DNA from: Candidatus Terasakiella magnetica
GTDB taxonomy: Bacteria > Pseudomonadota > Alphaproteobacteria > Rhodospirillales > Terasakiellaceae
Assembly (NCBI RefSeq): GCF_900093605.1
Contig: NZ_FLYE01000047.1
Coordinates: forward strand, 62,001-126,000
DNA length: 64,000 nt
Direction of reading: 5' to 3'
Shown here: piece by piece, positions 1-64,000 of the stretch
How the letters are laid out: every line of letters starts with the position of its first letter
Position numbering within the stretch: position 1 is the stretch's first letter
Made by a program: the position numbers and the translations under genes
The notes under the pieces: generated by a model
What the model was told of the DNA's origin: nothing
Databases searched by the model: none
Seen by the model: only the letters and a program-made list of their open reading frames with translations

Positions 1-234
1 CTGGACCAGTCCAAGGTCGGGCGTTTATCGCGAATGGATGCCTTACAAGGCCAAGCCATGGCCCTTGCCCTTGATCAACGCAGAAAGGTTGAACTCCAAC
101 GCATTGATGCGGCACTGATGCGCATTGAAAATGATGATTTTGGTTATTGCGTTTCGTGTGATGAAGAAATTGCACTAAAACGTTTGGAGTTAGATCCCGC
201 CACACCGACTTGTATCTCTTGTGCAGAAAAATAA
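1..234 (+). CDS. DksA/TraR-type zinc-finger protein, 5' end outside window
   Basis: The reading frame is open from the first base (LDQSKVGRLSRMDALQGQAM...), so the gene starts upstream and only its last 77 codons are here. The ATG at 34 is internal. The sequence reads as a DksA/TraR C4 zinc finger: CVSC, a helix with the ALKRLELDP stretch, then CISC near the C-terminus. The preceding helical part matches the short TraR/YbiI-like members. Such proteins bind the secondary channel of RNA polymerase and can act with or without ppGpp; for this short form the role is inferred. The DUF1244 gene follows 11 bp downstream, so the two are probably co-transcribed. Family confident, exact role not. Confidence 0.85.
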   Translation: MDQSKVGRLSRMDALQGQAMALALDQRRKVELQRIDAALMRIENDDFGYCVSCDEEIALKRLELDPATPTCISCAEK

Positions 235-245
235 AGGAAAAAGAA

Positions 246-560
246 ATGGACGATAAAACACGTACTGAACTTGAAGCAGCAGCTTTTCGCGGACTTGTTC
301 AGCATTTACAAAACCGAAGCGATGTTCAAAACATTGATATTATGAACTTGGCAGGCTTTTGTCGGAACTGTTTGGCAAAATGGTATAAGGCAGCCGCAAA
401 CGAACATGATGTGGAACTGAGCATGGATGATGCCAAGGAAGTGATCTATGGTATGCCTTATAGCGAATATAAAGGTAAATATCAGGAAAAAGCCAGTGAT
501 GAGCAATTGGCGAAATTTGCGGATACATCCGGTCATGCGGTGATTAAAGGGCTTGAATAA
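246..560 (+). CDS. DUF1244 family protein
   Basis: This 104-residue protein has no known function. It contains the compact motif MNLAGFCRNCLAKWY, which I recognise from the DUF1244 family, a small conserved family of alpha- and gammaproteobacteria. Two closely spaced cysteines (CRNC) suggest a metal or redox role, but that is inference. I chose the ATG at 246 because an AAAGGAAAAAG ribosome-binding sequence sits just before it; the longer frame from 210 would overlap the preceding zinc-finger gene. The stop is 3 bp from the start of nadQ, so the three genes look like one transcription unit. Confidence 0.8.
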   Translation: MDDKTRTELEAAAFRGLVQHLQNRSDVQNIDIMNLAGFCRNCLAKWYKAAANEHDVELSMDDAKEVIYGMPYSEYKGKYQEKASDEQLAKFADTSGHAVIKGLE

Positions 561-563
561 TCT

Positions 564-1595
564 ATGACAGGCTTTGGCTCTGACGATTTCAACAATGCAG
601 GGAATGTGCAAATTGGTTTGACGGCTGTTATCGTTGCGGTAACGGATGCTGAACCACGTATTCTCGTTGTGCGCAGGGTCGATCATGCTTTGGCTTCAAA
701 TGAGGCAGGGGTTGCACGCCAAGGTGAAGAGCTCAGTGAAAATACGCTGGAAGCTTTGCCTTATGGTCCGTTTTATCCAGAACATCACCGCACGCTTGAT
801 ATGGGTTTGCGCAATTGGGTGGAAGAACAGACCGAGCTTGATCTGGGCTATGTGGAACAGCTTTATACTTTTGGTGATCGTGGGCGCGATCCGCGCGAAC
901 AGGAACTGGGCGCGCGCGTGCTTTCCATTGGTTACCTCGCACTGGCGCAAGAAGCCAAGCCGTCTGGGGCGGGGGAGGCTTTATGGCAAAACTGGTATCG
1001 TTATTTCCCATGGGAAGATTGGCGCACAGGAAAACCTGCTATCATCAGTGAAGAGATTGAGCCCGGTCTTGAAAATTGGGCCGCTACTGCACCAAGCCCT
1101 GCTGAAATCCGTGAACGATTTGCCCGCATTGATGCTTGTTTTGGCTCTGAAGAAGTGCGCTGGAATGAAGACCGTGTGCTCGAGCGCTACGAGCTTCTTT
1201 ATGAAGCAGGCCTTGTAACTGAGGCGCGTCGTGATCAGGGCTTTGAAGCGAGCGTACAGGATCATAGTCACACGATGGTTTTAGATCACCGCCGGATTTT
1301 AGCCACTGCAATGGGACGTTTGCGCGGTAAGCTTAAATATCGCCCGGTGGTGTTTGAATTGGTGCCCCCGACCTTTACCTTGTTTGAGTTGCAAAAAGCG
1401 GTTGAGGCGATCACGGGCAATTTGCTTCATAAACAGAACTTTCGCCGTCTTGTGGAAAAAAGTGGTCTGGTTGAAGGTACGGGCAAATATGAAAGCCGCA
1501 CAGGCGGTCGCCCGGCTGAAACCTTCCGTTACGTGCGTGATATTTTGGCTGAACGTTTAACGGCGGGGCCAAAGCTGCCTGTAGGTAAACGTTAA
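564..1595 (+). CDS. nadQ: Nudix-like transcriptional regulator of NAD synthesis (NadQ type)
   Basis: This 343-residue protein has an N-terminal Nudix-like domain (about 15-165) without a canonical catalytic GX5EX7REUXEEXGU box. Its C-terminal part (about 235-335, KYRPVVFELVPPTFTLFELQKAVEAI) looks like a winged helix. This is the architecture of the alphaproteobacterial NAD regulator usually called NadQ (COG4111), which is predicted to control nadABC. The position fits: nadA, nadB and nadC follow in the same orientation after a 188 bp gap that carries two matching inverted repeats. By analogy with NrtR, the Nudix-like part would sense an NAD metabolite rather than hydrolyse one. Identification rests on domain layout and gene context. 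Confidence 0.75.
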   Translation: MTGFGSDDFNNAGNVQIGLTAVIVAVTDAEPRILVVRRVDHALASNEAGVARQGEELSENTLEALPYGPFYPEHHRTLDMGLRNWVEEQTELDLGYVEQLYTFGDRGRDPREQELGARVLSIGYLALAQEAKPSGAGEALWQNWYRYFPWEDWRTGKPAIISEEIEPGLENWAATAPSPAEIRERFARIDACFGSEEVRWNEDRVLERYELLYEAGLVTEARRDQGFEASVQDHSHTMVLDHRRILATAMGRLRGKLKYRPVVFELVPPTFTLFELQKAVEAITGNLLHKQNFRRLVEKSGLVEGTGKYESRTGGRPAETFRYVRDILAERLTAGPKLPVGKR

Positions 1596-1673
1596 GATAG
1601 CTCCTTATAAAAGAAACTTTTCTTTTAAATTAAGAGCTTGTTACACATTAATGACAATCATTCCAAAAAGAAC

Positions 1674-1702
1674 TTGACGATTGTGCGCTGCACGCATAAC
1701 TT
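1674..1702 (+). promoter_or_regulatory. Candidate nadA promoter
   Basis: A good -35 element (TTGACG, 1674-1679) is followed after 17 bp by a weak -10 (TAACTT, 1697-1702). The first operator-like repeat begins at the last base of the -10, which would place a repressor over the transcription start. This is read by eye; the -10 is poor, so the exact start is uncertain. Confidence 0.4.
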
Positions 1703-1720
1703 ATGCTCAAATGGAGGTTA
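1702..1720 (+). promoter_or_regulatory. Operator-like repeat 1 before nadA (putative NadQ site)
   Basis: TATGCTC, five bases, then GAGGTTA. This matches the 7-5-7 layout of the perfect repeat at 1753-1771, with the left arm identical and five of seven bases conserved in the right arm. The left arm also forms GCATAA-C-TTATGC with the bases just upstream (1694-1706). Assignment to NadQ is inferred from the neighbouring gene. Confidence 0.4.
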
Positions 1721-1752
1721 ATAAAAAAGCCTCCCTACATTTTTGCGTCAGA

Positions 1753-1771
1753 TATGCTCTTTTTGAGCATA
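1753..1771 (+). promoter_or_regulatory. Operator-like perfect inverted repeat before nadA (putative NadQ site)
   Basis: TATGCTC-TTTTT-GAGCATA is a perfect 7-bp inverted repeat with a 5-base spacer. It lies 12 bp before the nadA start and overlaps the upstream side of the AAGGAG ribosome-binding site. It sits 51 bp, about five helical turns, from the related repeat at 1702-1720. Two same-face copies beside the nadA promoter fit a repressor such as NadQ. Confidence 0.5.
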
Positions 1772-1783
1772 AGGAGCTTTGAG

Positions 1784-2803
1784 ATGAATGTCGCAGCCCA
1801 AAAGGCCTATGAAGAATTTGAATTTACTGCTGAAATCGCTGAGCGTATGGCCCCTGTCTATGAGCGGGTAAAAAGCCATATCACAGCGGAAGAATGGCCT
1901 GTGATTGCACCCTATGTGGATGAGATCATTCGCTTGAAGAAAGAACGCAATGCAGTGATTCTTGCCCATAACTATCAGACTCGTGATATTTTTCACTGTG
2001 TATCTGATATCGTTGGGGACTCTTTGGCTTTGGCTGTTAAAGCAAAAGAAGTTGATGCCGATGTGATGGTGGTTTGTGGTGTGCATTTCATGGCCGAAAC
2101 TGCCAAGTTGCTGAACCCATCTAAAAAAGTTTTGATCCCTGACCCTGAAGCAGGTTGTTCACTGGCTGAATCAATCACGGGCGCAGATGTGCAAAAACTG
2201 CGCGAAGATAACCCCGGTGTGCCGATCTGCACGTATGTGAATACATCTGCTGATGTGAAGGCGCATGTGGATATTTGCTGTACCTCAGCCAATGCCAAGA
2301 AGGTTGTCGAATCCCTTGGTAGCGATAAAGTGCTGTTGATCCCGGATCAGTTCTTGGCAGCCAATGTTGCCAAAACAACAGATGTTGAGATTTTGACTTG
2401 GGCGGGCCAATGTGAAGTGCATGAGCTTTACCGCAAAGAAGATATTCAGCAAATCCGCAAAGACCATCCTGAATGTGTGATCCTTGCCCACCCAGAATGC
2501 CCACCTGATGTGTTGGATGAGGCTGACTTTTCTGGCTCCACTACAGGCATGGCGGATTATGTGAAAGAAAAAAAGCCTGAATTGGTCGCCTTGATCACAG
2601 AATGTTCCATGTCCGATAATATCCGTGCAGATTGCCCAGATAGTGAATTCATTATGTCTTGTTCCATGTGTCCGCATATGAAAAAGATCACCTTGCAGAA
2701 AATTGTTGATTGTCTGCGTGATATGTCAAATGAAGTCTTTGTGGATGATGCGATTGCCAAGCCTGCACGCGCTTCTATTGAAGCTATGATTTCAGCGAGC
2801 TAA
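1784..2803 (+). CDS. nadA: Quinolinate synthase A
   Basis: NadA condenses iminoaspartate with dihydroxyacetone phosphate to give quinolinate, using a [4Fe-4S] cluster. The 339-residue protein has the family sequence AVILAHNYQ near residue 58. Candidate cluster cysteines lie in [11 protein letters not shown] (Cys98), HPEC (Cys239) and CSMCP (Cys293/296). The ATG at 1784 is preferred because AAGGAGCTTTGAG precedes it. A start at 1703 is in frame but would place coding sequence across the promoter and both operator-like repeats. nadB begins 12 bp after the stop, giving the usual nadA-nadB-nadC operon. Confidence 0.95.
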
Positions 2804-2815
2804 CGAACCTTCGTG

Positions 2816-4396
2816 ATGGAACAGGTCTCTACAGACGTTCTAATTATCGGTGCTGGGGCTGCGGGCCTTGTCAGCGCGCTTGACCTTCAAGGGCTTGATA
2901 TTACCTTGATGGCAAAAGCCCCTGTGGGCGAGGGCTCAAGCAGTGCGTGGGCGCAAGGTGGTATTGCAGCGGCCATGGGTGATAAAGACCACCCTGAACA
3001 TCATAAAAAAGATACCCTTGATGTGGGGGTTGAGCTTTCTTGTGAAAAAGCTGCTCATACCATCACCCATGAAGGGCCTGAGCTGATTGACGCCCTCATA
3101 AAATGGGGGGTTAATTTTGATTGCTGTGATGAAGGTAATTTGCGCTTAGGGCGCGAAGCCGCCCATTCTTTTCGCCGTATTCTCCATGCCAATGGGGATA
3201 GCACAGGTAAGGAAATTATGCGCGCGCTTGGTCAAGCTTTGATGCATACCTCCAATATTAACGTTATGGAAAACTGTCAGGCCTATGAGCTGATTGTGGA
3301 ACATAATCGTGTTAAAGGTGCCTTTGCCAAAGATGCTTTTGGGCAGGATGTTTTGGTCAAGGCTAATGCAGTTGTTCTTGCAACAGGGGGCATTGGTGGC
3401 CTGTTTGGCTATACGACAAATCCTGAAGAAGCCTGTGGTGAAGGTCTTGCTATGGCGGCGCAAGCTGGTGCGCGTTTGGCCGATTTGGAATTTGTACAGT
3501 TTCACCCCACCGCCATTGATGTGGGCCTTAAACCCATGCCTCTTGCGACCGAAGCTTTGCGCGGTGAAGGCGCTCATTTGATTGATGGCCGCGGCATTCG
3601 CTTTATGCCAGCCGTGCATAAAGATGCAGAACTTGCCCCACGTGATGTGGTTGCGCGTGCCATTTGGCGCCGTGTTAAAAATGGCGAAAAAATCTTTCTT
3701 GATGCCACAAAGGTTGTGGGCCAAGACTTTCCAGAACGTTTTCCAACCGTATGGGGCTATTGCCGCGATGCTGGCCTTGACCCACGGGTTGAACCCATTC
3801 CCATTACACCAGCTGCGCATTATCACATGGGTGGCATTGATGTGGACCTTAAAGGGCGCAGTAGTCTTTATGGTCTTTGGGCTGTGGGTGAGGTTGCCTG
3901 TACAGGTGTGCATGGGGCCAACCGATTGGCGAGTAATTCTTTGTTAGAAGCCGTTGTCATGGGGCGGCGTGTGGCAAAAGATATTTTGATGAAATCACAG
4001 GGCGATGCTTTATCAACACAGGTGGCGCCAACAGGGAGTGGCTCTGTTGATTTAACCGGTCAACTTGCCAGTCTGCTTTATCGCGCCTGTGGTGTTGAGA
4101 GAAATGAGGCAGGCCTTTATGAGGCTCTGGCCCAAGTGGTCAGCTGGGAAGGGCGCAAGGCAAGCTTTAGCCCGCTCTTTAAAAATCGCCTCATCACCGC
4201 GAAAATGATTTTGGTTTCTGCATTGGAGCGCTGCGAAAGTCGTGGCGGTCATTTTAGAAGTGACTATCCAGAAACCGACAGTAAACAGGCGCAACGCCAT
4301 AAAACAACTTTACGAGAGGTCGATGCATTTATTCGCGGCCTTAATCTCGGAACCGATTTACAAGGGACAGTAAACTCATGTCAGAAGCCGGCGTAA
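2816..4396 (+). CDS. nadB: L-aspartate oxidase
   Basis: NadB is a flavoprotein that oxidises L-aspartate to iminoaspartate, the substrate of NadA. The protein (526 residues from the ATG at 2816) shows an N-terminal FAD-binding Rossmann motif (IGAGAAGLVSAL) and the family segment GSSSAWAQGGIAAAM. The substrate-site region EFVQFHPTA and the late motif GANRLASNSLLE are typical of the succinate dehydrogenase/aspartate oxidase family. A GTG one codon before the ATG is an equally possible start; neither has a strong ribosome-binding site. The last 19 bases overlap nadC, consistent with translational coupling. Confidence 0.95.
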   Translation: MEQVSTDVLIIGAGAAGLVSALDLQGLDITLMAKAPVGEGSSSAWAQGGIAAAMGDKDHPEHHKKDTLDVGVELSCEKAAHTITHEGPELIDALIKWGVNFDCCDEGNLRLGREAAHSFRRILHANGDSTGKEIMRALGQALMHTSNINVMENCQAYELIVEHNRVKGAFAKDAFGQDVLVKANAVVLATGGIGGLFGYTTNPEEACGEGLAMAAQAGARLADLEFVQFHPTAIDVGLKPMPLATEALRGEGAHLIDGRGIRFMPAVHKDAELAPRDVVARAIWRRVKNGEKIFLDATKVVGQDFPERFPTVWGYCRDAGLDPRVEPIPITPAAHYHMGGIDVDLKGRSSLYGLWAVGEVACTGVHGANRLASNSLLEAVVMGRRVAKDILMKSQGDALSTQVAPTGSGSVDLTGQLASLLYRACGVERNEAGLYEALAQVVSWEGRKASFSPLFKNRLITAKMILVSALERCESRGGHFRSDYPETDSKQAQRHKTTLREVDAFIRGLNLGTDLQGTVNSCQKPA

Positions 4397-5238
4397 AAGT
4401 AGAACCTCTTTCTCCTATCCTTATTGAACCAAGCGTTCGTGCTGCCTTGGCAGAAGATTTGGGCCGTGGTGGTGATCTTACAACCGACATTGTTATTGAT
4501 GATGATGCTTGGGTGAAAGCTTCCATAAATGCACGCCAAGTTGGTGCGCTTAGCGGAATTGATATTGCAGAAATGGCCTTTGATCTGGTTGACCCACGTG
4601 TGGATATGGAAGTCTATATCGCCGATGGCGGACGGGTTGAACCGGGCGATACGGTCTGTGTTTTAGAAGGTCCAGCCCGTGCAATCCTGACCGGGGAACG
4701 TGTGGCGTTAAACTATCTTGGTCACCTCTCTGGTATTGCTTCTGAAACCCGCAAAATCGTTGATGCGGTGGCAGGCACCAAAGCGCGCATCACCTGTACG
4801 CGCAAAACCACACCGGGCCTGCGTGCCTTTGAAAAATATGCCGTTCGTTGCGGTGGGGGCTTTAACCACCGTTTTGGGCTTGATGATGGCTTGATGATTA
4901 AAGACAATCATATTGCTGCCTGTGGCGGAATTACCCAAGCTATTGAACGTGCAAAAAGCAAAGTCGGCCATATGGTAAAGATTGAGCTGGAGGTTGATGA
5001 TTTAACCCAGCTTGAAGAAGGTTTAAAAGCAGGCGCGGATGTGATCTTGTTGGATAATATGGGCCCTGACATGCTGAAAGACGCCGTTAAAATGATTGAT
5101 GGTCGCGCCGTTGCTGAAGCTTCTGGTGGCGTGACATTGGAAACGGCCCCCGCCATTGCACAAAGTGGTGTGGACGTCATTTCTGTTGGATGGCTCACCC
5201 ATAGTGCGCCTTGTCTTGATTTAGGTATGGATTTTTAA
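4378..5238 (+). CDS. nadC: Nicotinate-nucleotide pyrophosphorylase (carboxylating)
   Basis: NadC converts quinolinate and PRPP to nicotinate mononucleotide, the last of the three dedicated de novo NAD steps. The 286-residue length is normal. Diagnostic segments include ALAEDLGRGGDLTTD, the TRKTTPGLRAFEKYAV active-site stretch, GGGFNHRFGLDDGLMIKDNH and the C-terminal EASGGV and VDVISVGWLTHS of the type II phosphoribosyltransferase barrel. The start lies inside the end of nadB, so the two are probably translated together. A 56 bp gap separates it from the rhodanese gene. Confidence 0.95.
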   Translation: MSEAGVKVEPLSPILIEPSVRAALAEDLGRGGDLTTDIVIDDDAWVKASINARQVGALSGIDIAEMAFDLVDPRVDMEVYIADGGRVEPGDTVCVLEGPARAILTGERVALNYLGHLSGIASETRKIVDAVAGTKARITCTRKTTPGLRAFEKYAVRCGGGFNHRFGLDDGLMIKDNHIAACGGITQAIERAKSKVGHMVKIELEVDDLTQLEEGLKAGADVILLDNMGPDMLKDAVKMIDGRAVAEASGGVTLETAPAIAQSGVDVISVGWLTHSAPCLDLGMDF

Positions 5239-5294
5239 TTGATTTCTTGAAGATGCGTTATTAAATTAGAAATAACTGATAATTGGAGTTTACG

Positions 5295-5603
5295 ATGAGT
5301 GACGCGTTACCTTTTGAAATTGATGTCTTAACATTAAAGAAATACCAAGACGATAATCACGACCATGTGGTTTTAGATGTGCGCGAACCGGCTGAAATCG
5401 CGTCTCATGCTTTTGAAGGTGCGCTTGAAATTCCTATGAATGAAGTGCCACAAGATATTGATTCAATTCCAAAAAATAAGACTGTTGTGGTGATGTGCCA
5501 TCTTGGGGGGCGCTCCATGCAGGTTACAGGATGGTTGCGCCAGCAAGGTTATGAGAATGTCACAAACTTGCGTGGCGGCATCGAAGCCTGGTCACAAATG
5601 TGA
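5295..5603 (+). CDS. Rhodanese-like domain protein
   Basis: A single rhodanese domain of 102 residues, probably a cytoplasmic sulfur-carrier or sulfurtransferase. The CDC25/rhodanese signature LDVREPAEIASHAFEGALEIP is near residues 27-47. The active-site cysteine is Cys68 in the loop CHLGGR, followed by RGGIEAW at the C-terminus. The ATG at 5295 is favoured because TTGGAG sits seven bases ahead; a TTG at 5283 is in frame. It lies behind nadABC, so it could help build or repair the NadA iron-sulfur cluster, but this is guesswork from position. Confidence 0.85.
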   Translation: MSDALPFEIDVLTLKKYQDDNHDHVVLDVREPAEIASHAFEGALEIPMNEVPQDIDSIPKNKTVVVMCHLGGRSMQVTGWLRQQGYENVTNLRGGIEAWSQM

Positions 5604-5664
5604 TGTGCTACATTTGGGTATATGTATAAATACGTGATCCATATGAGCTAATACCTAGAGGTAA

Positions 5665-5694
5665 TTGCATACTAACTGGTTAACCCCCTATAAT
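5665..5694 (+). promoter_or_regulatory. Candidate sigma-70 promoter of the chemoreceptor gene
   Basis: TTGCAT (5665-5670), an 18 bp spacer and a perfect TATAAT (5689-5694) lie 30 bp before the chemoreceptor start. An AAGGGGGG ribosome-binding site follows. Good consensus match, read by eye. Confidence 0.5.
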
Positions 5695-5723
5695 GGATAA
5701 TAAAATAATAAGGGGGGCAATAT

Positions 5724-7820
5724 ATGTCTTTTATTCAGAATATGACGATCAAGGCTATTGGTCTGATCATACCAAGTCTACTTGCCTTTTTAATGGTGGC
5801 AGGAACAGGGGCTTCTATTTACCTGTTAAGCTTCATGTCAGATGTTGCTGATCGCAAGGAACTTGAGACAATCGTCTCAGGTGTACAGGACCTTGGTGAT
5901 ATTCTTACCGCAGCGAGTGTTCTTTACTCGTTGATGCTGCTTTCACTTTTGCTCTTCTTTATCTGGTTTACACGGGTTCGTCTGCTGTCCCCTATTACAG
6001 ATATCCGAAACGTGATGAATGAATTGAGCAAGGGCAATAACGAGGTCTCTATTCCACGCACGCATCAGCAAGATGAAATCGGCTCTATGGCCCGCACCCT
6101 TGAGGTCTTTAAGACCAACGCCAATGAATTGCGCGGTGTGGAAGTTCTCAAGGCGGAAAAAGACCGTGAAGTAGCGCTTAAGCGTGAGATGATGTCTTTA
6201 TCAGATGCGCTTGAAGGTGAAGTGAATGGCACTGTTGCCGAAGCTGTTCGCCAAAGCCAGACGTTGCAAACCGCAACACAAGATGCCATTAACGCCACAA
6301 CGGATGTGGAAGAACAATCTAATAGTGCAGCATCTTCTGCTGAGCAGGCTTCTGAAAATGTGCAGGCTGTAGCCGCCGCCACTGAAGAGCTTGCCGCTTC
6401 CAGTCGTGAAATTGCCACTCAGATGTCGCGCACAACCTTGATTGCGAGCGAAGCGGTTGATCAATCTTCCCAAGCCACAACAACGGTTAATGACCTGTTG
6501 TCTGCAACACAGAAGATTGGCGAAATTGTTAATCTGATTAATACGATTGCTGAACAGACAAACCTGTTGGCCCTTAACGCAACCATTGAAGCCTCGCGCG
6601 CGGGGGATGCGGGTAAAGGTTTTGCGGTTGTTGCAAGTGAAGTAAAAACACTAGCCAATCAAACAGCCCAAGCCACTGATGAAATCCGCACGCAGATTTT
6701 AAGCGTGCAGGATATGACCGAAGGCGCGGCAAAATCCATCAAGGTGGTTTCTGATACAATTGATGAAATTAATTCGATCTCTGTCAATATCGCAGGCGCT
6801 GTTGAACAGCAAGAAGCCAGTACCCAAGAAATCAGCTCTAATGCCCAGACTGCTGCGGATAACACCCGTGGGGTATCAGAACGCGTCGGTGTGATCCTTG
6901 ATAAATCTGCTGAAGTGGGTGAAGTGACTAATCTTGTTCGCTCATCTTCTGGTGAAGTGATGACCATGCTTCAAGATATGGTGGATCGCTTTAAGATCAT
7001 TATGGAAAGTTCTGATGTTTCTGCCCATCATATGCGTACAGCGGATGCTCAAGAAAAAGGTCAACTAACCCTTTATGGGGAAACCGTTGATTATACAGTG
7101 CTGACCTTAACGCAAAAAAGTGCGGTTATGCGCTTAAGTGGTGGCAAGGCAAAGGTTGGTGATGAAGTGAGCTTTGACCTTGAAAATGTCGGCTTTATGT
7201 GTGCTGAGGTCGTGGAAGTTGATGGTTTGCAAATCAGCGTTAATTTCGAGCTTGATGATTATCTTAATATCCGCCTTGGGGATTATCTCTACGGTCATGA
7301 AGCCATGGACCAGCCCTTTGTGGAGGAAGTTCAATCACGTGCAAAACAGATTGAATTGGCCTTGGAGAAAGAAATCGATAGCGGCAATATCTCAATTGAA
7401 GACCTGTTTGATGAAAACTACGAAGAGATTGCGGGTACGGACCCACTGCAACATATGACTAAATTTGTCAGTATTACGGATCGTGTCTTTACACCGATTG
7501 CAGAACCTGCTCTTGATTTTGATGATCGTGTGGGGTTCTGTGTGGCGGCGAACCTTGAAGGGTTTATTCCAACTCATAACAAAATCTATTCTGAGCAACA
7601 AGGTTCAGACCCGGTTTGGAACAATGCCCATTGCCGTAATCGTCGTTTCTTCAAAGATCGCACCTGTTTTGCAGCCGCGCGCAATGAAGAACCTTATCTC
7701 TTGCAGACATATTTACGTGATATGGGTGGGGGCAACGTCATCATTATGAAGGATGTTTCTGCACCGATTAACGTGAAGGGACGTCACTGGGGCGGCTTGC
7801 GCCTCGGTTATAAAATGTAG
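5724..7820 (+). CDS. Methyl-accepting chemotaxis protein with PilZ-like and C-terminal sensor-like domains
   Basis: A 698-residue chemoreceptor. Two transmembrane helices (about 10-37 and 61-82) enclose only some 25 residues, so there is no periplasmic sensory domain. A HAMP domain (about 83-136) leads into the coiled signalling domain, with the conserved kinase-contacting tip ([19 protein letters not shown], near 275). After it comes a PilZ-like beta segment (about 440-525) in which I cannot see the usual RxxxR and D/NxSxxG c-di-GMP motifs. The last 130 residues form a Cache/PAS-like domain with the [21 protein letters not shown] and HWGGLRLGY segments found at the C-terminus of many marine chemoreceptors. 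Sensing is therefore probably cytoplasmic. Confidence 0.9.
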
Positions 7821-7825
7821 TTCGT

Positions 7826-7855
7826 CTTAATATGTATTTTATAAATACTATTAAG
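7826..7855. repeat. 13-bp inverted repeat after the chemoreceptor gene
   Basis: CTTAATA-T-GTATTT, loop TAT, AAATAC-TATTAAG: a 13-bp stem with one bulged T. It begins 5 bp after the chemoreceptor stop and has no T-run on either side. It may be an RNA 3' end structure or an operator for the binding-protein gene at 7923. Confidence 0.45.
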
Positions 7856-7922
7856 GGAATTGACCAAGGTGTTAATCGCTTCTAACATTATGATGTGATT
7901 AAGGTAAATTAAGGGCGCTGCT

Positions 7923-8771
7923 ATGAAATATTCGACATTGGCTTTTTTGCTGTTTGGTATTGTACTGTTTAAAAGTGCAGCTAGTTTTGCAGAAGAAAAG
8001 CCGCTCAAGATATGTACGGAATCATGGCCGCCTTATTACGCCTTGAAAGATGATCAAGGCGAGGCTCAGGGGATTGCAGTTGATATTGCAAAAGAAATTG
8101 CCCAACGTCTCAACCGTCCTTTAAGTTTTGATATTATTCCCTTTAACCGTTGTTTAGCTGGCGTTGAAAAGGGCGGCTATGACGGTATTGTCGGGGTGAC
8201 ACCCTATGATGAAGGTGTCATTGTTGGTAAAAATCACGCGCTCTTTTGGGTGATGACAGCTTATGTTCATAGTGCTGATCCCATAGAGCGTTTCACCTCC
8301 CTTGACGATTTCAACGGCAAGACATGGTTGAAAATCGACACGTATGAATATCCAGAAGAAATTTCCAATTTTAAGGGTTGGAATGTCATGAACTTTCGTG
8401 ACAAATCTGATACGCAGGAAGATGATTACCGTGGCTTTATGATGGTGCATCACAAGCGTGCAGATGTGTATCTGGAAGATTATTTCTGGGCGCAGAATGC
8501 CTTAAAAGACAAGAGCTATGCGGTGCGCGCCTTGATGCCCCCTGTGATGGTTGACCCGCAATATGTGGGCTTTAGCGAGAAAAATAAGCCTTTGGCTGTT
8601 TTGTGGGACAAAAACCTTGGGCGTTTATTGGCTGAAGGTACAGTGGATAAAATTTATAAAAACTGGACAGGTCAAACGCTCAAAGAATTTGCCGATAAAT
8701 TTGGTGTTGAGAACCCAGCAGGTAACGTCAATATCACAACGGGTGTCACAAGATTGGGCAATGGCGTATAA
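7923..8771 (+). CDS. Periplasmic substrate-binding protein (SBP_bac_3 type)
   Basis: A 282-residue exported protein. Residues 1-23 form a signal peptide (MKYSTLAFLLFGIVLFKSA, cleaved near SFA). The mature part begins with the family-3 solute-binding pattern: KICTESWPPYY, then GIAVDIAKEIAQRL, PFNRCLAGVEKGGYDGIVGV and a late W-x-K-N/GRLLAEGTVDKIYKNW. No transporter membrane or ATPase subunits are adjacent, and the chemoreceptor lies just upstream. It may therefore be a stand-alone binding or signalling protein rather than part of an ABC importer. The ligand cannot be read from the sequence; such proteins usually bind amino acids or related polar compounds. Confidence 0.85.
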   Translation: MKYSTLAFLLFGIVLFKSAASFAEEKPLKICTESWPPYYALKDDQGEAQGIAVDIAKEIAQRLNRPLSFDIIPFNRCLAGVEKGGYDGIVGVTPYDEGVIVGKNHALFWVMTAYVHSADPIERFTSLDDFNGKTWLKIDTYEYPEEISNFKGWNVMNFRDKSDTQEDDYRGFMMVHHKRADVYLEDYFWAQNALKDKSYAVRALMPPVMVDPQYVGFSEKNKPLAVLWDKNLGRLLAEGTVDKIYKNWTGQTLKEFADKFGVENPAGNVNITTGVTRLGNGV

Positions 8772-8777
8772 AGCGCG

Positions 8778-9806
8778 TTATGAAGCTTCAAGGGCCGTTT
8801 GAATAAAGCCGTTAATGTCTTGTTCTGTGGTGTTGAAGCTTGTGACTAATCGGATCAAAGGCGATCCGGCATCATGCCAGCGATAAAAACCATATCCCGC
8901 ATCTTCCAATGCTTGTAGCGTGTTTTCCGGCAGCGAGATAAACAGCTCGTTTGCTTCAACAGGGAAGTAAAGTTCAGCCCCTGCAATGGTTTCAAGCCCG
9001 CATTTGAGTTTTTGCGCCATAGCATTGGCATGGCGGGCATTGTTAAGCCATAAGTCATTGGTTAAAAACGCATCCCATTGGGCCGCGATAAAACGCATTT
9101 TAGAATGTAAATGGCCTGTGCGTTTTCTCATATAGCCAACTTCGCGTGCGAGTTTCTGATTAAAGAAGATAATGGCCTCAGCATTCATGGCCCCGTTTTT
9201 TGTCGCGCCAAAGGAGAGCACATCAATACCAGCTTTCCATGTGAGTTCTGCCGGGCTGCACTCAACTGTGCAAAGCGCATTGGTAAAGCGCGCCCCATCC
9301 ATATGGAAATAGAGCCCGTATTCTTTGGCAACAGCACTTAAGTGATGGATTTCAGCCGGGCCATAAATGGTGCCGGCTTCACTGGCTTGTGAGATGCTCA
9401 AGGCGGCAGGCTGGGTGTGGTGAACCGCATCATTGGTGGCAGCCAGGGCAGTTTCCAGCTCACCGGGGTGGAGCTTGCCGTGTGGGCCGGGCAGGGTGAT
9501 GAGCTTTGCCCCACCACAAAACATTTCTGGTGCACCACATTCATCACAGTTGATATGAGAATCCTTATGGCAATAAATGCTACCATAAGACGGCGTCAGT
9601 GCATCTAAGGCCAAGGCATTTGCCGATGTGCCTGTGCTGGTGAGAAAGACAGTGGTCTCACATTCAAATATCTCGTTAAAGCGTTTTTGAACTTTTGCTG
9701 TGAGCTCATCTTCACCATAGGGCATGGCGGTACCCGTATTGGCTTGGGTGAGAGCGTCCAATATTTCCGGGGAGACACCAGTCGTATTATCGCTACAGAA
9801 ATTCAT
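8778..9806 (-). CDS. ltaE: Low-specificity L-threonine aldolase
   Basis: A PLP-dependent fold-type I enzyme that cleaves L-threonine or allo-threonine to glycine and acetaldehyde. The 342-residue protein starts with MNFCSDNTTG and shows FLTSTGTSANALAL, HMDGARFTNAL and the lysine segment SFGATKNGAMNAEA expected to bind PLP. The start at 9806 has a near-perfect GGAGGGTGAG ribosome-binding site. The open frame extends a further 60 codons upstream, but that would overlap the neighbouring JAMM gene and lacks family resemblance. It is the last gene of a minus-strand run and ends 6 bp from the convergent binding-protein gene. Confidence 0.93.
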   Translation of the reverse strand: MNFCSDNTTGVSPEILDALTQANTGTAMPYGEDELTAKVQKRFNEIFECETTVFLTSTGTSANALALDALTPSYGSIYCHKDSHINCDECGAPEMFCGGAKLITLPGPHGKLHPGELETALAATNDAVHHTQPAALSISQASEAGTIYGPAEIHHLSAVAKEYGLYFHMDGARFTNALCTVECSPAELTWKAGIDVLSFGATKNGAMNAEAIIFFNQKLAREVGYMRKRTGHLHSKMRFIAAQWDAFLTNDLWLNNARHANAMAQKLKCGLETIAGAELYFPVEANELFISLPENTLQALEDAGYGFYRWHDAGSPLIRLVTSFNTTEQDINGFIQTALEAS

Positions 9807-9834
9807 CTCACCCTCCAGTTCGGTTTTTGCTTTC

Positions 9835-10224
9835 TTATAGCTTAACCCGAATGGGAATCTCTTCAAAGTCCTGATTTGTTTCATTAAAGCGGAAAGCTTT
9901 GATTTCTTTACAGGTGGTGATGACCCAGAGCAGTTCGGGCTCATAAACCATGGAACGATCTGTTTTTGATGGAAAAGGATTTCCATTGGGGTGAGAGTGA
10001 TAAAACCCCATCAGGCTGCGCTCCCCGCTTTCACGGATCAGCTCAAAACGCACTTTTGGGTCAAGCTCAAAACTTTTTGTCTTATCGCCTGTGCTGATGT
10101 TGGCGGATGGCATGAGCCGCTCAACAGTTTCCCCATCCCCCACAATCAGGCCACAACATTCTTCAGGATGGGCCTGTTTTGTGAAGTCTAATAATCGATC
10201 AAAATCAGCTTGTGAGAGGATCAT
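9835..10224 (-). CDS. JAMM/MPN-type metalloprotease-like protein
   Basis: A 129-residue single-domain protein of the Mov34/MPN/PAD-1 (JAMM) family. The zinc and catalytic set is intact: glutamates in PEECCGLIVG (21/22), then H76-S-H78-P and, after the proper spacing, S86 and D89 (HSHP...SKTD). Bacterial relatives cut small ubiquitin-like sulfur carriers or release C-terminal cysteine in cysteine or thiamine pathways. No such partner is in this window, so the substrate is unknown. The start overlaps the stop of the upstream membrane-protein gene by four bases (ATGA), implying co-translation. Confidence 0.85.
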   Translation of the reverse strand: MILSQADFDRLLDFTKQAHPEECCGLIVGDGETVERLMPSANISTGDKTKSFELDPKVRFELIRESGERSLMGFYHSHPNGNPFPSKTDRSMVYEPELLWVITTCKEIKAFRFNETNQDFEEIPIRVKL

Positions 10225-10649
10225 TGAGCAGGGTGTAAGGACAATCCACCAAGTTTTGCACCCGTATTGATATCAAGAACCATCAAACGGTTAATACCTA
10301 CCTCATTGATGAGGCGCAGCACAAGGCGTTGAGAATCTATATCGGTTTCCACCACTTTATAGCCTGTTGGGATCTCAATGCGCATATCGCCAAAAGCACG
10401 CACTGGGGCCACAACGCTTACAGGGGCCGCTGTTGGGGCAACTGTTTCAGCTTCACTTTTCTTGCCAACAAGCGGGACTTCAATGTCTTTTAGCGCTTTT
10501 TCAAGCTCAGGTGCTTCTGTTGCCAGATCAAAAAATTTAAAATCAGGGTTGTCTGCCTTCTGCATTAGGCCGTAAACCAGAGCAATCATGCCAAGGATGA
10601 TTAAAACTCCCATGCCGACAACGGCTGAAACCAGTACTGTTCTTCCCAT
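10221..10649 (-). CDS. Single-pass membrane protein, DUF6476-like
   Basis: A 142-residue protein with one N-terminal transmembrane helix (about residues 5-28), a Pro/Ala/Val linker (about 60-85) and a C-terminal beta-rich part that ends RLMVLDINTGAKLGGLSL. It resembles the small membrane proteins (DUF6476) found next to rluD in many alphaproteobacteria, and here it also lies divergently beside rluD with 24 bp between starts. The C-terminal domain would be periplasmic if the helix is a signal anchor. Function unknown. It is the first gene of a unit with the JAMM gene, and probably ltaE. Confidence 0.6.
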   Translation of the reverse strand: MGRTVLVSAVVGMGVLIILGMIALVYGLMQKADNPDFKFFDLATEAPELEKALKDIEVPLVGKKSEAETVAPTAAPVSVVAPVRAFGDMRIEIPTGYKVVETDIDSQRLVLRLINEVGINRLMVLDINTGAKLGGLSLHPAQ

Positions 10650-10673
10650 CTTTTTTACTCTAGCTTAGTGATT

Positions 10674-11639
10674 ATGACAGATACATTTGAAATAACCACC
10701 CAAGACAAAGATCAAGGGATTCGTTTGGATAAACTTCTTTCTTTAGGAGAAAGTGGTCTATCGCGTTCACGACTAAAAGCCCTGATCGAAGAAGGGGTAG
10801 TTACTCTTTCGGGCCAGACCATAACCGACCCGTCGCTTCGGGTCAAATCAGGACAGTGTTTTTCTTTTAAAATTCCTGAAGCAAAGGAATATGAGCCTGA
10901 GCCCGAAGATATTGCGCTTGAGATCGTCTATGAAGATGATGACCTGATTGTTTTGAATAAACCTGCTGGTATGGTTGTTCATCCCGCGGCAGGTAATTAT
11001 ACCGGGACCTTGGTCAATGCCTTGCTGCATCATTGTGGGGATAGTCTTTCCGGTATAGGCGGGGTAAAACGCCCCGGGATCGTCCATCGCCTTGATAAAG
11101 AGACCAGCGGTCTGATGGTGGTGGCGAAAAACGATATTGCCCATGTGGCCTTATCTGAACAATTTGCTGAACACTCCCTTGAGCGTGCTTATTTAGCTGT
11201 GGTCTGGGGTCTGCCGGAGCCGAAAAAGGGCCGCATTGAAGGCAATATCGGGCGTAGTCCGCAGAATCGCAAAAAAATGGCGGTGGTTACAAAGGGCGGA
11301 AAAACAGCTGCGACCAATTATTCCTTGGTTAAGCAGATTGGCTTGCATGCCTCTTTAGTGGAGTGTCGCCTTGAAACGGGGCGAACCCACCAGATACGGG
11401 TGCATATGTCCAATAAAAGCAATACGGTGGTCGGGGATGCTTTATATGGGCGCACGCCGCCACGGTTTTTGCGTTTGCTCAATGCAGAGCAAAAGGCGGA
11501 ATTTAGCGGGTTCCAACGCCATGCATTACACGCATATATTATAGGGTTTTTGCACCCGCGAACAAAAGAAGAGATGCATTTTGAAAATGACTTACCTTCT
11601 GAAATCAACGAGTTATGTGACTTTTTGAAGAAAATATAA
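10674..11639 (+). CDS. rluD: 23S rRNA pseudouridine synthase, RluD type
   Basis: A 321-residue RluA/RluC/RluD-family enzyme that isomerises uridines in large-subunit rRNA. An S4 RNA-binding domain (about 10-75, with GLSRSRLKALIEEG) precedes the catalytic domain. The catalytic aspartate lies in the family motif GIVHRLDKETSGLM; ECRLETGRTHQIRVHM and GDALYG follow. The GTG at 10668 is an alternative start two codons upstream. RluD is chosen over RluC from length and the HPAAGN segment, but substrate position cannot be proved by reading. rpoH is the next gene downstream. Confidence 0.9.
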   Translation: MTDTFEITTQDKDQGIRLDKLLSLGESGLSRSRLKALIEEGVVTLSGQTITDPSLRVKSGQCFSFKIPEAKEYEPEPEDIALEIVYEDDDLIVLNKPAGMVVHPAAGNYTGTLVNALLHHCGDSLSGIGGVKRPGIVHRLDKETSGLMVVAKNDIAHVALSEQFAEHSLERAYLAVVWGLPEPKKGRIEGNIGRSPQNRKKMAVVTKGGKTAATNYSLVKQIGLHASLVECRLETGRTHQIRVHMSNKSNTVVGDALYGRTPPRFLRLLNAEQKAEFSGFQRHALHAYIIGFLHPRTKEEMHFENDLPSEINELCDFLKKI

Positions 11640-11711
11640 TTTTTATCTATACCCGAGCTGTAGAGTTAGGTACTATAAATAGTGAAGGGGATTTAATTAA
11701 GGAGGGCATCC

Positions 11712-11744
11712 ATGACGGGTGGTTCCGCCGAGCTATCCGTGTAA
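11712..11744 (+). CDS. Upstream ORF in the rpoH leader (10 codons)
   Basis: ATG at 11712 opens a 10-codon frame (MTGGSAELSV) ending in TAA at 11742-11744, 26 bp before the rpoH start. It is preceded by a near-perfect AAGGAGGG (11699-11706) at ideal spacing, a stronger site than the one before rpoH. It could be a leader peptide coupling ribosome loading to rpoH translation. Coding is inferred only from the ribosome-binding site and spacing; it may not be translated. Confidence 0.45.
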   Translation: MTGGSAELSV

Positions 11745-11770
11745 TCCATATCCGATAGGGGGAATGGCAC

Positions 11771-12676
11771 ATGGCGAATAATACCTTAGGACTTACATTC
11801 ACACCGGAAAGTAATCTTTCCCGGTACCTTAATGAAATCAGAAAGTTCCCGATGCTGAGCGTCGAGGAAGAATATAGTTTGGCCGTTAATTGGCGAGACC
11901 GTGAAGATGATGCATCTGCTCATAAACTCGTAACCAGCCATCTGCGTCTTGTTGCAAAAATTGCAATGGGCTATCGCGGTTATGGCCTACCTGTTGGCGA
12001 ACTTATCTCAGAAGGCAATATCGGGATGATGCAGGCGGTAAAACGCTTTGACCCCGAACGTGGTTTCCGCTTGGCAACATATGCCATGTGGTGGATCAGG
12101 GCCTCTATGCAGGAATATATCCTCCATTCTTGGTCCCTTGTCAAAATGGGCACAACAGCGGCCCAAAAGAAGCTTTTCTTCAATCTGCGTAAGCTTAAAG
12201 GGCAAATGCAGGCCATTGAAGAAGGTGACCTCCACCCAGAGCATGTGACAGCGATTTCTGAAAAACTGAACGTTCCACAAGAAGAAGTCATTCAGATGAA
12301 CCGCCGTCTCGCCAGTTCAGATCATAGCTTGAACTCCCCGCTACGTATGGATGGGGAAGGTGAGTGGATTGACTGGTTGGTTGATGACAAGGTTAATCAG
12401 GAAAAAGAACTCGCTCAAAAAGAAGAGCTTGATAATCGTCGTATTATGCTGGAGTCGGGCTTAAGTATTTTAAATGAGCGTGAACGTCACATCCTGACTG
12501 AGCGTCGTTTACAAGATAAGGCAACGACACTTGAAGATTTATCTCAGCAATATGGTGTATCGCGTGAACGTATTCGTCAGATTGAAGTACGTGCATTTGA
12601 AAAATTACAAAAATCTATGAAAAATGCCATGCTTGAACAACGCATGAAAGAAAAGGAAATGCGTGATAATTTCTGA
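11771..12676 (+). CDS. rpoH: RNA polymerase sigma-32 (heat-shock) factor
   Basis: A 301-residue sigma-70-family factor that directs transcription of heat-shock genes. Region 2 contains HLRLVAKIAMGYRGYGLPVGELISEGNIGMMQAV and the -10-recognising RLATYAMWWIRASMQEYI. The RpoH-specific box QKKLFFNLR is at residues 132-140, which separates it from RpoD. Region 4 carries the helix-turn-helix LEDLSQQYGVSRERIRQIE. The ribosome-binding sequence is AGGGGGAATGGCAC before the ATG at 11771. A 131-base leader with an upstream ORF and a bidirectional terminator beyond the stop suggest its own transcription unit. Alphaproteobacteria often carry several rpoH paralogues; only one is seen here. Confidence 0.95.
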   Translation: MANNTLGLTFTPESNLSRYLNEIRKFPMLSVEEEYSLAVNWRDREDDASAHKLVTSHLRLVAKIAMGYRGYGLPVGELISEGNIGMMQAVKRFDPERGFRLATYAMWWIRASMQEYILHSWSLVKMGTTAAQKKLFFNLRKLKGQMQAIEEGDLHPEHVTAISEKLNVPQEEVIQMNRRLASSDHSLNSPLRMDGEGEWIDWLVDDKVNQEKELAQKEELDNRRIMLESGLSILNERERHILTERRLQDKATTLEDLSQQYGVSRERIRQIEVRAFEKLQKSMKNAMLEQRMKEKEMRDNF

Positions 12677-12700
12677 TTTTGCTTTCTCAATCTAACTATA

Positions 12701-12735
12701 AAAAAACGCCCAGATCATGGATCGGGCGTTTTTTC
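12701..12735. terminator. Bidirectional terminator between rpoH and the convergent membrane-protein gene
   Basis: AAAAAACGCCC at 12701-12711 pairs with GGGCGTTTTTT at 12724-12734, with GATC/GATC continuing the stem. A-run on one side and T-run on the other make it work for both convergent genes (rpoH ending 12676; 12747 on the minus strand). Confidence 0.85.
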
Positions 12736-12746
12736 TTTGAAATACT

Positions 12747-13286
12747 CTAGCCCCTCGGGGCTTTGGGTTCTGCGGCTGGTGCACCGGGTTCTTTGGCCTC
12801 ACCGGGCTCGCCAACCACCTCTTCTTTAGTGACCGCATCACCCCATTCGCCAAGTAGTTTCTTTTGGCTTGCGCGCAAGACAGAAACACGTCGCTGGGCA
12901 ATAAAGGTCATGACGGTGGTAACAATGGGGGGTGTGACAATAAATAAAATCCAGCCAAGACCCGCTGAGCCATACATCAAAAAGAGAGAGAACACATCGG
13001 TAAGGGTATCAATGGCAACAGACATACTGTTGCTTCCCATCCATAAATCCAGCAGATAAGGGAAAATACCGGCAAAGTTCATGGCTAAAACACTGATGAA
13101 TGCAAAGCGTTGTGGGGAGCGGTCAATCAGAACGGCGACAAATGTTGGCAACATACCAAAACAGACAAGCACCAGTGATGCCATGGAAACCAGCATCAAG
13201 ATAACAGCTGCAAACAGTGCCATCATGCCAAGCAGCATGAGGCCACCGCCTTGTTGCTTCTTCACCGTCATTTTTGCTTTTGCCAT
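12747..13286 (-). CDS. Multi-pass membrane protein of unknown function
   Basis: A 179-residue protein with about three to four hydrophobic segments (near 16-45, 62-82 and 95-127). Its cytosolic-looking tail is rich in Glu, Pro and Ala and ends APAAEPKAPRG. I do not recognise the family. It starts 12 bp after the stop of the tail-anchored pseudokinase gene, in the same direction, with GGGGAAAC as ribosome-binding site, so the two are almost certainly one operon. The products probably meet at the inner membrane. No catalytic motif is visible. Confidence 0.7.
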   Translation of the reverse strand: MAKAKMTVKKQQGGGLMLLGMMALFAAVILMLVSMASLVLVCFGMLPTFVAVLIDRSPQRFAFISVLAMNFAGIFPYLLDLWMGSNSMSVAIDTLTDVFSLFLMYGSAGLGWILFIVTPPIVTTVMTFIAQRRVSVLRASQKKLLGEWGDAVTKEEVVGEPGEAKEPGAPAAEPKAPRG

Positions 13287-13298
13287 TATAGTTTCCCC

Positions 13299-15365
13299 TT
13301 ACCAAAGCCGACCGATGAAGGTCACGGTGATGATTAACAGGGAGATGACAATGGATGTCATAGCAGCAGCTTGTTGCCCCATGCGATTTGAGTTTTTCTG
13401 CAGGGATTTCTCGTTATTCTGAATGTCTTTTATTTCGTTTTCAGCTTCTTCAAATTCACTGCAAGCTTCATCGAACTCTATCTGATCTTGCGCGCGCTGT
13501 TCTGCATTATCAAGCAGGTTGAACAGGTCAGCAAGGTTACCTTTGCGAATAAGTTTTGGGACTTCTTTTTCAAGCTCTTCACGAATGGATTTACTGTGAT
13601 AGGCTTTGATCGCGGGGCCCATATGGGCACCCACCCAACTGGTAAAGCCCATCATGGTGCCCGCTTTGGTGCGCCATTGCACAAGGGCAAGCAGGCTGAG
13701 CATGCCTAATGTCGCAATCTCTTCACGATCATCGCCAACGGCTTTGACATGAGGGTCAATATTTTGGTTTAGCCGTGCTGCAATGAAAGCGACAATATGG
13801 CGATCAATCGGTTTTTTCTTTTTATCGACCTTGGCTGAAATGCGCTCAAGCGCGGGCATGAGGTCTTTAATGGTTGTGACATATTCCTCAACCAACAAGG
13901 GGCTCTGACAGGCCATGGTCGGGTTGGTTTCATAAAGGACGCGCTCAACCCCATAACCGATTTTGCGTTCTTGAACAAAATCAAGAAGCTGGTCAAAGTT
14001 CTTTTCAAGGGCCACATAGACCGGGTTATAGGTATCTTGAGCATCAAACCAAGCGCGTGGCAGGCCACGGGTGATCAATTCAATCGGTGAGTTTGCATTA
14101 CCTTTATGTAAGATGGAATGGGCAAGCATTGTCCCAAAGCCATCAGGCATACACCAGCAATCCTTGTAGCGGATCGGTAAGGTCGGATCGAGCACAATCC
14201 CGATACGGGCTGCCAGCACATCTTTATCACCAGATTGTGATTGTGCCATATGAATGGCGTTTGAGGCCGCAGCGGAGAGATCAGAATCTTCCAAGTCGCG
14301 CTTGAGCCACGTTTCCAACATGTCATCTTTGACAAGCTTGTCAACTTGGCTGGGCATACGTGTTGCGGCAAGGGAAAGCGTGCGGGTGTTGAAATGTTCA
14401 CGCCCGGCATAATCAATATAGCGTTTGGCTTTGCGTGCAGACTTTTTCTGGATGGGGGTTAAACGCCGACCATTGATCCAGAGATCAAGCTGTTCAAGGC
14501 TCCAGCGTTCATGTTCATCATCAGAGAGAAGGCCGCGCAGACATTCCACCATATTTGGGGGTATGACTTCTTGACCAATCAGTGTGGTATAGGAGCCTTC
14601 GATCATCTTTGAATAAAGGATATCATCATCGGTGCGCAATTGCGGCACAGGGTTGCCCCCGGCAATGGCAAAGATGACAGACACCCCAAAGGCGTACATA
14701 TCATCGGCAACGTCGCCAGCCCCACGCCCGGCAGGCGGGGCAGCGCCACGTTCTAACGTTTCAAAAAGAATGGGTTGGTCATATCCCGGTGGTACGGTTG
14801 TACAATCACCAAGGACCAAACGGTCAAGGGAGCCATCAAGGAAAAAGAGGTTGGAGGGGCGAATTTGTCGATGCGAAACACCGCGCGAAGACAGTTCCAT
14901 TAAGCCATGGCATAAGGGCTCGATGATTTTTCGCACCATTTCATGTTGAGAGATTTGACCCAGATGGTCAAGCAGGCGTCCACCTGTCGGGCGTTCATAA
15001 ATCACAACAACGGTACGCTGGCTGATTAAGGGCCAGTGAACGGTGCCCCATTCCACAAGGTTCATGGATCCGCGAATATTCGCGCCTTTTAAAACATCCA
15101 TAACACCAGTACGGGCCCCAAGGAAGGGCGGGCAAACAAGGGCGAAGAGTTTGCGCTCGGTATTACGTTTGTCTTCAGCTACATAGGCTTTGGCTGATGG
15201 GGTGCAAAGTTCAGGGATCGGCATGGCGGGGTTAATGTTATAGCGATCCAGCACAACAGGAGGCACGGGTTTACCCTTTGCCTTTGGTGGCTCAGCTTTT
15301 GGCTGAGCTGCAGCTTGATCGGCTTGAGCCTGATCTTGTGCATTTTGGTTTTCCTGTTCGGCCAT
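13299..15365 (-). CDS. Tail-anchored protein kinase-like protein, probable pseudokinase
   Basis: A 688-residue protein. Residues 1-35 are a low-complexity Gln/Ala/Pro/Lys stretch. Residues about 40-300 follow a Ser/Thr kinase fold: VVVIYERPTGGRLLDHL resembles the hinge, SHRQIRPSNLFF the catalytic loop, LVLGDCTT the DFG strand and DDMYAFGVSVIFAI the helix after the activation segment. The catalytic Asp of HRD is Gln167 and the DFG phenylalanine is Cys, and I see no clear glycine-rich loop or VAIK lysine, so phosphotransfer looks unlikely. A helical middle (300-610) leads to a charged coiled coil (about 615-660) and one C-terminal transmembrane helix (about 668-688). Its partner membrane-protein gene lies 12 bp downstream. 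Function unknown. Confidence 0.75.
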   Translation of the reverse strand: MAEQENQNAQDQAQADQAAAQPKAEPPKAKGKPVPPVVLDRYNINPAMPIPELCTPSAKAYVAEDKRNTERKLFALVCPPFLGARTGVMDVLKGANIRGSMNLVEWGTVHWPLISQRTVVVIYERPTGGRLLDHLGQISQHEMVRKIIEPLCHGLMELSSRGVSHRQIRPSNLFFLDGSLDRLVLGDCTTVPPGYDQPILFETLERGAAPPAGRGAGDVADDMYAFGVSVIFAIAGGNPVPQLRTDDDILYSKMIEGSYTTLIGQEVIPPNMVECLRGLLSDDEHERWSLEQLDLWINGRRLTPIQKKSARKAKRYIDYAGREHFNTRTLSLAATRMPSQVDKLVKDDMLETWLKRDLEDSDLSAAASNAIHMAQSQSGDKDVLAARIGIVLDPTLPIRYKDCWCMPDGFGTMLAHSILHKGNANSPIELITRGLPRAWFDAQDTYNPVYVALEKNFDQLLDFVQERKIGYGVERVLYETNPTMACQSPLLVEEYVTTIKDLMPALERISAKVDKKKKPIDRHIVAFIAARLNQNIDPHVKAVGDDREEIATLGMLSLLALVQWRTKAGTMMGFTSWVGAHMGPAIKAYHSKSIREELEKEVPKLIRKGNLADLFNLLDNAEQRAQDQIEFDEACSEFEEAENEIKDIQNNEKSLQKNSNRMGQQAAAMTSIVISLLIITVTFIGRLW

Positions 15366-15500
15366 TTATGGATCTTATCTTTCTATAACGCCCAATTTCG
15401 GTATGTTTCACCCACCACTGTGCACATGGTAGCGGAAATCATATCGAAAATCTCATTCATCATAAAAGCTAAACTGTTAAAAGGGTGTGAATAAATATAA

Positions 15501-15533
15501 AAAAAGCTCCAGATTTATCATCCAGAGCTTTTT
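15501..15533 (-). terminator. Intrinsic terminator of hisZ-purA
   Basis: AAAAAGCTC (15501-15509) pairs with GAGCTTTTT (15525-15533); on the minus strand the hairpin ends in a T-run. It lies 28 bp past the purA stop. Confidence 0.75.
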
Positions 15534-15560
15534 AAGTGTAAATCTATAGGACTGAGATAA

Positions 15561-16853
15561 TTACCCGTTGAACGGATCAGTCACCAAAATTGTATCTTCA
15601 CGCTCAGGGCTTGTTGAACAAACCGCAACAGGCGTGTCGATAAGTTCTTCAATGCGTTTGATGTATTTCACGCATGTTGCAGGCAGGTCAGCCCAGGTGC
15701 GTGCACCCTCTGTACTGTCGCTCCAGCCTTCCATCACTTCGTAAACGGGCTCAACTTCAGCCTGTTGTGCCGGGTTTGATGGCAGATGTTTGATGGTTTC
15801 ACCATTAAGCTTATAACCTGTACAGATTTTAAGCTCTTCCATACCATCAAGAACGTCTAGCTTCATCAGGGCAATACCATTGATGCCGTTGACTTTAACG
15901 GCTTGGCGGACCAAAACCGCATCAAACCAGCCACAACGGCGTTTGCGTGCTGTAACCGTACCAAACTCGTGACCGCGCTCGCCTAAGCCTTGACCAACTT
16001 CGTCAAACAATTCTGTTGGGAAGGGGCCAGAACCTACACGTGTTGTGTAAGCTTTGGTGATGCCAAGGATGTAATCCAGTGAGCCCGGACCCATACCAGA
16101 ACCCGCAGAAGCTTGGCCTGCAACGGTGTTAGATGACGTCACGAACGGTACTGTACCATGATCAACATCAAGTAACGTACCTTGCGCACCTTCAAACAGG
16201 ATGCGTTGGCCTTTGGATTTGGCATCATCAAGCAGTTGCCAGACGATTTGTGAATATGGTGTCAGTTTTGGGGCCATTTCCAAAAGAGGGGCGAGAACTT
16301 CTTCAACGCTCCATTCATCATGACCAAGACCACGCAACAGCGGGTTATGGTGGGCAAGAAGTTTTTCCACCTTGGCAGGCAATGTATCTGGGTCAGCCAG
16401 ATCGCCAAAACGAATGGCGCGGCGACCACATTTATCTTCATAGGCAGGGCCGATGCCGCGACCTGTTGTGCCGATTTTGGCTTTACCCAACGCTTCTTCG
16501 CGCACATGGTCGATTTTTTGGTGAACCGGCAGGATCAAACAGGCATTTTCAGCAATTGCCAGGTTTTCAGGGTTGATCTCAACACCTTGGCCGCGAATGG
16601 TGTCCATTTCTTCAAGCAGGGCAGCGGGGTCGATGACCACACCATTACCGATAACAGAAAGTTTGCCACCACGCACTGTGCCAGAAGGCAGCAGGCTGAG
16701 TTTATATTTTACACCATCAATAACAAGTGTATGTCCAGCATTGTGACCGCCTTGGAAACGAACGACCACATCTGCGCGCTCAGAAAGCCAGTCAACAATC
16801 TTGCCTTTACCTTCGTCACCCCACTGGGAACCGACTACGACTACGTTTGTCAT
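15561..16853 (-). CDS. purA: Adenylosuccinate synthetase
   Basis: PurA joins IMP and aspartate using GTP, the first committed step to AMP. The 430-residue length is standard. The N-terminal GTP-binding segment [16 protein letters not shown], the [12 protein letters not shown] stretch, [13 protein letters not shown] and [21 protein letters not shown] are all intact. KRRCGWFD and the C-terminal [16 protein letters not shown] are also typical. hisZ lies 24 bp upstream in the same direction, an arrangement common in Rhodospirillales. A terminator follows the gene. Confidence 0.97.
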
Positions 16854-16877
16854 TGGTATATACTCCGTTTTACCGCT

Positions 16878-18011
16878 TTAACCGACAAGCGGTTCAATCT
16901 TTCCGTTTAAGAAAATATGACTGCATCCCAGACGTTTGGCTTCTGCCGAAACATCAGATTCGTCTTGCAATCCGTTAACTGTGATATTGCCTTGTTGGCG
17001 CAATTTCGCGCTTTCTTGTGCATCAGTTCCAAAAGGAACAAATAATTTCTCAGGGGCCTGTGCTTTTGGCAAGGCCCGCATGAGGCTATCAATAAAGAGG
17101 GTAAAGCCAACTGCGGCTTCCCCAGAACCCGCCACATAACGCCCGCCACGGCCCAATTCACCGCGTGCGCCTTTGGCATAAAATGTATAGGTCACGCCTG
17201 TGTGATATTCATAGCCACGGTTTTCAACCGCATCAATTGTGATGTTAAGCTCAGGGCTTTGGCTTATTGCCAGCTCATACACACTGATGAGGGACTGGCA
17301 AAGCGATTGGGCTTTACCGTCGAGTTTTAAGCTTTTAAGCGTCTCAATGGCCTGTTTTGCCGGGCCTGCGCTATCAAGCAAAATGCTAAATAGATCTGCT
17401 GCCTTACCACCAAGGGCTTTGACACTTGCGGCATCTTTGCGATCAAGGGCTGTGCGCAATTGTGATTTTGTTTCATCATCAATATCAAGGCTTTCGCAAA
17501 TAGCAGGCACCAATGAAGGCAAGCCAAGATCGACACTTAAGTTTTTTGCCCCTGCATTTGTAAGTGCTTCAACAGCCAGCAAAATCACTTCACAATCACT
17601 GCTGTGTGCATCTGAACCAATAAGCTCAACACCAGCTTGACCGAATTGGCGCTCTGGGCGCAGTTGTGAGCCTTTAACGCGCAAAACCTGACCCGTATAG
17701 CTCAGTCGCAGCGGGCGTGGGGCATTGACAAGGCGTGTGCAGGCGATGCGTTCAACCTGAACCGTCATATCAGGGCGAATCCCAAGCATACGCTGTGAGG
17801 CAGGGTCCATCACACGGAAGGTCTGGGCTGAAATAGCCTCGCCACTGCCTTGAAGAAGGTTATCTTCAAATTCAATCATTGGGGGTTTGACACGGTCATA
17901 ACCCAAGGAGGCAAATGTACTCATAAGATGGTCTGCAACGGATGCTTCATATTGTGCATCGATCGGTAATACATCTTCTAGGCCCGTGGGCAATAATGCT
18001 CTGTCAGTCAT
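16878..18011 (-). CDS. hisZ: ATP phosphoribosyltransferase regulatory subunit
   Basis: HisZ is a histidyl-tRNA-synthetase-like protein without charging activity. It assembles with the short form of HisG to make an active, histidine-regulated first enzyme of histidine synthesis. The 377-residue protein shows synthetase-like motifs: FRVMDPASQRMLGIRPDMTVQVERI (motif 2 region), RLSYTGQVLRV, GRGGRY and a truncated C-terminus without an anticodon-binding domain. I start it at 18011 (MTDRALLPTGLEDVLP) because AGGGAT precedes it; 24 codons further upstream are open but unlike the family. It forms a unit with purA. No hisG is in the window. Confidence 0.88.
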   Translation of the reverse strand: MTDRALLPTGLEDVLPIDAQYEASVADHLMSTFASLGYDRVKPPMIEFEDNLLQGSGEAISAQTFRVMDPASQRMLGIRPDMTVQVERIACTRLVNAPRPLRLSYTGQVLRVKGSQLRPERQFGQAGVELIGSDAHSSDCEVILLAVEALTNAGAKNLSVDLGLPSLVPAICESLDIDDETKSQLRTALDRKDAASVKALGGKAADLFSILLDSAGPAKQAIETLKSLKLDGKAQSLCQSLISVYELAISQSPELNITIDAVENRGYEYHTGVTYTFYAKGARGELGRGGRYVAGSGEAAVGFTLFIDSLMRALPKAQAPEKLFVPFGTDAQESAKLRQQGNITVNGLQDESDVSAEAKRLGCSHIFLNGKIEPLVG

Positions 18012-18365
18012 ATCCCTGTCCGCGCTATCATCGCGAAAAATTTCCAAACGCGGCTTTCTAGCCGGAATCACCCAAAACGGCAACGCTTAAATGAAAAAAC
18101 TCATCATAAGCTTTTAAACTGTTCTGAGAAGAAGGAAGTACAAATTAATTGGGCTGCCGTTATATAAATAACGACAGCCCTTATTTTTATGGCCTCAACC
18201 TGTCAAACTTGCCTTTTCGGCTGGCCCCAATCTAGGGGGCTGTGATGGCATGGGTCAAGAAAAATAGTTGCTGCAGCGCAACAAACGTTGACTTTTGCGC
18301 AGGCTCGTTATTTCTTTCTATCAACTATCAAATGACTTTTTGAAATATAATTAAGTGAGTGCGCT
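18012..18365. other. 354-bp divergent intergenic region hisZ / quinone oxidoreductase
   Basis: No gene is visible. It holds the strong hairpin at 18151-18180, a GTTGC-TGCAGC-GCAAC inverted repeat (18267-18282) and a possible -35 (TTGACT at 18288-18293) without a convincing -10 before the oxidoreductase gene. An 8-codon frame (ATG at 18090) has no ribosome-binding site. Confidence 0.6.
18151..18189 (+). terminator. Orphan hairpin with T-rich tail
   Basis: GGGCTG-C-CGTTAT, loop ATAA, ATAACG-A-CAGCCC (18151-18180) forms 12 pairs with one mismatch. TTATTTTTA follows on the plus strand. No annotated plus-strand gene lies upstream, so it may end a small RNA or be a structured hisZ leader read on the minus strand. 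Confidence 0.45.
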
Positions 18366-19364
18366 ATGCCACAACAGACGATGAAATGTATTGAGATCAG
18401 CGAACCGGGCGCGCCTGAGGTCCTGCAAATGGCAGAACGCGCACGTCCTGAGCTGGCTGATGGTGAAGTTTTGATCAAGGTTGCGGCTGCTGGTGTGAAC
18501 CGTCCTGATGTTATTCAGCGAAAAGGGCTTTATCCGCCACCCCCAGGGGCTTCTGACCTGCTTGGCCTTGAAGTCGCGGGTGAAATTGTTGCGGTTTGTG
18601 GTGATGTTGCTGGCCTTAGTGTGGGTGATAAGGTCTGCGCGCTAACCAATGGCGGGGGATATGCACAATATTGTAATGTGCCCGCCCAGCAATGCCTTCC
18701 CATCCCGGCAGGTTTAAGCATGGAAGAAGCTGCGATTGTGCCGGAAACGTTTTTTACGGTCTGGTTTAACCTGTTTGTTCAAGGGGGCTTAAAAGAAGGT
18801 CAAAGCTTGCTTGTGCATGGTGGTTCCAGTGGAATCGGCACAACGGCAATTCAGGTCGCTACCGTATTGGGGGCAAAAGTCTATACGACAGCAGGTTCTG
18901 AAGAAAAATGTGAGGCATGTCGCAAACTGGGTGCGGTGATGGCGATTAATTATAAAGAGGCTGATTTTGTTGATGTGATCAAAGAAGCAACAGGTGGAAA
19001 AGGCGTGAATATGATTCTTGATATGGTCGGTGGAGACTATATTGCGCGCAATATCCGCTGTTTGGCCAGAAAAGGCCGTTTGATCAACATTGCTTATCTA
19101 CAAGGCTCAAAAGCCGAAGTTAATTTCATGAGCGTGATGATGAAACAGCTTCAAATCACAGGCTCTACATTGCGCCAGCAGCCCCTCGCAGTAAAAGCAC
19201 AAATCGCTGAAGAACTGCAGGAAACAGTCTGGCCTTTGCTTGAAAAAGGGGCTGTGAAACCTGTGTTGCACAGTAGTTTTGAAATGGATCAGGCCAAAGA
19301 ATCCCATGAGTTGATGGAAAGCTCTCAACATATCGGAAAAATCGTGCTCAAAGTAGAAAGTTGA
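18366..19364 (+). CDS. NAD(P)H quinone oxidoreductase, PIG3/zinc-independent MDR family
   Basis: A 332-residue medium-chain dehydrogenase/reductase. The GroES-like N-terminal half has AAGVNRPDVIQRKGLYPPPPGASDLLGLEVAGE, the signature of the PIG3-type quinone reductases. The Rossmann half has the nucleotide loop VHGGSSGIGTTAIQ (near 157) and lacks the zinc ligands of alcohol dehydrogenases. It would reduce quinones or enones with NAD(P)H in the cytoplasm. It stands alone: a divergent gap lies upstream, and trcR with its own promoter lies 116 bp downstream. The physiological substrate cannot be told from sequence. Confidence 0.88.
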   Translation: MPQQTMKCIEISEPGAPEVLQMAERARPELADGEVLIKVAAAGVNRPDVIQRKGLYPPPPGASDLLGLEVAGEIVAVCGDVAGLSVGDKVCALTNGGGYAQYCNVPAQQCLPIPAGLSMEEAAIVPETFFTVWFNLFVQGGLKEGQSLLVHGGSSGIGTTAIQVATVLGAKVYTTAGSEEKCEACRKLGAVMAINYKEADFVDVIKEATGGKGVNMILDMVGGDYIARNIRCLARKGRLINIAYLQGSKAEVNFMSVMMKQLQITGSTLRQQPLAVKAQIAEELQETVWPLLEKGAVKPVLHSSFEMDQAKESHELMESSQHIGKIVLKVES

Positions 19365-19384
19365 TCTCTCTTCATGGAAGAGGT

Positions 19385-19412
19385 TTGACCTGAGCGAAAA
19401 GTCGATTATATA
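19385..19412 (+). promoter_or_regulatory. Candidate trcR promoter
   Basis: TTGACC (19385-19390), 16 bp, TATATA (19407-19412). The -10 lies inside the left arm of the 13-bp inverted repeat at 19401-19452. A perfect TATAAT also occurs at 19443-19448 in the right arm, but with a poor -35. Confidence 0.5.
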
Positions 19413-19452
19413 GTAGGGCAAATATCATTTTGGTCGATTCTATATAATCGAC
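19401..19452. repeat. 13-bp perfect inverted repeat overlapping the trcR promoter
   Basis: GTCGATTATATAG (19401-19413) is repeated in inverted form as CTATATAATCGAC (19440-19452), 26 bases apart. A third half-site, GTCGATT at 19433-19439, makes a shorter palindrome with AATCGAC (19446-19452). The layout suggests a dimeric or tetrameric regulator covering the promoter; an RNA stem is the alternative. Confidence 0.6.
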
Positions 19453-19480
19453 ATCTTAAAGTAAGAAAAGGATCAACGAG

Positions 19481-20077
19481 ATGGCGCTGCCTCTTATGCC
19501 CAAGGCGACGGCCGTTTGGCTTGTCGAAAACACGGCTCTCAGCTTTATTCAAATCGCTGACTTCTGTGGTTTGCACGAGTTGGAAATTCAGGCAATTGCC
19601 GATGGCGATGTTGGTATGGGAATGCAGGGTCTTGACCCGCTTGCCAATGGTCAGCTTACACAAGCTGAACTAGACCGTTGTGCCGCTGACCCAGCTTCAC
19701 GCTTGAAACTTGCTAAATCAACCAACCCGATGCCTAAGGCACGAGGTAAAGGTGCACGTTACACGCCTGTATCAAAACGCCAAGACCGTCCAGACGGTAT
19801 TGCATGGTTGTTGAAAAACCACCCTGAATTACAGCCTGTGCAAATTGCAAAACTGTTGGGAACTACAAAACCGACAATTAAGGCGATTGATGATAAGACG
19901 CACTGGAATTCAACCAATATCACACCGCGCAACCCTGTAACATTGGGTCTATGTACGGAAGCTGATCTTGAAAAGCTGGTGATCATTGCACGCGCACGTG
20001 CGGCCAAGCTTGGTAAAGCTGAAGAAAAAGCAGAAAGCAAAGTGCAGGAAAGCACTGAGGCATCTTCTAAAGAATAA
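19481..20077 (+). CDS. trcR: DUF1013 cell-cycle transcription regulator TrcR
   Basis: A 198-residue protein of the DUF1013 family. In Caulobacter the family member TrcR associates with RNA polymerase and influences cell-cycle transcription. The N-terminal MPKATAVWLVENTALSFIQIADFCGLHELEIQAIADG and the central GIAWLLKNHPELQPVQIAKLLGTTKPTIKAI are two copies of a helix-turn-helix-like unit, characteristic of the family. The C-terminus is a charged Glu/Lys tail (from about 175). The ribosome-binding site is AAAGGATCAACGAG. The promoter region carries a long inverted repeat, and a strong terminator follows, so it is a monocistronic gene. Confidence 0.88.
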   Translation: MALPLMPKATAVWLVENTALSFIQIADFCGLHELEIQAIADGDVGMGMQGLDPLANGQLTQAELDRCAADPASRLKLAKSTNPMPKARGKGARYTPVSKRQDRPDGIAWLLKNHPELQPVQIAKLLGTTKPTIKAIDDKTHWNSTNITPRNPVTLGLCTEADLEKLVIIARARAAKLGKAEEKAESKVQESTEASSKE

Positions 20078-20100
20078 GCCTTTTCTTTACGCCTAAGAAT

Positions 20101-20142
20101 AAAAAGAACCCTCTCACCATTTTGGTCAGAGGGTTCTTTTTT
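20101..20142. terminator. Terminator between trcR and the response regulator
   Basis: AAAAAGAACCCTCT (20101-20114) pairs with AGAGGGTTCTTTTT (20128-20141), with a T-run. The stem serves both convergent genes. Confidence 0.9.
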
Positions 20143-20172
20143 GTCTCTATGTCTCTTTGAAAAAAGACGCTT

Positions 20173-20835
20173 TTAAGTCTGCCAGCCGTTTTGAAGGGCA
20201 ATGCGCACTGCTTGTGCACGGTTGGCTGCTTCCATCTTGCGATAGATGTTGCGCAGATGGACCTTAACGGTGATTTCCTGAAGGCCAAGCTTGCGCGCAA
20301 TTTCCTTGTTTGTATTACCTTCGATCAAATGACCGAGGATTTCTTTTTCACGATCACTCAGACGAGACAGCGGGCCATCTTTTGGCGCTGCATTATTTGC
20401 GCTGCGACCAATGGGGCTATCGTCATTGTCTTCTGGTGTATCTTGAAAGGCAGCGGACGGAATATATTTTTCACCGGACAATACAAGGCGCAATGCATTG
20501 ACCATGGCAGACCCGCTGATGGTTTTAGGCACATAACCCGCTGCACCGCGCTCAACAGCTTCAAGCACATCATGGCGGTTAAAATGGCCTGACAGGATAA
20601 CAACGGGGGTATCAGTGTGTGTGTCACACATTTTAATCAACCCATCAAAGCCGTTCATACCCGGCATTTTCAGGTCCATGAGAATAAGGTCTAATCCAGT
20701 TGTTTTGTCAGCAAGCGCATAGGCTTCGTCAAAAGATGCAGCCTCAACAATCGTAACGTTTGGATCGAGTTCTTCCATAAAAGGCCTTAGACCTTCGCGT
20801 ACAAGATTGTGATCATCTGCAATAAGGATTTTCAT
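20173..20835 (-). CDS. NarL/FixJ-type response regulator
   Basis: A 220-residue response regulator. The receiver domain (1-120) has ADDHN at the start, the phospho-accepting Asp in LDLILMDLKMPGMNG (about residue 55) and the conserved Lys in YVPKTISG. The C-terminal LuxR-type helix-turn-helix (about 155-215) reads LSDREKEILGHLIEGNTNKEIARKLGLQEITVKVHLRNIYRKM. It is transcribed in the same direction as, and 57 bp after, the large hybrid histidine kinase at 20893, which is therefore its likely partner. Regulated genes cannot be identified here. Confidence 0.93.
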   Translation of the reverse strand: MKILIADDHNLVREGLRPFMEELDPNVTIVEAASFDEAYALADKTTGLDLILMDLKMPGMNGFDGLIKMCDTHTDTPVVILSGHFNRHDVLEAVERGAAGYVPKTISGSAMVNALRLVLSGEKYIPSAAFQDTPEDNDDSPIGRSANNAAPKDGPLSRLSDREKEILGHLIEGNTNKEIARKLGLQEITVKVHLRNIYRKMEAANRAQAVRIALQNGWQT

Positions 20836-20892
20836 TTATTTTTATTCCACTTTTTAAATTTGCGCATATCATATGTTAATGACGCGCGATTC

Positions 20893-23800
20893 TCAATCAC
20901 CAAAAGTAGAAATCTTATCTTTTCCAATAGATTGAGCTGCTTTTTCTACTTGTGATGATAATTCAGACAGGCTAACAGGCTTTTTAAGGATACTAAAGGC
21001 AAGCCTATTTAGGTCTTCTTGGCTGATATCTTCCATTCCGGTATGGCCCGTTACAACGATGATGGGGATATCAGGGTTGCGTTCCTTGAGGTTTTTGATC
21101 AACACATAGCCATCCATTTTAGGCATTCGCATATCCGTTACGACAACATCGACAGGGTCAAGGTCATAAAGCTCAAGTGCTTCTTCACCATTACTCGCGA
21201 TATTGACTTGGAGGCCGTGGGAATAGAGATATTCCATCATGGCTTCTGCCGCATAAATTTCATCATCAACAACAAGTACGCTGGCACCATCTACATCAAA
21301 CTCAAGGTCTTCGTCCGGTGTATTGTCTTCATCATAAGTCTGTGCAATCTCAAGAGGGGAAGCATTTTCGACCTGTTGTTCGTCTTTTTCTTGAGGGGTA
21401 AAACAAGGTAGGTTGATATCAAACCTGGCACCTTTGTGAATGTTGCGCGCCCTGATAATGCCGCCCATGGCTGCAATAATGCCGTAGCTAACAGAAAGGC
21501 CCAAGCCTGTTCCTTTGCCGACTTCTTTTGTGGTGAAGAAGGGGTCAAATAATTTTGCCAAAGCTTCTTCAGGGATGCCGCCACCATTATCAGTCACGGC
21601 GATATTAATCTCATGATCGGCTTGATCATAAATCATCAGCACTGAAATTATTTTTTCTGCAATTTCATCGTCACCTAAATTCTGATGGCGTTGGTTGATG
21701 GCATCGCGTGCATTGTTGATTAGGTTTAGAATAACCTGTTCAAGCTGAATGGGGCGGCCTTTAAGCATACCATAATGCGCGGGGTAGCGCACCTCAAGCT
21801 GAATACCTTCTGCTAAAAACTGTGCTTCGACCATATCCACGGATTGACTGATTACCAGTGTGGGGTCAAAGGTTTCTACGCTGCCTGTATCTTTGCGGCT
21901 AAAGACCCGCATATGGTCGATAATATCGGCCATACGGCCACTTTGCATGCTGATAAGATCAAACTGTTTTTGAATTTCTTCTTCAGTGATTTTATTTTTG
22001 CTCATTTTGAGCAAACTGCCTTCAGCCGCAAAGCGCATGATATTTAAAGGCTGGCTTAATTCGTGTGTAATACCTGCTGCCATTTCTCCAAGGGTGGCAA
22101 GCTTGGAGGTTTGGGCAAGATGCTCATTCACCCGATTTCTTTCTGTCACATCACGAATAATCAGCAAGCGTGTGGTTAAGCCAGCGTAGGAAACCGGGCG
22201 TGAGGTGATATCTGCTTCGAAGATCGTTTGATCGGTTTTTCGAAGTTTGATTGAGTTTAGATATTCTGTTGGGTCTTCAGACTTAAAATCAGGGGCATGG
22301 GCAAAGATGGGCTTATCTTCGACGATGAAATCAAGGAACGGTCTGTTGAGGATTTCTACGCGGTTTTTCGTCACAAACAGGGCATGGCCTTCAGGGTTTG
22401 AAAAGACGATTTTGTTGTTTTCATCCAAAACCAAAATGGCATCAGGTGACATATCAACAAGGCTTCTGTAGCGTCCTTCACTTTCACGCAATGCTTCTTC
22501 TGCAATCAGGCGGCTATGTTCACTCCTCAAGCTGGAGAGCCCATAGCCCACATCATTGGAAATTTCTCTTAACAGGTTGATATGGCGTTGTTTGAATTTG
22601 CTTCTTTCTTTGGTTGCCACATTGAGGAAACCGGCAATTTTTGTGTCGATCCAGATGGGGAAAATACCGGCGCATTTAATCTCGCTTTGTATGAAGCTGT
22701 CTTTAAAATCTGGAAAGGCCTGTTGCAGCAGGGTCTCGTTCATTTCCATGAACTCCTGCTTGATAAAGGCTTGTTTCAATGTGCTGGAAGGGCGGTGATC
22801 GACCAAGGAGATATCGAGCCCGCGCTGCATGTTGATTTTCAAAAATTCCGGCAATTGACCGGGGGAATTGAAAAGGGAAATCCAAGCGATATCAAACGGT
22901 GGTGTCTCGGTGATGATGCGGCAGATTTCAGAGAGGATAAAACTTTCATTGCGGGCATGGAAAAGTACGTTGCTGCATTTGGTCAGTACTTCAGAATAGA
23001 GTTTGTTCTGGATGAGCTCTTTTTCACGGGCTTTGATATTGGTGATATCTGTGTAAATTCCAACGATCCCGCCTTCTGAGGTCGCATGCTCATGAACAAG
23101 AAGGTGCTTGCCATTGCTGAGTTCAATCTCACTGCTCGTACAGCTTTTATGTTGGGCGACAATCACACTACAAAAAGCATCTGTTAATGGCTTTGGATAT
23201 TTAACCGCATTTTCTCTCTCACATATTTTGATCAGCTCCAGATAGGTGAAAGACCTGTTGGCATAAGGGGCAATAACCGGGAACATTTCTAAAATAGTTT
23301 TATTCCACATGACCAGACGGTCATCCGCATCCCACATTAAAAAGCCGTTGGGCAGCGCGTTGATGCCTTCTTCAAAGCGGGTTTTATATGTTTTGGTTTC
23401 CGTAATATCCGTGCCTGTGCCGCGATAGCCGCGAAAGGCACCATTTTCATCAAAATAGGGCTTGCCGTTAATGGTGACGCAAAGATCGCGACCATTGACC
23501 TCAGTTGAATATTGAAAATCACGAAAGGGGCGGTGGTTTTGCAGGTCATCCCAGTGGTTGACCCATTTTGCACTCATGGCCGCATCTTCAGCAAAGATGT
23601 TGCGTGTTTTACCTAGTAATTTTTGCTGTGGAAGACCTGTTTGAGAGGTAAATTGTTCTGAAAAATAGCTGAAACGATGTTCTTCATCGGTTTCCCAGTA
23701 CCAGTCAGAGCTGGCATCAACAAGGTCGCGGAAACGTTTTTCGGTACCTTGCAGGGCTTTTTTTGTAATCTGTAAATCGTGTGTAGATAAATAAAAGGCG

Positions 23801-24498
23801 ATCAAATCCGCAATAGAACTCGCAAATTGTTTGTCGCTGTCATTCCATTTACGCAGGCGCCGCCGTGTATTGACCTGCAAGGTACCATGAGCTTGTTTAC
23901 CAACACCGACCGTTGCAATCAAAATAGATTTTGGCTGGGTCCCTTCAGGCATAGACTCCATAAGGTCAAGGCAGCGCATGTCGTTGCGCGCATCAGAAAA
24001 ACTAATGGTACGTTCCCCGCGCAAAGTGCCAAAGATGCCGGGGTGGCGATCTTTTGACATTCTCATGTTGATTTGAAGCTTATTGCTGCGGGCATCAAAG
24101 AAATATTTAACTTTTAAAGCGGTTTGATTGTTTTCAAAGACCCAGAAACTGACTTGTGAGGCATCAATTGTTTTTGCGGTTTCACGCAAAAGCCATTCAA
24201 CGGCCTGCTTGGGTGTTGCCTCCTGATCGGGGCGCAAGAAAAGAGTGAAGCCTTGAGAAATACGTTCAATGGCTGCCAGATAGCGGCTTGAATGGGGGCT
24301 ATCTTCAATCTCATGGCGCTTTTCTCTAAAAAAGAAAATACCTGCCGCAAGACCAAGAATGGCAAAGACGAGGGAAATAAGAGCGTTTTCGACAAAAATA
24401 AAAGCCGCGTGGGGTTCAGCCCAAGCTGGTGATGAAAAAAGTAAAAAGCAGATTGAAAAAAAGATCAATTGCTTGGCGTTTGCGAGCTTTGTCGGCAT
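20893..24498 (-). CDS. Large membrane hybrid sensor histidine kinase (GAF-PAS-PAS-GAF-PAS-HK-REC)
   Basis: A 1201-residue hybrid kinase. A signal-peptide-like segment (to about residue 27, SSPAWA) and a transmembrane helix (about 35-57) precede the cytoplasmic part. Reading in order: GAF-like (75-245), PAS (255-375, [31 protein letters not shown]), PAS (380-495), GAF-like (505-655) and PAS (665-790). The phospho-accepting histidine lies in [15 protein letters not shown], followed by an ATPase domain ([31 protein letters not shown]). A C-terminal receiver (about 1090-1190) has [13 protein letters not shown] and ILKKPVS. Several cytosolic sensor modules suggest internal or diffusible signals. 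The NarL-type regulator follows directly. Confidence 0.92.
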
Positions 24499-24613
24499 CT
24501 TGTCATTTCATTTATATTGATCTGATTTCGATACTCTATCGCATCTGTTTGATCAGGCAAAGGCCGCAAGATGAAAAAGGAACGTTTTTATTGTTAAAAT
24601 CGTCATAGTTTTG

Positions 24614-24642
24614 TTGTTGTTGAATTTGAAAATTGCTATACC
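24614..24642 (+). promoter_or_regulatory. Candidate gyrA promoter
   Basis: TTGTTG (24614-24619), 17 bp, TATACC (24637-24642), about 95 bp before gyrA in the 237-bp divergent gap. Moderate match only; nothing else recognisable in the gap. Confidence 0.3.
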
Positions 24643-24735
24643 TTTTTACCAAATAAAAAGAAGTGTCTTATCCTTTTGAAAAGAGGACTAAAAAACACGA
24701 CTTTTTAAGAAGTAATAACAGATTGGGTTACTCAG

Positions 24736-27513
24736 TTGACGAGCGACAACGAACAGACACCTTCGGGCATGGATATTGCCCCGGTTTCCATTGAAGATGA
24801 AATGCGCAGCAGCTACCTAGATTACGCCATGAGTGTAATCGTCTCACGGGCGCTGCCAGATGTACGTGACGGGTTAAAACCTGTTCACCGTCGTATTCTC
24901 TATGCGATGAAGGAAAGCGGGTACGATTATAATAAACCGTACCGTAAGTCAGCCCGTATCGTCGGGGATGTGATGGGTAAATATCACCCGCACGGCGATA
25001 GCGCGATTTATGATGCCATGGTTCGTATGGCGCAAAATTTCTCCATGCGTTTGCCGTTGATTGACGGGCAGGGGAACTTTGGTTCCATGGATGGTGATCC
25101 ACCTGCAGCCATGCGTTATACCGAAGCACGTATGGATAAATCAGCCCATAACCTGATTGCTGATATCGACAAAGAAACAGTTGATTTTAAAGCAAACTAC
25201 GATGATACCACGCTGGAACCATCGGTTCTGCCTGCACAATATCCAAACCTGTTGGTTAATGGTGCTGGTGGTATTGCGGTGGGTATGGCAACCAATATCC
25301 CGCCCCATAACCTTGGGGAATTGATCGATGCCTGTTGTGCCCTGATTGATGATTCTAACCTGAGCGTTGATGATCTGATCAATGATTATGTGTTTGGACC
25401 AGATTTCCCAACAGGTGGGATTATCCTTGGTCAAACTGGTTTGCGCTCCGCCTTCCACACCGGGCGTGGCTCTGTTGTGATGCGTGGGCGCACAAATATT
25501 GAAGAAATCCGCAAAGACCGCATGGCGATCATTATTACGGAAATCCCTTATCAGGTGAATAAGGCCCGTATGATTGAAAATATGGCCGGTCTGGTGCGTG
25601 ACAAAAAGATTGAAGGCATTGGCGATCTGCGTGACGAATCTGATCGTCAAGGTGTTCGCGTTGTTGTGGAAATCAAAAAGGGCCACCAGCCTGAAATCGT
25701 TTTGAACCAGCTTTTCAAATTTACACCGCTGCAAACAAGCTTTGGTGTGAATATGCTGGCGCTCAACAAAGGCCGTCCAGAATTGATGAACCTGAAGCAA
25801 ATCCTTCAGGCCTTCATTGAATTCCGTGAAGAAGTGATTACACGGCGCACAATCTTTGAACTTGGTAAAGCGCGCGACAAAGCCCATGTGTTGGCTGGTC
25901 TTGCGGTTGCGGTTGAAAATATTGATGAAGTGATCGAATTGATCCGTGCAGCACCTGATCCACAAACGGCGCGTAGCCAGTTGATGGAACGTAAATGGCG
26001 CGCTGGTCAGGTTGAACCGCTTATTGAATTGCTCGATGAGCCGGACCGTCAGGTTGTTGAAGGCATGTATCAGCTTTCAGAAACTCAAGCCAAATCGATT
26101 CTTGAGCTGCGTCTGCACCGCTTAACAGGGCTTGAGCGTGAAAAAATCGCCGGTGATCTGCGTGAATTGGGTGTAGAGATTGAAGAATATCTCTCCATCC
26201 TGCGTTCACGTGAAAAACTGATGACCTTGATGCGCAACGAACTTGTTGATATGCGCACCCAGTTTGCCACACCGCGCCGTTCTGAAATTCAAGAAGCTGA
26301 ATTTGAACATGATATTGAAGATTTGATCCAACGCGAAGATATGGTCGTGACGGTCACAAGCTCTGGCTACATCAAACGTGTGCCGCTTGATACCTACCGT
26401 GCACAACGTCGCGGTGGTAAAGGTCGCTCGGGCATGAGTACCAAAGACGAAGATATTGTTGAAAATGTCTTTGTTGCCAATACTCATACACCACTGTTGT
26501 TCTTCTCTTCCAACGGTATGGTTTATAAGATGAAAGTCTACCGCCTGCCGCTTGGGACACCGCAATCCAAAGGTAAGGCAATGGTCAATCTGTTGCCATT
26601 GGATGAAGGTGAGAATATCTCAACCGTGATGGAATTGCCGGAAGACGAGTCTGAAGCTAAGGATATGCACATCATGTTCTCCACCGCCTCAGGTGGGGTG
26701 CGTCGTAACCTGTTGTCTGATTTCACCAACGTGAAGGCAAACGGTAAGATCGCCATGAAGCTTGATGATGGTGATTCTATGGTGGCTGTGTCGATTTGTA
26801 CGCCGGATGATCATGTCTTCTTAACTACTCATAACGGTCAATGTATTCGTTTCTCTGTTGAAGATGTCCGTGTCTTTGCCGGGCGTAATTCAACAGGTGT
26901 GCGTGGTATTCGTCTGGCTGATGAAGACCGTGTCATTTCTATGTCGATCCTTAACGGTGGCAAATGGACAGCCGATGAGCGCGATGCTTATCTTCGTTAT
27001 GCCAATGCCAAACGCCGTGGTGATGAAGACGTGGTTGCTGAAGGTCTAAGCGAAGAACAAGTCGCTGAGATGGAAGCTTCTGAAGAGTTCCTGCTTTCTG
27101 TAACGGAAAGTGGTTATGGTAAGCGTTCTTCTTCCTTTGAATATCGCACCACAGGGCGTGGCGGTAAGGGGATTGCCAATATCGAAACGTCTGAGCGTAA
27201 CGGTAATGTGGCGGCTTCCTTCCCGGTTGAAGAAGAAGACGAGATCATCATGGTCACCGATGGCGGGCAATTGATCCGCACAGGTGTGGGCCAGATCCGT
27301 ATTGCAGGGCGCAAGACACAAGGTGTGACGCTTTTCCGTGTTGCTGAGGGTGAAAGCGTTGTTTCTGTGAGCTGTTTCCGTGATATGGGCGATGATGGCG
27401 AAGAGATTTCTGAAGAGGGCGAAGAGTCTCCTTCAGGTGAGGAAGAAAATCAACAACAGGCAGACCAATCTGCCGACCAACAGGAAGGCGAAAGTGAGGG
27501 TGCAGAGGGTTAA
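24736..27513 (+). CDS. gyrA: DNA gyrase subunit A
   Basis: GyrA cuts and rejoins DNA in the gyrase A2B2 complex that introduces negative supercoils. The 925-residue protein has the active-site Tyr128 in [10 protein letters not shown], and the quinolone-determining segment [10 protein letters not shown] keeps Ser89 and Asp93 (E. coli Ser83/Asp87 equivalents). The GyrA box QRRGGKG opens the C-terminal pinwheel. The pinwheel contains an extra charged stretch (about residues 740-785, from [13 protein letters not shown]), as in many alphaproteobacteria, and the protein ends in a very acidic Glu/Gln tail. I use the TTG at 24736; the alternative is ATG at 24769 ([12 protein letters not shown]). Neither has a clear ribosome-binding site. 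Confidence 0.95.
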
Positions 27514-27559
27514 GCTTCTGCACATTCTGTCTTACTGCTTTTGATGGAGTTCATGTGTC

Positions 27560-28069
27560 ATGGCGAATAAGCGTATCGGTGTGTATCCGGGTACTTTTGA
27601 TCCGGTCACCAACGGCCACCTCGACATTATTGAAAGAGCAACGAATCTCGTTGATCATTTAGTACTTGCTGTTGCGATCAACCGCGGCAAAGGGCCATTA
27701 TTTTCCCTAGAAGAACGGGTCGCGATGGTGGAGCATGAATTGCCTGCCATCATGGCGCGCACAGGCGCAACCATTGAGGTGAAGCCCTTTGAAAGCCTAT
27801 TGATGAATTTTGCAGCAGACCAAGGCGCAAAAACCATCGTGCGGGGTTTGCGCGCGGTTTCTGATTTCGAATATGAATTTCAGATGGCGGGGATGAACTC
27901 CCACCTATCGCCAGATATTGAAACGGTCTTCTTGATGGCTTCTGATAAATGCCAGTTTATCTCTTCGCGTTTTGTGAAAGAGATTGGTAAGTTAGGCGGC
28001 GATATTACGGATTTTGTGAGCCCTAATGTAAAAGAGAATCTTCTTGAGCGTTTTGAAAGTCAGGACTGA
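27560..28069 (+). CDS. coaD: Pantetheine-phosphate adenylyltransferase
   Basis: CoaD transfers AMP to 4'-phosphopantetheine, the penultimate step of coenzyme A synthesis. The 169-residue length is typical. The nucleotidyltransferase motif GTFDPVTNGHLDII is near residue 10. The segments VRGLRAVSDFEYEFQMAGMN and the late FISSRFVKEIGKLGGD are diagnostic. It follows gyrA by 46 bp in the same direction, so the two may be co-transcribed. A strong terminator begins 68 bp after the stop. Confidence 0.96.
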   Translation: MANKRIGVYPGTFDPVTNGHLDIIERATNLVDHLVLAVAINRGKGPLFSLEERVAMVEHELPAIMARTGATIEVKPFESLLMNFAADQGAKTIVRGLRAVSDFEYEFQMAGMNSHLSPDIETVFLMASDKCQFISSRFVKEIGKLGGDITDFVSPNVKENLLERFESQD

Positions 28070-28137
28070 TTCTTTCTTGATTGAGCCATTCTGAGCAATG
28101 GTGTGAACTTTAGATATATTCAGGACTCTCTTGTGAT

Positions 28138-28175
28138 AAAAAATCTTCCATATATTATTTATGGGGGATTTTTTT
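28138..28175 (+). terminator. Intrinsic terminator after coaD
   Basis: AAAAAATCTTCCAT (28138-28151) pairs with ATGGGGGATTTTTT (from 28161), a 14-bp stem including two G-U pairs and ending in a T-run. A small CCATT/AATGG hairpin lies just upstream (28086-28101). Confidence 0.8.
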
Positions 28176-28260
28176 GTGTAAAAAAACAAGGAAGAAAGAA
28201 GTTTCAACTATTTGAAAATAAACATTTTTTAAATAATTTTCATTTTTTTGAAATTCTTTG

Positions 28261-28289
28261 TTGACCAATGGGGCCGACCCCACTATGTT
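28261..28289 (+). promoter_or_regulatory. Promoter of tRNA-Lys
   Basis: TTGACC (28261-28266), exactly 17 bp, TATGTT (28284-28289), about 60 bp before the tRNA. Nothing else in the region competes for it. Confidence 0.65.
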
Positions 28290-28348
28290 CCGCCTCACCA
28301 AACGGGACGGACAACACGCCACACGGCAGTTCGGACCACCTCTGATGA

Positions 28349-28424
28349 GGGCACTTAGCTCAGCTGGTAGAGCATTCGACTTTTAATCGAACGGTCAGTG
28401 GTTCGAACCCACTAGTGCCTACCA
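28349..28424 (+). tRNA. tRNA-Lys, anticodon UUU
   Basis: A complete 76-base cloverleaf with encoded CCA. The acceptor stem is GGGCACT/AGTGCCT (first pair G-U). The D-arm is GCTC...GAGC. The anticodon stem TTCGA/TCGAA encloses loop CTTTTAA with TTT at 28382-28384, and the T-arm carries GTTCGAACC. It has its own promoter and terminator. Confidence 0.98.
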
Positions 28425-28430
28425 TTTCAA

Positions 28431-28459
28431 AACCCCGCTTCACTGAAGCGGGGTTTTTT
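28431..28459. terminator. Terminator after tRNA-Lys
   Basis: AACCCCGCTTC, loop ACT, GAAGCGGGGTT, followed by a T-run: an 11-bp perfect stem. The minus side carries four T's and may also end the convergent response-regulator transcript. Confidence 0.93.
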
Positions 28460-28495
28460 GGTTTTCATATGATTTTTATGTTGAGAAAAGAGGCT

Positions 28496-28888
28496 TTAAG
28501 CCGATGCTTTTTCTTTTTCATTTAAAAGTGTGGTGATGGTATCGATGAGCTCATTTGTTGGTAGAGGCTTTTCGAAGAAGGGAACGTCTAGGCGGTCAAA
28601 CTCTTCTCGATGCAGCTTATCGCAATTGCCAGACAGAATAATGGGTGAGACCTCTTTATGTTCAGCCAATATATACATCACGAGTTCATAGCCGTTAAAG
28701 CGTGGCATCATATGGTCGGTTACCACAACATCAACCGGAGTTTCACCATTTAAAATCTCGACAGCTTTTGTGGCGCGGTCAGCAAAGCTAAATTTCCATT
28801 GCACATTCCCATAATGCAAGCGCCGCTTAATCGCGCGCAGGATATGTTCTTCATCATCAACGAAAAGAATATGGGGAAGATCAGCCAT
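28496..28888 (-). CDS. Single-domain response regulator
   Basis: A 130-residue stand-alone receiver. It has the acidic pair in LFVDDEEHILRAI, the phospho-accepting Asp in VDVVVTDHMMPRFNG (about residue 57) and the conserved Lys in FFEKPLP. There is no output domain, so it would act through protein contact or as a phosphate shuttle. No kinase is directly adjacent. The similar receivers at the end of the hybrid kinases at 20893 and 30950 suggest phosphorelay partners, but the pairing is open. It is separated from umuC by about 100 bp. Confidence 0.88.
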   Translation of the reverse strand: MADLPHILFVDDEEHILRAIKRRLHYGNVQWKFSFADRATKAVEILNGETPVDVVVTDHMMPRFNGYELVMYILAEHKEVSPIILSGNCDKLHREEFDRLDVPFFEKPLPTNELIDTITTLLNEKEKASA

Positions 28889-28994
28889 GTCACCACCGTG
28901 TTCATAAATAAAAAACCATATGCGCCAAATAGCCTATCACGCTATCCCCATATGGTGACATGTTTTTATTAGTTTTCATTCTTATCTGAAATCT

Positions 28995-30254
28995 TTAGCG
29001 TACTTTGGGTAATTCCTGCCAGCAGGTGGTATAGCGCGGGGAGGAAAAGTTGCGGGTGGCATACCAATGGCGTGTCTTTTTACATTGCCCAACATTTACA
29101 CTGCCTTCGCCAAAGCGTTTGTTCAGATGATCAAGGGCCTGCATCAGCGGCGTGGCCTTTTCATCAACAGGGACCAACAGGGAAGGGGTGGCTTTGCTTT
29201 TGGGGATAAGTTCCAGCAGAAATACACCTGCCTGTTTATACTGAAACCCCTTGCGATAGATATGGCGCAAGGCCTTGAGCATGGTCTGAACAATCAGGCG
29301 GGAATCATCATTGGGGTACTCAAGGCTAAGGGTCTGACTTGCGCGATATTGTTTGAGCTCATCACGATGGGCATTGGTGCGGATAAAAACACAGATTTGG
29401 CAGGCGACAAGTTTACCACGGCGAAGTTTCTCTGCTGCGCGCATGGCAAAGGTTTTTATGGCTTCTTCCAAATCCTCCCGACTTTCCAGCATTTCACCAA
29501 AAGAACGGCTGACACAGATGGTTTTTTTATCCGGTGTTTCTTCTTCAAAAGCCAAGCAGGCTGTACCGCGCAGCTCAAGGGCAGTGCGCAAACCCACAAC
29601 CCCCATCTTTTGGCGCACCCATCTTTCAGGAGCATTGGCAAGATCAAGGGCATAATGGATACCGTCGCCTTTTAACTTATGTGCCCAACGTCGCCCAATG
29701 CCCCAGACATCGCCAATGGGGGTGGTGGCAAGGCCGTAGTGGAGCTCGCCGCGGCTCAGAAGAACTTCCACCCCGCCGCGACGGGGTTCGTTTTTTGCAA
29801 TTTTATTGGCGATCTTACATAAGGTCTTGGTGCGTGCAATACCGATGCTGATGGGGATGCCTGTCCAATCCAGCACGGTCTGTCGAATGTTTAGGCTATA
29901 GGCGCGCAAATCCAGATGCTCCAGCCCCTTAAGTTTGAGAAAAGCCTCATCAATGGAGTAGATTTCCACATCGGGGATGAAATGTGACAGGCAGGTCATG
30001 ACGCGGTTTGACATATCCCCATAAAGGGGGAAGTTGCACGAACGCACGACCAATCCTTCGCGTTGGAGGTATTTAACCTTGAAAAAAGGCTCTCCCATGG
30101 GGATACCCATTTGCTTTGCCTCTTGTGAGCGCGCAATCACGCAACCATCATTATTGGACAGCACCACGATGGGCTTGCCAATCAGGTTGGGTTCAAATAC
30201 CCGCTCGCACGAGGCATAGAAATTATTACAGTCAATCAGCCCGACAATACTCAT
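28995..30254 (-). CDS. umuC: DNA polymerase V catalytic subunit
   Basis: UmuC is the Y-family polymerase of the SOS response and copies across damaged bases with UmuD'. The 419-residue length is as expected. The palm contains the N-terminal LIDCNNFYASCERVFEPNL and the catalytic YSIDEAFL. GVARTKTLCKIA-like sequence (GIARTKTLCKIANKIAK) and the little-finger region with CVSRSFGEML follow. The gene overlaps the end of umuD by four bases. Transcription is expected from the LexA-controlled promoter before umuD. Confidence 0.95.
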   Translation of the reverse strand: MSIVGLIDCNNFYASCERVFEPNLIGKPIVVLSNNDGCVIARSQEAKQMGIPMGEPFFKVKYLQREGLVVRSCNFPLYGDMSNRVMTCLSHFIPDVEIYSIDEAFLKLKGLEHLDLRAYSLNIRQTVLDWTGIPISIGIARTKTLCKIANKIAKNEPRRGGVEVLLSRGELHYGLATTPIGDVWGIGRRWAHKLKGDGIHYALDLANAPERWVRQKMGVVGLRTALELRGTACLAFEEETPDKKTICVSRSFGEMLESREDLEEAIKTFAMRAAEKLRRGKLVACQICVFIRTNAHRDELKQYRASQTLSLEYPNDDSRLIVQTMLKALRHIYRKGFQYKQAGVFLLELIPKSKATPSLLVPVDEKATPLMQALDHLNKRFGEGSVNVGQCKKTRHWYATRNFSSPRYTTCWQELPKVR

Positions 30255-30658
30255 TCAAGGTCTCGCACCGAATTTTTAACCACCCCCCAGATGAGCGCAT
30301 CATCACTTAGCGCAATATTGGGATAAGCCGGATTATCTGCCTTAAGGTAACATTGCCCATTGCGTCGAATAAGGCGCTTTAAGGTCATTTCTCCATTGAT
30401 GACTGCAATAACAATACTGTTGTGTTTGGCCTGTAGGCTGCGATCAACAATAAGAAGGTCACCGGGGAAGATGCCCGCGCCTGTCATAGACTCCCCACTG
30501 GCGCGCACAAAAAAGGTGGCGGCAGGATGTTCAATAAAATCGTTTAGGTCCAGACGGCTTTCTTCATAGTCTTCAGCAGGGGAAGGAAAACCCGCAGGCA
30601 CGCGTGAGAGGAAGTAGGGTAACTTTAATTTGCTAAACAGCGGGGTGAAAATATTCAT
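30251..30658 (-). CDS. umuD: DNA polymerase V accessory protein, self-cleaving UmuD
   Basis: A 135-residue LexA-like peptidase fold. RecA-stimulated self-cleavage is expected between Ala22 and Gly23 (VPAGFPSP). The catalytic pair is Ser57 (SGESMTG) and Lys94 (EMTLKRL), both present. I start it at 30658 because GGAGCC sits at good spacing; an ATG four codons upstream overlaps that site. A LexA box lies 18 bp upstream. Cleaved UmuD' joins UmuC as polymerase V. Confidence 0.93.
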   Translation of the reverse strand: MNIFTPLFSKLKLPYFLSRVPAGFPSPAEDYEESRLDLNDFIEHPAATFFVRASGESMTGAGIFPGDLLIVDRSLQAKHNSIVIAVINGEMTLKRLIRRNGQCYLKADNPAYPNIALSDDALIWGVVKNSVRDLE

Positions 30659-30675
30659 AACAGGCTCCATAATTA

Positions 30676-30690
30676 GAACATAATAAGAAC
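30676..30690 (-). promoter_or_regulatory. LexA (SOS) box before umuDC
   Basis: GAAC-ATAATAA-GAAC, which reads GTTC-N7-GTTC on the minus strand, is the exact alphaproteobacterial LexA consensus. It lies 18 bp before the umuD start. LexA repression of umuDC follows from established knowledge of this motif. Confidence 0.88.
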
Positions 30691-30795
30691 ATTTTTAAAG
30701 TGAGTCAATTTATGAATAAGCTGTGATCACGCGCACTGTTTTTCAAGCCAAGGTCTGCAAGACTATAGCTCTGCGATGAAAAAAGGAGTGACGAC

Positions 30796-30870
30796 ATGTT
30801 TGATTTCATTTTTGCCCTCGCCATCGTGCCGGCAGGTGCTGTTTTAAGTGTATGGTTGTCAAAGAGCTAA
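30796..30870 (+). CDS. 24-residue single-helix membrane peptide
   Basis: A short frame with ATG at 30796 and TAA at 30868-30870, beginning MFDFIFALAIVPAGAVLSVW and ending LSKS. It is one hydrophobic helix with an acidic residue near the start and a basic one at the end. A strong AAGGAG (30783-30788) sits seven bases before the ATG. A possible promoter (TTTCAA-17-TATAGC) ends at 30769. No family recognised. Coding is supported by the ribosome-binding site and composition only. It could be a membrane toxin, a regulator of an adjacent membrane protein, or a leader for the kinase gene at 30950. Confidence 0.5.
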   Translation: MFDFIFALAIVPAGAVLSVWLSKS

Positions 30871-30949
30871 GAGAACACGAAAGAGGCTGGTCAGTTGTGA
30901 AAAAATATGCCAATTAAGAGGGAACATTATTTCCTTATGGACATATTTT

Positions 30950-32872
30950 ATGAGCCCGTCAGACCAGTCAGATAAAATTGCCGCTTTAGAAGAAGAGGTT
31001 CGCCAGCTTAAAGCGGAAGTGGAAAAAGCAAAGCTGTCTGAAAAACGCTTTCTGGATGCGTTGCGCTTAAGCCCGATGGCATTGTGCCACCATGATACTA
31101 AGCTGCGCTACACATGGCTTTATAACGGTCATATGGGCTTTGTGCAGGATGAGGTGATTGGCAAGACCGATTGGGACATTCTGGGCCAAGATTTGGCAGA
31201 TCGCATGGGCGTGATTAAACGTCGGGTTTTGGAAACGGGCATTGGTGAACGTGTGGAAATGCCAACGGTTTCCGGTGATGAAGATTCGGAATATTTCGAC
31301 CTTGTTGTCGAGCCCATGAAAGAAGCAGAGAGCGGCGAAGTTATCGGTCTGGCCTGTAGTGGCATTGATGTGACCGATGATCGGCGTCGCCGCGAAGCCT
31401 ATAAGGCAAGTGAAGAAAATTTACGTTTTATCTTTAACGCTTCACCCATTCCCATTGTGGTGACCCATTTGGTTGATGGCAACCCGCTCTTTTACAATAA
31501 AGCAGCGGATAATGCTTTTAAGCTGCAAGATCGTAAAAATATTTTTGAATGGTTGGGCATTGAGCAGGAAGTTAACGCCACCTTTGCCAGAGGCGAGGCG
31601 GTAAATGAGCATAAATTTGCTTTTGTGAGCGATGCGGATGAACAGCAGTATTTCACCATTTCCTGTACGAAAATTTTCTATGATGGGGAAGCGGCTGTTC
31701 TATCCACCTATCATGACCTGACCCAAGAAGCACGCTATCAACAACATCTGGAAGAAGCCAAGGAAAAGGCAGAACTTGCCAGTGTGGCTAAATCCCAGTT
31801 CTTGGCCTCAGCCAGCCACGACCTGCGCCAGCCTTTGCATGCCATGGGCTTGCTGCTTAGTGTGCTTGAACAATATATTGTTGATCCTGCTGGCGTAAAA
31901 GTGCTGGATCGGATCACCAATTCGCTGGAAACAATGAATGAATTGTTTGCCGGGATTTTGGATATTTCCAAGCTAGATGCCAATGTGGTGCCGGTTAATC
32001 TGGAAGCTGTCAGCGTGCGCCATTGTTTTGATATGCTGGAACAGGAATTTGTCCCGGTTGCAGAAGAAAAAGGCCTGCAGCTGACTTTCGTTAAAACATC
32101 CTGCCATGTCCAAACCGATGCGGTACAGTTTGAACGTCTGTTGCGCAACTTTATTGGCAATGCCATTCGCTATACCCCAAAAGATGGGCGCATTCTTGTC
32201 GGTACAAAACGTCATCAAGGGCAGTTGACTTTTTATGTCCATGATACAGGTATCGGGATTTCCCCACAGGACCAGAAAGTCATCTTCCAAGAGTTCCGCC
32301 AAGTGGGTAATCCTGAGCGTGACCGCCGTAAAGGCTTGGGGCTTGGCCTTGCCATTTGTGATCGCATCTCAGATTTGTTGGGAACGAAGATCGGCCTGTC
32401 TTCACAAGAAGAAAAAGGATCAAGCTTCTGGTTCTCCTTGCCCACTGTTGAAGTGGAAACGCGCAAGGAAGAGGCCGCGGTCCAAGGCGATGGTTCTATA
32501 TTGGAGGGGTGTCGCGTTCTCTTTGTTGAAGATGAAGTCGATGTTCAGATCGCAACTGAATATATGTTTGAGGCATGGGGCTGTGTGCCACTGGTGGCAG
32601 GTTCTGTCAGTGAGGCCCTTGCCCATTGCGATGCAGGTAAAGAACGCCCCGATGTGATTGTGGCTGATTATCGACTGCGCGAAAATGAAACAGGTCTAGA
32701 TGCCATTATGGAAGTGCGCAAAAAATTGGCTCTTAACATTCCGGCTGTTGTGCTTTCAGGCGATACAGCACCAGACTTAATCCGCACTATGGAGCGCCAC
32801 GGACTGGTGTTGCTTAATAAGCCCTTGATGCCAAAAGAGCTGCGCGAATGTATGTCTGAAATGCTGTCTTAA
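30950..32872 (+). CDS. PAS-PAS hybrid sensor histidine kinase
   Basis: A 640-residue soluble hybrid kinase (no membrane helix). A short coiled coil (about 5-35) precedes two PAS domains (about 35-145 and 160-270). The phospho-accepting histidine lies in SASHDLRQPLHAMGLLL. The ATPase domain has NFIGNAIRYT, VHDTGIGI and GLGLGLAICDRI. A C-terminal receiver (about 520-640) has EDEVDVQ, VIVADYRLRENETG and LLNKPLM. The RQPLHAM-type histidine region places it with the NahK-like hybrid kinases. I start it at 30950 because the 34 preceding codons are unlike a PAS kinase N-terminus; the ribosome-binding site is weak. No cognate regulator is adjacent. Confidence 0.88.
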   Translation: MSPSDQSDKIAALEEEVRQLKAEVEKAKLSEKRFLDALRLSPMALCHHDTKLRYTWLYNGHMGFVQDEVIGKTDWDILGQDLADRMGVIKRRVLETGIGERVEMPTVSGDEDSEYFDLVVEPMKEAESGEVIGLACSGIDVTDDRRRREAYKASEENLRFIFNASPIPIVVTHLVDGNPLFYNKAADNAFKLQDRKNIFEWLGIEQEVNATFARGEAVNEHKFAFVSDADEQQYFTISCTKIFYDGEAAVLSTYHDLTQEARYQQHLEEAKEKAELASVAKSQFLASASHDLRQPLHAMGLLLSVLEQYIVDPAGVKVLDRITNSLETMNELFAGILDISKLDANVVPVNLEAVSVRHCFDMLEQEFVPVAEEKGLQLTFVKTSCHVQTDAVQFERLLRNFIGNAIRYTPKDGRILVGTKRHQGQLTFYVHDTGIGISPQDQKVIFQEFRQVGNPERDRRKGLGLGLAICDRISDLLGTKIGLSSQEEKGSSFWFSLPTVEVETRKEEAAVQGDGSILEGCRVLFVEDEVDVQIATEYMFEAWGCVPLVAGSVSEALAHCDAGKERPDVIVADYRLRENETGLDAIMEVRKKLALNIPAVVLSGDTAPDLIRTMERHGLVLLNKPLMPKELRECMSEMLS

Positions 32873-33972
32873 GCCGTTTCTTCAGGCATTTGTTCTAGAT
32901 AGAGCGATTGACTTGGGAAGGCAAAGCCAGCTTCTGCTTCTTCAACAATGCGTTTAAAGGCGATGATATGATCGCTTCTAATCTGGCGCCATTCTTCCCA
33001 ATTGGTTGTTTTGGTAAAATAATAGAGATTGATGTCGATGCTGCTGGCACCAAAGTGGGTGAGATGCACCATCTGGGCAACCGGGCCTTTGGCCTCAACC
33101 TTTGCATCATTGGCGATATAGTCACGCAAGGCGTCAACAATTGTTTCAAGCTGTTGGGCGGTGGTGCGATATTCAAGCCCTAATGTCATTTTAATACGGC
33201 GGTTGGTCATGCGTGACCAATTGGTGATGGGGCTGTTGGCAAGCTTGGCATTGGGCACATTGACAAGGGCTTTGGCAAAGGTGCGCACTTTTGAGGCGCG
33301 CAGGCCGATGACCTCAACCGTGCCTTCCACATGCGGGGTTTCAATCCAATCGCCTTTTTGAAAAGTCTTATCAGTGAAAATGGTCAAGGTACCAAACAGG
33401 TTGGCAACCGTGTCTTTTGCGGCCAGTGCAACGGCCATACCCGCAAGGCCAAGACCGCCAAGAAAGGCTGAGACATTAATGTTCCATTGTTCCAAAATGG
33501 CAACGCCACCGATGACAAGGACAATGACTTCAACACTGCGAATAAAGAACTGCTGTAAATCTTCATTAACGGCCTTGCCCATTCTTTGACCAAGGCTGAA
33601 GACCGCTTTTGTAATAGGCGGGATCGTGCAAAATAAAGCCCAGAATAAACAATAGGTATAAAGGGCCGAAATAGTCGGTGCGGTGATGTCCAGCCAGCTT
33701 TCAGGCAGGGAGAGAATCTGTAAGGCCAAGGAGGCACCAATGATGACAAACAGGAATTTTACCGGATTTTCAAGGGCGCAGACCAAATCATAATCAATGG
33801 TATTTTTCGTGCGCAATGTCAGTTTTTTGGCAAAACTGATGATGATGCGGGCAAAAAGACTGCGCAAAATCAGAAAGGTGAGAAAAACGCCTAAAGCAGA
33901 AAGTTCTTGTGCATAAGGGAGTTCTTCTAAAGATTGTATGAATTCTGAAATGGGGATGTAGATTTCGTCCAT
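32869..33972 (-). CDS. MscS-family mechanosensitive ion channel
   Basis: A 367-residue inner-membrane channel. About four to five hydrophobic helices (near 22-45, 65-85, 90-115, 140-165) lead to the conserved pore helix and beta domain: GGLGLAGMAVALAAKDTVANLFGTLTIF, DKTFQKGDWIE, GTVEVIGLRASKVRTF and VPNAKLANSPITNWSRM. It opens under membrane tension to release solutes during hypo-osmotic shock. The start at 33972 (MDEIYIPI) follows GCAGGTG; a longer frame to 34032 is unlikely. Its stop codon overlaps that of the convergent kinase gene within one TTAA. Confidence 0.9.
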   Translation of the reverse strand: MDEIYIPISEFIQSLEELPYAQELSALGVFLTFLILRSLFARIIISFAKKLTLRTKNTIDYDLVCALENPVKFLFVIIGASLALQILSLPESWLDITAPTISALYTYCLFWALFCTIPPITKAVFSLGQRMGKAVNEDLQQFFIRSVEVIVLVIGGVAILEQWNINVSAFLGGLGLAGMAVALAAKDTVANLFGTLTIFTDKTFQKGDWIETPHVEGTVEVIGLRASKVRTFAKALVNVPNAKLANSPITNWSRMTNRRIKMTLGLEYRTTAQQLETIVDALRDYIANDAKVEAKGPVAQMVHLTHFGASSIDINLYYFTKTTNWEEWRQIRSDHIIAFKRIVEEAEAGFAFPSQSLYLEQMPEETA

Positions 33973-34125
33973 TTTGCACCTGCTTGTATAAAACCTTTTC
34001 ATGGTCATGGCTGTGTTGAGCCGAGAAGTCAAGCACCATTGATAAGACTTGAAGTTTTAGATTTGATAAGTCATGTATAAGTATAAATACATAATAACGG
34101 CGCAAAAATAAACCGAACTGAGACA

Positions 34126-34572
34126 ATGAAAAACGTACTCCTTATAGAAGACAGCCCGGACGATATCGAGCTGGCTGTTTTGGCGTTTAAACGCATGAAC
34201 AGCGATGACCATCTCGTGGTGGTCGAAGACGGGCAGGCGGCCTTAGATTACTTATTTGCAAAGGGTGAGTATCGAGAGCGTAAAGCTGATCGCTTACCTA
34301 ATCTCATTTTAATGGATTTGAACTTGCCAAAGGTTGGCGGCTTGGATGTTCTAAAGCAAATGCGCGCCAGTGAAACAACGAACCATATTCCAGTTGTTAT
34401 CCTGAGCACTTCTGATGAAGATAAAGATATCCGTAATGGCTATAAGCTTGGTGCAAACAGTTTCGTTCGAAAGCCAGTTGATTTTAACGAATTTGTGCAG
34501 GTTATGAAGCAAGTACAGGAATATTGGTTGGGGGTGAATACCCATCCAACTCCACTTGCAGGCCCACAATAG
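34126..34572 (+). CDS. Single-domain response regulator (Rcp1-like)
   Basis: A 148-residue stand-alone receiver. It has LLIEDSPDDIELAVLAF at the start, the phospho-accepting Asp in LPNLILMDLNLPKVGG and the Lys in FVRKPVDF. The extra loop GEYRERKADRLP before the Asp strand is typical of Rcp1-type receivers that pair with PAS/GAF or phytochrome-like kinases. No such kinase is adjacent; the hybrid kinase at 30950 is the nearest. It is read in the same direction as the receiver-helical gene 108 bp downstream. Confidence 0.9.
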   Translation: MKNVLLIEDSPDDIELAVLAFKRMNSDDHLVVVEDGQAALDYLFAKGEYRERKADRLPNLILMDLNLPKVGGLDVLKQMRASETTNHIPVVILSTSDEDKDIRNGYKLGANSFVRKPVDFNEFVQVMKQVQEYWLGVNTHPTPLAGPQ

Positions 34573-34680
34573 TTATAGAAATGATGGTTTTAGAGGTTTT
34601 TTTATAATTCCTCTTTCACAAAAGTGCCTTAACGTTTTATGGTTGAAGATCATGGAACTAAAGGTGATGCGTAGCTGATT

Positions 34681-35613
34681 ATGGCAAACTATCAAATTGA
34701 AGATATAAAAATCCTGATTGCGGATTCAAACCGCCAATTGCGCACAAGCCTGAAAGGGGTTTTACACCATCACGGCTTTCGCGGGATTGTGGACGCGCCT
34801 TCAATTGAAGCCTTTGAAGCCGAAGTTCGCGTCGTTAACCCGGATTTGATCTTGTGTGATATTGACCTTAAAGGCGGTCATGTGTGTGAATCGATCAAGA
34901 AACTGCGCCATAATGAGCTGGGACAAAACCCTTTTGCAGCCGTCATCCTCTTTATTGAAGAAGCCACAGAAGGCATTGTGACAATGGCCTCAGAAGCAGG
35001 CTTGGATGATTTGCAGATTAAGCCGGTTGTGGCGCAAAAAGTCATTGACCGGGTGACTTACCTGATTGAAAAAAGAAAACCGTTTGTGGTGACAACCGAT
35101 TATGTTGGACCGGATCGTCGCAAAGCTGCGCGCCCGGGCACGCAGCAAATCCCATCCGTTGAAGTGCCCAATACCATGGCTGCCAAAGCAAGCGGAACCT
35201 ACGATCCTCGCATGGTGCAAAGTCAGATTGATAAGGCACTTTGGGATGTGAATGCGCAAAAGATTGAGCGCCATGTCTTTCAAGTTGGCTATCTGGTTGA
35301 GCGCATTGTTCCTGCTTATGAAGCAGGTGAAGTGACCAAGAAAAATATGGAAATGGTCATTAAATTGATGAAAGTCGGGCGTGATATTGTGGAGCGCTTA
35401 GAAGATAGTGATTATGGACATATTGCGGATTTGGCAGGCACGCTTGTGACTGTGACCAAATCACTGTGGGATAGCGGGACATTGCCTAAACATAAAGACC
35501 TAGAATTATTGCCTCAGCTTTCTGCTGCATTGGCGGCAACCTTTAATACGGATGCGGTTTCAGCTGCGGCTGTACAAAAAATTCGGTCAACCATTCAGGA
35601 TGAATACAAATAA
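34681..35613 (+). CDS. Receiver-domain protein with C-terminal helical domain
   Basis: A 310-residue protein. The receiver (about 8-130) has ILIADSNRQLRTSL, the Asp in PDLILCDIDLKGG and the Lys in LQIKPV, so phosphorylation is plausible. A linker (about 135-185) contains TTDYVGPDRRKAARPG, a segment I associate with Rhodospirillales response regulators. The rest (185-310) is predicted all-helical with no DNA-binding or enzymatic motif that I recognise. An 8-bp hairpin follows the stop. Neighbouring single-domain receiver and STAS genes suggest a shared signalling output, but the role is unknown. Confidence 0.75.
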   Translation: MANYQIEDIKILIADSNRQLRTSLKGVLHHHGFRGIVDAPSIEAFEAEVRVVNPDLILCDIDLKGGHVCESIKKLRHNELGQNPFAAVILFIEEATEGIVTMASEAGLDDLQIKPVVAQKVIDRVTYLIEKRKPFVVTTDYVGPDRRKAARPGTQQIPSVEVPNTMAAKASGTYDPRMVQSQIDKALWDVNAQKIERHVFQVGYLVERIVPAYEAGEVTKKNMEMVIKLMKVGRDIVERLEDSDYGHIADLAGTLVTVTKSLWDSGTLPKHKDLELLPQLSAALAATFNTDAVSAAAVQKIRSTIQDEYK

Positions 35614-35615
35614 CA

Positions 35616-35640
35616 AGCTTTCCAACAGTATGGGAAAGCT
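35616..35640 (+). terminator. Hairpin after the receiver-helical gene
   Basis: AGCTTTCC (35616-35623) pairs with GGAAAGCT (35633-35640). No T-run follows immediately, so termination is likely but not certain. Confidence 0.5.
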
Positions 35641-35796
35641 ACGTATATCCTTTTGTATTTATGCGAAAAAAAAAGAATTAATTTGGTGTAAAATGTTGGA
35701 CGAATGAAAAAAAACAGTTATGGTGGTTTTAGCAACAAAAATTAACGCACTATATTTATATAGACCGCACTGTTTTCAGTAAAACGAGGATGAGAC

Positions 35797-36102
35797 ATGG
35801 AATACAGTATTCGTGGCGATGACAACACTAGAGAGCTTTTCCTTCAGGGTCGCTTGACTTTCTCAGACAACGTCGTCTTTCGTAAAATTGTAGATGACCT
35901 TAAAGAATATGGCGGTTCAAAGTGTGTCTTTGACCTAAGTGGTCTTGAGTTCATCGATTCAGCAGGTCTTGGCATGTTGATGTTGCTGCGTGATGCAACG
36001 GTTGGTAAGTCTTTTACCATCTCTATCCGCAGTGCAGACGGTCAAGTCCGTCGTATGCTTGAGATTGCTAAATTCGACGCGCTAATCCCGTTCGAAGATT
36101 AA
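35797..36102 (+). CDS. STAS-domain protein (anti-sigma-factor antagonist type)
   Basis: A 101-residue single STAS domain. The family phosphorylation-site motif is FDLSGLEFIDSAGLGMLMLL, with Ser in IDSAG as the likely site. Such proteins work by partner switching with a HATPase anti-sigma or similar kinase, or in a chemotaxis-like branch. No anti-sigma factor, RsbW-like kinase or PP2C phosphatase is in the window, so the partner must lie elsewhere. The ribosome-binding site is GAGGATGAGAC. A strong terminator follows, which makes it a single-gene unit. Confidence 0.88.
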   Translation: MEYSIRGDDNTRELFLQGRLTFSDNVVFRKIVDDLKEYGGSKCVFDLSGLEFIDSAGLGMLMLLRDATVGKSFTISIRSADGQVRRMLEIAKFDALIPFED

Positions 36103-36124
36103 TTCAAAACAGTTTTCCTGTTTT

Positions 36125-36156
36125 AAAAGGCACCTTAATCAGGGTGCCTTTTTTTT
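36125..36156. terminator. Terminator between the STAS gene and the esterase gene
   Basis: AAAAGGCACC (36125-36134) pairs with GGTGCCTTTT (36143-36152) and is followed by further T's. It serves the STAS gene and possibly the convergent esterase gene. Confidence 0.88.
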
Positions 36157-36160
36157 ATGG

Positions 36161-36865
36161 CTACCCTTCAAGGTGTTGTTTGAGAAATTCAGCACAGGCC
36201 ATGGCACCGGCTTCGTCAATAGAATGGGGCAGGCCGGGGCGTCTTATCACTTGTGCATCAATATCACAGGCTTTTAACCCGCTTTGTGCCAGTTCCACAG
36301 CATGGATGGGGAGCATTTCATCGGCTTCGCCATGAACGAGCAAGACGGGACTGTCGCATTTTTTATCAGCCTTAAGCTTTGAAGCGCCAACCAAGGCACC
36401 TGAAAAACCAACGATGCAGCTATAGGGGCTTTCTTGGCGCAAACCTAGATGAAGTGACATCATAGTGCCTTGGGAAAAACCAACCAAGGCAACCTTATCA
36501 GCACTGAGCCCATAGCGCTTCATCAACCCATCCACATAATGCTGGATGGGGGCAGCTGCTTCACAGGCCCCGTCATACATAGCCTCAAATGCAATATCTT
36601 GGGTTTCTGCACGGCGTCTTAGGAAATCACTATCGCACCGCGCAAGGCTGAACCATTGACGCCCAAATGGGGACATTTCACAAACCTGTGGCCCATCAGG
36701 GGCATGAAAGGCTGTGTTGGGCAAATGCTGGACAAAGAAAGGCGCAAGACCGATTAAGTCCTGACCGTCGGCACCAAAGCCATGTAACAGCACGACAAGT
36801 GAGGTCACCTTTTCATTTTGTGGAATTAAATCGGGTCCTTGCAGCTCAACCATGTTCTTGCTCAC
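36161..36865 (-). CDS. Phospholipase/carboxylesterase family alpha/beta hydrolase
   Basis: A 234-residue serine hydrolase of the phospholipase/carboxylesterase (Est/YpfH) family. The oxyanion segment is VVLLHGFGADGQDLIGLA. The nucleophile elbow is GFSQG (near residue 130). The acid lies in VHGEADEMLP and the histidine in GLPHSIDE, so the triad looks complete. No signal peptide, so it is cytoplasmic. Substrates are probably short-chain esters, but this cannot be read from sequence. It stands alone, convergent with the STAS gene and divergent from cysH. Confidence 0.88.
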   Translation of the reverse strand: MSKNMVELQGPDLIPQNEKVTSLVVLLHGFGADGQDLIGLAPFFVQHLPNTAFHAPDGPQVCEMSPFGRQWFSLARCDSDFLRRRAETQDIAFEAMYDGACEAAAPIQHYVDGLMKRYGLSADKVALVGFSQGTMMSLHLGLRQESPYSCIVGFSGALVGASKLKADKKCDSPVLLVHGEADEMLPIHAVELAQSGLKACDIDAQVIRRPGLPHSIDEAGAMACAEFLKQHLEG

Positions 36866-36956
36866 TATATAAAAAGAATAGAGCTTGATTAGACAATCTG
36901 GCAGGTTTCTTCAATAACAATAAATAAATGTATATAAATATAATCAACATAAATAA

Positions 36957-36984
36957 TTGACAAAATAGAGAAAGAGGCTTAAAT
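36957..36984 (+). promoter_or_regulatory. Candidate cysH promoter
   Basis: A perfect TTGACA (36957-36962), 16 bp, TTAAAT (36979-36984), in an AT-rich divergent gap with the esterase gene. Confidence 0.5.
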
Positions 36985-37024
36985 CCTATAGTCCTGAAAC
37001 AAACATCTAATGGGTTTTAAGAGT

Positions 37025-37789
37025 ATGACTGCCACATCCAGTGCTGTTTCCTTTGCAAAACCGAACCAGTCGGCTTTGCAAAAAGAAGAAAAACTAGCCT
37101 CGCTTATTGAGAAATACGGCGCGCTTGAAGGCCATGGATTGCTTGAAGTCATGCTTAAGGAAGAGTTCGCAGGTAAAATTGCCATTAGTTCTTCTTTTGG
37201 GGCAGAAGCGGCCGTTCTTTTAAAACTGGTTGCTGAGGTGGATAAAACCACACCGATCCTGTTTATTGATACAGGGCAGCTTTTTGAAGAAACGCTTCAC
37301 TATAGAGAAACGATCAAAGAATATCTTGGCCTAAGCAATATCATTACGGTTGGGCCAGAGGCGATGCATCTTGAAAATGCAGACCGTGATGGCACGCTAC
37401 ATGAGCGTGATACAGACTATTGCTGTCATATCCGCAAAGTTCTGCCTTTTGAAAAAGCGCTTGAGCCGTATGAGGCTTGGGTCAGTGGGCGCAAACGTTT
37501 CCAAAATAGCGATCGTGCAAGTCTTCAAGGTATTGAGCTTGACCATGATGGGCGCTTTAAAATTAATCCGCTGTTTAATTATGATTATGAAACGGTGGTC
37601 GCTATGTTTAAGGAAATGGATTTGCCACGCCACCCCTTGGTGAGCAAAGGTTATCCTTCTATTGGCTGTGGCCCTTGTACCCGTGCGGTAAAAGAGGGAG
37701 AAGACCAACGCGCTGGGCGCTGGTCTGGTCAGGGGAAAACCGAATGTGGGATTCACAAGTCACCTTCCTTTGAAGCGATTTATATTTAA
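37025..37789 (+). CDS. cysH: Adenylylsulfate (APS) reductase, assimilatory CysH
   Basis: CysH reduces activated sulfate to sulfite in the cytoplasm for cysteine synthesis. The 254-residue protein has the PAPS-reductase fold signature SSSFGAEAAVLLKL and LFIDTGQLFEETLHYRE. Four iron-sulfur cysteines are present in YCCHIRK, GCGPCTRAV and the catalytic ECGIH tail, the pattern of APS rather than PAPS reductases. The ATG at 37025 is favoured; ATG 37010 is in frame with no better site. A promoter-like TTGACA lies upstream and a terminator downstream. No other sulfate-assimilation genes are visible. Confidence 0.93.
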   Translation: MTATSSAVSFAKPNQSALQKEEKLASLIEKYGALEGHGLLEVMLKEEFAGKIAISSSFGAEAAVLLKLVAEVDKTTPILFIDTGQLFEETLHYRETIKEYLGLSNIITVGPEAMHLENADRDGTLHERDTDYCCHIRKVLPFEKALEPYEAWVSGRKRFQNSDRASLQGIELDHDGRFKINPLFNYDYETVVAMFKEMDLPRHPLVSKGYPSIGCGPCTRAVKEGEDQRAGRWSGQGKTECGIHKSPSFEAIYI

Positions 37790-37814
37790 AACGGCATAAA
37801 AGAAATAAAGTATC

Positions 37815-37845
37815 AAGGTCACCTTTTTAGGTGGCCTTTTTGTTT
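37815..37845 (+). terminator. Terminator after cysH
   Basis: AAGGTCACC, loop TTTTTA, GGTGGCCTT, then a T-run. One T opposite G mismatch; otherwise a tight stem. Confidence 0.75.
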
Positions 37846-37891
37846 TTGTCCTTGCTATAAAGAGCGCCCATTTTGAGAAGGACAATAATAA

Positions 37892-40225
37892 ATGCTCTCT
37901 ATCGTTAATCGCCTTTCATCTGAGCTTTCTGTTAGCTTAAAGCAGGTCGAATCTGCTGTTGGTTTATTGGATGAAGGTGCGACTGTTCCCTTTATCGCGC
38001 GTTATCGAAAAGAAGTGACCCAAGGTCTGGATGATACCCAGCTGCGCCTTTTGGAAGAACGTCTGCGTTACATGCGTGAACTAGATGAGCGACGAGACAG
38101 CATTCTTAAATCCATTGATGAACAAGGTAAGCTTACAGGTGAGTTAAAAGGCGAAATTCAAAAAGCCGATACCAAGGCTCTCTTGGAAGACCTTTATCTC
38201 CCCTATAAGAAAAAACGCCGCACGAAAGCGCAAATAGCCCGTGAGGCAGGGCTTGAGCCTTTGACTGACCTGTTGTTTGAAAATCCAGAAAAGTCACCAG
38301 AAGGTGAAGCGGCCTCTTTCATTGATGAAGAAAAAGGTTTTGCCGATACCAAGGCCGTTTTGGATGGTGCACGCCAAATTTTGATGGAACGTTTTTCTGA
38401 AGATGCAGGCCTTTTAAAGGAGCTGCGTACCTATCTTTGGGAAGAGGGCAAGATTGTTTCCGAGCTGGTTGCAGGGAAAGAGAATGAGGGGGCTAAATTT
38501 TCAGATTACTTCGATTATTCAGAAGCCATTTGCAAAATCCCGTCTCACCGTGCCTTGGCTCTCTTTCGTGGGCGCAATGAGGGGGTGTTGAAAATTGCCC
38601 TTGTTTCACAAGAAGAAGATGCCTCTGACTGTATATTAAAAGTGAGCCGCCAGTTTGGTTTGCGTGATCAAGGTCGTGGTGCTGATAAATGGCTTTCTGA
38701 TTGTGCGCGCTGGGCATGGAAAGTGAAAATCTCTTTGCATCTTGAAATGGACCTGCTTACACGCTTGCGCGAAGAAGCTGAAGATGAAGCCATTTTGGTC
38801 TTTTCCAGAAATTTGCGCGATCTGTTGCTTGCTGCACCGGCAGGTACGCGTGCCACCCTTGCACTTGACCCGGGCTATCGCACAGGCGTGAAGGTCGCTG
38901 TGGTGGATGAAACAGGTAAACTTTGTGATATTGCCACAATTTATCCGCACGAGCCCAAGCGCCAGTGGGATCAATCTATAGAATTACTCGCCCAGCTTTG
39001 TCGCAAAAATAAGGTGGAATTGATCAGTATCGGCAATGGCACAGCCTCGCGCGAAACAGATAAGCTCGCAGGCGATTTAATGAAGCGTTATCCAGAGCTG
39101 AAATTAACCAAACTGGTGGTCAGTGAAGCAGGGGCGTCGATTTATTCGGCCTCTGAATATGGCGCGATGGAGTTTCCTGATATCGATGTGTCAATCCGCG
39201 GCGCCATTTCCATTGGGCGTCGCTTACAAGACCCATTGGCTGAACTGGTGAAAATTGACCCTAAATCAATTGGCGTGGGGCAATATCAACATGATGTGTC
39301 ACAAGTTAAATTAGGACGTATGCTTGATGGTGTGGTTGAAGATTGCGTAAATGGCGTGGGGGTCGATTTAAACACGGCTTCGGTTGCGTTGCTCAGCCAT
39401 GTGTCTGGTCTGAATGAAGGGCTTGCGCAAAATATTGTGCGCTATCGCGAAGAAAAGGGCCGTTTTAAAAATCGCAAAGAGCTCAAAGAAGTTACGCGGC
39501 TTGGCCCAAAAGCCTTTGAACAGGCCGCAGGCTTCTTGCGCATTCGCCAAGGTGATAACCCGCTTGATCAATCTTCTGTTCACCCAGAGGCCTATCCGGT
39601 TGTTAAAAAAATTATCAATCAGGTAAAGGTTTCTGTTGATGAGTTAATTGGTGATCAGGCCAGCTTGCGCCAGTTAAACGCGGCTGATTTTATTGATGAT
39701 AAATTTGGCCTGCCAACGGTTCAGGATATTATTGCGGAGCTTGAAAAACCCGGTCGGGACCCTCGTCCTGAATTTTCAACGGCCACTTTCCAAGAAGGTA
39801 TTGAAAAACCATCTGATTTGAAACCAGACATGCGCCTTGAAGGTGTGGTGACAAATGTGACCAATTTTGGCGCGTTTGTGGATGTGGGGGTGCATCAAGA
39901 CGGTTTGGTTCATATCTCGCATTTGGCAGATAAGTTTGTGAAAGACCCGCATGAAATCGTAAAGCCCGGTGATGTGGTGAAGGTCCGCGTTCTTGAAGTT
40001 GACCTGAACAGAAAGCGTATTTCGCTATCTATGAAAGCCAAAGATAGTGAGAATTTTAATAAAACTGACAAAAAGGTCAAAAAATCTGGTTCGCAACACA
40101 CAAAAAATAGGATAGAGTCACAACCATACAGGAACAAAGGCTCTCAAAAACCATCAAGGGGGAGCGAGCAAGGCGATAATGCACTCGCTGAAGCGCTCGC
40201 AAAGGCTAAGCTAAAAATAAAATAA
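37892..40225 (+). CDS. tex: Tex, S1-domain transcription accessory protein
   Basis: A 777-residue RNA/DNA-binding protein related to eukaryotic Spt6 and associated with RNA polymerase and the RNA degradosome. The N-terminal helical part begins with [26 protein letters not shown], typical of Tex. A YqgF-like domain has [18 protein letters not shown]. The helix-hairpin-helix region has [30 protein letters not shown]. The C-terminal S1 domain (about 645-715) has [25 protein letters not shown] Lys/Ser-rich tail follows. The diguanylate cyclase gene begins about 35 bp downstream in the same direction. Confidence 0.97.
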
Positions 40226-40259
40226 GCCTCTTATGGGGATCTGGGTCAAAAGAAATATA

Positions 40260-41579
40260 ATGACGAATAGAGAAACGGTTGTAGAGATTAATGAGTTTGA
40301 CCTAGCCCAAGCGGGCTGGGGCATGAAGCTTATTGAAAAAGCCTCTAACCTTTTCATGATTTGTTATGAAGACCATATCCAATATATGAACCCTGCGGGT
40401 CTAAAACTCATTGGCGCTGAAAGTCATAATGATGTTTTAAACAAACCGATCATTGATTTTATCCATCAAGATTATAAAGACTTTCTGTCTTTCGGTTTGG
40501 AAGTCTTGGCAGAAGAAGATGATTTTGTTCCCCTGAAACTCACCACATTGGATGATAAAAGTCTGGATGTGAAGCTGTTAATCAATGAATTACAGCTTGG
40601 GCCAATGACGGCATATATTGTCGAAGTGCAGGATATTACGGCTTATAAACGTGCATCAGAAGCCGTGCGCGATCGCGAACATCGCATTAAAAGTATTCTT
40701 AATACGGTCAGTGAAGGCATCATTACATTCAATTCTGATGGGGTTATTCAGACATTTAACCCCGCGGCAGAAAAAGTATTTGCCATGGCTGCGCGTGAAG
40801 CCATTGGCAAACATATTGAAGAATTAATGCCAGAGGGGACACGAGACAAATATCGTCGTATTTTTGAGCGCAAAATTTCCCATGGGCGTTCTAAAATGAT
40901 GGGGCGCGCTATTGAGTTTGAAGGGCTTAATCAGGATAAAGGGGAATTCCCCCTTGAGATGACGGTTTCAAGTGCGCAAGTGGGCAGTGAACGACTGTTT
41001 ACGGCTGTGCTACGCGATATTACCGAGCGTATCCAAAATGTTGAACGTATCCGTCATATGGCCCATCACGATACGTTAACGGGTTTGCCAAACAGGCATT
41101 TGTTCAAAGACCGTCTTTTCCATGCCATTAAACTGTCGAAACGCTATGACAAGTGCCTTGTCTTGATGTTTATTGATTTAGATAAGTTTAAACCGATTAA
41201 TGACACCTTAGGTCATGAAGCTGGTGATACGGTTTTGATTGAAGTGGCGCGGCGTTTTAGAAATATCATTCGCGAATCAGATACGGTTGCCCGTATTGGT
41301 GGGGATGAATTTATCATTTTACTTGAAGAACTTGATACAACAGAGTCCGGCCCGCTTGTGGCTCAGAAAGTACTTGATTGTTTGAAAGAGCCAATCATCG
41401 CAGCAGGTGAAGAATGCTATCTGGGTTCAAGTATTGGAATGTCCTGTTTCCCAGAGGATTCAATGGATGCAGAGGAACTCATGCGCTGTGCTGATGAAGC
41501 AATGTATGCGGTGAAAACCTCTGGTCGCAATGGTTTTAAGCTCTATGATTCAGCGCTTTCCATCCTTGGCACTAAGTAA
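40260..41579 (+). CDS. PAS-PAS-GGDEF diguanylate cyclase
   Basis: A 439-residue soluble protein that probably makes cyclic di-GMP. Two PAS domains (about 20-120 and 145-260; the second has LNTVSEGIITFNSDGVIQTFNPAAEKVF) precede a GGDEF domain (about 270-430). The catalytic sequence RIGGDEF is intact. An upstream RESD five residues before it is the classical allosteric inhibitory site, so product feedback is likely. There is no EAL domain. The start at 40260 (MTNRETVV) is chosen over 40233; neither has a strong ribosome-binding site. It follows tex closely and may be co-transcribed. Confidence 0.9.
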   Translation: MTNRETVVEINEFDLAQAGWGMKLIEKASNLFMICYEDHIQYMNPAGLKLIGAESHNDVLNKPIIDFIHQDYKDFLSFGLEVLAEEDDFVPLKLTTLDDKSLDVKLLINELQLGPMTAYIVEVQDITAYKRASEAVRDREHRIKSILNTVSEGIITFNSDGVIQTFNPAAEKVFAMAAREAIGKHIEELMPEGTRDKYRRIFERKISHGRSKMMGRAIEFEGLNQDKGEFPLEMTVSSAQVGSERLFTAVLRDITERIQNVERIRHMAHHDTLTGLPNRHLFKDRLFHAIKLSKRYDKCLVLMFIDLDKFKPINDTLGHEAGDTVLIEVARRFRNIIRESDTVARIGGDEFIILLEELDTTESGPLVAQKVLDCLKEPIIAAGEECYLGSSIGMSCFPEDSMDAEELMRCADEAMYAVKTSGRNGFKLYDSALSILGTK

Positions 41580-41671
41580 ATAAACGTAAATTTTAAATTT
41601 CATCCTTTATTTATCAGGCCCCTTCAGGATAAGCTTTAGAAGTAATTAAAAAAGTATCTTGGAGGTGGGCT

Positions 41672-42445
41672 GTGTTTTGCCCATTGTTAAAGTCTGTTAA
41701 GGGGATTGTGTTTGCTGCCATGCTGATGAGCGTGGTGAGCACTGTTGCCTGTGCAAATGCGGTGACGCCCTTTTTTGGAATGCAGATTCAAGGTCTTTCA
41801 CCCATTATCACTAAATCCTTAGGTGTTTTGAGCCAAGAAGGTGTCTTGGTGCGCGATATTGCGTACCCGGGGCCTGCTAGCCATTCTGATGTGCGACGCG
41901 GTGATATTATCGTGATGCTAGATGGTAAAGTGGCAAGCAATGTGGAAACCGTCGTCAAAATGGCGAAGGGATTTAAGCCCAATACCAAAGTGGCGGCGAC
42001 ACTTCTGCGCCGTGGCAAGAAAATTGATGTGGAAATTCCAATCGGTGTCATGCCGCCCTTGTGGAATATTCAACGCAACAAGTTTGCAACGATTGCACCT
42101 TTGGGCATTTCTTTTGCCGCACTGACTGAAAAGGTTAAAGAGCGCTTTAATCTGGGTTGGCGCTCGCGTGGTGTTGTTGTCAGCCTTGTGGATGAAGAAA
42201 AGGCAGCTGGCTTAGATATTAAAGTTGGTGATGTGGTTGTTCAGGTTAACCAATCACCCGTTTGGAAGCCTGCTCATATAATCAGCTTTATCAAAAAGGC
42301 GCAGCGTGAGAAACGCGAGATGGTCTTGTTGCTGGTTGAAGGCGCAAGTGGTTTTAGGTTTGTTTTACTACCTGTACCAACAATCAATGCATCTGCTGCA
42401 ACAACTATGCAGGCGCCATTGCCTAACCTGAAACCGTCAAACTAA
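41672..42445 (+). CDS. Exported double-PDZ protein without protease domain
   Basis: A 257-residue protein with a GTG start preceded by GGAGGTGGGCT. Residues 1-29 form a signal peptide (cleaved near ACA). Two PDZ domains follow: about 35-125 (GVLVRDIAYPGPASHSDVRRGDIIVMLDGKVASN) and about 140-235 (RSRGVVVSLVDEEKAAGLDIKVGDVVVQVNQSPV). They are joined by a short linker rich in aromatic residues. It resembles the PDZ tail of DegP-like proteases but has no serine-protease domain. It may be a periplasmic scaffold or adaptor. Three bases separate it from the convergent ferritin-like gene. Confidence 0.8.
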   Translation: MFCPLLKSVKGIVFAAMLMSVVSTVACANAVTPFFGMQIQGLSPIITKSLGVLSQEGVLVRDIAYPGPASHSDVRRGDIIVMLDGKVASNVETVVKMAKGFKPNTKVAATLLRRGKKIDVEIPIGVMPPLWNIQRNKFATIAPLGISFAALTEKVKERFNLGWRSRGVVVSLVDEEKAAGLDIKVGDVVVQVNQSPVWKPAHIISFIKKAQREKREMVLLLVEGASGFRFVLLPVPTINASAATTMQAPLPNLKPSN

Positions 42446-42448
42446 ACC

Positions 42449-42964
42449 TTATTCGTGCATCATGGGTGGGTCGAGGTCTTCGTCCCAGTTTTTATCAGGC
42501 TTAGGGTAACGTCCAACCCAGCCTTCAAGCATTTCCACATGCTCACTTTCTTCTTCAGCAAATTCTTTGGCGAGTTTAACCACTTCAGGATTTGTACTGT
42601 CGGTTGCGATTTTTTTGTAAAAATCATGCGCGCCTTTTTCCACTTTAAGGGCGACTTGCAAAACGTGATAGGGCGTCATTTTATAATGCATCTGGAAATG
42701 GTCAGCCGCTTCAGGGCTATCGCCATCTTCCCATGCAAAATCCCAAGGCGCGATATGGGGGATTTCAAGGTCTTTGGCGCGCTCTTGCATTTCACCTGCA
42801 TGTTTATCAGCATATCCAGCCAAGGTATTGAACAGCTCGGCAACATCAAGATTATTATGAACTTCCATGGCGTCAGCGATTTCGCGATAACGCTCAGCAG
42901 CTTCGCTTTCCATTGAAATGGAATGTGCGAGCAGTTCTTCAACCGATTTAATCTCAAGGTTCAT
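42449..42964 (-). CDS. Ferritin-like (rubrerythrin-type) protein
   Basis: A 171-residue four-helix protein. Iron-binding motifs of the ferritin/rubrerythrin fold are visible: ESEAAERYREI (Glu in helix 1), DKHAGEM (helix 2), LKVEKGAHDFYKKI (helix 3) and EEESEHVEMLEGW (helix 4). A rubredoxin-like cysteine domain is absent. Likely roles are diiron-centred peroxide reduction or iron storage; the sequence alone does not decide. It is downstream of the DsbA-like gene by 14 bp on the minus strand. No signal peptide, so it is cytoplasmic. Confidence 0.85.
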   Translation of the reverse strand: MNLEIKSVEELLAHSISMESEAAERYREIADAMEVHNNLDVAELFNTLAGYADKHAGEMQERAKDLEIPHIAPWDFAWEDGDSPEAADHFQMHYKMTPYHVLQVALKVEKGAHDFYKKIATDSTNPEVVKLAKEFAEEESEHVEMLEGWVGRYPKPDKNWDEDLDPPMMHE

Positions 42965-42978
42965 TGGCTTGTTTCCCC

Positions 42979-43710
42979 TTACTTCTTGCGTTGTTGTTTT
43001 ACCGCCTCAATGAGAGCCTCAGGCGGTACTGCCCCCGCAATGACCTGATCACCGATAATAAACGCAGGTGTTCCCGTAATTCCCAGTTTTTGTGCAATTT
43101 CACGTGTGGATGTGATTTCAGCATTCACATCATCGCCACTCATATCTTTTTTGAGTTTTTCAACATCAAGCCCGACATCTTTGGCTGTCTTCATAATTTT
43201 ATCTGTGCTCAGGCGTCCGCGCATTGTCATCATGGCAATATGGAAATCCATATATTTACCCTGCTTTTCAGCCGCCAGTGCTGCGCGTGCTGCGACTTCT
43301 GATTCTGGTCCTAAAATGGCAAATTCTTTTAAGACATAACGAATATTTTTATCGCTGTTAATGACTTCCATCACGCCGGGAAAGGCACGTTTGCAATATC
43401 CGCAATTATAATCAAAAAACTCAACCAATGTGACATCACCCTTGGGGTTGCCGGCCACAGGGGTAAGGGGGCCTTTGATCATGTCTGCACTAACAGAGTT
43501 TAGCGCGGCTTTTTGCTGGTCAGCACGGGCCTGTTCTTGGCGCTGTTGTAAAATGCTCATGGCTTCCACAAGAATTTCAGGATTTTGTAAGAGGGTTTCT
43601 CTGACAAGCTTACGGACCTCCTCTTGTTCTGTGCTGCTTAGGCTTTCGCCAGCTTGTACAGAGGAGATGAGAAAAAGGCTGAAGGTAACACTAAGAAACA
43701 GGCGCAACAT
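42979..43710 (-). CDS. DsbA-family periplasmic thiol oxidoreductase
   Basis: A 243-residue exported thioredoxin-fold protein. A signal peptide (residues 1-20, cleaved near VQA) precedes a helical region (about 25-75) and then the thioredoxin core. The active site is CGYC in FFDYNCGYCKRAF, and the cis-proline loop is TGTPAFIIGDQVIAGAVPPEAL. This is the DsbA/Com1-like subfamily common in alphaproteobacteria. It would form or rearrange disulfide bonds in exported proteins. The start at 43710 (MLRLFLSV) is chosen for its signal peptide; the frame extends to 43773. It sits in the minus-strand run with the M48 protease and a lipoprotein. Confidence 0.9.
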   Translation of the reverse strand: MLRLFLSVTFSLFLISSVQAGESLSSTEQEEVRKLVRETLLQNPEILVEAMSILQQRQEQARADQQKAALNSVSADMIKGPLTPVAGNPKGDVTLVEFFDYNCGYCKRAFPGVMEVINSDKNIRYVLKEFAILGPESEVAARAALAAEKQGKYMDFHIAMMTMRGRLSTDKIMKTAKDVGLDVEKLKKDMSGDDVNAEITSTREIAQKLGITGTPAFIIGDQVIAGAVPPEALIEAVKQQRKK

Positions 43711-43779
43711 GTTTAAGAGCTCTATTTTGATTTTTGGAGGCCCCATCATGGAGCAGCTTTGTAGCAGTGGCAAGTAGAC

Positions 43780-44523
43780 TTATCGGCTTAACCAGATATT
43801 TGAAAAGGTAATCCCGCCCCCTGATGGGGAAGATTGGCCGGCAAAACCCACAAAGGTCACAATGACATTGGAGCGATCATCGCGCGGCCATGCCCGTTGA
43901 TAGACAAGCGAGAGATCAATGGCCTCATCATACCACATGTTGGTTTGTTCAACCCCGCCACGTTGGGCATAATATTTGACCCGTCCCATACTATAGAGAT
44001 TACCGCGTTTGAGGGCCATATCATCAAAACCAATGGCAAGCAGGCGATCAAACGGGGGTAATTTTTCACCGCGCCAGATAAAGGCATCATTGCCAAGTGG
44101 TGGGCTTTTATCTCCCCCGCCATAAAAGCCAACAACAAGGCGCACAGGGTGATGCTCGCCTTTATGTTCTGATACATTCCATTGCCATGTAAGGTAGGGT
44201 GTTACAAGCATTTTGGCTTTTGTATAGCGCGCCAGAATAAAGTCTTTTGCGCCATTTTGGATGTGGGTGCCAACCATACCTTCTTTGCGCGCTTGAAAAA
44301 TATTTGCCACTTTATTTCTATTGCTAAAGGCTGTGTCAAAATCCATGCCTTCAATGACCCAGCCAGCGGGGATATTATTGGGATAGAACTGGGCTCTTGG
44401 CCCTAGAATATCAATGCGGCTACCAGTTCCAATTTGAAGGTATTTTTCTTTTTTCTGGCTCGCGCAGCCTTCAAGGGTGAAAACAAAGCTCAGCAAAAGT
44501 GCAATTTGATAAAAGCGGGTCAT
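43780..44523 (-). CDS. Lipoprotein, DUF3047-like
   Basis: A 247-residue protein with a lipoprotein signal (lipobox LEGC, Cys at residue 19), so it is anchored in the periplasm. The body has the sequence TPYLTWQWNVSEHKGEHHPVRLVVGF and VTFVGFAGQS...ITFSNIWL, which resemble DUF3047 proteins. The function of that family is unknown. The start overlaps the stop of the upstream M48-TPR gene by four bases, so the two are probably translated together, and the DsbA-like gene follows. Together they look like an envelope quality-control unit, but this is inferred from position. Confidence 0.65.
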   Translation of the reverse strand: MTRFYQIALLLSFVFTLEGCASQKKEKYLQIGTGSRIDILGPRAQFYPNNIPAGWVIEGMDFDTAFSNRNKVANIFQARKEGMVGTHIQNGAKDFILARYTKAKMLVTPYLTWQWNVSEHKGEHHPVRLVVGFYGGGDKSPPLGNDAFIWRGEKLPPFDRLLAIGFDDMALKRGNLYSMGRVKYYAQRGGVEQTNMWYDEAIDLSLVYQRAWPRDDRSNVIVTFVGFAGQSSPSGGGITFSNIWLSR

Positions 44524-45878
44524 TTTTGTTTCTGTTTTTTCAGGAGGCGCTCAGCGCTTAAGCGTAAATCTTGGGCCTGTATCCATTGGCGAGAGCCGGT
44601 TTTTAGGTCTTTTTCAGCCCGTCCGGCAAGGTAAATCGCATCTTTATAACGTCTTTGCAAATAGGCTTCTTCGGCTAAGGCAACGGAGCTTTCAGCCATT
44701 TGTCCGTTGCGCCCATAAGCAATGCCCAATTGGCGCCACACGAAGCTGCGGGTCTTGTCTTTTGCAAGGGAGCGTTCCAGCAATGTAATGGCATTGCCCA
44801 GTTGCAAGGGGTCTTCTGTTTCAAGGTAACTGCGCCCTAAGGCCAACATAAGCTGCGGGGATTGAGGGAGAAGGTCCACGGCGATTTCATAGGATGTAAT
44901 TGCGTCTTGAAGCTTGCCATTTTCAAAGTAAATCTGGCCTTTTAACTCATGGAAGAAGGCATCCTTTGGGCGCTCGTTAATCAAGCTGTTGATTTCATTT
45001 AGGGCTTTATCAAGTTGGCTGTCTTTATGATAGGCCTGCGCACGGGCATAGCGCGCGGCAATAGAGCGATCCCCAAGAGGATAAAGACGCATGGTGTGCG
45101 GCGCTGGCAAGAGATAGGCATCCAGCTTGGCCCGCATTCTGGCATGCATCTCGATCATTTTTGGTGAAACGCGTTTGGCACTATATTGTGATGTTTCAAC
45201 ATGATTGCTTAGAAATGAAATCCGCCCCGCTGTGAGGGGGTGAGAACGTGTATAGGGGTTTTGCTCAGATGTGGTGCTCAGCTCATTTTTTTTCAGCACT
45301 TCAAAAAACTGTAAAAGACCTTTAGAGGTCATTTGGTTGGCTTCAAGGTAGCTAACGGCTGCTTGGTCGGCTGACCCCTCTTCGGTACGGCTATATTGTA
45401 ACAAGGACCGCATGGCCATATCTTGACCGCCAAGCACAATGGCACTGGCTGCACCGGGCTGACCAGCCAGCACGGCGGCACCACCCAGTATGTAACCAAG
45501 AATCGATTCGGGGGACGCGCCTTGCATTTTTTGGCGAAGTCGCGATAAATGGCCGCCTGCGATGTGACCTGTTTCGTGGGCAATCACGCCGATTACCTGC
45601 TCAGGGGTGCGGCTACGCTGTAAAAGTCCGGTATGGATAAAAAGTTTTTGCCCACCTGCAACAAAAGCGTTGAGTCTATTGTCCTTTACCAGATAAATTT
45701 CAATGTTGTCGGCGCTTAATCCGGCGGCATCAAAAATTGGCTTTGCAAACAAAGCGATGGTATTTTCGATTTCTGCATCTCGAATAAATGTTAATGCTAC
45801 TGCATTTTTAGCGTTAGTGATGTAGAAAGACAGGGTCCAACACATAACAAAGAAAAGAAGTTTAATGGTTTTTCGCAC
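44520..45878 (-). CDS. Periplasmic M48 metalloprotease with TPR repeats (BepA/YfgC-like)
   Basis: A 452-residue exported protein with a signal peptide (residues 1-29). The protease domain contains the zinc motif HETGH (VIAHETGHIAGGH, near residue 106) and the EEGSADQAAVSYL segment with the third zinc ligand. The C-terminal half (from about 275) carries tetratricopeptide repeats, for example AFFHELKGQIYFENGKLQDAITSYEIA. BepA-type proteins degrade or help assemble outer-membrane proteins. The stop overlaps the lipoprotein gene. The start overlaps by 14 bp the start of the divergent gamma-glutamyltransferase-like gene. Confidence 0.9.
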   Translation of the reverse strand: MRKTIKLLFFVMCWTLSFYITNAKNAVALTFIRDAEIENTIALFAKPIFDAAGLSADNIEIYLVKDNRLNAFVAGGQKLFIHTGLLQRSRTPEQVIGVIAHETGHIAGGHLSRLRQKMQGASPESILGYILGGAAVLAGQPGAASAIVLGGQDMAMRSLLQYSRTEEGSADQAAVSYLEANQMTSKGLLQFFEVLKKNELSTTSEQNPYTRSHPLTAGRISFLSNHVETSQYSAKRVSPKMIEMHARMRAKLDAYLLPAPHTMRLYPLGDRSIAARYARAQAYHKDSQLDKALNEINSLINERPKDAFFHELKGQIYFENGKLQDAITSYEIAVDLLPQSPQLMLALGRSYLETEDPLQLGNAITLLERSLAKDKTRSFVWRQLGIAYGRNGQMAESSVALAEEAYLQRRYKDAIYLAGRAEKDLKTGSRQWIQAQDLRLSAERLLKKQKQK

Positions 45879-47544
45879 GCTTTCTCACCGCTTTAATATA
45901 TCCAATTTGTCTAAAGCTAGCCTGCCATCTATCTGGCGTCAATTAGCGGCTTGTACAATGTTGGTTTCACTGGCTGCTTGTTCTATAGCTGAGAAGCCGG
46001 AAGATAAAGGCAAAATTGGTTATGTGAAGGGCTTTATTGGCGGGGTCAGCGCAGATGAACCACGCGCAGCCTTGGTTGGGCGTGATGTGTTAAGTGCAGG
46101 TGGTACAGCCGCTGATGCGGTAACAGCCATGTATTTTGCCGCCAGTGTGACCATGCCGGCCACAGCCAGCCTTGGTGGTGGTGGTGTCTGTGTGGTGCAT
46201 GATCGCAAGGACGAAACAACTGAAGCCTTGGATTTCTTATCAAAACCGCCAAAAACAATCCCACCGGGGACTGAGCGCCCCGTTGGCGTGCCCATGAATG
46301 CACGTGGCTTCTTTATTTTGCAGTCCAAATATGGTGATTTGCGTTGGGCGCAGCTTATCTCACCGGCTGAGAATTTGGCACGTTTTGGCACGCAAGTCTC
46401 TCGCGCGCTGGCAGCAGAGCTTAAACCCGTTGGTCCGGCCCTTATTCAAGATAAGGAAGCTGCACGTATTTTTGCCAAAGATAATGCTCAGCCCGTGCGT
46501 GAAGGGGATTTCATCAAGCAGTTTGATCTCGCCGCCACTTTAACAGAAATTCGCACTAAAGGCCCGGGTGCCTTATATGTGGGGCCATTTGCAAACCGCT
46601 TTGTTGAGGCGGTTAAGCAAGCAGGTGGTTATATCACAAAAGAGGATTTACGCGACGCGCTGCCTGCATGGAGTGATACAGTCCAAAGCCTGCCTTATCA
46701 GTATAAGGTTGCCCATTTTGCCCCACCTGCGGCTGCGGGCGGTGTTGTGGGCGCGCAAATTTGGTCCATGTTGGCTGAATATGATGATTTTGATGAGGCC
46801 GATGAGGCCACACGCGCCCATATGTTGGCAGAAAGCTCAATGCGCAGTTATGGGGACCGTGCACGTTGGGTTATGCCATCTGGGCATTCACGTGCGCCTG
46901 CCAATGCCTTGGTGAGCGAAAAACATATTAAAAGTTTGATGAGTGGTATGAGTGAGACCCGCCATCAGGCAGCTTCAACCTTAAAAGCTGTTCCACAAAG
47001 CACGCCAGAAGCGCCAAGCGCTTTAAGCCTTGCTGCGGTTGATCGTTACGGCATGGGGGTTGCGTGTAATGTATCGATGAATAATGGTTTTGGTGTGGGG
47101 CGTATTGCGCCACAAACGGGTGTGCTGCTTTCTGCCTTGCCGGGCTTGAATGGTCGTGGTCCTATGCCACTTGGCCCTATGCTGGTTGTGAACCCCAATT
47201 CAAATGAAGTTTATTTCGCAGGTGCTGCTTCGCGCGGTGTAACGGCACCAACCGCCCTTGTTAGTGTGGCTGCGCGCATTATTATGGGGGAACAAGCCCC
47301 TAAAGAGGCTATGAATATGCCAAGAACGCATCATGGTGGTGCACCCGATGTGCTTTATCATGAAACAAACTTGAGTGCTGATGTGCTGAGCAAGCTTCAA
47401 TCAATGGGTCATAAAACAGCAGGCGTGCAAGGCCTTGGCATTGTCAATGCGATTGCGTGCCCAGGGGGCTTACATGCACAGGCTCAAACATGTCGCGCCA
47501 TGAGTGACCCGCGTGGATATGGACTTGGCGTCGGGGCGGACTGA
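45865..47544 (+). CDS. Gamma-glutamyltransferase-like lipoprotein
   Basis: A 559-residue protein with a long N-terminal stretch ending in a lipobox (LAAC, Cys39), so it is probably a membrane-anchored periplasmic protein. The large-subunit half has GGTAADAVTAMYFAASVTMPATASLGGGG, the usual start of the family. At the expected autoprocessing site the sequence is SALSLAAVDRYGMGVACNVSMNNGFGVGR. The small-subunit frame is kept, but I cannot place the catalytic Thr of TTHYSVVD. It may use another residue or be inactive. The ATG at 45865 has AAAGAAAAGAAG ahead of it and overlaps the start of the divergent M48 gene. The aminotransferase gene follows after 3 bp. Confidence 0.75.
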   Translation: MVFRTLSHRFNISNLSKASLPSIWRQLAACTMLVSLAACSIAEKPEDKGKIGYVKGFIGGVSADEPRAALVGRDVLSAGGTAADAVTAMYFAASVTMPATASLGGGGVCVVHDRKDETTEALDFLSKPPKTIPPGTERPVGVPMNARGFFILQSKYGDLRWAQLISPAENLARFGTQVSRALAAELKPVGPALIQDKEAARIFAKDNAQPVREGDFIKQFDLAATLTEIRTKGPGALYVGPFANRFVEAVKQAGGYITKEDLRDALPAWSDTVQSLPYQYKVAHFAPPAAAGGVVGAQIWSMLAEYDDFDEADEATRAHMLAESSMRSYGDRARWVMPSGHSRAPANALVSEKHIKSLMSGMSETRHQAASTLKAVPQSTPEAPSALSLAAVDRYGMGVACNVSMNNGFGVGRIAPQTGVLLSALPGLNGRGPMPLGPMLVVNPNSNEVYFAGAASRGVTAPTALVSVAARIIMGEQAPKEAMNMPRTHHGGAPDVLYHETNLSADVLSKLQSMGHKTAGVQGLGIVNAIACPGGLHAQAQTCRAMSDPRGYGLGVGAD

Positions 47545-47547
47545 TCT

Positions 47548-48696
47548 ATGGCTTTAAAAATTGCAAAAGGCGGCACAGTGGCCCCCTTCATCGTTATGGA
47601 TGTCATGCGTGCCGCAAACGAGCGCGAGGCCAGTGGCGGTGATGTTCTACATATGGAAGTGGGCCAACCCAGCAGCAGTGCGCCCAAGGCCGTGTTAGAA
47701 GCAACCCAGAAAGCCTTGATGAGCGATAAGATCGGTTATACCGATGCTTTGGGACTTCCTCAATTGCGCGAACGGATCGCACAATATTACAAAGATTATT
47801 ACAAGGTTTCCATTGATGCCAGCCGTGTTGTGGTGACAACAGGTTCTTCTGGTGGCTTTCTTCTTTCTTTCCTCTGTGCCTTTGAAGAAGGCGATAAGGT
47901 TGGGTTAACCGCACCGGGCTATCCGGCTTATCGCAATATTTTGCGCGCTCTTGGTTATGAGCCGATTGAAATACCCGTGGGGCCAGAAACACATTTCCAA
48001 CCCACACCTGAGATTTTGGACAATCTTGGGGTAAAGCTGGATGGATTGATTGTGGCAAGTCCGGGGAACCCAACGGGCAGTATGTTGTCGCGCCAAGACC
48101 TTCAAGCCTTGTGTCACTATTGCGACCATAACGCTATTCGCTTTATCTCAGATGAGATTTATCACGGCATTACTTATGATGGGCCAGCAGATACGGCTGT
48201 GGAATTTAGTGATCAGGCTATTTTGATCAATAGTTTTTCGAAATATTTTTCCATGACGGGCTGGCGCTTGGGCTGGATGGTTGTGCCTGATGATATGGTG
48301 CGCCCAATTGAATGTTTGGCGCAAAATCTGTTTATTTCCGCACCGACACTTTCCCAATATGGTGGGATTGCGGCCTTTGACTGTATTGAAGAGCTTGATG
48401 AGAATGTAGCTGCCTATGCCAAGAACAGGGAGCTGCTTTTAAATGAGCTGCCTAAAGCTGGTTTTGATAAGCTCGCACCCAGTGATGGGGCATTTTATAT
48501 TTATGCAGATGTAGCCCATCTCACAAATGATACACAGGCGTTTTGTAAGAAGATCCTCAATGAAACAGGGGTCGCGTTGACCCCCGGCGTTGACTTTGAT
48601 TCAGAACGCGGACAACACTTTATGCGCTTTTCCTATGCAGGAAGTTTTGCGCATATGCAAGAGGCTGCGAAACGGTTAAAGGCCTACCTTGCTTAG
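47548..48696 (+). CDS. PLP-dependent aminotransferase, class I/II
   Basis: A 382-residue aspartate-aminotransferase-fold enzyme. It shows GYTDALGLPQLRERIA, the NPTG segment (ASPGNPTGSML), the ISDEIYHGI aspartate that holds the PLP nitrogen and the PLP lysine in SFSKYFSMTGWRLGW. The late FMRFSYAGSF holds the carboxylate-binding arginine. It transfers amino groups in the cytoplasm; substrate specificity is not readable. It starts 3 bp after the gamma-glutamyltransferase-like gene, so co-transcription is likely, and linkage in glutathione or glutamate turnover is possible. Confidence 0.9.
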   Translation: MALKIAKGGTVAPFIVMDVMRAANEREASGGDVLHMEVGQPSSSAPKAVLEATQKALMSDKIGYTDALGLPQLRERIAQYYKDYYKVSIDASRVVVTTGSSGGFLLSFLCAFEEGDKVGLTAPGYPAYRNILRALGYEPIEIPVGPETHFQPTPEILDNLGVKLDGLIVASPGNPTGSMLSRQDLQALCHYCDHNAIRFISDEIYHGITYDGPADTAVEFSDQAILINSFSKYFSMTGWRLGWMVVPDDMVRPIECLAQNLFISAPTLSQYGGIAAFDCIEELDENVAAYAKNRELLLNELPKAGFDKLAPSDGAFYIYADVAHLTNDTQAFCKKILNETGVALTPGVDFDSERGQHFMRFSYAGSFAHMQEAAKRLKAYLA

Positions 48697-48704
48697 TGAA
48701 GGTT

Positions 48705-48860
48705 TTACTGTGTTGAGGTTTTATCTTTTTCTGAAAACCAGTCACAACGATCTTTCTGGTTTTTAGAAAAGCCTGCCAATTTACCGATCTTGGTGAGCGT
48801 TTCATAAAATTTACAACGCAAGCAGTGCTCACCATCGCCGCATTTGATTTTTTCTAACAT
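48705..48860 (-). CDS. 51-residue Cys-containing protein
   Basis: A short frame (MLEKIKCGDGEHCLRCKFYE...KDRCDWFSEKDKTSTQ) with four cysteines at about 7, 13, 16 and 39, two of them as CLRC. A ribosome-binding sequence (AGGAAG) lies about 12 bases ahead. It could bind zinc or iron, but no family is recognised. The 3' end is 8 bp past the convergent aminotransferase stop. A degenerate Fur-box-like sequence lies 20-40 bp upstream of the start (48880-48898). Likely a real small gene; function unknown. Confidence 0.6.
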   Translation of the reverse strand: MLEKIKCGDGEHCLRCKFYETLTKIGKLAGFSKNQKDRCDWFSEKDKTSTQ

Positions 48861-48971
48861 CTTTGTGAATCTTCCTGTCTAGAATAATAATCATTTTTTT
48901 ATTATGGGTATCAATATAGCATATCCATGAAATAAGTGTAAATTAGCTATCCGTATAAGGTGGTTAAATGT

Positions 48972-49004
48972 AAAAAGCCCGGCTCAAGAGAGGCCGGGCT
49001 TTTA
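48972..49004 (-). terminator. Terminator after rne
   Basis: AAAAAGCCCGGC (48972-48983) pairs with GCCGGGCTTTT (48993-49003). On the minus strand it ends in T's, 24 bp beyond the rne stop. Confidence 0.88.
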
Positions 49005-49028
49005 AATGCTTGAAAGAGTAGGGGGAGC

Positions 49029-51626
49029 TTAACGGCTCCACCAACCTTTGCGTTTTGGTTTATCTTCAGTGACTTCCTCATGGGAACCATCACTTGCTTT
49101 AAGCGTAACAGCCGTGGTTGCAATAACTTTTGCTTCCACTTTTGGCTCTGGTGTTGGTGCTTTTTCTTCTTTCGCCTCAACAACAGCCACGTCTTCTTTC
49201 TTTGTTGTGCGGCGCTTGCGCGGTGCAGGTTTTGGCTTTTCTTCTGCTTCTTCGCTTGCGCTTTCAGAAGCATCTGATGTGTCTTCATCCACCTTTGGCT
49301 TGCGCGTAGAGGTGCGACGACGTGTTGTTTTGCGCTTTGGCTTCTCTTCTGAAGACTCTTCAGTATTGTCTTCAGATGTATCAGCCGTTTCTTCGCTTTT
49401 CTCTTCAGTGGATTTGCGTGAAATGCGACGACGCGTTCTTTTAGGCTTTTCTTCTTCCTGACTTGGCGCGTCAGATGTTTCAGAGTCCGTATTAGAAGTT
49501 TCTTCTGCATCACTTGCAGGTTTTGCTTCTCTGGGCTCATCATAATCAGGACGACGGCGACGCATGCCACGACGACGTGGGCGACGACGCGGTCTTTCTT
49601 CACGTGTTTCTTCTTCAGAAGCTGCTTCATCAGCAGTCTTTTCAGAAGCTTCACCTTCAGAAGACTCTGTCATTGCTTCATCGTCATCTTCGTTCTCGAT
49701 TTCTACACCATCTTCATTGGTGCGACGCGAACGACGACGACCACCGCGTTTGCCACGACGACGACGCTTGCGAGGCTTATCCTCATCATCGTCTTCATCG
49801 CCGGTTTCTTCATTTTCAACAACTTCTGACACTTCATCAGCTGATTGGTTCTCGTTTTTGCGACGACGTGGGCGACGACGACGGCGACGTTTGCGACCAT
49901 CACCTTCTTCATCATCCTCACTTGTGGTCTCAAGAACTTCATCCTTGATGTTTTCAAGCTTGGTTGAATCTTCAGGGCCGAGCGGACGGGTGTTGGTATC
50001 GCCACCACCTTGCTTGGCTTTAAGGCGCTCAAGCTTATATTCAGGAGAGACAAGACTGTCATCGCCTAAAAGCTGAACGGCCATCTGATAGCGTTCTTCA
50101 ATCGCAGCCAGCAGGTCACGTTTTTGGTTGAGGATGTAAAGGGCCACTTGTGTTGGCACATGAACGATAATCTCGTCAGAACGACGGCGAATACCTTCTT
50201 CCTCAATCACACGCAATACATGCAAGACGGTTGATTCAAGTGAACGGCGCACCCCTGTGCCGTGACAGAAATGACACGGCTCAGTGCTTGTTTCTGTAAA
50301 GCTTGGACGCAGGCGTTGACGCGACATTTCAAGCAGGCCAAACGGGCTGATGCGACCGATTTGAATACGGGCGCGATCATGCTTCATGGCTTCTTTAATG
50401 CGACGCTCAACTGCAGACTGGTTGCGCGAAATTTCCATATCAATGAAATCGACAACCACAAGACCAGCCAAATCACGCAAACGCAAGGAACGCGCAATTT
50501 CATCAGCCGCTTCAAGGTTGGTTTTCAGCGCGGTCTCTTCAATGTTACGCTCTTTGGTAGAGCGACCAGAGTTCACATCAATGGCAACCAAGGCTTCGGT
50601 CGGGTTGATAACGATATACCCACCTGAAGGCAGCTGCACAATTGCGCTATGCATTGCATCAAGCTGGCCTTCAACCTGATAGCGGTGATAAAGCGGAATT
50701 TTGGACTCTTCGCGATAAGGCTGAACCTTCTTTGCATGAGAAGGGATCAACATTTTCATGAAGTCCTTGGCAATGCGGTAACCTTCTTCGCCTTCAACCA
50801 AGACTTCGTCAATATCGCGGCTGTACATGTCGCGAATGGAACGTTTAATCAGGTTGGCTTCTTCATAAATCAGGGCAGGGGCCTGACTTTGCAAGGTCAC
50901 ATCACGAATGTTGGACCATAAACGCATGAGATATTCAAAATCACGCTTGATCTCAGGCTTGGTGCGTTCTGCACCTGCTGTGCGCACAATAACGGCTGTG
51001 CCTTTTGGAATAGAAAGGTCTGCCAAAACTGATTTGAGACGTTTGCGGTCTTTAACGTTTGAGATTTTACGTGAAATCCCTCCGCCCTTATCCGTATTAG
51101 GCATCAGCACGCAGTAACGACCCGCTAGTGACAGGTAAGTTGTCAGGGCAGCACCCTTGTTGCCGCGTTCTTCCTTAACAACCTGCACCAAAATGATCTG
51201 GCGCTTTTTAATCACTTCCTGAATTTTATAGCGGCGCTGATTGCGATAGCGCGGACGGTTATGTTCAACCTGATCGCTATCATCTGCACCGGACTCTTCA
51301 ACAGCTGCTTCGGGGTCTGGGTCTGTTTCATCACCGTTGTCATCCACATCGGCTTCGTATTCTTCACGGTCCGATACCGGGATTTGGTAATAATCAGGGT
51401 GTATCTCGTTAAACGCGAGGAAGCCGTGACGGTTGCCGCCATATTCAACAAAGGCAGCTTGCAGGCTTGGTTCTACGCGGGTGACTTTTGCGAGATAGAT
51501 ATTCCCTTTGAGTTGTTTACGGTTAGCAGATTCAAATTCAAGTTCTTCTAGGCGATTTCCATCGACGACAACGACCCGGGTCTCTTCCGGGTGGGTTGCA
51601 TCGATTAACATACGTTTGGTTGCCAT
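49029..51626 (-). CDS. rne: Ribonuclease E
   Basis: RNase E cleaves single-stranded RNA and organises mRNA decay and rRNA/tRNA maturation. The 865-residue protein has an S1 domain near the N-terminus (about 36-140, interrupted by an acidic Asp/Glu insertion at about 90-120). The catalytic region has VAIDVNSGRSTKERNIEETALKTNLEAADEIARSLRLRDLAGLVVVDFIDM, with both metal-binding aspartates. The zinc-link is CHFCHGTG (about 445). From about 560 on, the C-terminus alternates Arg-rich and Glu/Asp-rich stretches, as in alphaproteobacterial scaffold domains, and ends KPKRKGWWSR. The leader is long, and an overlapping upstream frame is described separately. Confidence 0.96.
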   Translation of the reverse strand: MATKRMLIDATHPEETRVVVVDGNRLEELEFESANRKQLKGNIYLAKVTRVEPSLQAAFVEYGGNRHGFLAFNEIHPDYYQIPVSDREEYEADVDDNGDETDPDPEAAVEESGADDSDQVEHNRPRYRNQRRYKIQEVIKKRQIILVQVVKEERGNKGAALTTYLSLAGRYCVLMPNTDKGGGISRKISNVKDRKRLKSVLADLSIPKGTAVIVRTAGAERTKPEIKRDFEYLMRLWSNIRDVTLQSQAPALIYEEANLIKRSIRDMYSRDIDEVLVEGEEGYRIAKDFMKMLIPSHAKKVQPYREESKIPLYHRYQVEGQLDAMHSAIVQLPSGGYIVINPTEALVAIDVNSGRSTKERNIEETALKTNLEAADEIARSLRLRDLAGLVVVDFIDMEISRNQSAVERRIKEAMKHDRARIQIGRISPFGLLEMSRQRLRPSFTETSTEPCHFCHGTGVRRSLESTVLHVLRVIEEEGIRRRSDEIIVHVPTQVALYILNQKRDLLAAIEERYQMAVQLLGDDSLVSPEYKLERLKAKQGGGDTNTRPLGPEDSTKLENIKDEVLETTSEDDEEGDGRKRRRRRRPRRRKNENQSADEVSEVVENEETGDEDDDEDKPRKRRRRGKRGGRRRSRRTNEDGVEIENEDDDEAMTESSEGEASEKTADEAASEEETREERPRRRPRRRGMRRRRPDYDEPREAKPASDAEETSNTDSETSDAPSQEEEKPKRTRRRISRKSTEEKSEETADTSEDNTEESSEEKPKRKTTRRRTSTRKPKVDEDTSDASESASEEAEEKPKPAPRKRRTTKKEDVAVVEAKEEKAPTPEPKVEAKVIATTAVTLKASDGSHEEVTEDKPKRKGWWSR

Positions 51627-51822
51627 TAGGCTCGTAACTCCAGTGCGCAGAAACGTGTAGCCAACGTGAGTGCATTCGTAAGTGGACGTGCCCCAGTTGA
51701 ACGTTGCTGCAATATTTTTTAATGAATGGTGTGGTAGAAATGCCGGCGGCGCCCATTACAAAACGTGACGCGGGATAGCCCGTTTCAGTCGTTTTGATAT
51801 TATGGTCTGCTCTTGCCAGCAT
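51538..51822 (-). CDS. Upstream ORF overlapping the start of rne
   Basis: On the minus strand an ATG at 51822 (MLARADHNIKTTETGYPASRF...) is preceded by CGAGGTTTTC, a usable ribosome-binding site. The 94-codon frame stays open past the rne start (51626) and ends 89 bases inside rne in another frame. It may be translated and couple to rne or repress it. The second half is shaped by the rne frame and unlikely to be selected for protein function. No family recognised. Confidence 0.35.
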   Translation of the reverse strand: MLARADHNIKTTETGYPASRFVMGAAGISTTPFIKKYCSNVQLGHVHLRMHSRWLHVSAHWSYEPNGNQTYVNRCNPPGRDPGRCRRWKSPRRT

Positions 51823-52194
51823 GAAAACCTCGAATAGGTGTGTATATTTTAGTCTTGCCAAGCGCTACGTTTCGCACAAATAGAAATTGCGTCAAATCGG
51901 CGTGAACTCGATCCTGTTTAAACGTTGTGTCCATTTTTTTAAGTGTTGGGAAATGCCAAACAGTGGTTTTTTCCGTGAAATGGATGTTTTTACAGATAAG
52001 AGCGCTTTTTCACGCGGTCGTTAACATAACGGTAGGAAATTGATTTCACAATGTCTTAAATGCGCAAATATTGATTTTTCTTATTTATTTGTTCCCTCTG
52101 TGCATCATTGAAAGCTTGCGAAAGGTGGGGGAAATAAGGTAAATCAATGGAGTCGCACAAATTTATGTGTGGAAATGTAGCAAATTTTTGAACC
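51627..52194. other. 568-bp divergent region between rne and amiC
   Basis: It contains the likely rne leader with the upstream ORF at 51822. A short CGGG-CTAT-CCCG stem lies at about 51767-51778 in that leader. I see no convincing -35/-10 pair for rne or amiC. The middle (51862-52150) is AT-rich with no gene. Confidence 0.55.
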
Positions 52195-53478
52195 ATGATT
52201 ATGACCCGTAAATTCATAAAAATAACTGTTTTCAAAACGTTATTCCTATTTATCTGTCTTTTTGGATTCGCGCCAACGGCTTCTTCCCAAGATGGTTTAA
52301 TGCCGCTTGTGCAAAATGTTCGTGTCGGTCAGCATCCCGATTACACTCGTTTTGTGATGGAAGTTAGTGATAAGGTAAAATATCGGGTCTCCATGTTGGC
52401 AGACCCGTACCGGATCGTGGTTGATTTTCCTGAAATGGGCTGGCAGTTGCCCAAAGGCTACAATCCACGCATGTATGGATCACTGAGTGGTTTTCGCTAT
52501 GGTCTTTTTAAAACCGGGACCTCGCGTATTGTTTTAGATGCCAAACAACCTGTAAAAATTAAAAACACCATGATGTTGCCCCCGCGTGGCAAGACGCGCA
52601 ATTGGCGCTTTGTCATGGATATGGTGCCGACAAGCCGTGCAACATTTATGGCTTTGATGAAGCCAGCAACTTTCCCATCGCCAAAAGTGGCTAAGGCTGC
52701 ACCTGCGCGAGTTGCGCCAAAAAATATTCAAAAAGCACGCGTTCCTGCCATGTTACCACCAGCTAAACCGCAAAAGAAAAGCGGCAAGCATGTGGTGGTC
52801 ATTGATGCGGGCCATGGTGGGGTGGACCCCGGTGCACGCGGTGTCAGTGGGGCTTATGAAAAACACATAACGCTCGCCATTGCCCGCCAAGTGCGTGACG
52901 CTTTGCGCAGAACTGGGCGATATAAAGTGGTTTTAACCCGTGATCGTGATGTGTTTATCCCGCTACGTGAGCGCACAGCCATTGCACGACGTGCAGGCGC
53001 TGACCTGTTTCTCTCGCTTCATGCTGATACGTTTCGTGATAAGTCCGTGCGCGGTGCCTCTGTCTATACCTTGTCAGAACGGGCCTCTTCAAAAGAAGCG
53101 CAAGCCTTGGCTGAGCGCGAAAACAAGGCTGATTTGATTGCAGGGGTCGATTTATCTTCAACAGCAGATGATCTGAGTTTCATTCTGCTTGATATGGCCC
53201 AGCGTGATACCACAAATGAGTCCTCTCGCTTTGCAGAAACATTGGTGAAAGACATTTCACGTTCTTCAAAAGTTTTGCGCAACCCGCACCGTTTTGCGGG
53301 CTTTGCCGTACTGAAAGCACCTGATGTTCCTGCGGTTTTGATTGAGCTTGGATTCTTATCTAATAAATATGATGAACGCTCGCTTCGGTCCAAGAAGCAT
53401 CGTGCAAAATTGGCAGATGCGATTAAAACATCCATCAATCGCTACTTTAATCGGGTGGAAGAGGCCAATCGCCTATAA
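52195..53478 (+). CDS. amiC: N-acetylmuramoyl-L-alanine amidase, AmiC type
   Basis: A 427-residue periplasmic amidase that cuts peptide stems from peptidoglycan during daughter-cell separation. A signal peptide (about 1-32) is followed by an AMIN targeting domain (about 40-145) and a Lys/Pro-rich linker (150-195). The Amidase_3 domain is 198-420, with zinc and catalytic residues in VIDAGHGGVDPGARG, LFLSLHADTF and VLIELGFLSN. The start may be ATG 52195 or 52201; neither has a strong ribosome-binding site. PBP1a follows after 65 bp in the same direction, a conserved pairing. Confidence 0.94.
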   Translation: MIMTRKFIKITVFKTLFLFICLFGFAPTASSQDGLMPLVQNVRVGQHPDYTRFVMEVSDKVKYRVSMLADPYRIVVDFPEMGWQLPKGYNPRMYGSLSGFRYGLFKTGTSRIVLDAKQPVKIKNTMMLPPRGKTRNWRFVMDMVPTSRATFMALMKPATFPSPKVAKAAPARVAPKNIQKARVPAMLPPAKPQKKSGKHVVVIDAGHGGVDPGARGVSGAYEKHITLAIARQVRDALRRTGRYKVVLTRDRDVFIPLRERTAIARRAGADLFLSLHADTFRDKSVRGASVYTLSERASSKEAQALAERENKADLIAGVDLSSTADDLSFILLDMAQRDTTNESSRFAETLVKDISRSSKVLRNPHRFAGFAVLKAPDVPAVLIELGFLSNKYDERSLRSKKHRAKLADAIKTSINRYFNRVEEANRL

Positions 53479-53543
53479 AACCCGCGACAAGCCTGTTTAA
53501 GCTTGTATACTGCCCGTCCGTTTTTCAAAGATTTGGAAGTGTC

Positions 53544-55976
53544 GTGAAAATATTAAAAATCATAGCCGGAATGTTGGGCTTTTTCCTGTTCCTTGCGTTT
53601 CTTGGGGCCGGGGCTTTGCTCTATGGTTTTTACTATTATGGCAAAGGCTTGCCGGACTACACCCAGCTTAAGGATTATGAGCCACCTGTGATGACGCGTG
53701 TTCATGCAGGTGATGGTCAATTGATGGCAGAATATGCCATTGAAAACCGTGTGTTCGTACCGATCAAAGCGATCCCGCAACGCGTAATCAGGGCATTTTT
53801 AGCCGCAGAAGATAAAAACTTTTATCACCACTCTGGAATTGACCCCATGGGGGTTGGCCGTGCCATTTTGATTAATATCAAAAATGTGGGCAAGGGCCGC
53901 CGTTTGGTCGGGGCCTCAACCATTACCCAGCAAGTGGCAAAAAACTTTTTGCTGACAAACGAGGTTTCTTATGTGCGTAAAATCAAGGAAGCCATCCTTG
54001 CCTTGCGTATTGAAAAAGCCTTTGAAAAAGACCGTATTTTAGAACTCTACCTTAATGAAATTTATCTGGGCTATGGCTCATACGGGGTGGCCGCAGCCGC
54101 CTTAAACTATTTTAACAAGTCCTTGGGTGAGCTTTCTATTGAAGAAGTTGCTTATCTGGCTGCTTTACCCAAAGCGCCGAACAACTATCACCCAATTAAA
54201 AAGACGAAAAAAGCTGTTGAGCGTCGCAACTGGGTTGTGGATCGTATGGCAATTGAGGGGGTGATCACCCTTGGTGATGCGGCGGATGCTAAAAATAAGC
54301 CGCTGAAAGTAGCCTCACGTGCGCAAACAGAATTTGTAAAAGCACCTTATTTTGCTGAAGAAGTCCGTCGTGAGTTGGTTTCCATGTATGGCGAAGATAA
54401 GCTTTATAAGGGTGGCTTGTCTGTTCATACCACGCTTGATCCCACCTTACAGGCCATTGCGCAACGCCAATTACAAAAGGGCCTAGAAACCTATGATCGC
54501 CGCCACGGATGGCGCGGCCCTGTTGCTAAAATCGATAATATGCTTGATTGGCAAACCGCCCTTGGTGATGTAAAATCGCCCAAAGGGGCGCCTGCAGACT
54601 GGACGTTGGCTGTTGTGCTGAAACTGCATAAAGCAGGAGTAAGTCTTGGTCTACTTGATGGCAGCAATGCTGCCTTGCCCTTTAATGAAATGAAATGGGC
54701 GCGCGAGCCCCTTGAAGATCAAAAAGTCGGCGCGCGTTTAAAACAGCCCTCTGATGCGTTGAATAAAGGCGATGTAGTTTGGGTAAAACCGGTTGTTGAA
54801 AATTCCAAAGGGGATAAATACCAGCCTAATACTTATGCCTTGCGCCAAATTCCAAAAGTACAAGGCGGTATTGTCTCGCTTGATCCACATACAGGGCGTG
54901 TATTGGCAATGGTTGGGGGGTATTCTTATGCCCATAGCCAGTTTAACCGTGTCACACAAGCCAAACGCCAGCCCGGCTCGGCCTTTAAGCCGTTTGTCTA
55001 TCTGTCTGCTTTTGATGAAGGCTATACGCCCTCTACCCTTATTCTTGATGCACCGTTTGTATTGGATCAGGGACCGGGCCAGCCCAAATGGCGACCGGAT
55101 AACTATTCCAAGAAATTTTATGGCCCTTCAACCATGCGTTTGGGGATTGAAAAATCACGTAACTTGATGACAGTACGTCTTGCCCAGACATTGGGCATGG
55201 ATAAAGTCAGTGCTTACGCCAAGCGTTTTGATATCACACCAAACCTGCCAGAAGTGCTTTCCATGGCGCTTGGTTCCGGTGAGACCAAACTTATGAACCT
55301 TGCCACGGCCTATGGCATGTTGGTGAATGGTGGTAAACGTATTTTACCGACCTTGATTGATCGCATTCAAGATCGCAACGGGGTGACGCAGTTTAAGCAT
55401 GAAACCCGTGAATGCCCGAATTGTCTGGCCTTGAACTGGACAGGTGATGAGATCGTGCCCCAGATTGTAGATAACCGTGAAAGCGTAACCTCACCTGAAA
55501 GTGCCTATCAGATTGTTTCTATCCTTGAAGGGGTGGTGCAACGCGGCACTGGTCGTCGCGTGCGCGCAGTGGGCAAGCCCTTGGGTGGCAAGACGGGTAC
55601 AACAAACAAAAGCCGCGATACATGGTTTATGGGCTTTAGTCCCGACCTTGTCACAGGTGTGTTTGTGGGTATGGATACACCAACACCCTTGGGTCGCAAA
55701 GAAACAGGCTCAAGCGTTGCTGCTCCCATCTTTAGGGACTTTATGAAAGAGGCTCTGGCAGGCAAACCTGCAACACCGTTTCGTATCCCTGATGGCGTGC
55801 GTATGGTGCGTGTAAATGCACGTACAGGCCAAGATGCCCAAGTGGGTGAAACAAACGTGATCTGGGAAGCCTTTAAACAAGGCACATCGCCAAGCCAAAG
55901 CAACCGTGTGCTTGAAGGTCAGAGTGACGAGATTGTTTCTCCCGGTGATGTGGATACGGGCGGCGGTCTATATTGA
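53544..55976 (+). CDS. mrcA: Penicillin-binding protein 1A
   Basis: A bifunctional peptidoglycan synthase of 810 residues. One N-terminal membrane helix (about 5-33) anchors it. The glycosyltransferase domain (about 60-230) has AAEDKNFYHHSGIDPMG, GASTITQQVAKNFLL and LELYLNEIYLGYGSYGV. The transpeptidase domain has the SxxK nucleophile in QPGSAFKPF and the KTGTT motif in GGKTGTTNKSRDTWFMGF. An OB-like region lies between the domains (about 310-430). It extends and crosslinks the sacculus, and it follows the amidase gene. The last about 40 residues are polar and poorly conserved. Confidence 0.97.
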   Translation: MKILKIIAGMLGFFLFLAFLGAGALLYGFYYYGKGLPDYTQLKDYEPPVMTRVHAGDGQLMAEYAIENRVFVPIKAIPQRVIRAFLAAEDKNFYHHSGIDPMGVGRAILINIKNVGKGRRLVGASTITQQVAKNFLLTNEVSYVRKIKEAILALRIEKAFEKDRILELYLNEIYLGYGSYGVAAAALNYFNKSLGELSIEEVAYLAALPKAPNNYHPIKKTKKAVERRNWVVDRMAIEGVITLGDAADAKNKPLKVASRAQTEFVKAPYFAEEVRRELVSMYGEDKLYKGGLSVHTTLDPTLQAIAQRQLQKGLETYDRRHGWRGPVAKIDNMLDWQTALGDVKSPKGAPADWTLAVVLKLHKAGVSLGLLDGSNAALPFNEMKWAREPLEDQKVGARLKQPSDALNKGDVVWVKPVVENSKGDKYQPNTYALRQIPKVQGGIVSLDPHTGRVLAMVGGYSYAHSQFNRVTQAKRQPGSAFKPFVYLSAFDEGYTPSTLILDAPFVLDQGPGQPKWRPDNYSKKFYGPSTMRLGIEKSRNLMTVRLAQTLGMDKVSAYAKRFDITPNLPEVLSMALGSGETKLMNLATAYGMLVNGGKRILPTLIDRIQDRNGVTQFKHETRECPNCLALNWTGDEIVPQIVDNRESVTSPESAYQIVSILEGVVQRGTGRRVRAVGKPLGGKTGTTNKSRDTWFMGFSPDLVTGVFVGMDTPTPLGRKETGSSVAAPIFRDFMKEALAGKPATPFRIPDGVRMVRVNARTGQDAQVGETNVIWEAFKQGTSPSQSNRVLEGQSDEIVSPGDVDTGGGLY

Positions 55977-56041
55977 CCCAAGCTGTGTTACAGTTTAAAT
56001 ATCCTGCAAAAGTTTAATTATTTTCTTTAGGAAGATCGTTC

Positions 56042-57157
56042 ATGCGCGCTGAAGTCGAAACTCAGGTCGAAGAAATCCGTAAATCCCTTAAATTGCTGCG
56101 CAAGCATTTGGATTACGATAATGCCGTGCGCCGCCTTGAGGAACTCAATGCGTTGAGCGAGGACCCTGACCTGTGGAATGATCCCAAAAAAGCTCAAGAG
56201 CTGATGAAGGAACGCACACGTCTTGAAAATGGCATCAAGGCGCTTGAAGAATCTGAGCAGGAACTTTCTGATAATATCGAGCTGATCGAGCTTGGTGAAA
56301 TGGAAGATGATCAAGACACCATTACTGAGGCTGAAGAATGTTTAAACCAGCTGCAAGAACGCGCGGCAAAAGAAGAGATTGAAACGCTGCTTTCCGGTGA
56401 AGCCGATGGTAACAACTGTTTCTTGGAAATTAACTCAGGTGCAGGCGGGACAGAGGCTTGTGACTGGGCCAATATTATGTTGCGCATGTATTCGCGCTGG
56501 TGTGATAGCCGGGGCTATAAGATTGAATATCTTGAAGAAACCGCGGGTGAAGAAGCGGGTATTAAATCTGTTACCTTAAAAGTTACAGGTCATAATGCGT
56601 ATGGCTGGTTAAAAACGGAAACGGGCACACACCGTCTTGTGCGTATTTCCCCGTTTGATAGTTCAGCACGACGCCATACCAGTTTTGCAGCTGTTTCCTG
56701 CTCCCCCGAAATTGATGATAATATCGAGATTGAGATCGAGGAAAAAGACCTGCGTGTGGATACATACCGTGCCTCTGGTGCAGGGGGGCAGCACGTTAAT
56801 AAAACTGACTCAGCCATTCGTATCACGCACTTGCCAACGGGTATTGTGGTGCAGTGTCAAAATGATCGCTCACAACATAAAAACCGTGCCGCAGCATATA
56901 AGATGTTGCGTGCACGCCTTTATGAGGCAGAGCTGCAACGCCGCGAAGCTGAAAGCCAAGCGGAACATGATGCAAAGACCGAGATCGGTTGGGGCCGTCA
57001 AATTCGCTCCTACGTGCTTCAGCCGTATCAGATGATCAAGGATTTGCGCACCAATGTTGAGACGTCAAACTCTCAAGCCGTATTGGATGGGGATCTGGAT
57101 CAGTTTATGGCAGCCGCACTTGCCAACCGTATTGAAGGCTCAAGCGACAGCGAGTAA
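56042..57157 (+). CDS. prfB: Peptide chain release factor 2
   Basis: RF2 recognises UAA and UGA and triggers peptide release. The 371-residue protein carries the stop-codon tripeptide SPF at 203-205 (RISPFDSSARR) and the catalytic GGQ at 248-250 (ASGAGGQHVNKTDSAIR). The reading frame is continuous: where many bacteria have an in-frame TGA and a programmed +1 shift, about codon 23-25, this gene reads HLDYD without a stop. RF2 is therefore not frameshift-autoregulated here. It follows mrcA by 65 bp. Confidence 0.97.
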   Translation: MRAEVETQVEEIRKSLKLLRKHLDYDNAVRRLEELNALSEDPDLWNDPKKAQELMKERTRLENGIKALEESEQELSDNIELIELGEMEDDQDTITEAEECLNQLQERAAKEEIETLLSGEADGNNCFLEINSGAGGTEACDWANIMLRMYSRWCDSRGYKIEYLEETAGEEAGIKSVTLKVTGHNAYGWLKTETGTHRLVRISPFDSSARRHTSFAAVSCSPEIDDNIEIEIEEKDLRVDTYRASGAGGQHVNKTDSAIRITHLPTGIVVQCQNDRSQHKNRAAAYKMLRARLYEAELQRREAESQAEHDAKTEIGWGRQIRSYVLQPYQMIKDLRTNVETSNSQAVLDGDLDQFMAAALANRIEGSSDSE

Positions 57158-57243
57158 TAGAATTATTTTAACATGATAAAGTACTGGTATTGCACTTAAG
57201 CTTGTTATAGGTTGCAGCAACTCATTCAACTTAATGGCGTGAT

Positions 57244-57939
57244 ATGAGAGCTGTTGGTATAATTTTAGTTTTATTTGGTCTGATGACCATACAGGCAAGG
57301 CCTGCGGGTGCTGAAACACCTTGTCTAAAGCTGGTCGCGCATGAAACAGGTATTGTTTCAACCATCTCCAAGAATGTGAGACTTGCACTTAATGAGGCTG
57401 GGCTGTGTAGCCTTTTTTATAACCCTTTAAGTGCAGAAACTCAAAAAGCAAAAGAACAAGGCCTTATTGATGGCGAACTGTTACGTGTGCAGTTTTATGA
57501 CCGTCTCATTGGTGAGAGGCTCGTGATCGTGCCCACCCCGCTTGCCTCAGGCAATGGTTTTGTGGTTGTGCGCAAAGAGTCTGATATCACCAAGGCCAAT
57601 TACAAAGACTATAAAATTGGCTATCTTGTTGGCACCATCTGGAACAAGCTGGTGGTCAAAAAAATGAAGAATGCTGTTGTATATGAAAATTATCAACAGC
57701 TTGTCACAGCCTTAAAGCTAAATGAGATCGATGGATTTTTAGCTGATAGTGTCGCCTATATGTCACTGAAGAAGAAACTGGGCCAAGCGCGACCTCTTGC
57801 CATTATGAACTTATCAGGCCACACATGGCTGTTGGCTAAACATAAAGATTTGGCTGTAAAAGTTAATCAGGCTTATATGGCTTATCTTGCCAAAGGTAGA
57901 GCTTTTACTGATCCGATACAGGCAGATCATAATCACTAG
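57244..57939 (+). CDS. Periplasmic binding-protein-like protein (SBP_bac_3 fold)
   Basis: A 231-residue exported protein with a signal peptide (residues 1-23, cleaved after AGA). The body follows the family-3 solute-binding fold loosely: a first strand (CLKLVAHETGIVSTI), a central hinge (KIGYLVGTIWNKLVV, YQQLVTALKLNEIDGFLADSVAYMSL) and LAKHKDLAVKVNQAYMAYLAKGR at the end. It is smaller and more divergent than the binding protein at 7923, and no transporter genes flank it. A periplasmic sensor or signalling component is likelier than nutrient import. Ligand unknown. Confidence 0.65.
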   Translation: MRAVGIILVLFGLMTIQARPAGAETPCLKLVAHETGIVSTISKNVRLALNEAGLCSLFYNPLSAETQKAKEQGLIDGELLRVQFYDRLIGERLVIVPTPLASGNGFVVVRKESDITKANYKDYKIGYLVGTIWNKLVVKKMKNAVVYENYQQLVTALKLNEIDGFLADSVAYMSLKKKLGQARPLAIMNLSGHTWLLAKHKDLAVKVNQAYMAYLAKGRAFTDPIQADHNH

Positions 57940-58062
57940 TTAGTCTTCTTAGATGCTTGCCAACCATCTCGAACCTCTGTCTTAAAATTAATAATAAAAT
58001 AGATTAATCAAAGACTTTGAAAACGGAAATGAGCTGAAGGTAAAAATCCACCATTGATAAGA

Positions 58063-58087
58063 GTAGGCTAAACGATGTTTAGCCTAC
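58063..58087. terminator. 11-bp perfect hairpin after the outer-membrane gene
   Basis: GTAGGCTAAAC, loop GAT, GTTTAGCCTAC: a perfect 11-bp stem 18 bp past the stop of the minus-strand outer-membrane gene and 124 bp past the plus-strand binding-protein stop. There is no T-run on either strand, so it could also be an RNA-stabilising hairpin. Confidence 0.55.
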
Positions 58088-58104
58088 ATAATCTTTAACT
58101 TGTT

Positions 58105-58866
58105 TTAAAAGTTGTAGCGTACAGAAGCACCAATTTCATGGGTCTTATGGTCAAAGTGAATACCTTGCACTTCATTTCCCTCACCTGAAGTACTGATCCA
58201 ATTGTAGGTATTACTTGTTTTTGCGCGACCGTAATCTGAATAAGAATAAGAGAGGTCGAAAGTCAGTTTGTCACTGAATGGAATTTGCAAACCTGCAAAC
58301 AGTCTTTTAGCAAAACCGGTTTCTTTATGTCTTTGATATTGTAATCGAGAAAAAGCGCCGGCGCCATTTTGTCTGTAAGCATCATCAATAGTATTTCGGG
58401 CAGCACCAAAACCAAAGCCAACATAGGGCTCAACATAATAATTCTTTTCAATGCCTGCGAACTTTTCAGCTAAGTCTGCAAGGTTGAGTGCCGCATTAAG
58501 CATGACAGATTCAGTTTCAATGTCATATTGATAATAATCGGTGCCCGTACTGCTGGTAAAACGATCAGCATCAGAAACAGATTGAGAACTGAAATTATGC
58601 TGGTAAACGAACTCTAGGTCTAGATAGTCCAGTACTTCATACCCAATTCCAATTTTCGCAATCGGTGCATTATCAAAGTTTGTTGTGAAAGCTTCTTCAC
58701 CACCACCTAGAATGATTGTTGCGTCACTATCAGAGCTATAGGCTTGACCCACCCCAACAGTTAGGTAAAAGTCAGATGCAAGTGCCGTCGTGGACAAAAG
58801 GGGAGCTGTAAGAAGTAAACAGCCTGTAAGTCGACCTAATGATTTTGTAATTGAGTATTTTCGCAC
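58105..58866 (-). CDS. Outer-membrane beta-barrel protein
   Basis: A 253-residue protein with a signal peptide (about 1-30, cleaved near ALA) and a C-terminal barrel rich in alternating aromatic residues (about 35-253). It ends HEIGASVRYNF, a typical outer-membrane protein end. Regular strands (GIGYEVLDYLDLEFVYQHNF, FDLSYSYSDYGRAK) suggest an 8-stranded OmpA/OmpW-like porin fold. I use the GTG at 58866 because AAGGTGG precedes it; an in-frame ATG at 58938 gives an unlikely N-terminus. Function not readable; a structural or pore role is the default. Confidence 0.75.
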   Translation of the reverse strand: MRKYSITKSLGRLTGCLLLTAPLLSTTALASDFYLTVGVGQAYSSDSDATIILGGGEEAFTTNFDNAPIAKIGIGYEVLDYLDLEFVYQHNFSSQSVSDADRFTSSTGTDYYQYDIETESVMLNAALNLADLAEKFAGIEKNYYVEPYVGFGFGAARNTIDDAYRQNGAGAFSRLQYQRHKETGFAKRLFAGLQIPFSDKLTFDLSYSYSDYGRAKTSNTYNWISTSGEGNEVQGIHFDHKTHEIGASVRYNF

Positions 58867-59060
58867 TTTGCCCACCTTAATTCTATGTTGATAACTACAA
58901 GTTTTACGATATTTGATCTCATAGAGTGTAGTCAGCAATATTTCAAGCTTGAATAGGGATACATGAAAAAATATTGCGCTTGTTTACATCTCTGTCAACC
59001 AGATGAGTTTCCATATGTACGGCGGACCGTTTTTAAATGGGTCCGCCATGTTGCTTAGGT

Positions 59061-59834
59061 TCAGGTGATGCCAAAACGTCTTAAACAGTCTGCAATATCA
59101 TCGCCAAAGCTTTTGCCTTTGCGTACCAAGCCGGATGAATGAGGCAGGTCACGTAAAGATGGGTCTCCCCAATCATTACTGGTCAGTAGCGCAAATGGGA
59201 TGCCCTTAGCAGCAGGCATGGAAGCAAAAGCGTTGGCAAGATCAATGCCTGAGAGCTCATCAATCACACCAGCAGCGAGAACCATATCGGGGCGCGTGCG
59301 CATGGCGAGTTCAAAGCCTTTGAAAGAGGATTTGGCAAAAGAAACACGATAACCACATTCTGCCATTTCACGCTCTACAATATGGCCCGTTGGTTTATCA
59401 GGCACAATAACGAGAATTTCGATGTTCTTTTTTTCAAGATCACCAAACTCATGATCAAACTTGGTAACCGTTGGCAACTCACGCACCAGCTCGGCACTGG
59501 TTTTCTTGGTCTCGCTCGCCAATGTGCCATCAAGGGCTGCTTCCAGCTTATCAAGGAACATGCGCACATCATCACAATGGGGCTCATCCATGGATTTAAT
59601 ACGGTCCAGATAGTCATCAAGACGGTGGGAGAGCAAGCTGACTGTGCTGGAGTCTGCGGTATGCGCATGCGCACCCAGAATTTGCACATTGCGGCGAAAC
59701 TTCGCCATATCATCATCATTAAAATTCGAACGTAGATTTTCACGCTGAATTTCAAGGTTGTTCATAATATCTCGTGCTTCTTCGAGAAATTCACTTTCGA
59801 CTTGAAGTTCTAGGTCAGATTTATCGTGCGCCAT
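59061..59834 (-). CDS. Degenerate Hpt/receiver-like signalling protein
   Basis: A 257-residue protein. Residues about 10-105 are helical and resemble a histidine-phosphotransfer domain, with AHAHTADS as a possible phosphorylation region. Residues about 135-257 follow a receiver fold: ILVIVPDKPTGHIVEREMAECGYRVSFAKSSFKGFELA and PDMVLAAGVIDELSG. At the position of the phospho-accepting Asp, MVLAAGV has Ala, so it cannot be phosphorylated normally. It may be a phosphorylation-independent adaptor. The ribosome-binding site is AGGGGAAA. It is preceded by a 12-bp inverted repeat that encloses a TATAAT. Confidence 0.65.
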   Translation of the reverse strand: MAHDKSDLELQVESEFLEEARDIMNNLEIQRENLRSNFNDDDMAKFRRNVQILGAHAHTADSSTVSLLSHRLDDYLDRIKSMDEPHCDDVRMFLDKLEAALDGTLASETKKTSAELVRELPTVTKFDHEFGDLEKKNIEILVIVPDKPTGHIVEREMAECGYRVSFAKSSFKGFELAMRTRPDMVLAAGVIDELSGIDLANAFASMPAAKGIPFALLTSNDWGDPSLRDLPHSSGLVRKGKSFGDDIADCLRRFGIT

Positions 59835-59860
59835 TAAACTTGTTTCCCCTATGTAATATT

Positions 59861-59901
59861 CCTTCTCCTTATCTTACATATTATACAACATAAGGAGAAG
59901 G
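59861..59901. repeat. 12-bp perfect inverted repeat around a -10 sequence
   Basis: CCTTCTCCTTAT (59861-59872) and ATAAGGAGAAGG (59890-59901) are perfect inverted copies separated by 17 bases. On the minus strand the loop contains TATAAT, upstream of the 59834 gene. No T-run follows on the minus strand. It may be the bcp terminator or an operator over the promoter of the next gene. Confidence 0.55.
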
Positions 59902-59908
59902 TTCTTTC

Positions 59909-60373
59909 TTATATTTCTTTCACCACTTCAAGGACTTCTTCGATATGGCCTTTAACTTTTACCTTCGGCCAGACTTTCTGTACTACACCATTTTCATCAA
60001 TTAAGAAGGTGCTGCGCACGATGCCCATGAAGGTTTTGCCGTACATTTTCTTTTCTTGCCAAACACCATAGGTTTCGCACAAATCGCCTTCTGCATCAGA
60101 CACGAGAGAGAAATTAAGCTCCTGTTTGGTCTTGAAGTTATCGTGGCGTTTTACCGTGTCTTTAGAAGCCCCGACAATGACACAGTTTTCAGCTTCAAAG
60201 GCGGCCATTTCATCGCGAAAGCCTTTGGCCTGTGTGGTGCAGCCCGGTGTGCTGTCTTTGGGGTAAAAATAAAGAACTACTTTTTTACCCTTCAGGCTTG
60301 AAAGGGAAAGCTCGCCATTGCCATCGGTTGGCAATGTAAAATCGGGTGCCTGTGTGCCTACTTCAATCGTCAT
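59909..60373 (-). CDS. bcp: Peroxiredoxin, Bcp/PrxQ type
   Basis: A 154-residue thiol peroxidase that reduces hydrogen peroxide and organic peroxides. The peroxidatic cysteine lies in STPGCTTQAKGF (about residue 45). In E. coli Bcp a resolving cysteine sits five residues later; here it is Lys, so the enzyme must use another resolving thiol. FYPKD and RSTFLIDENG are family features. The start at 60373 (MTIEVGTQAPDF) is chosen because AAGGAA precedes it; the longer frame overlaps glnE. It begins 13 bp after glnE in the same direction, so the two likely share a transcript. Confidence 0.93.
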   Translation of the reverse strand: MTIEVGTQAPDFTLPTDGNGELSLSSLKGKKVVLYFYPKDSTPGCTTQAKGFRDEMAAFEAENCVIVGASKDTVKRHDNFKTKQELNFSLVSDAEGDLCETYGVWQEKKMYGKTFMGIVRSTFLIDENGVVQKVWPKVKVKGHIEEVLEVVKEI

Positions 60374-60386
60374 TATTCTATATTCC

Positions 60387-63300
60387 TTACTGATCTTCTT
60401 CTTTGGGGGGGATAAGTGATGCAGGATCATCAATTATCTGTTTGTAGTGTTTTTGAACTTGTTGAGCTGCATTTTTCATACGTTCGCATAGGATGTCAAA
60501 TGATGGTTCACCGCAAGCCTGAACTAAATCATCTTTTAAGGCATGGGGCAGCTCGCCACCGTCTTCTTTTTTTAGCTCTGCTGCAACGGTAAGACGCAGA
60601 TAGCCTTGCACAATATTCCAAAGCTCGATGGCTGAAATCAGGTCGTTTGCGACGGTTTCTTCTAAAATTTCAAGCTCACGCGCTTTTAAAAGCACATCAA
60701 TGGTATTGTTTTGCAAAATCTCTTTATGTTGGGGGGCGTGGCGAAGCTGGAGATATTGCGCCATAAAATCAATATCGACGATGCCGCCCCGATATTGCTT
60801 AATCTCCCACACCACATCGGTGTGATGTTCCTTTTCCATACGTTTGCGCATATCAGAAACATCAAAGAGCAATTTGTCCATATCGCGTTGTCTGGTCAGG
60901 ATATCTTCAATGGATTTTTCAACTTTTTCTCTTAGTTGGTCGCTGCCACTCATCACACGTGCGCGGGTAAGGGCCATATGTTCCCAAGTCCAAGCCGATT
61001 CTTCGTGATAGCGCTCAAAAGAAGCAAGGCTTGAGGCAATCGGCCCTGCATTGCCTGAGGGGCGTAAGCGCATATCCACTTCATAAAGCATGCCTTCACC
61101 TGTTGGAGCGGTTAGGGCATTAATGAAACGTTGGGACAAGCGGGCAAAATATTGCGCAACCCCAAGGGCGCGGTCCCCGTTTGAGCCAACGCAATCTTCT
61201 GGCACATCATAGATAAATACTAGGTCGAGGTCGCTTGTGGCTGTCATATCGCAAGACCCTGCCTTGCCAAGCCCGACGATACACATATCGCCGCCTTCAA
61301 TGATGCCGTGTTTAATCGCGAGCTCTTCTTGAACGCGTGGTAGCATTTCACGAATGATGGCATCGGCAATATTTGTTTGGGCAATGCCTGAGTCTTTGAT
61401 CGAGATGATTTGGCGCAAGGTCTGTACACCTACTTGAAATTTACGATCATTGGCCCAACGTCTTGAAATATCGAGGATATCTTGAAAATCACGCGCCTGA
61501 CCAAGGGCTTTTTCCAAATCCTGACATAAACATTCAACTTCAGGAAGAGGGGTGAAAAAATCTGGCGTTAGGACATATTCCAGCAAGCCAGAATTGCGTG
61601 CAAGATGCTCTGCAAGGCGCGGGGCCTCGCCCATCACTTCGGCAACAAGGTCAAGAAGCTGTGGGTTTACCTGAAACATGGAAAAAAGCTGAACCCCTGC
61701 GGGAAGTTCACTTAAAAACTCATCAAAACGCAAGAAGGCCGTATCTGGTTCAGCCGTATTTGCCATGGCATGAACAAGGGCGGGCATGAGGTCTGTGAGG
61801 ATTTCGCGCGAGCGTGTGCTGCGGGTGGCGCGATATCTTGCATGGTGCCAGCCCCGAACAGTGCTATCAATAAATTCCGGTTTCTTAAAGCCGAGGCTTT
61901 TAAGGTAGTTTAAGGTGTTAGGGTCTGTATCCCCACCTGTGAAAACAAGATTTCCCGTTTCATCAGCATGATTATTACGATCAACGGTTTCTTCAAACAG
62001 TTGGGCATAATAATTTTCAACCCGTTCAAGATGGGCAATAAATTCTGTTTCGAAGGCTTTGCTGTCTTTATAGCCCATGAAAATAGCAAGTCGTTCAATG
62101 GCGGCTTCATCTTCAGGGATGGAATGGGTCTGCTCATCGTTGGTCATTTGGATGCGATGTTCGACCGTGCGCAGATATTGGTAACTTTCAATCAACTCAT
62201 CACAGATTTTTTGTTCCACCTGTTCAGCATCAACCAAGGCTTGAAGGGCCTTGCATGTGGGGGCTATGCGCACATCAGGATTACGTCCACCCCAAATGAG
62301 CTGTTGGGTCTGGGCATAAAATTCGATTTCACGAATGCCGCCATGACCGAGTTTTACATTATGGCCTTTTAAAGCAATGCTGTGACCGCCTTTATGGGCA
62401 TTGATCTGGCGTTTAATGGCGTGAATATCCTGAATGGCGGCAAAATCCATATATTTGCGCCACATATAAGGGCGCAAAATATCAAGAAAGGCATAGCCCG
62501 CCTTGATATCACCCGCAACAGGGCGCGCCTTGATCATGGCAGCACGTTCCCAGTTTTGCCCAATGCTTTCATAATAGGTTTCAGCCGCAAGGACTGAAAT
62601 GGCAAGCGGGGTGGAGCCCGGGTCAGGTCGCAGGCGCAGGTCTGTTCTAAAGACATATCCATCAGCCGTGCGATCATCCATCATCTGCACAAGCTGTTTG
62701 GTGATGCGCACCATATTGCCTTGCAGGTCCCATGGATCATCGGTTTCAATGACTTCTGTGTCAAACAGCACGATGATATCTACATCACTGGAATAGTTGA
62801 GCTCACGCCCGCCAAGCTTGCCCATGCCTAACACGATAAAGCCGGAGCCTTTTTGCGGATTGTTTTCAGGGTCAGGCAGTTTGAAATATCCACGTCTGTG
62901 GCCTTCGCGCAATAAGGTGCCCAAGGCATAATCCAGAGATTTTTCTGCCAGAGTCGTTAAACTTTCAGTGACTTGAAAAACATCCCATTGCTGACATATA
63001 TCAGCTAAAGCGATGGTAAGGGCTGCGCAACGTTTGGTGATTCGCAACTGTCTGGCCATATCATCGCGTGCGGGTTGGGTCTGCCAGAAGCTATCCAACT
63101 CAGAAATGAGGTCATCAAAAGTGGCCTGTGGACCATTGCGCAAAAGGCGGCAAGTAAAGGGAATATCGCTTAAAACACAATGGGTTAGGAAAGGACTATT
63201 GCCAAGAAGAGAGGTTAAAATTGCTTTTGCATTTTCATCTTCAATAAGAGATGTTGCATTTAACTGCTCATCAATGTCATCAATGCGCTGCGTGGCCTCC

Positions 63301-63389
63301 TGCCAGTGCTCAAATCCCACATCAGATTTTTCCTGATCAGACGCTTTTGGAAGCGGCGCGTTAACGGTTTGGTACCAAAGTGATGTCAT
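60387..63389 (-). CDS. glnE: Bifunctional glutamine synthetase adenylyltransferase/adenylyl-removing enzyme
   Basis: GlnE adds AMP to and removes it from glutamine synthetase, controlling ammonium assimilation. The 1000-residue protein is full length. The N-terminal half has the nucleotidyltransferase core GMGKLGGRELNYSSDVDIIVLFD, with its catalytic aspartates. The C-terminal half has a second core GLGKAGSCDMTATSDLDLVFIYD and DMRLRPSGNAGPIASSLASFE. These are the removal and transfer domains respectively. Both aspartate pairs are intact. bcp follows 13 bp downstream. The divergent neighbour at 63485 is an AsmA/YhdP-like gene. Confidence 0.97.
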   Translation of the reverse strand: MTSLWYQTVNAPLPKASDQEKSDVGFEHWQEATQRIDDIDEQLNATSLIEDENAKAILTSLLGNSPFLTHCVLSDIPFTCRLLRNGPQATFDDLISELDSFWQTQPARDDMARQLRITKRCAALTIALADICQQWDVFQVTESLTTLAEKSLDYALGTLLREGHRRGYFKLPDPENNPQKGSGFIVLGMGKLGGRELNYSSDVDIIVLFDTEVIETDDPWDLQGNMVRITKQLVQMMDDRTADGYVFRTDLRLRPDPGSTPLAISVLAAETYYESIGQNWERAAMIKARPVAGDIKAGYAFLDILRPYMWRKYMDFAAIQDIHAIKRQINAHKGGHSIALKGHNVKLGHGGIREIEFYAQTQQLIWGGRNPDVRIAPTCKALQALVDAEQVEQKICDELIESYQYLRTVEHRIQMTNDEQTHSIPEDEAAIERLAIFMGYKDSKAFETEFIAHLERVENYYAQLFEETVDRNNHADETGNLVFTGGDTDPNTLNYLKSLGFKKPEFIDSTVRGWHHARYRATRSTRSREILTDLMPALVHAMANTAEPDTAFLRFDEFLSELPAGVQLFSMFQVNPQLLDLVAEVMGEAPRLAEHLARNSGLLEYVLTPDFFTPLPEVECLCQDLEKALGQARDFQDILDISRRWANDRKFQVGVQTLRQIISIKDSGIAQTNIADAIIREMLPRVQEELAIKHGIIEGGDMCIVGLGKAGSCDMTATSDLDLVFIYDVPEDCVGSNGDRALGVAQYFARLSQRFINALTAPTGEGMLYEVDMRLRPSGNAGPIASSLASFERYHEESAWTWEHMALTRARVMSGSDQLREKVEKSIEDILTRQRDMDKLLFDVSDMRKRMEKEHHTDVVWEIKQYRGGIVDIDFMAQYLQLRHAPQHKEILQNNTIDVLLKARELEILEETVANDLISAIELWNIVQGYLRLTVAAELKKEDGGELPHALKDDLVQACGEPSFDILCERMKNAAQQVQKHYKQIIDDPASLIPPKEEDQ

Positions 63390-63484
63390 ACTAAATATCC
63401 CCAGCTGTGCGCTTTTTGTTTTTTGTAACAGTGCGCCAACTGAATTGATGGGTCAAGAGTGAAAGAAGAGTTGGAATAATCCCG

Positions 63485-64000
63485 GTGGTCTGGAAGACAT
63501 TAAAACATACACTCCAGATAGTTAGCGCAGTCCTTGCGGGCATTGCGCTGTTGGCGCTTGTCTTTGCTTGGAAGCTGTCACAAGGCCCTATTTCAATTCC
63601 ACAACTGACCCCTTATATCGTGGAGGCCGTTTCTAATAATACCCGCGGCATGAGGGTTCGTATTAAAGATACGATCTTAAGCTGGGAGGGCTGGGAACGT
63701 ACCCTTGATATCCGCATTATCGGGACAACGGTATTTGCCCGCGATGGTCGCCGTATTGCCTCAATCCCGCAAGCATCGCTCTCTTTGAGTGGGGGCGCCT
63801 TGTTTGAAGGCACGGTTGCGCCCAGCAGTATTGAGTTGATTGAGCCGCAGATTAACCTGTTGCGCCATGGCGATGGCTCGTTCGCTTTTGAGATGGGTGA
63901 CGGCATGACGGTGCGCGCAGATCGTGCCTTTAATCTGGATAATCTTATTTCCAAAGCGCCAGACCCGTCACGCCCGTTAAGTTACCTCAAAAAGATTTCC
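63485..64000 (+). CDS. AsmA/YhdP-like large membrane-anchored protein, 3' end outside window
   Basis: The frame starts at a GTG (63485; VWKTLKHTLQIVSAV...) and runs off the window after 172 codons, so only the N-terminus is seen. One transmembrane helix (about 10-30) is followed by PQLTPYIVEAVSNN, RVRIKDTILSWEGWERTLDIRI and LFEGTVAPSSIELIEPQINLLRH, typical of the YhdP/AsmA-type (DUF3971) proteins thought to carry phospholipids to the outer membrane. No ATG gives a better start; the ribosome-binding site is weak. Divergent from glnE by 95 bp. Confidence 0.75.
   Translation, partial: MVWKTLKHTLQIVSAVLAGIALLALVFAWKLSQGPISIPQLTPYIVEAVSNNTRGMRVRIKDTILSWEGWERTLDIRIIGTTVFARDGRRIASIPQASLSLSGGALFEGTVAPSSIELIEPQINLLRHGDGSFAFEMGDGMTVRADRAFNLDNLISKAPDPSRPLSYLKKIS

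Follow-up and report, generated by a model that had tools for sequence, protein, structure and literature searches.

The 64,000-nucleotide stretch of Candidatus Terasakiella magnetica DNA analysed in this study (the window) carries on its minus strand two adjacent open reading frames, one for a putative C-terminally anchored pseudokinase of 688 amino acids (herein KIN; 13299..15365) and the other for a multi-pass membrane partner of 179 amino acids (MP; 12747..13286), separated by an intergenic gap of 12 bp (13287..13298); both frames and their spacing had been read correctly in the initial annotation. The gene order is purA, KIN and MP, with rpoH convergent with MP (the names purA and rpoH are presumed from their sequences). 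A terminator-like hairpin with a 14-pair stem and a T-rich tail lies in the interval between purA and KIN (15501..15533, minus strand), weakly suggesting that KIN and MP form a transcription unit of their own; the scanned region holds 7 terminator-like sites against 4.0 (sd 2.6) in shuffled sequences, a weak excess. Elsewhere in the window, positions 9835-10649 encode a small protein, presumably Mov34/JAB-like, and a protein of 142 residues that has a single hydrophobic segment, found near rluD in many relatives.

The kinase resemblance noticed at first sight was borne out by structural modelling. The AlphaFold2 model of KIN (mean pLDDT 89, pTM 0.81) predicts a bilobal kinase fold, which comparison with kinases by Foldseek (E 1.1e-8) and VIA-align places at residues 33-300 (14466..15269, minus strand). 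The best solved match in VIA-align was WNK3 (5o21_A; Z 25.9, rmsd 2.2 over 252 residues, KIN 32-299), but a close kinship to WNK is not proposed, because the identity is 16%, even though WNK stands at the top of the fold list. By sequence, the Pfam Pkinase match of KIN reaches 29.2 bits, short of the curated cut-off of 31.7, and at E 0.1 PF00069 matches 33 of the 37 aligned KIN members.

Residues at the active site were counted over 130 aligned rows from the order- and class-level sets, taking the rows with a residue at the site; fragments and second copies are included, as is the window protein. The site of the beta3 lysine, located by alignment to kinases with ILK or VIK, is Ala75 in KIN (15141..15143, minus strand), and the rows there carry Ala (120), Cys (3), Gly (3), Val (2), Thr (1) or Ser (1), with neither Lys nor Arg in any of the 130. 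No glycine-rich loop is visible in KIN, so that the absence of this loop and of the VAIK lysine, as first reported, holds, and so does the replacement of HRD by Ser164-His-Arg-Gln167. Within the catalytic loop (His165-Asn172; 14850..14873, minus strand), the HRD aspartate site corresponds to Gln167 and is occupied by Asp in a single row (L190, which reads HGD), His165 is present in 122 of 130 rows with Gly never at that site, and the metal-binding Asn172 is kept in 127 of 130. The DFG site consists of Asp187-Cys188-Thr189 (14799..14807, minus strand): the segment HRDIKPGNLFFADQAHQRIMLGDFGIS of L272, a relative with intact motifs, aligns without gaps with HRQIRPSNLFFLDGSLDRLVLGDCTTV of KIN, setting LGDFG against LGDC; the DFG aspartate is therefore Asp187, and Gly186 lies just before the motif. 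The earlier reading of 'GDC instead of DFG' was accordingly off by one residue. Site 187 holds Asp in 69 rows, Glu in 54, Gln in 4 and Pro in 3, and is thus acidic in 123 of 130, while the F-helix Asp222 is found in 129.

Among the residues of an active Hanks-type kinase, the window KIN lacks the beta3 lysine and the HRD aspartate and has the metal-binding Asn and the DFG aspartate, namely Asn172 and Asp187. With regard to active-site residues elsewhere in the fold, which the initial annotation had named as the finding that would speak against it, the metal ligands were indeed present, in their usual places, and the lysine and the base are absent from theirs. As judged from these residues, KIN is a pseudokinase that has lost the lysine, the base and the glycine loop and kept the metal ligands; the definition in the available part of the 2025 review of bacterial pseudokinases (PMC12599244), i.e., the loss of any of the beta3 Lys, the HRD Asp and the DFG Asp, would also include it, since both the beta3 Lys and the HRD Asp are gone. 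The retention of the metal ligands without lysine or base makes the purpose of the retained kinase pocket a testable question. One candidate answer is that KIN is an atypical enzyme, in which the metal site would be employed for different chemistry, for instance nucleotide transfer or hydrolysis. The conservation of Asn172 and of an acidic residue 187, both present in 120 of 129 rows, together with Arg169, kept in 118 of 130, agrees with such chemistry, and SelO and SidJ illustrate in the available text of PMC12599244 that folds of this type can gain other activities; however, SelO and SidJ have a lysine at the beta3 site in Table 1 of that text, whereas all 130 KIN rows lack it, as KIN lacks the glycine-rich loop, and residue 167 is free to vary (12 different residues across the rows), unlike a catalytic residue. 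We regard an atypical enzyme as unlikely, albeit the foremost of the alternatives considered herein.

The kinase-fold domain is followed by a helical domain (residues 301-620; 13506..14465, minus strand), delimited by predicted secondary structure and by entropy per segment and mainly helical in the model, and then by one continuous predicted helix (residues 621-687), of which the first part is a long helix (residues 621-663; 13377..13505, minus strand) and the hydrophobic end a membrane anchor (about residues 664-686; 13308..13376, minus strand). A hydrophobic 19-mer lies within the last 45 residues of all 42 full-length KIN relatives, with 0-6 residues beyond the best window, in agreement with the single C-terminal membrane helix originally assigned to KIN. 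The best conserved part of the protein is the segment 470-620, with a mean entropy of 1.44 bits, the kinase lobes averaging 1.67 and 1.80 (37 sequences). For residues 305-620, no sequence match was found in PDB up to E 1 and no Pfam family in more than one of 19 members, and hhalign of four stretches gave no sign of repeats within the helical domain (probabilities at most 0.9%). At class level the helical domain is present in 67 of 190 genomes, and the frames that carry it are of KIN size (658-802 residues) except for three of 401, 529 and 565 residues.

The model of MP is helical (mean pLDDT 86), and the window protein has four hydrophobic windows, against two to five among 43 relatives; its description as a multi-pass protein is thereby upheld. 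The acidic tail ascribed to MP turned out not to be a family-wide feature, the net charge of 43 MP tails ranging from -20 to +4 and being negative in 33. Invariant across 36 members are Met1, Pro47, Asn70, Gly73, Gly111, Pro119, Gln141, Trp148 and Gly149, of which the last five belong to the long last helix, defined from the alignment and the model (residues 98-153; 12828..12995, minus strand). MP would span the membrane with four helices and have both ends in the cytoplasm. Neither Pfam, in which no family matched more than one of 36 members, nor NCBIfam, in which none matched more than three of 36, placed the protein in a known family, and no PDB fold matched the model better than E 1.6.

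KIN relatives, full or partial, were identified in 49 of the 60 genomes searched, the own genome included, after subtraction from 51 of two genomes with weak generic-kinase matches (G035 and G051; E 4.3e-4, residues 142-240), and such a spread is not a matter of chance. The KIN profile matches 138 of 385 genomes at class level, seven of these matches being weak (E 2.7e-7 to 5.8e-4) and probably generic kinases; most genomes carry one copy. Among the matches listed for a sample of 299 genomes from the phylum, none outside the class was full-length, and the best partial ones gave 8e-21 to 4e-19. The closest KIN in named records are those of T. brassicae (85%), a MAG labelled Methylocystaceae (82%) and T. 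pusilla (81%), and the named carriers include Thalassospira, Telmatospirillum, Roseospira, Magnetovibrio and Caenispirillum. KIN also occurs in five Azospirillum plasmid records; in both of the two inspected MP is next to it, and in one of the two purA and rpoH, so named in the record, lie beside the pair. Two Azospirillum KIN are annotated as serine/threonine protein kinase, with a neighbouring 'hypothetical protein' that matches the MP profile. The family is hence widespread, mostly single-copy and constantly partnered, and is present in the culturable genera Azospirillum and Thalassospira. A second, divergent KIN of 27% identity, without MP, was noted in genome G023 (L064, 5926-7953, plus strand), where the following frames resemble by eye pieces of transposase. 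On a plasmid of Rhizobium sp. 11515TR (L270), an open frame of about 1800 residues shows a weak match to the KIN profile (69 bits), and the stretch contains no match to the MP profile.

The survey of gene neighbourhoods, suggested in the initial annotation as a check of conserved pairing, bore it out: MP, as recognised by its profile, comes directly after KIN on its strand in 119 of 125 copies, contrary to the case of homologues that never occur beside the membrane gene. The count is made up of 43 of 44 copies at order level and 76 of 81 at class level, the latter possibly flattering the weakest members, because the 80 class-level stretches fetched were fewer than the matches and came mostly from the stronger ones; at least 500 bases after KIN were required, by which five copies near contig ends were omitted. 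Among the six copies without MP (L064, L216, L243, L250, L253 and L255), each of L064, L253 and L255 is a second copy, the other copy of its genome being accompanied by MP. The named set shares members with the order set; there MP stands beside KIN in 78 of 79 cases, the exception being L138. The pairing is also seen away from the locus described above: of the 122 stretches in total, 35 show no purA within the neighbourhood fetched, yet MP adjoins KIN in 29 of them, and likewise in 19 of the 25 that show neither purA nor rpoH. In three loci (L198, L199 and L236), the order KIN-MP-KIN-MP was found, with one MP per KIN; KIN and MP have been duplicated there as a unit. Across the 60 genomes, 48 have both genes, 11 neither, one KIN only and none MP only (Fisher p 3.5e-11, relatedness being ignored), and in the KIN-only genome (G028) KIN runs off the contig end.

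Over 82 loci, the distances of KIN and MP correlate with r 0.70, and with a partial r of 0.60 after removal of the purA distance, against 0.25 for the highest of 1000 permutations. Among the top 100 KIN-MP pairs by mutual information (152 rows), a weak test from which relatedness was not removed, the long helix accounts for 15 against 6.6 expected, the helical domain for 66 against 49 and the anchor for 2 against 3.2; the signal leans towards the long helix and the helical domain and away from the kinase lobes, but not towards the anchor, and is not decisive. Within the genus, dN is 0.08-0.15 for KIN and 0.13-0.26 for MP, with dS at least 1.5 or saturated.

Comparison with known systems was made with the PF00069 superfamily as a whole, with relatives outside the class and with described pseudokinase families. 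KIN (33-300) shares the predicted fold of the superfamily and differs by the absence of the beta3 lysine, the HRD aspartate and the glycine-rich loop. Three proteins from another class of the same phylum (L271, 2660-5296, minus strand; L272, 1024-3330, plus strand; L273, 3003-4988, plus strand) match the KIN profile over the kinase domain and the beginning of the helical tail (E 4e-22 to 4e-23), the alignment reaching model position 440 in L271 and 395 in L272. Unlike KIN, they have an intact ILK/VIK lysine, HRD and DFG and score 125-137 bits with Pkinase, against 29.2 for KIN, and no MP-profile match was found among the frames of at least 80 residues in their fetched stretches; they may be active cousins of KIN. 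In L271, TERFD-like motifs are repeated near the N terminus.

Bacterial pseudokinases are largely unexplored by experiment according to the review PMC12599244, as far as its available text goes, and the following comparisons are with families as described in that text. KIN has degraded motifs in common with the GLW, ActPs2 and ActPs3 families, but keeps the metal-site residues and has its own helical domain and a constant membrane partner. In the GLW family, GLW replaces HRD and Leu or Trp stands at beta3, whereas KIN has His165 and Ala75; ActPs2 has Arg at beta3 and mostly a deletion in the DFG motif, in contrast to Ala75 and Asp187 of KIN; and in ActPs1 and ActPs3 all three catalytic residues are replaced, in contrast to the kept Asp187. 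The DLHK pseudokinases keep the HRD aspartate and are without a membrane segment, and KIN differs in both respects; the DYD pseudokinases carry at beta3 the Arg that is absent from every KIN row; the CP1 pseudokinases, fused to COG3899, have no membrane segment, unlike the anchored KIN relatives, and the Pfam scan of KIN revealed no ATPase domain; the SelO-like AMPylators have the beta3 lysine (Table 1) where KIN has Ala75. Also comparable is EssB/YukC, reported as a pseudokinase that is likewise anchored in the membrane and acts as a scaffold of a membrane complex. It is reported from type VII secretion of Firmicutes, whereas KIN is alphaproteobacterial and ends 0-6 residues after the anchor window; with few of its neighbours named, a link of KIN to secretion may exist. 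KIN departs in a defining feature from each of the seven families compared by their descriptions, although it may match one of the 42 families of the underlying atlas, and no family in the available text is described as keeping the metal ligands and losing lysine and base as a rule, although single CP1 members may do so. Among the papers listed from the literature on bacterial pseudokinases, bSTK families and Hanks-type kinases of the host group, mostly outside subscription papers, no description of KIN-MP was found. We class KIN as a new family of a known kind, the membrane-anchored bacterial pseudokinases, with unusual kept residues, a helical domain and a constant partner.

With respect to function, we consider it probable, with some reserve, that KIN and MP, conserved jointly across Rhodospirillales and other alphaproteobacteria, are subunits of one inner-membrane complex that serves as a non-catalytic platform. 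This reading is inferred from the predicted fold, the residue losses, the pairing, the tandem duplicates, the co-occurrence, the correlated distances, the anchor, the low dN and the near restriction of the helical domain to KIN-sized frames. In such a complex, the cytoplasmic pseudokinase and its own helical domain would act as the platform, the long helix and the anchor of KIN would pack on MP, and the last helix of MP would extend into the cytoplasm. Should the metal site bind any ligand, it may stabilise or switch the platform without phosphate transfer. The retained metal ligands leave room for chemical activity and count against a pure platform, and the six copies without MP and the weak mutual-information result also speak against the proposed reading. 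The initial suggestion of a membrane signalling or scaffold pair is hence supported by a predicted kinase fold, the family-wide loss of lysine and aspartate and the conserved pairing, the role itself being proposed on these grounds. The adjacency of the two genes in many alphaproteobacteria suggests an unstudied, probably non-catalytic membrane complex.

A more specific and doubtful idea is that KIN-MP is a nucleotide- or metal-sensing switch which opens or assembles the multi-pass MP; if this is true, a pseudokinase-gated membrane device would date far back in Alphaproteobacteria, with its genes often next to purA. Rather improbable is a regulated transporter or channel, in which MP would be the carrier of a substrate or ion, with KIN as the gating or assembly factor, in the manner of EssB in type VII secretion. 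The invariant Pro47, Asn70 and Pro119 in or near the MP helices and the assembly role of EssB/YukC as a membrane pseudokinase (PMC12599244, available text) are in line with it, but MP matches no transporter in the Pfam, NCBIfam and PDB-fold searches described above, and the KIN neighbours away from purA, clustered by size and position and mostly not named, form no dominant shared cluster. It is very unlikely that KIN activates or inhibits by allostery an active Hanks-type kinase of its own cell, a role that pseudokinases are known to play according to the available text of PMC12599244 and for which the own genome, with three other Pkinase matches, would provide partners: 19 of the 49 KIN genomes are without any PF00069 match besides KIN at E 0.001 (11 without any match and 8 with KIN copies only; for 12 of the 19, the listed completeness is 90% or more), which argues against a helper role, although the search misses KIN itself in many genomes and could miss other divergent kinases too. 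A decaying or chance neighbourhood without joint function, to which the window KIN lends itself by falling below the curated Pkinase cut-off, is next to impossible in view of the pairing across 125 copies, the joint loss and the low dN.

A flagellar link was considered and rejected: FliG_C is found in 51 of the 60 genomes but is absent from five KIN genomes (G011, G018, G027, G028 and G031), and therefore flagella do not follow the KIN pattern. As the helper role is argued against and the flagella do not match, the non-catalytic membrane platform is favoured. MreB is present in all 60 genomes and hence uninformative. A defence system was also rejected, PADLOC giving partial matches only, which fall mainly in the kinase region and reach at most 31.1 bits. 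In the genome of the window, a further frame (L259, 1339-3048, minus strand) appears by eye to join a PP2C-like phosphatase part to a kinase whose motifs are intact, together with a hydrophobic segment at the C terminus.
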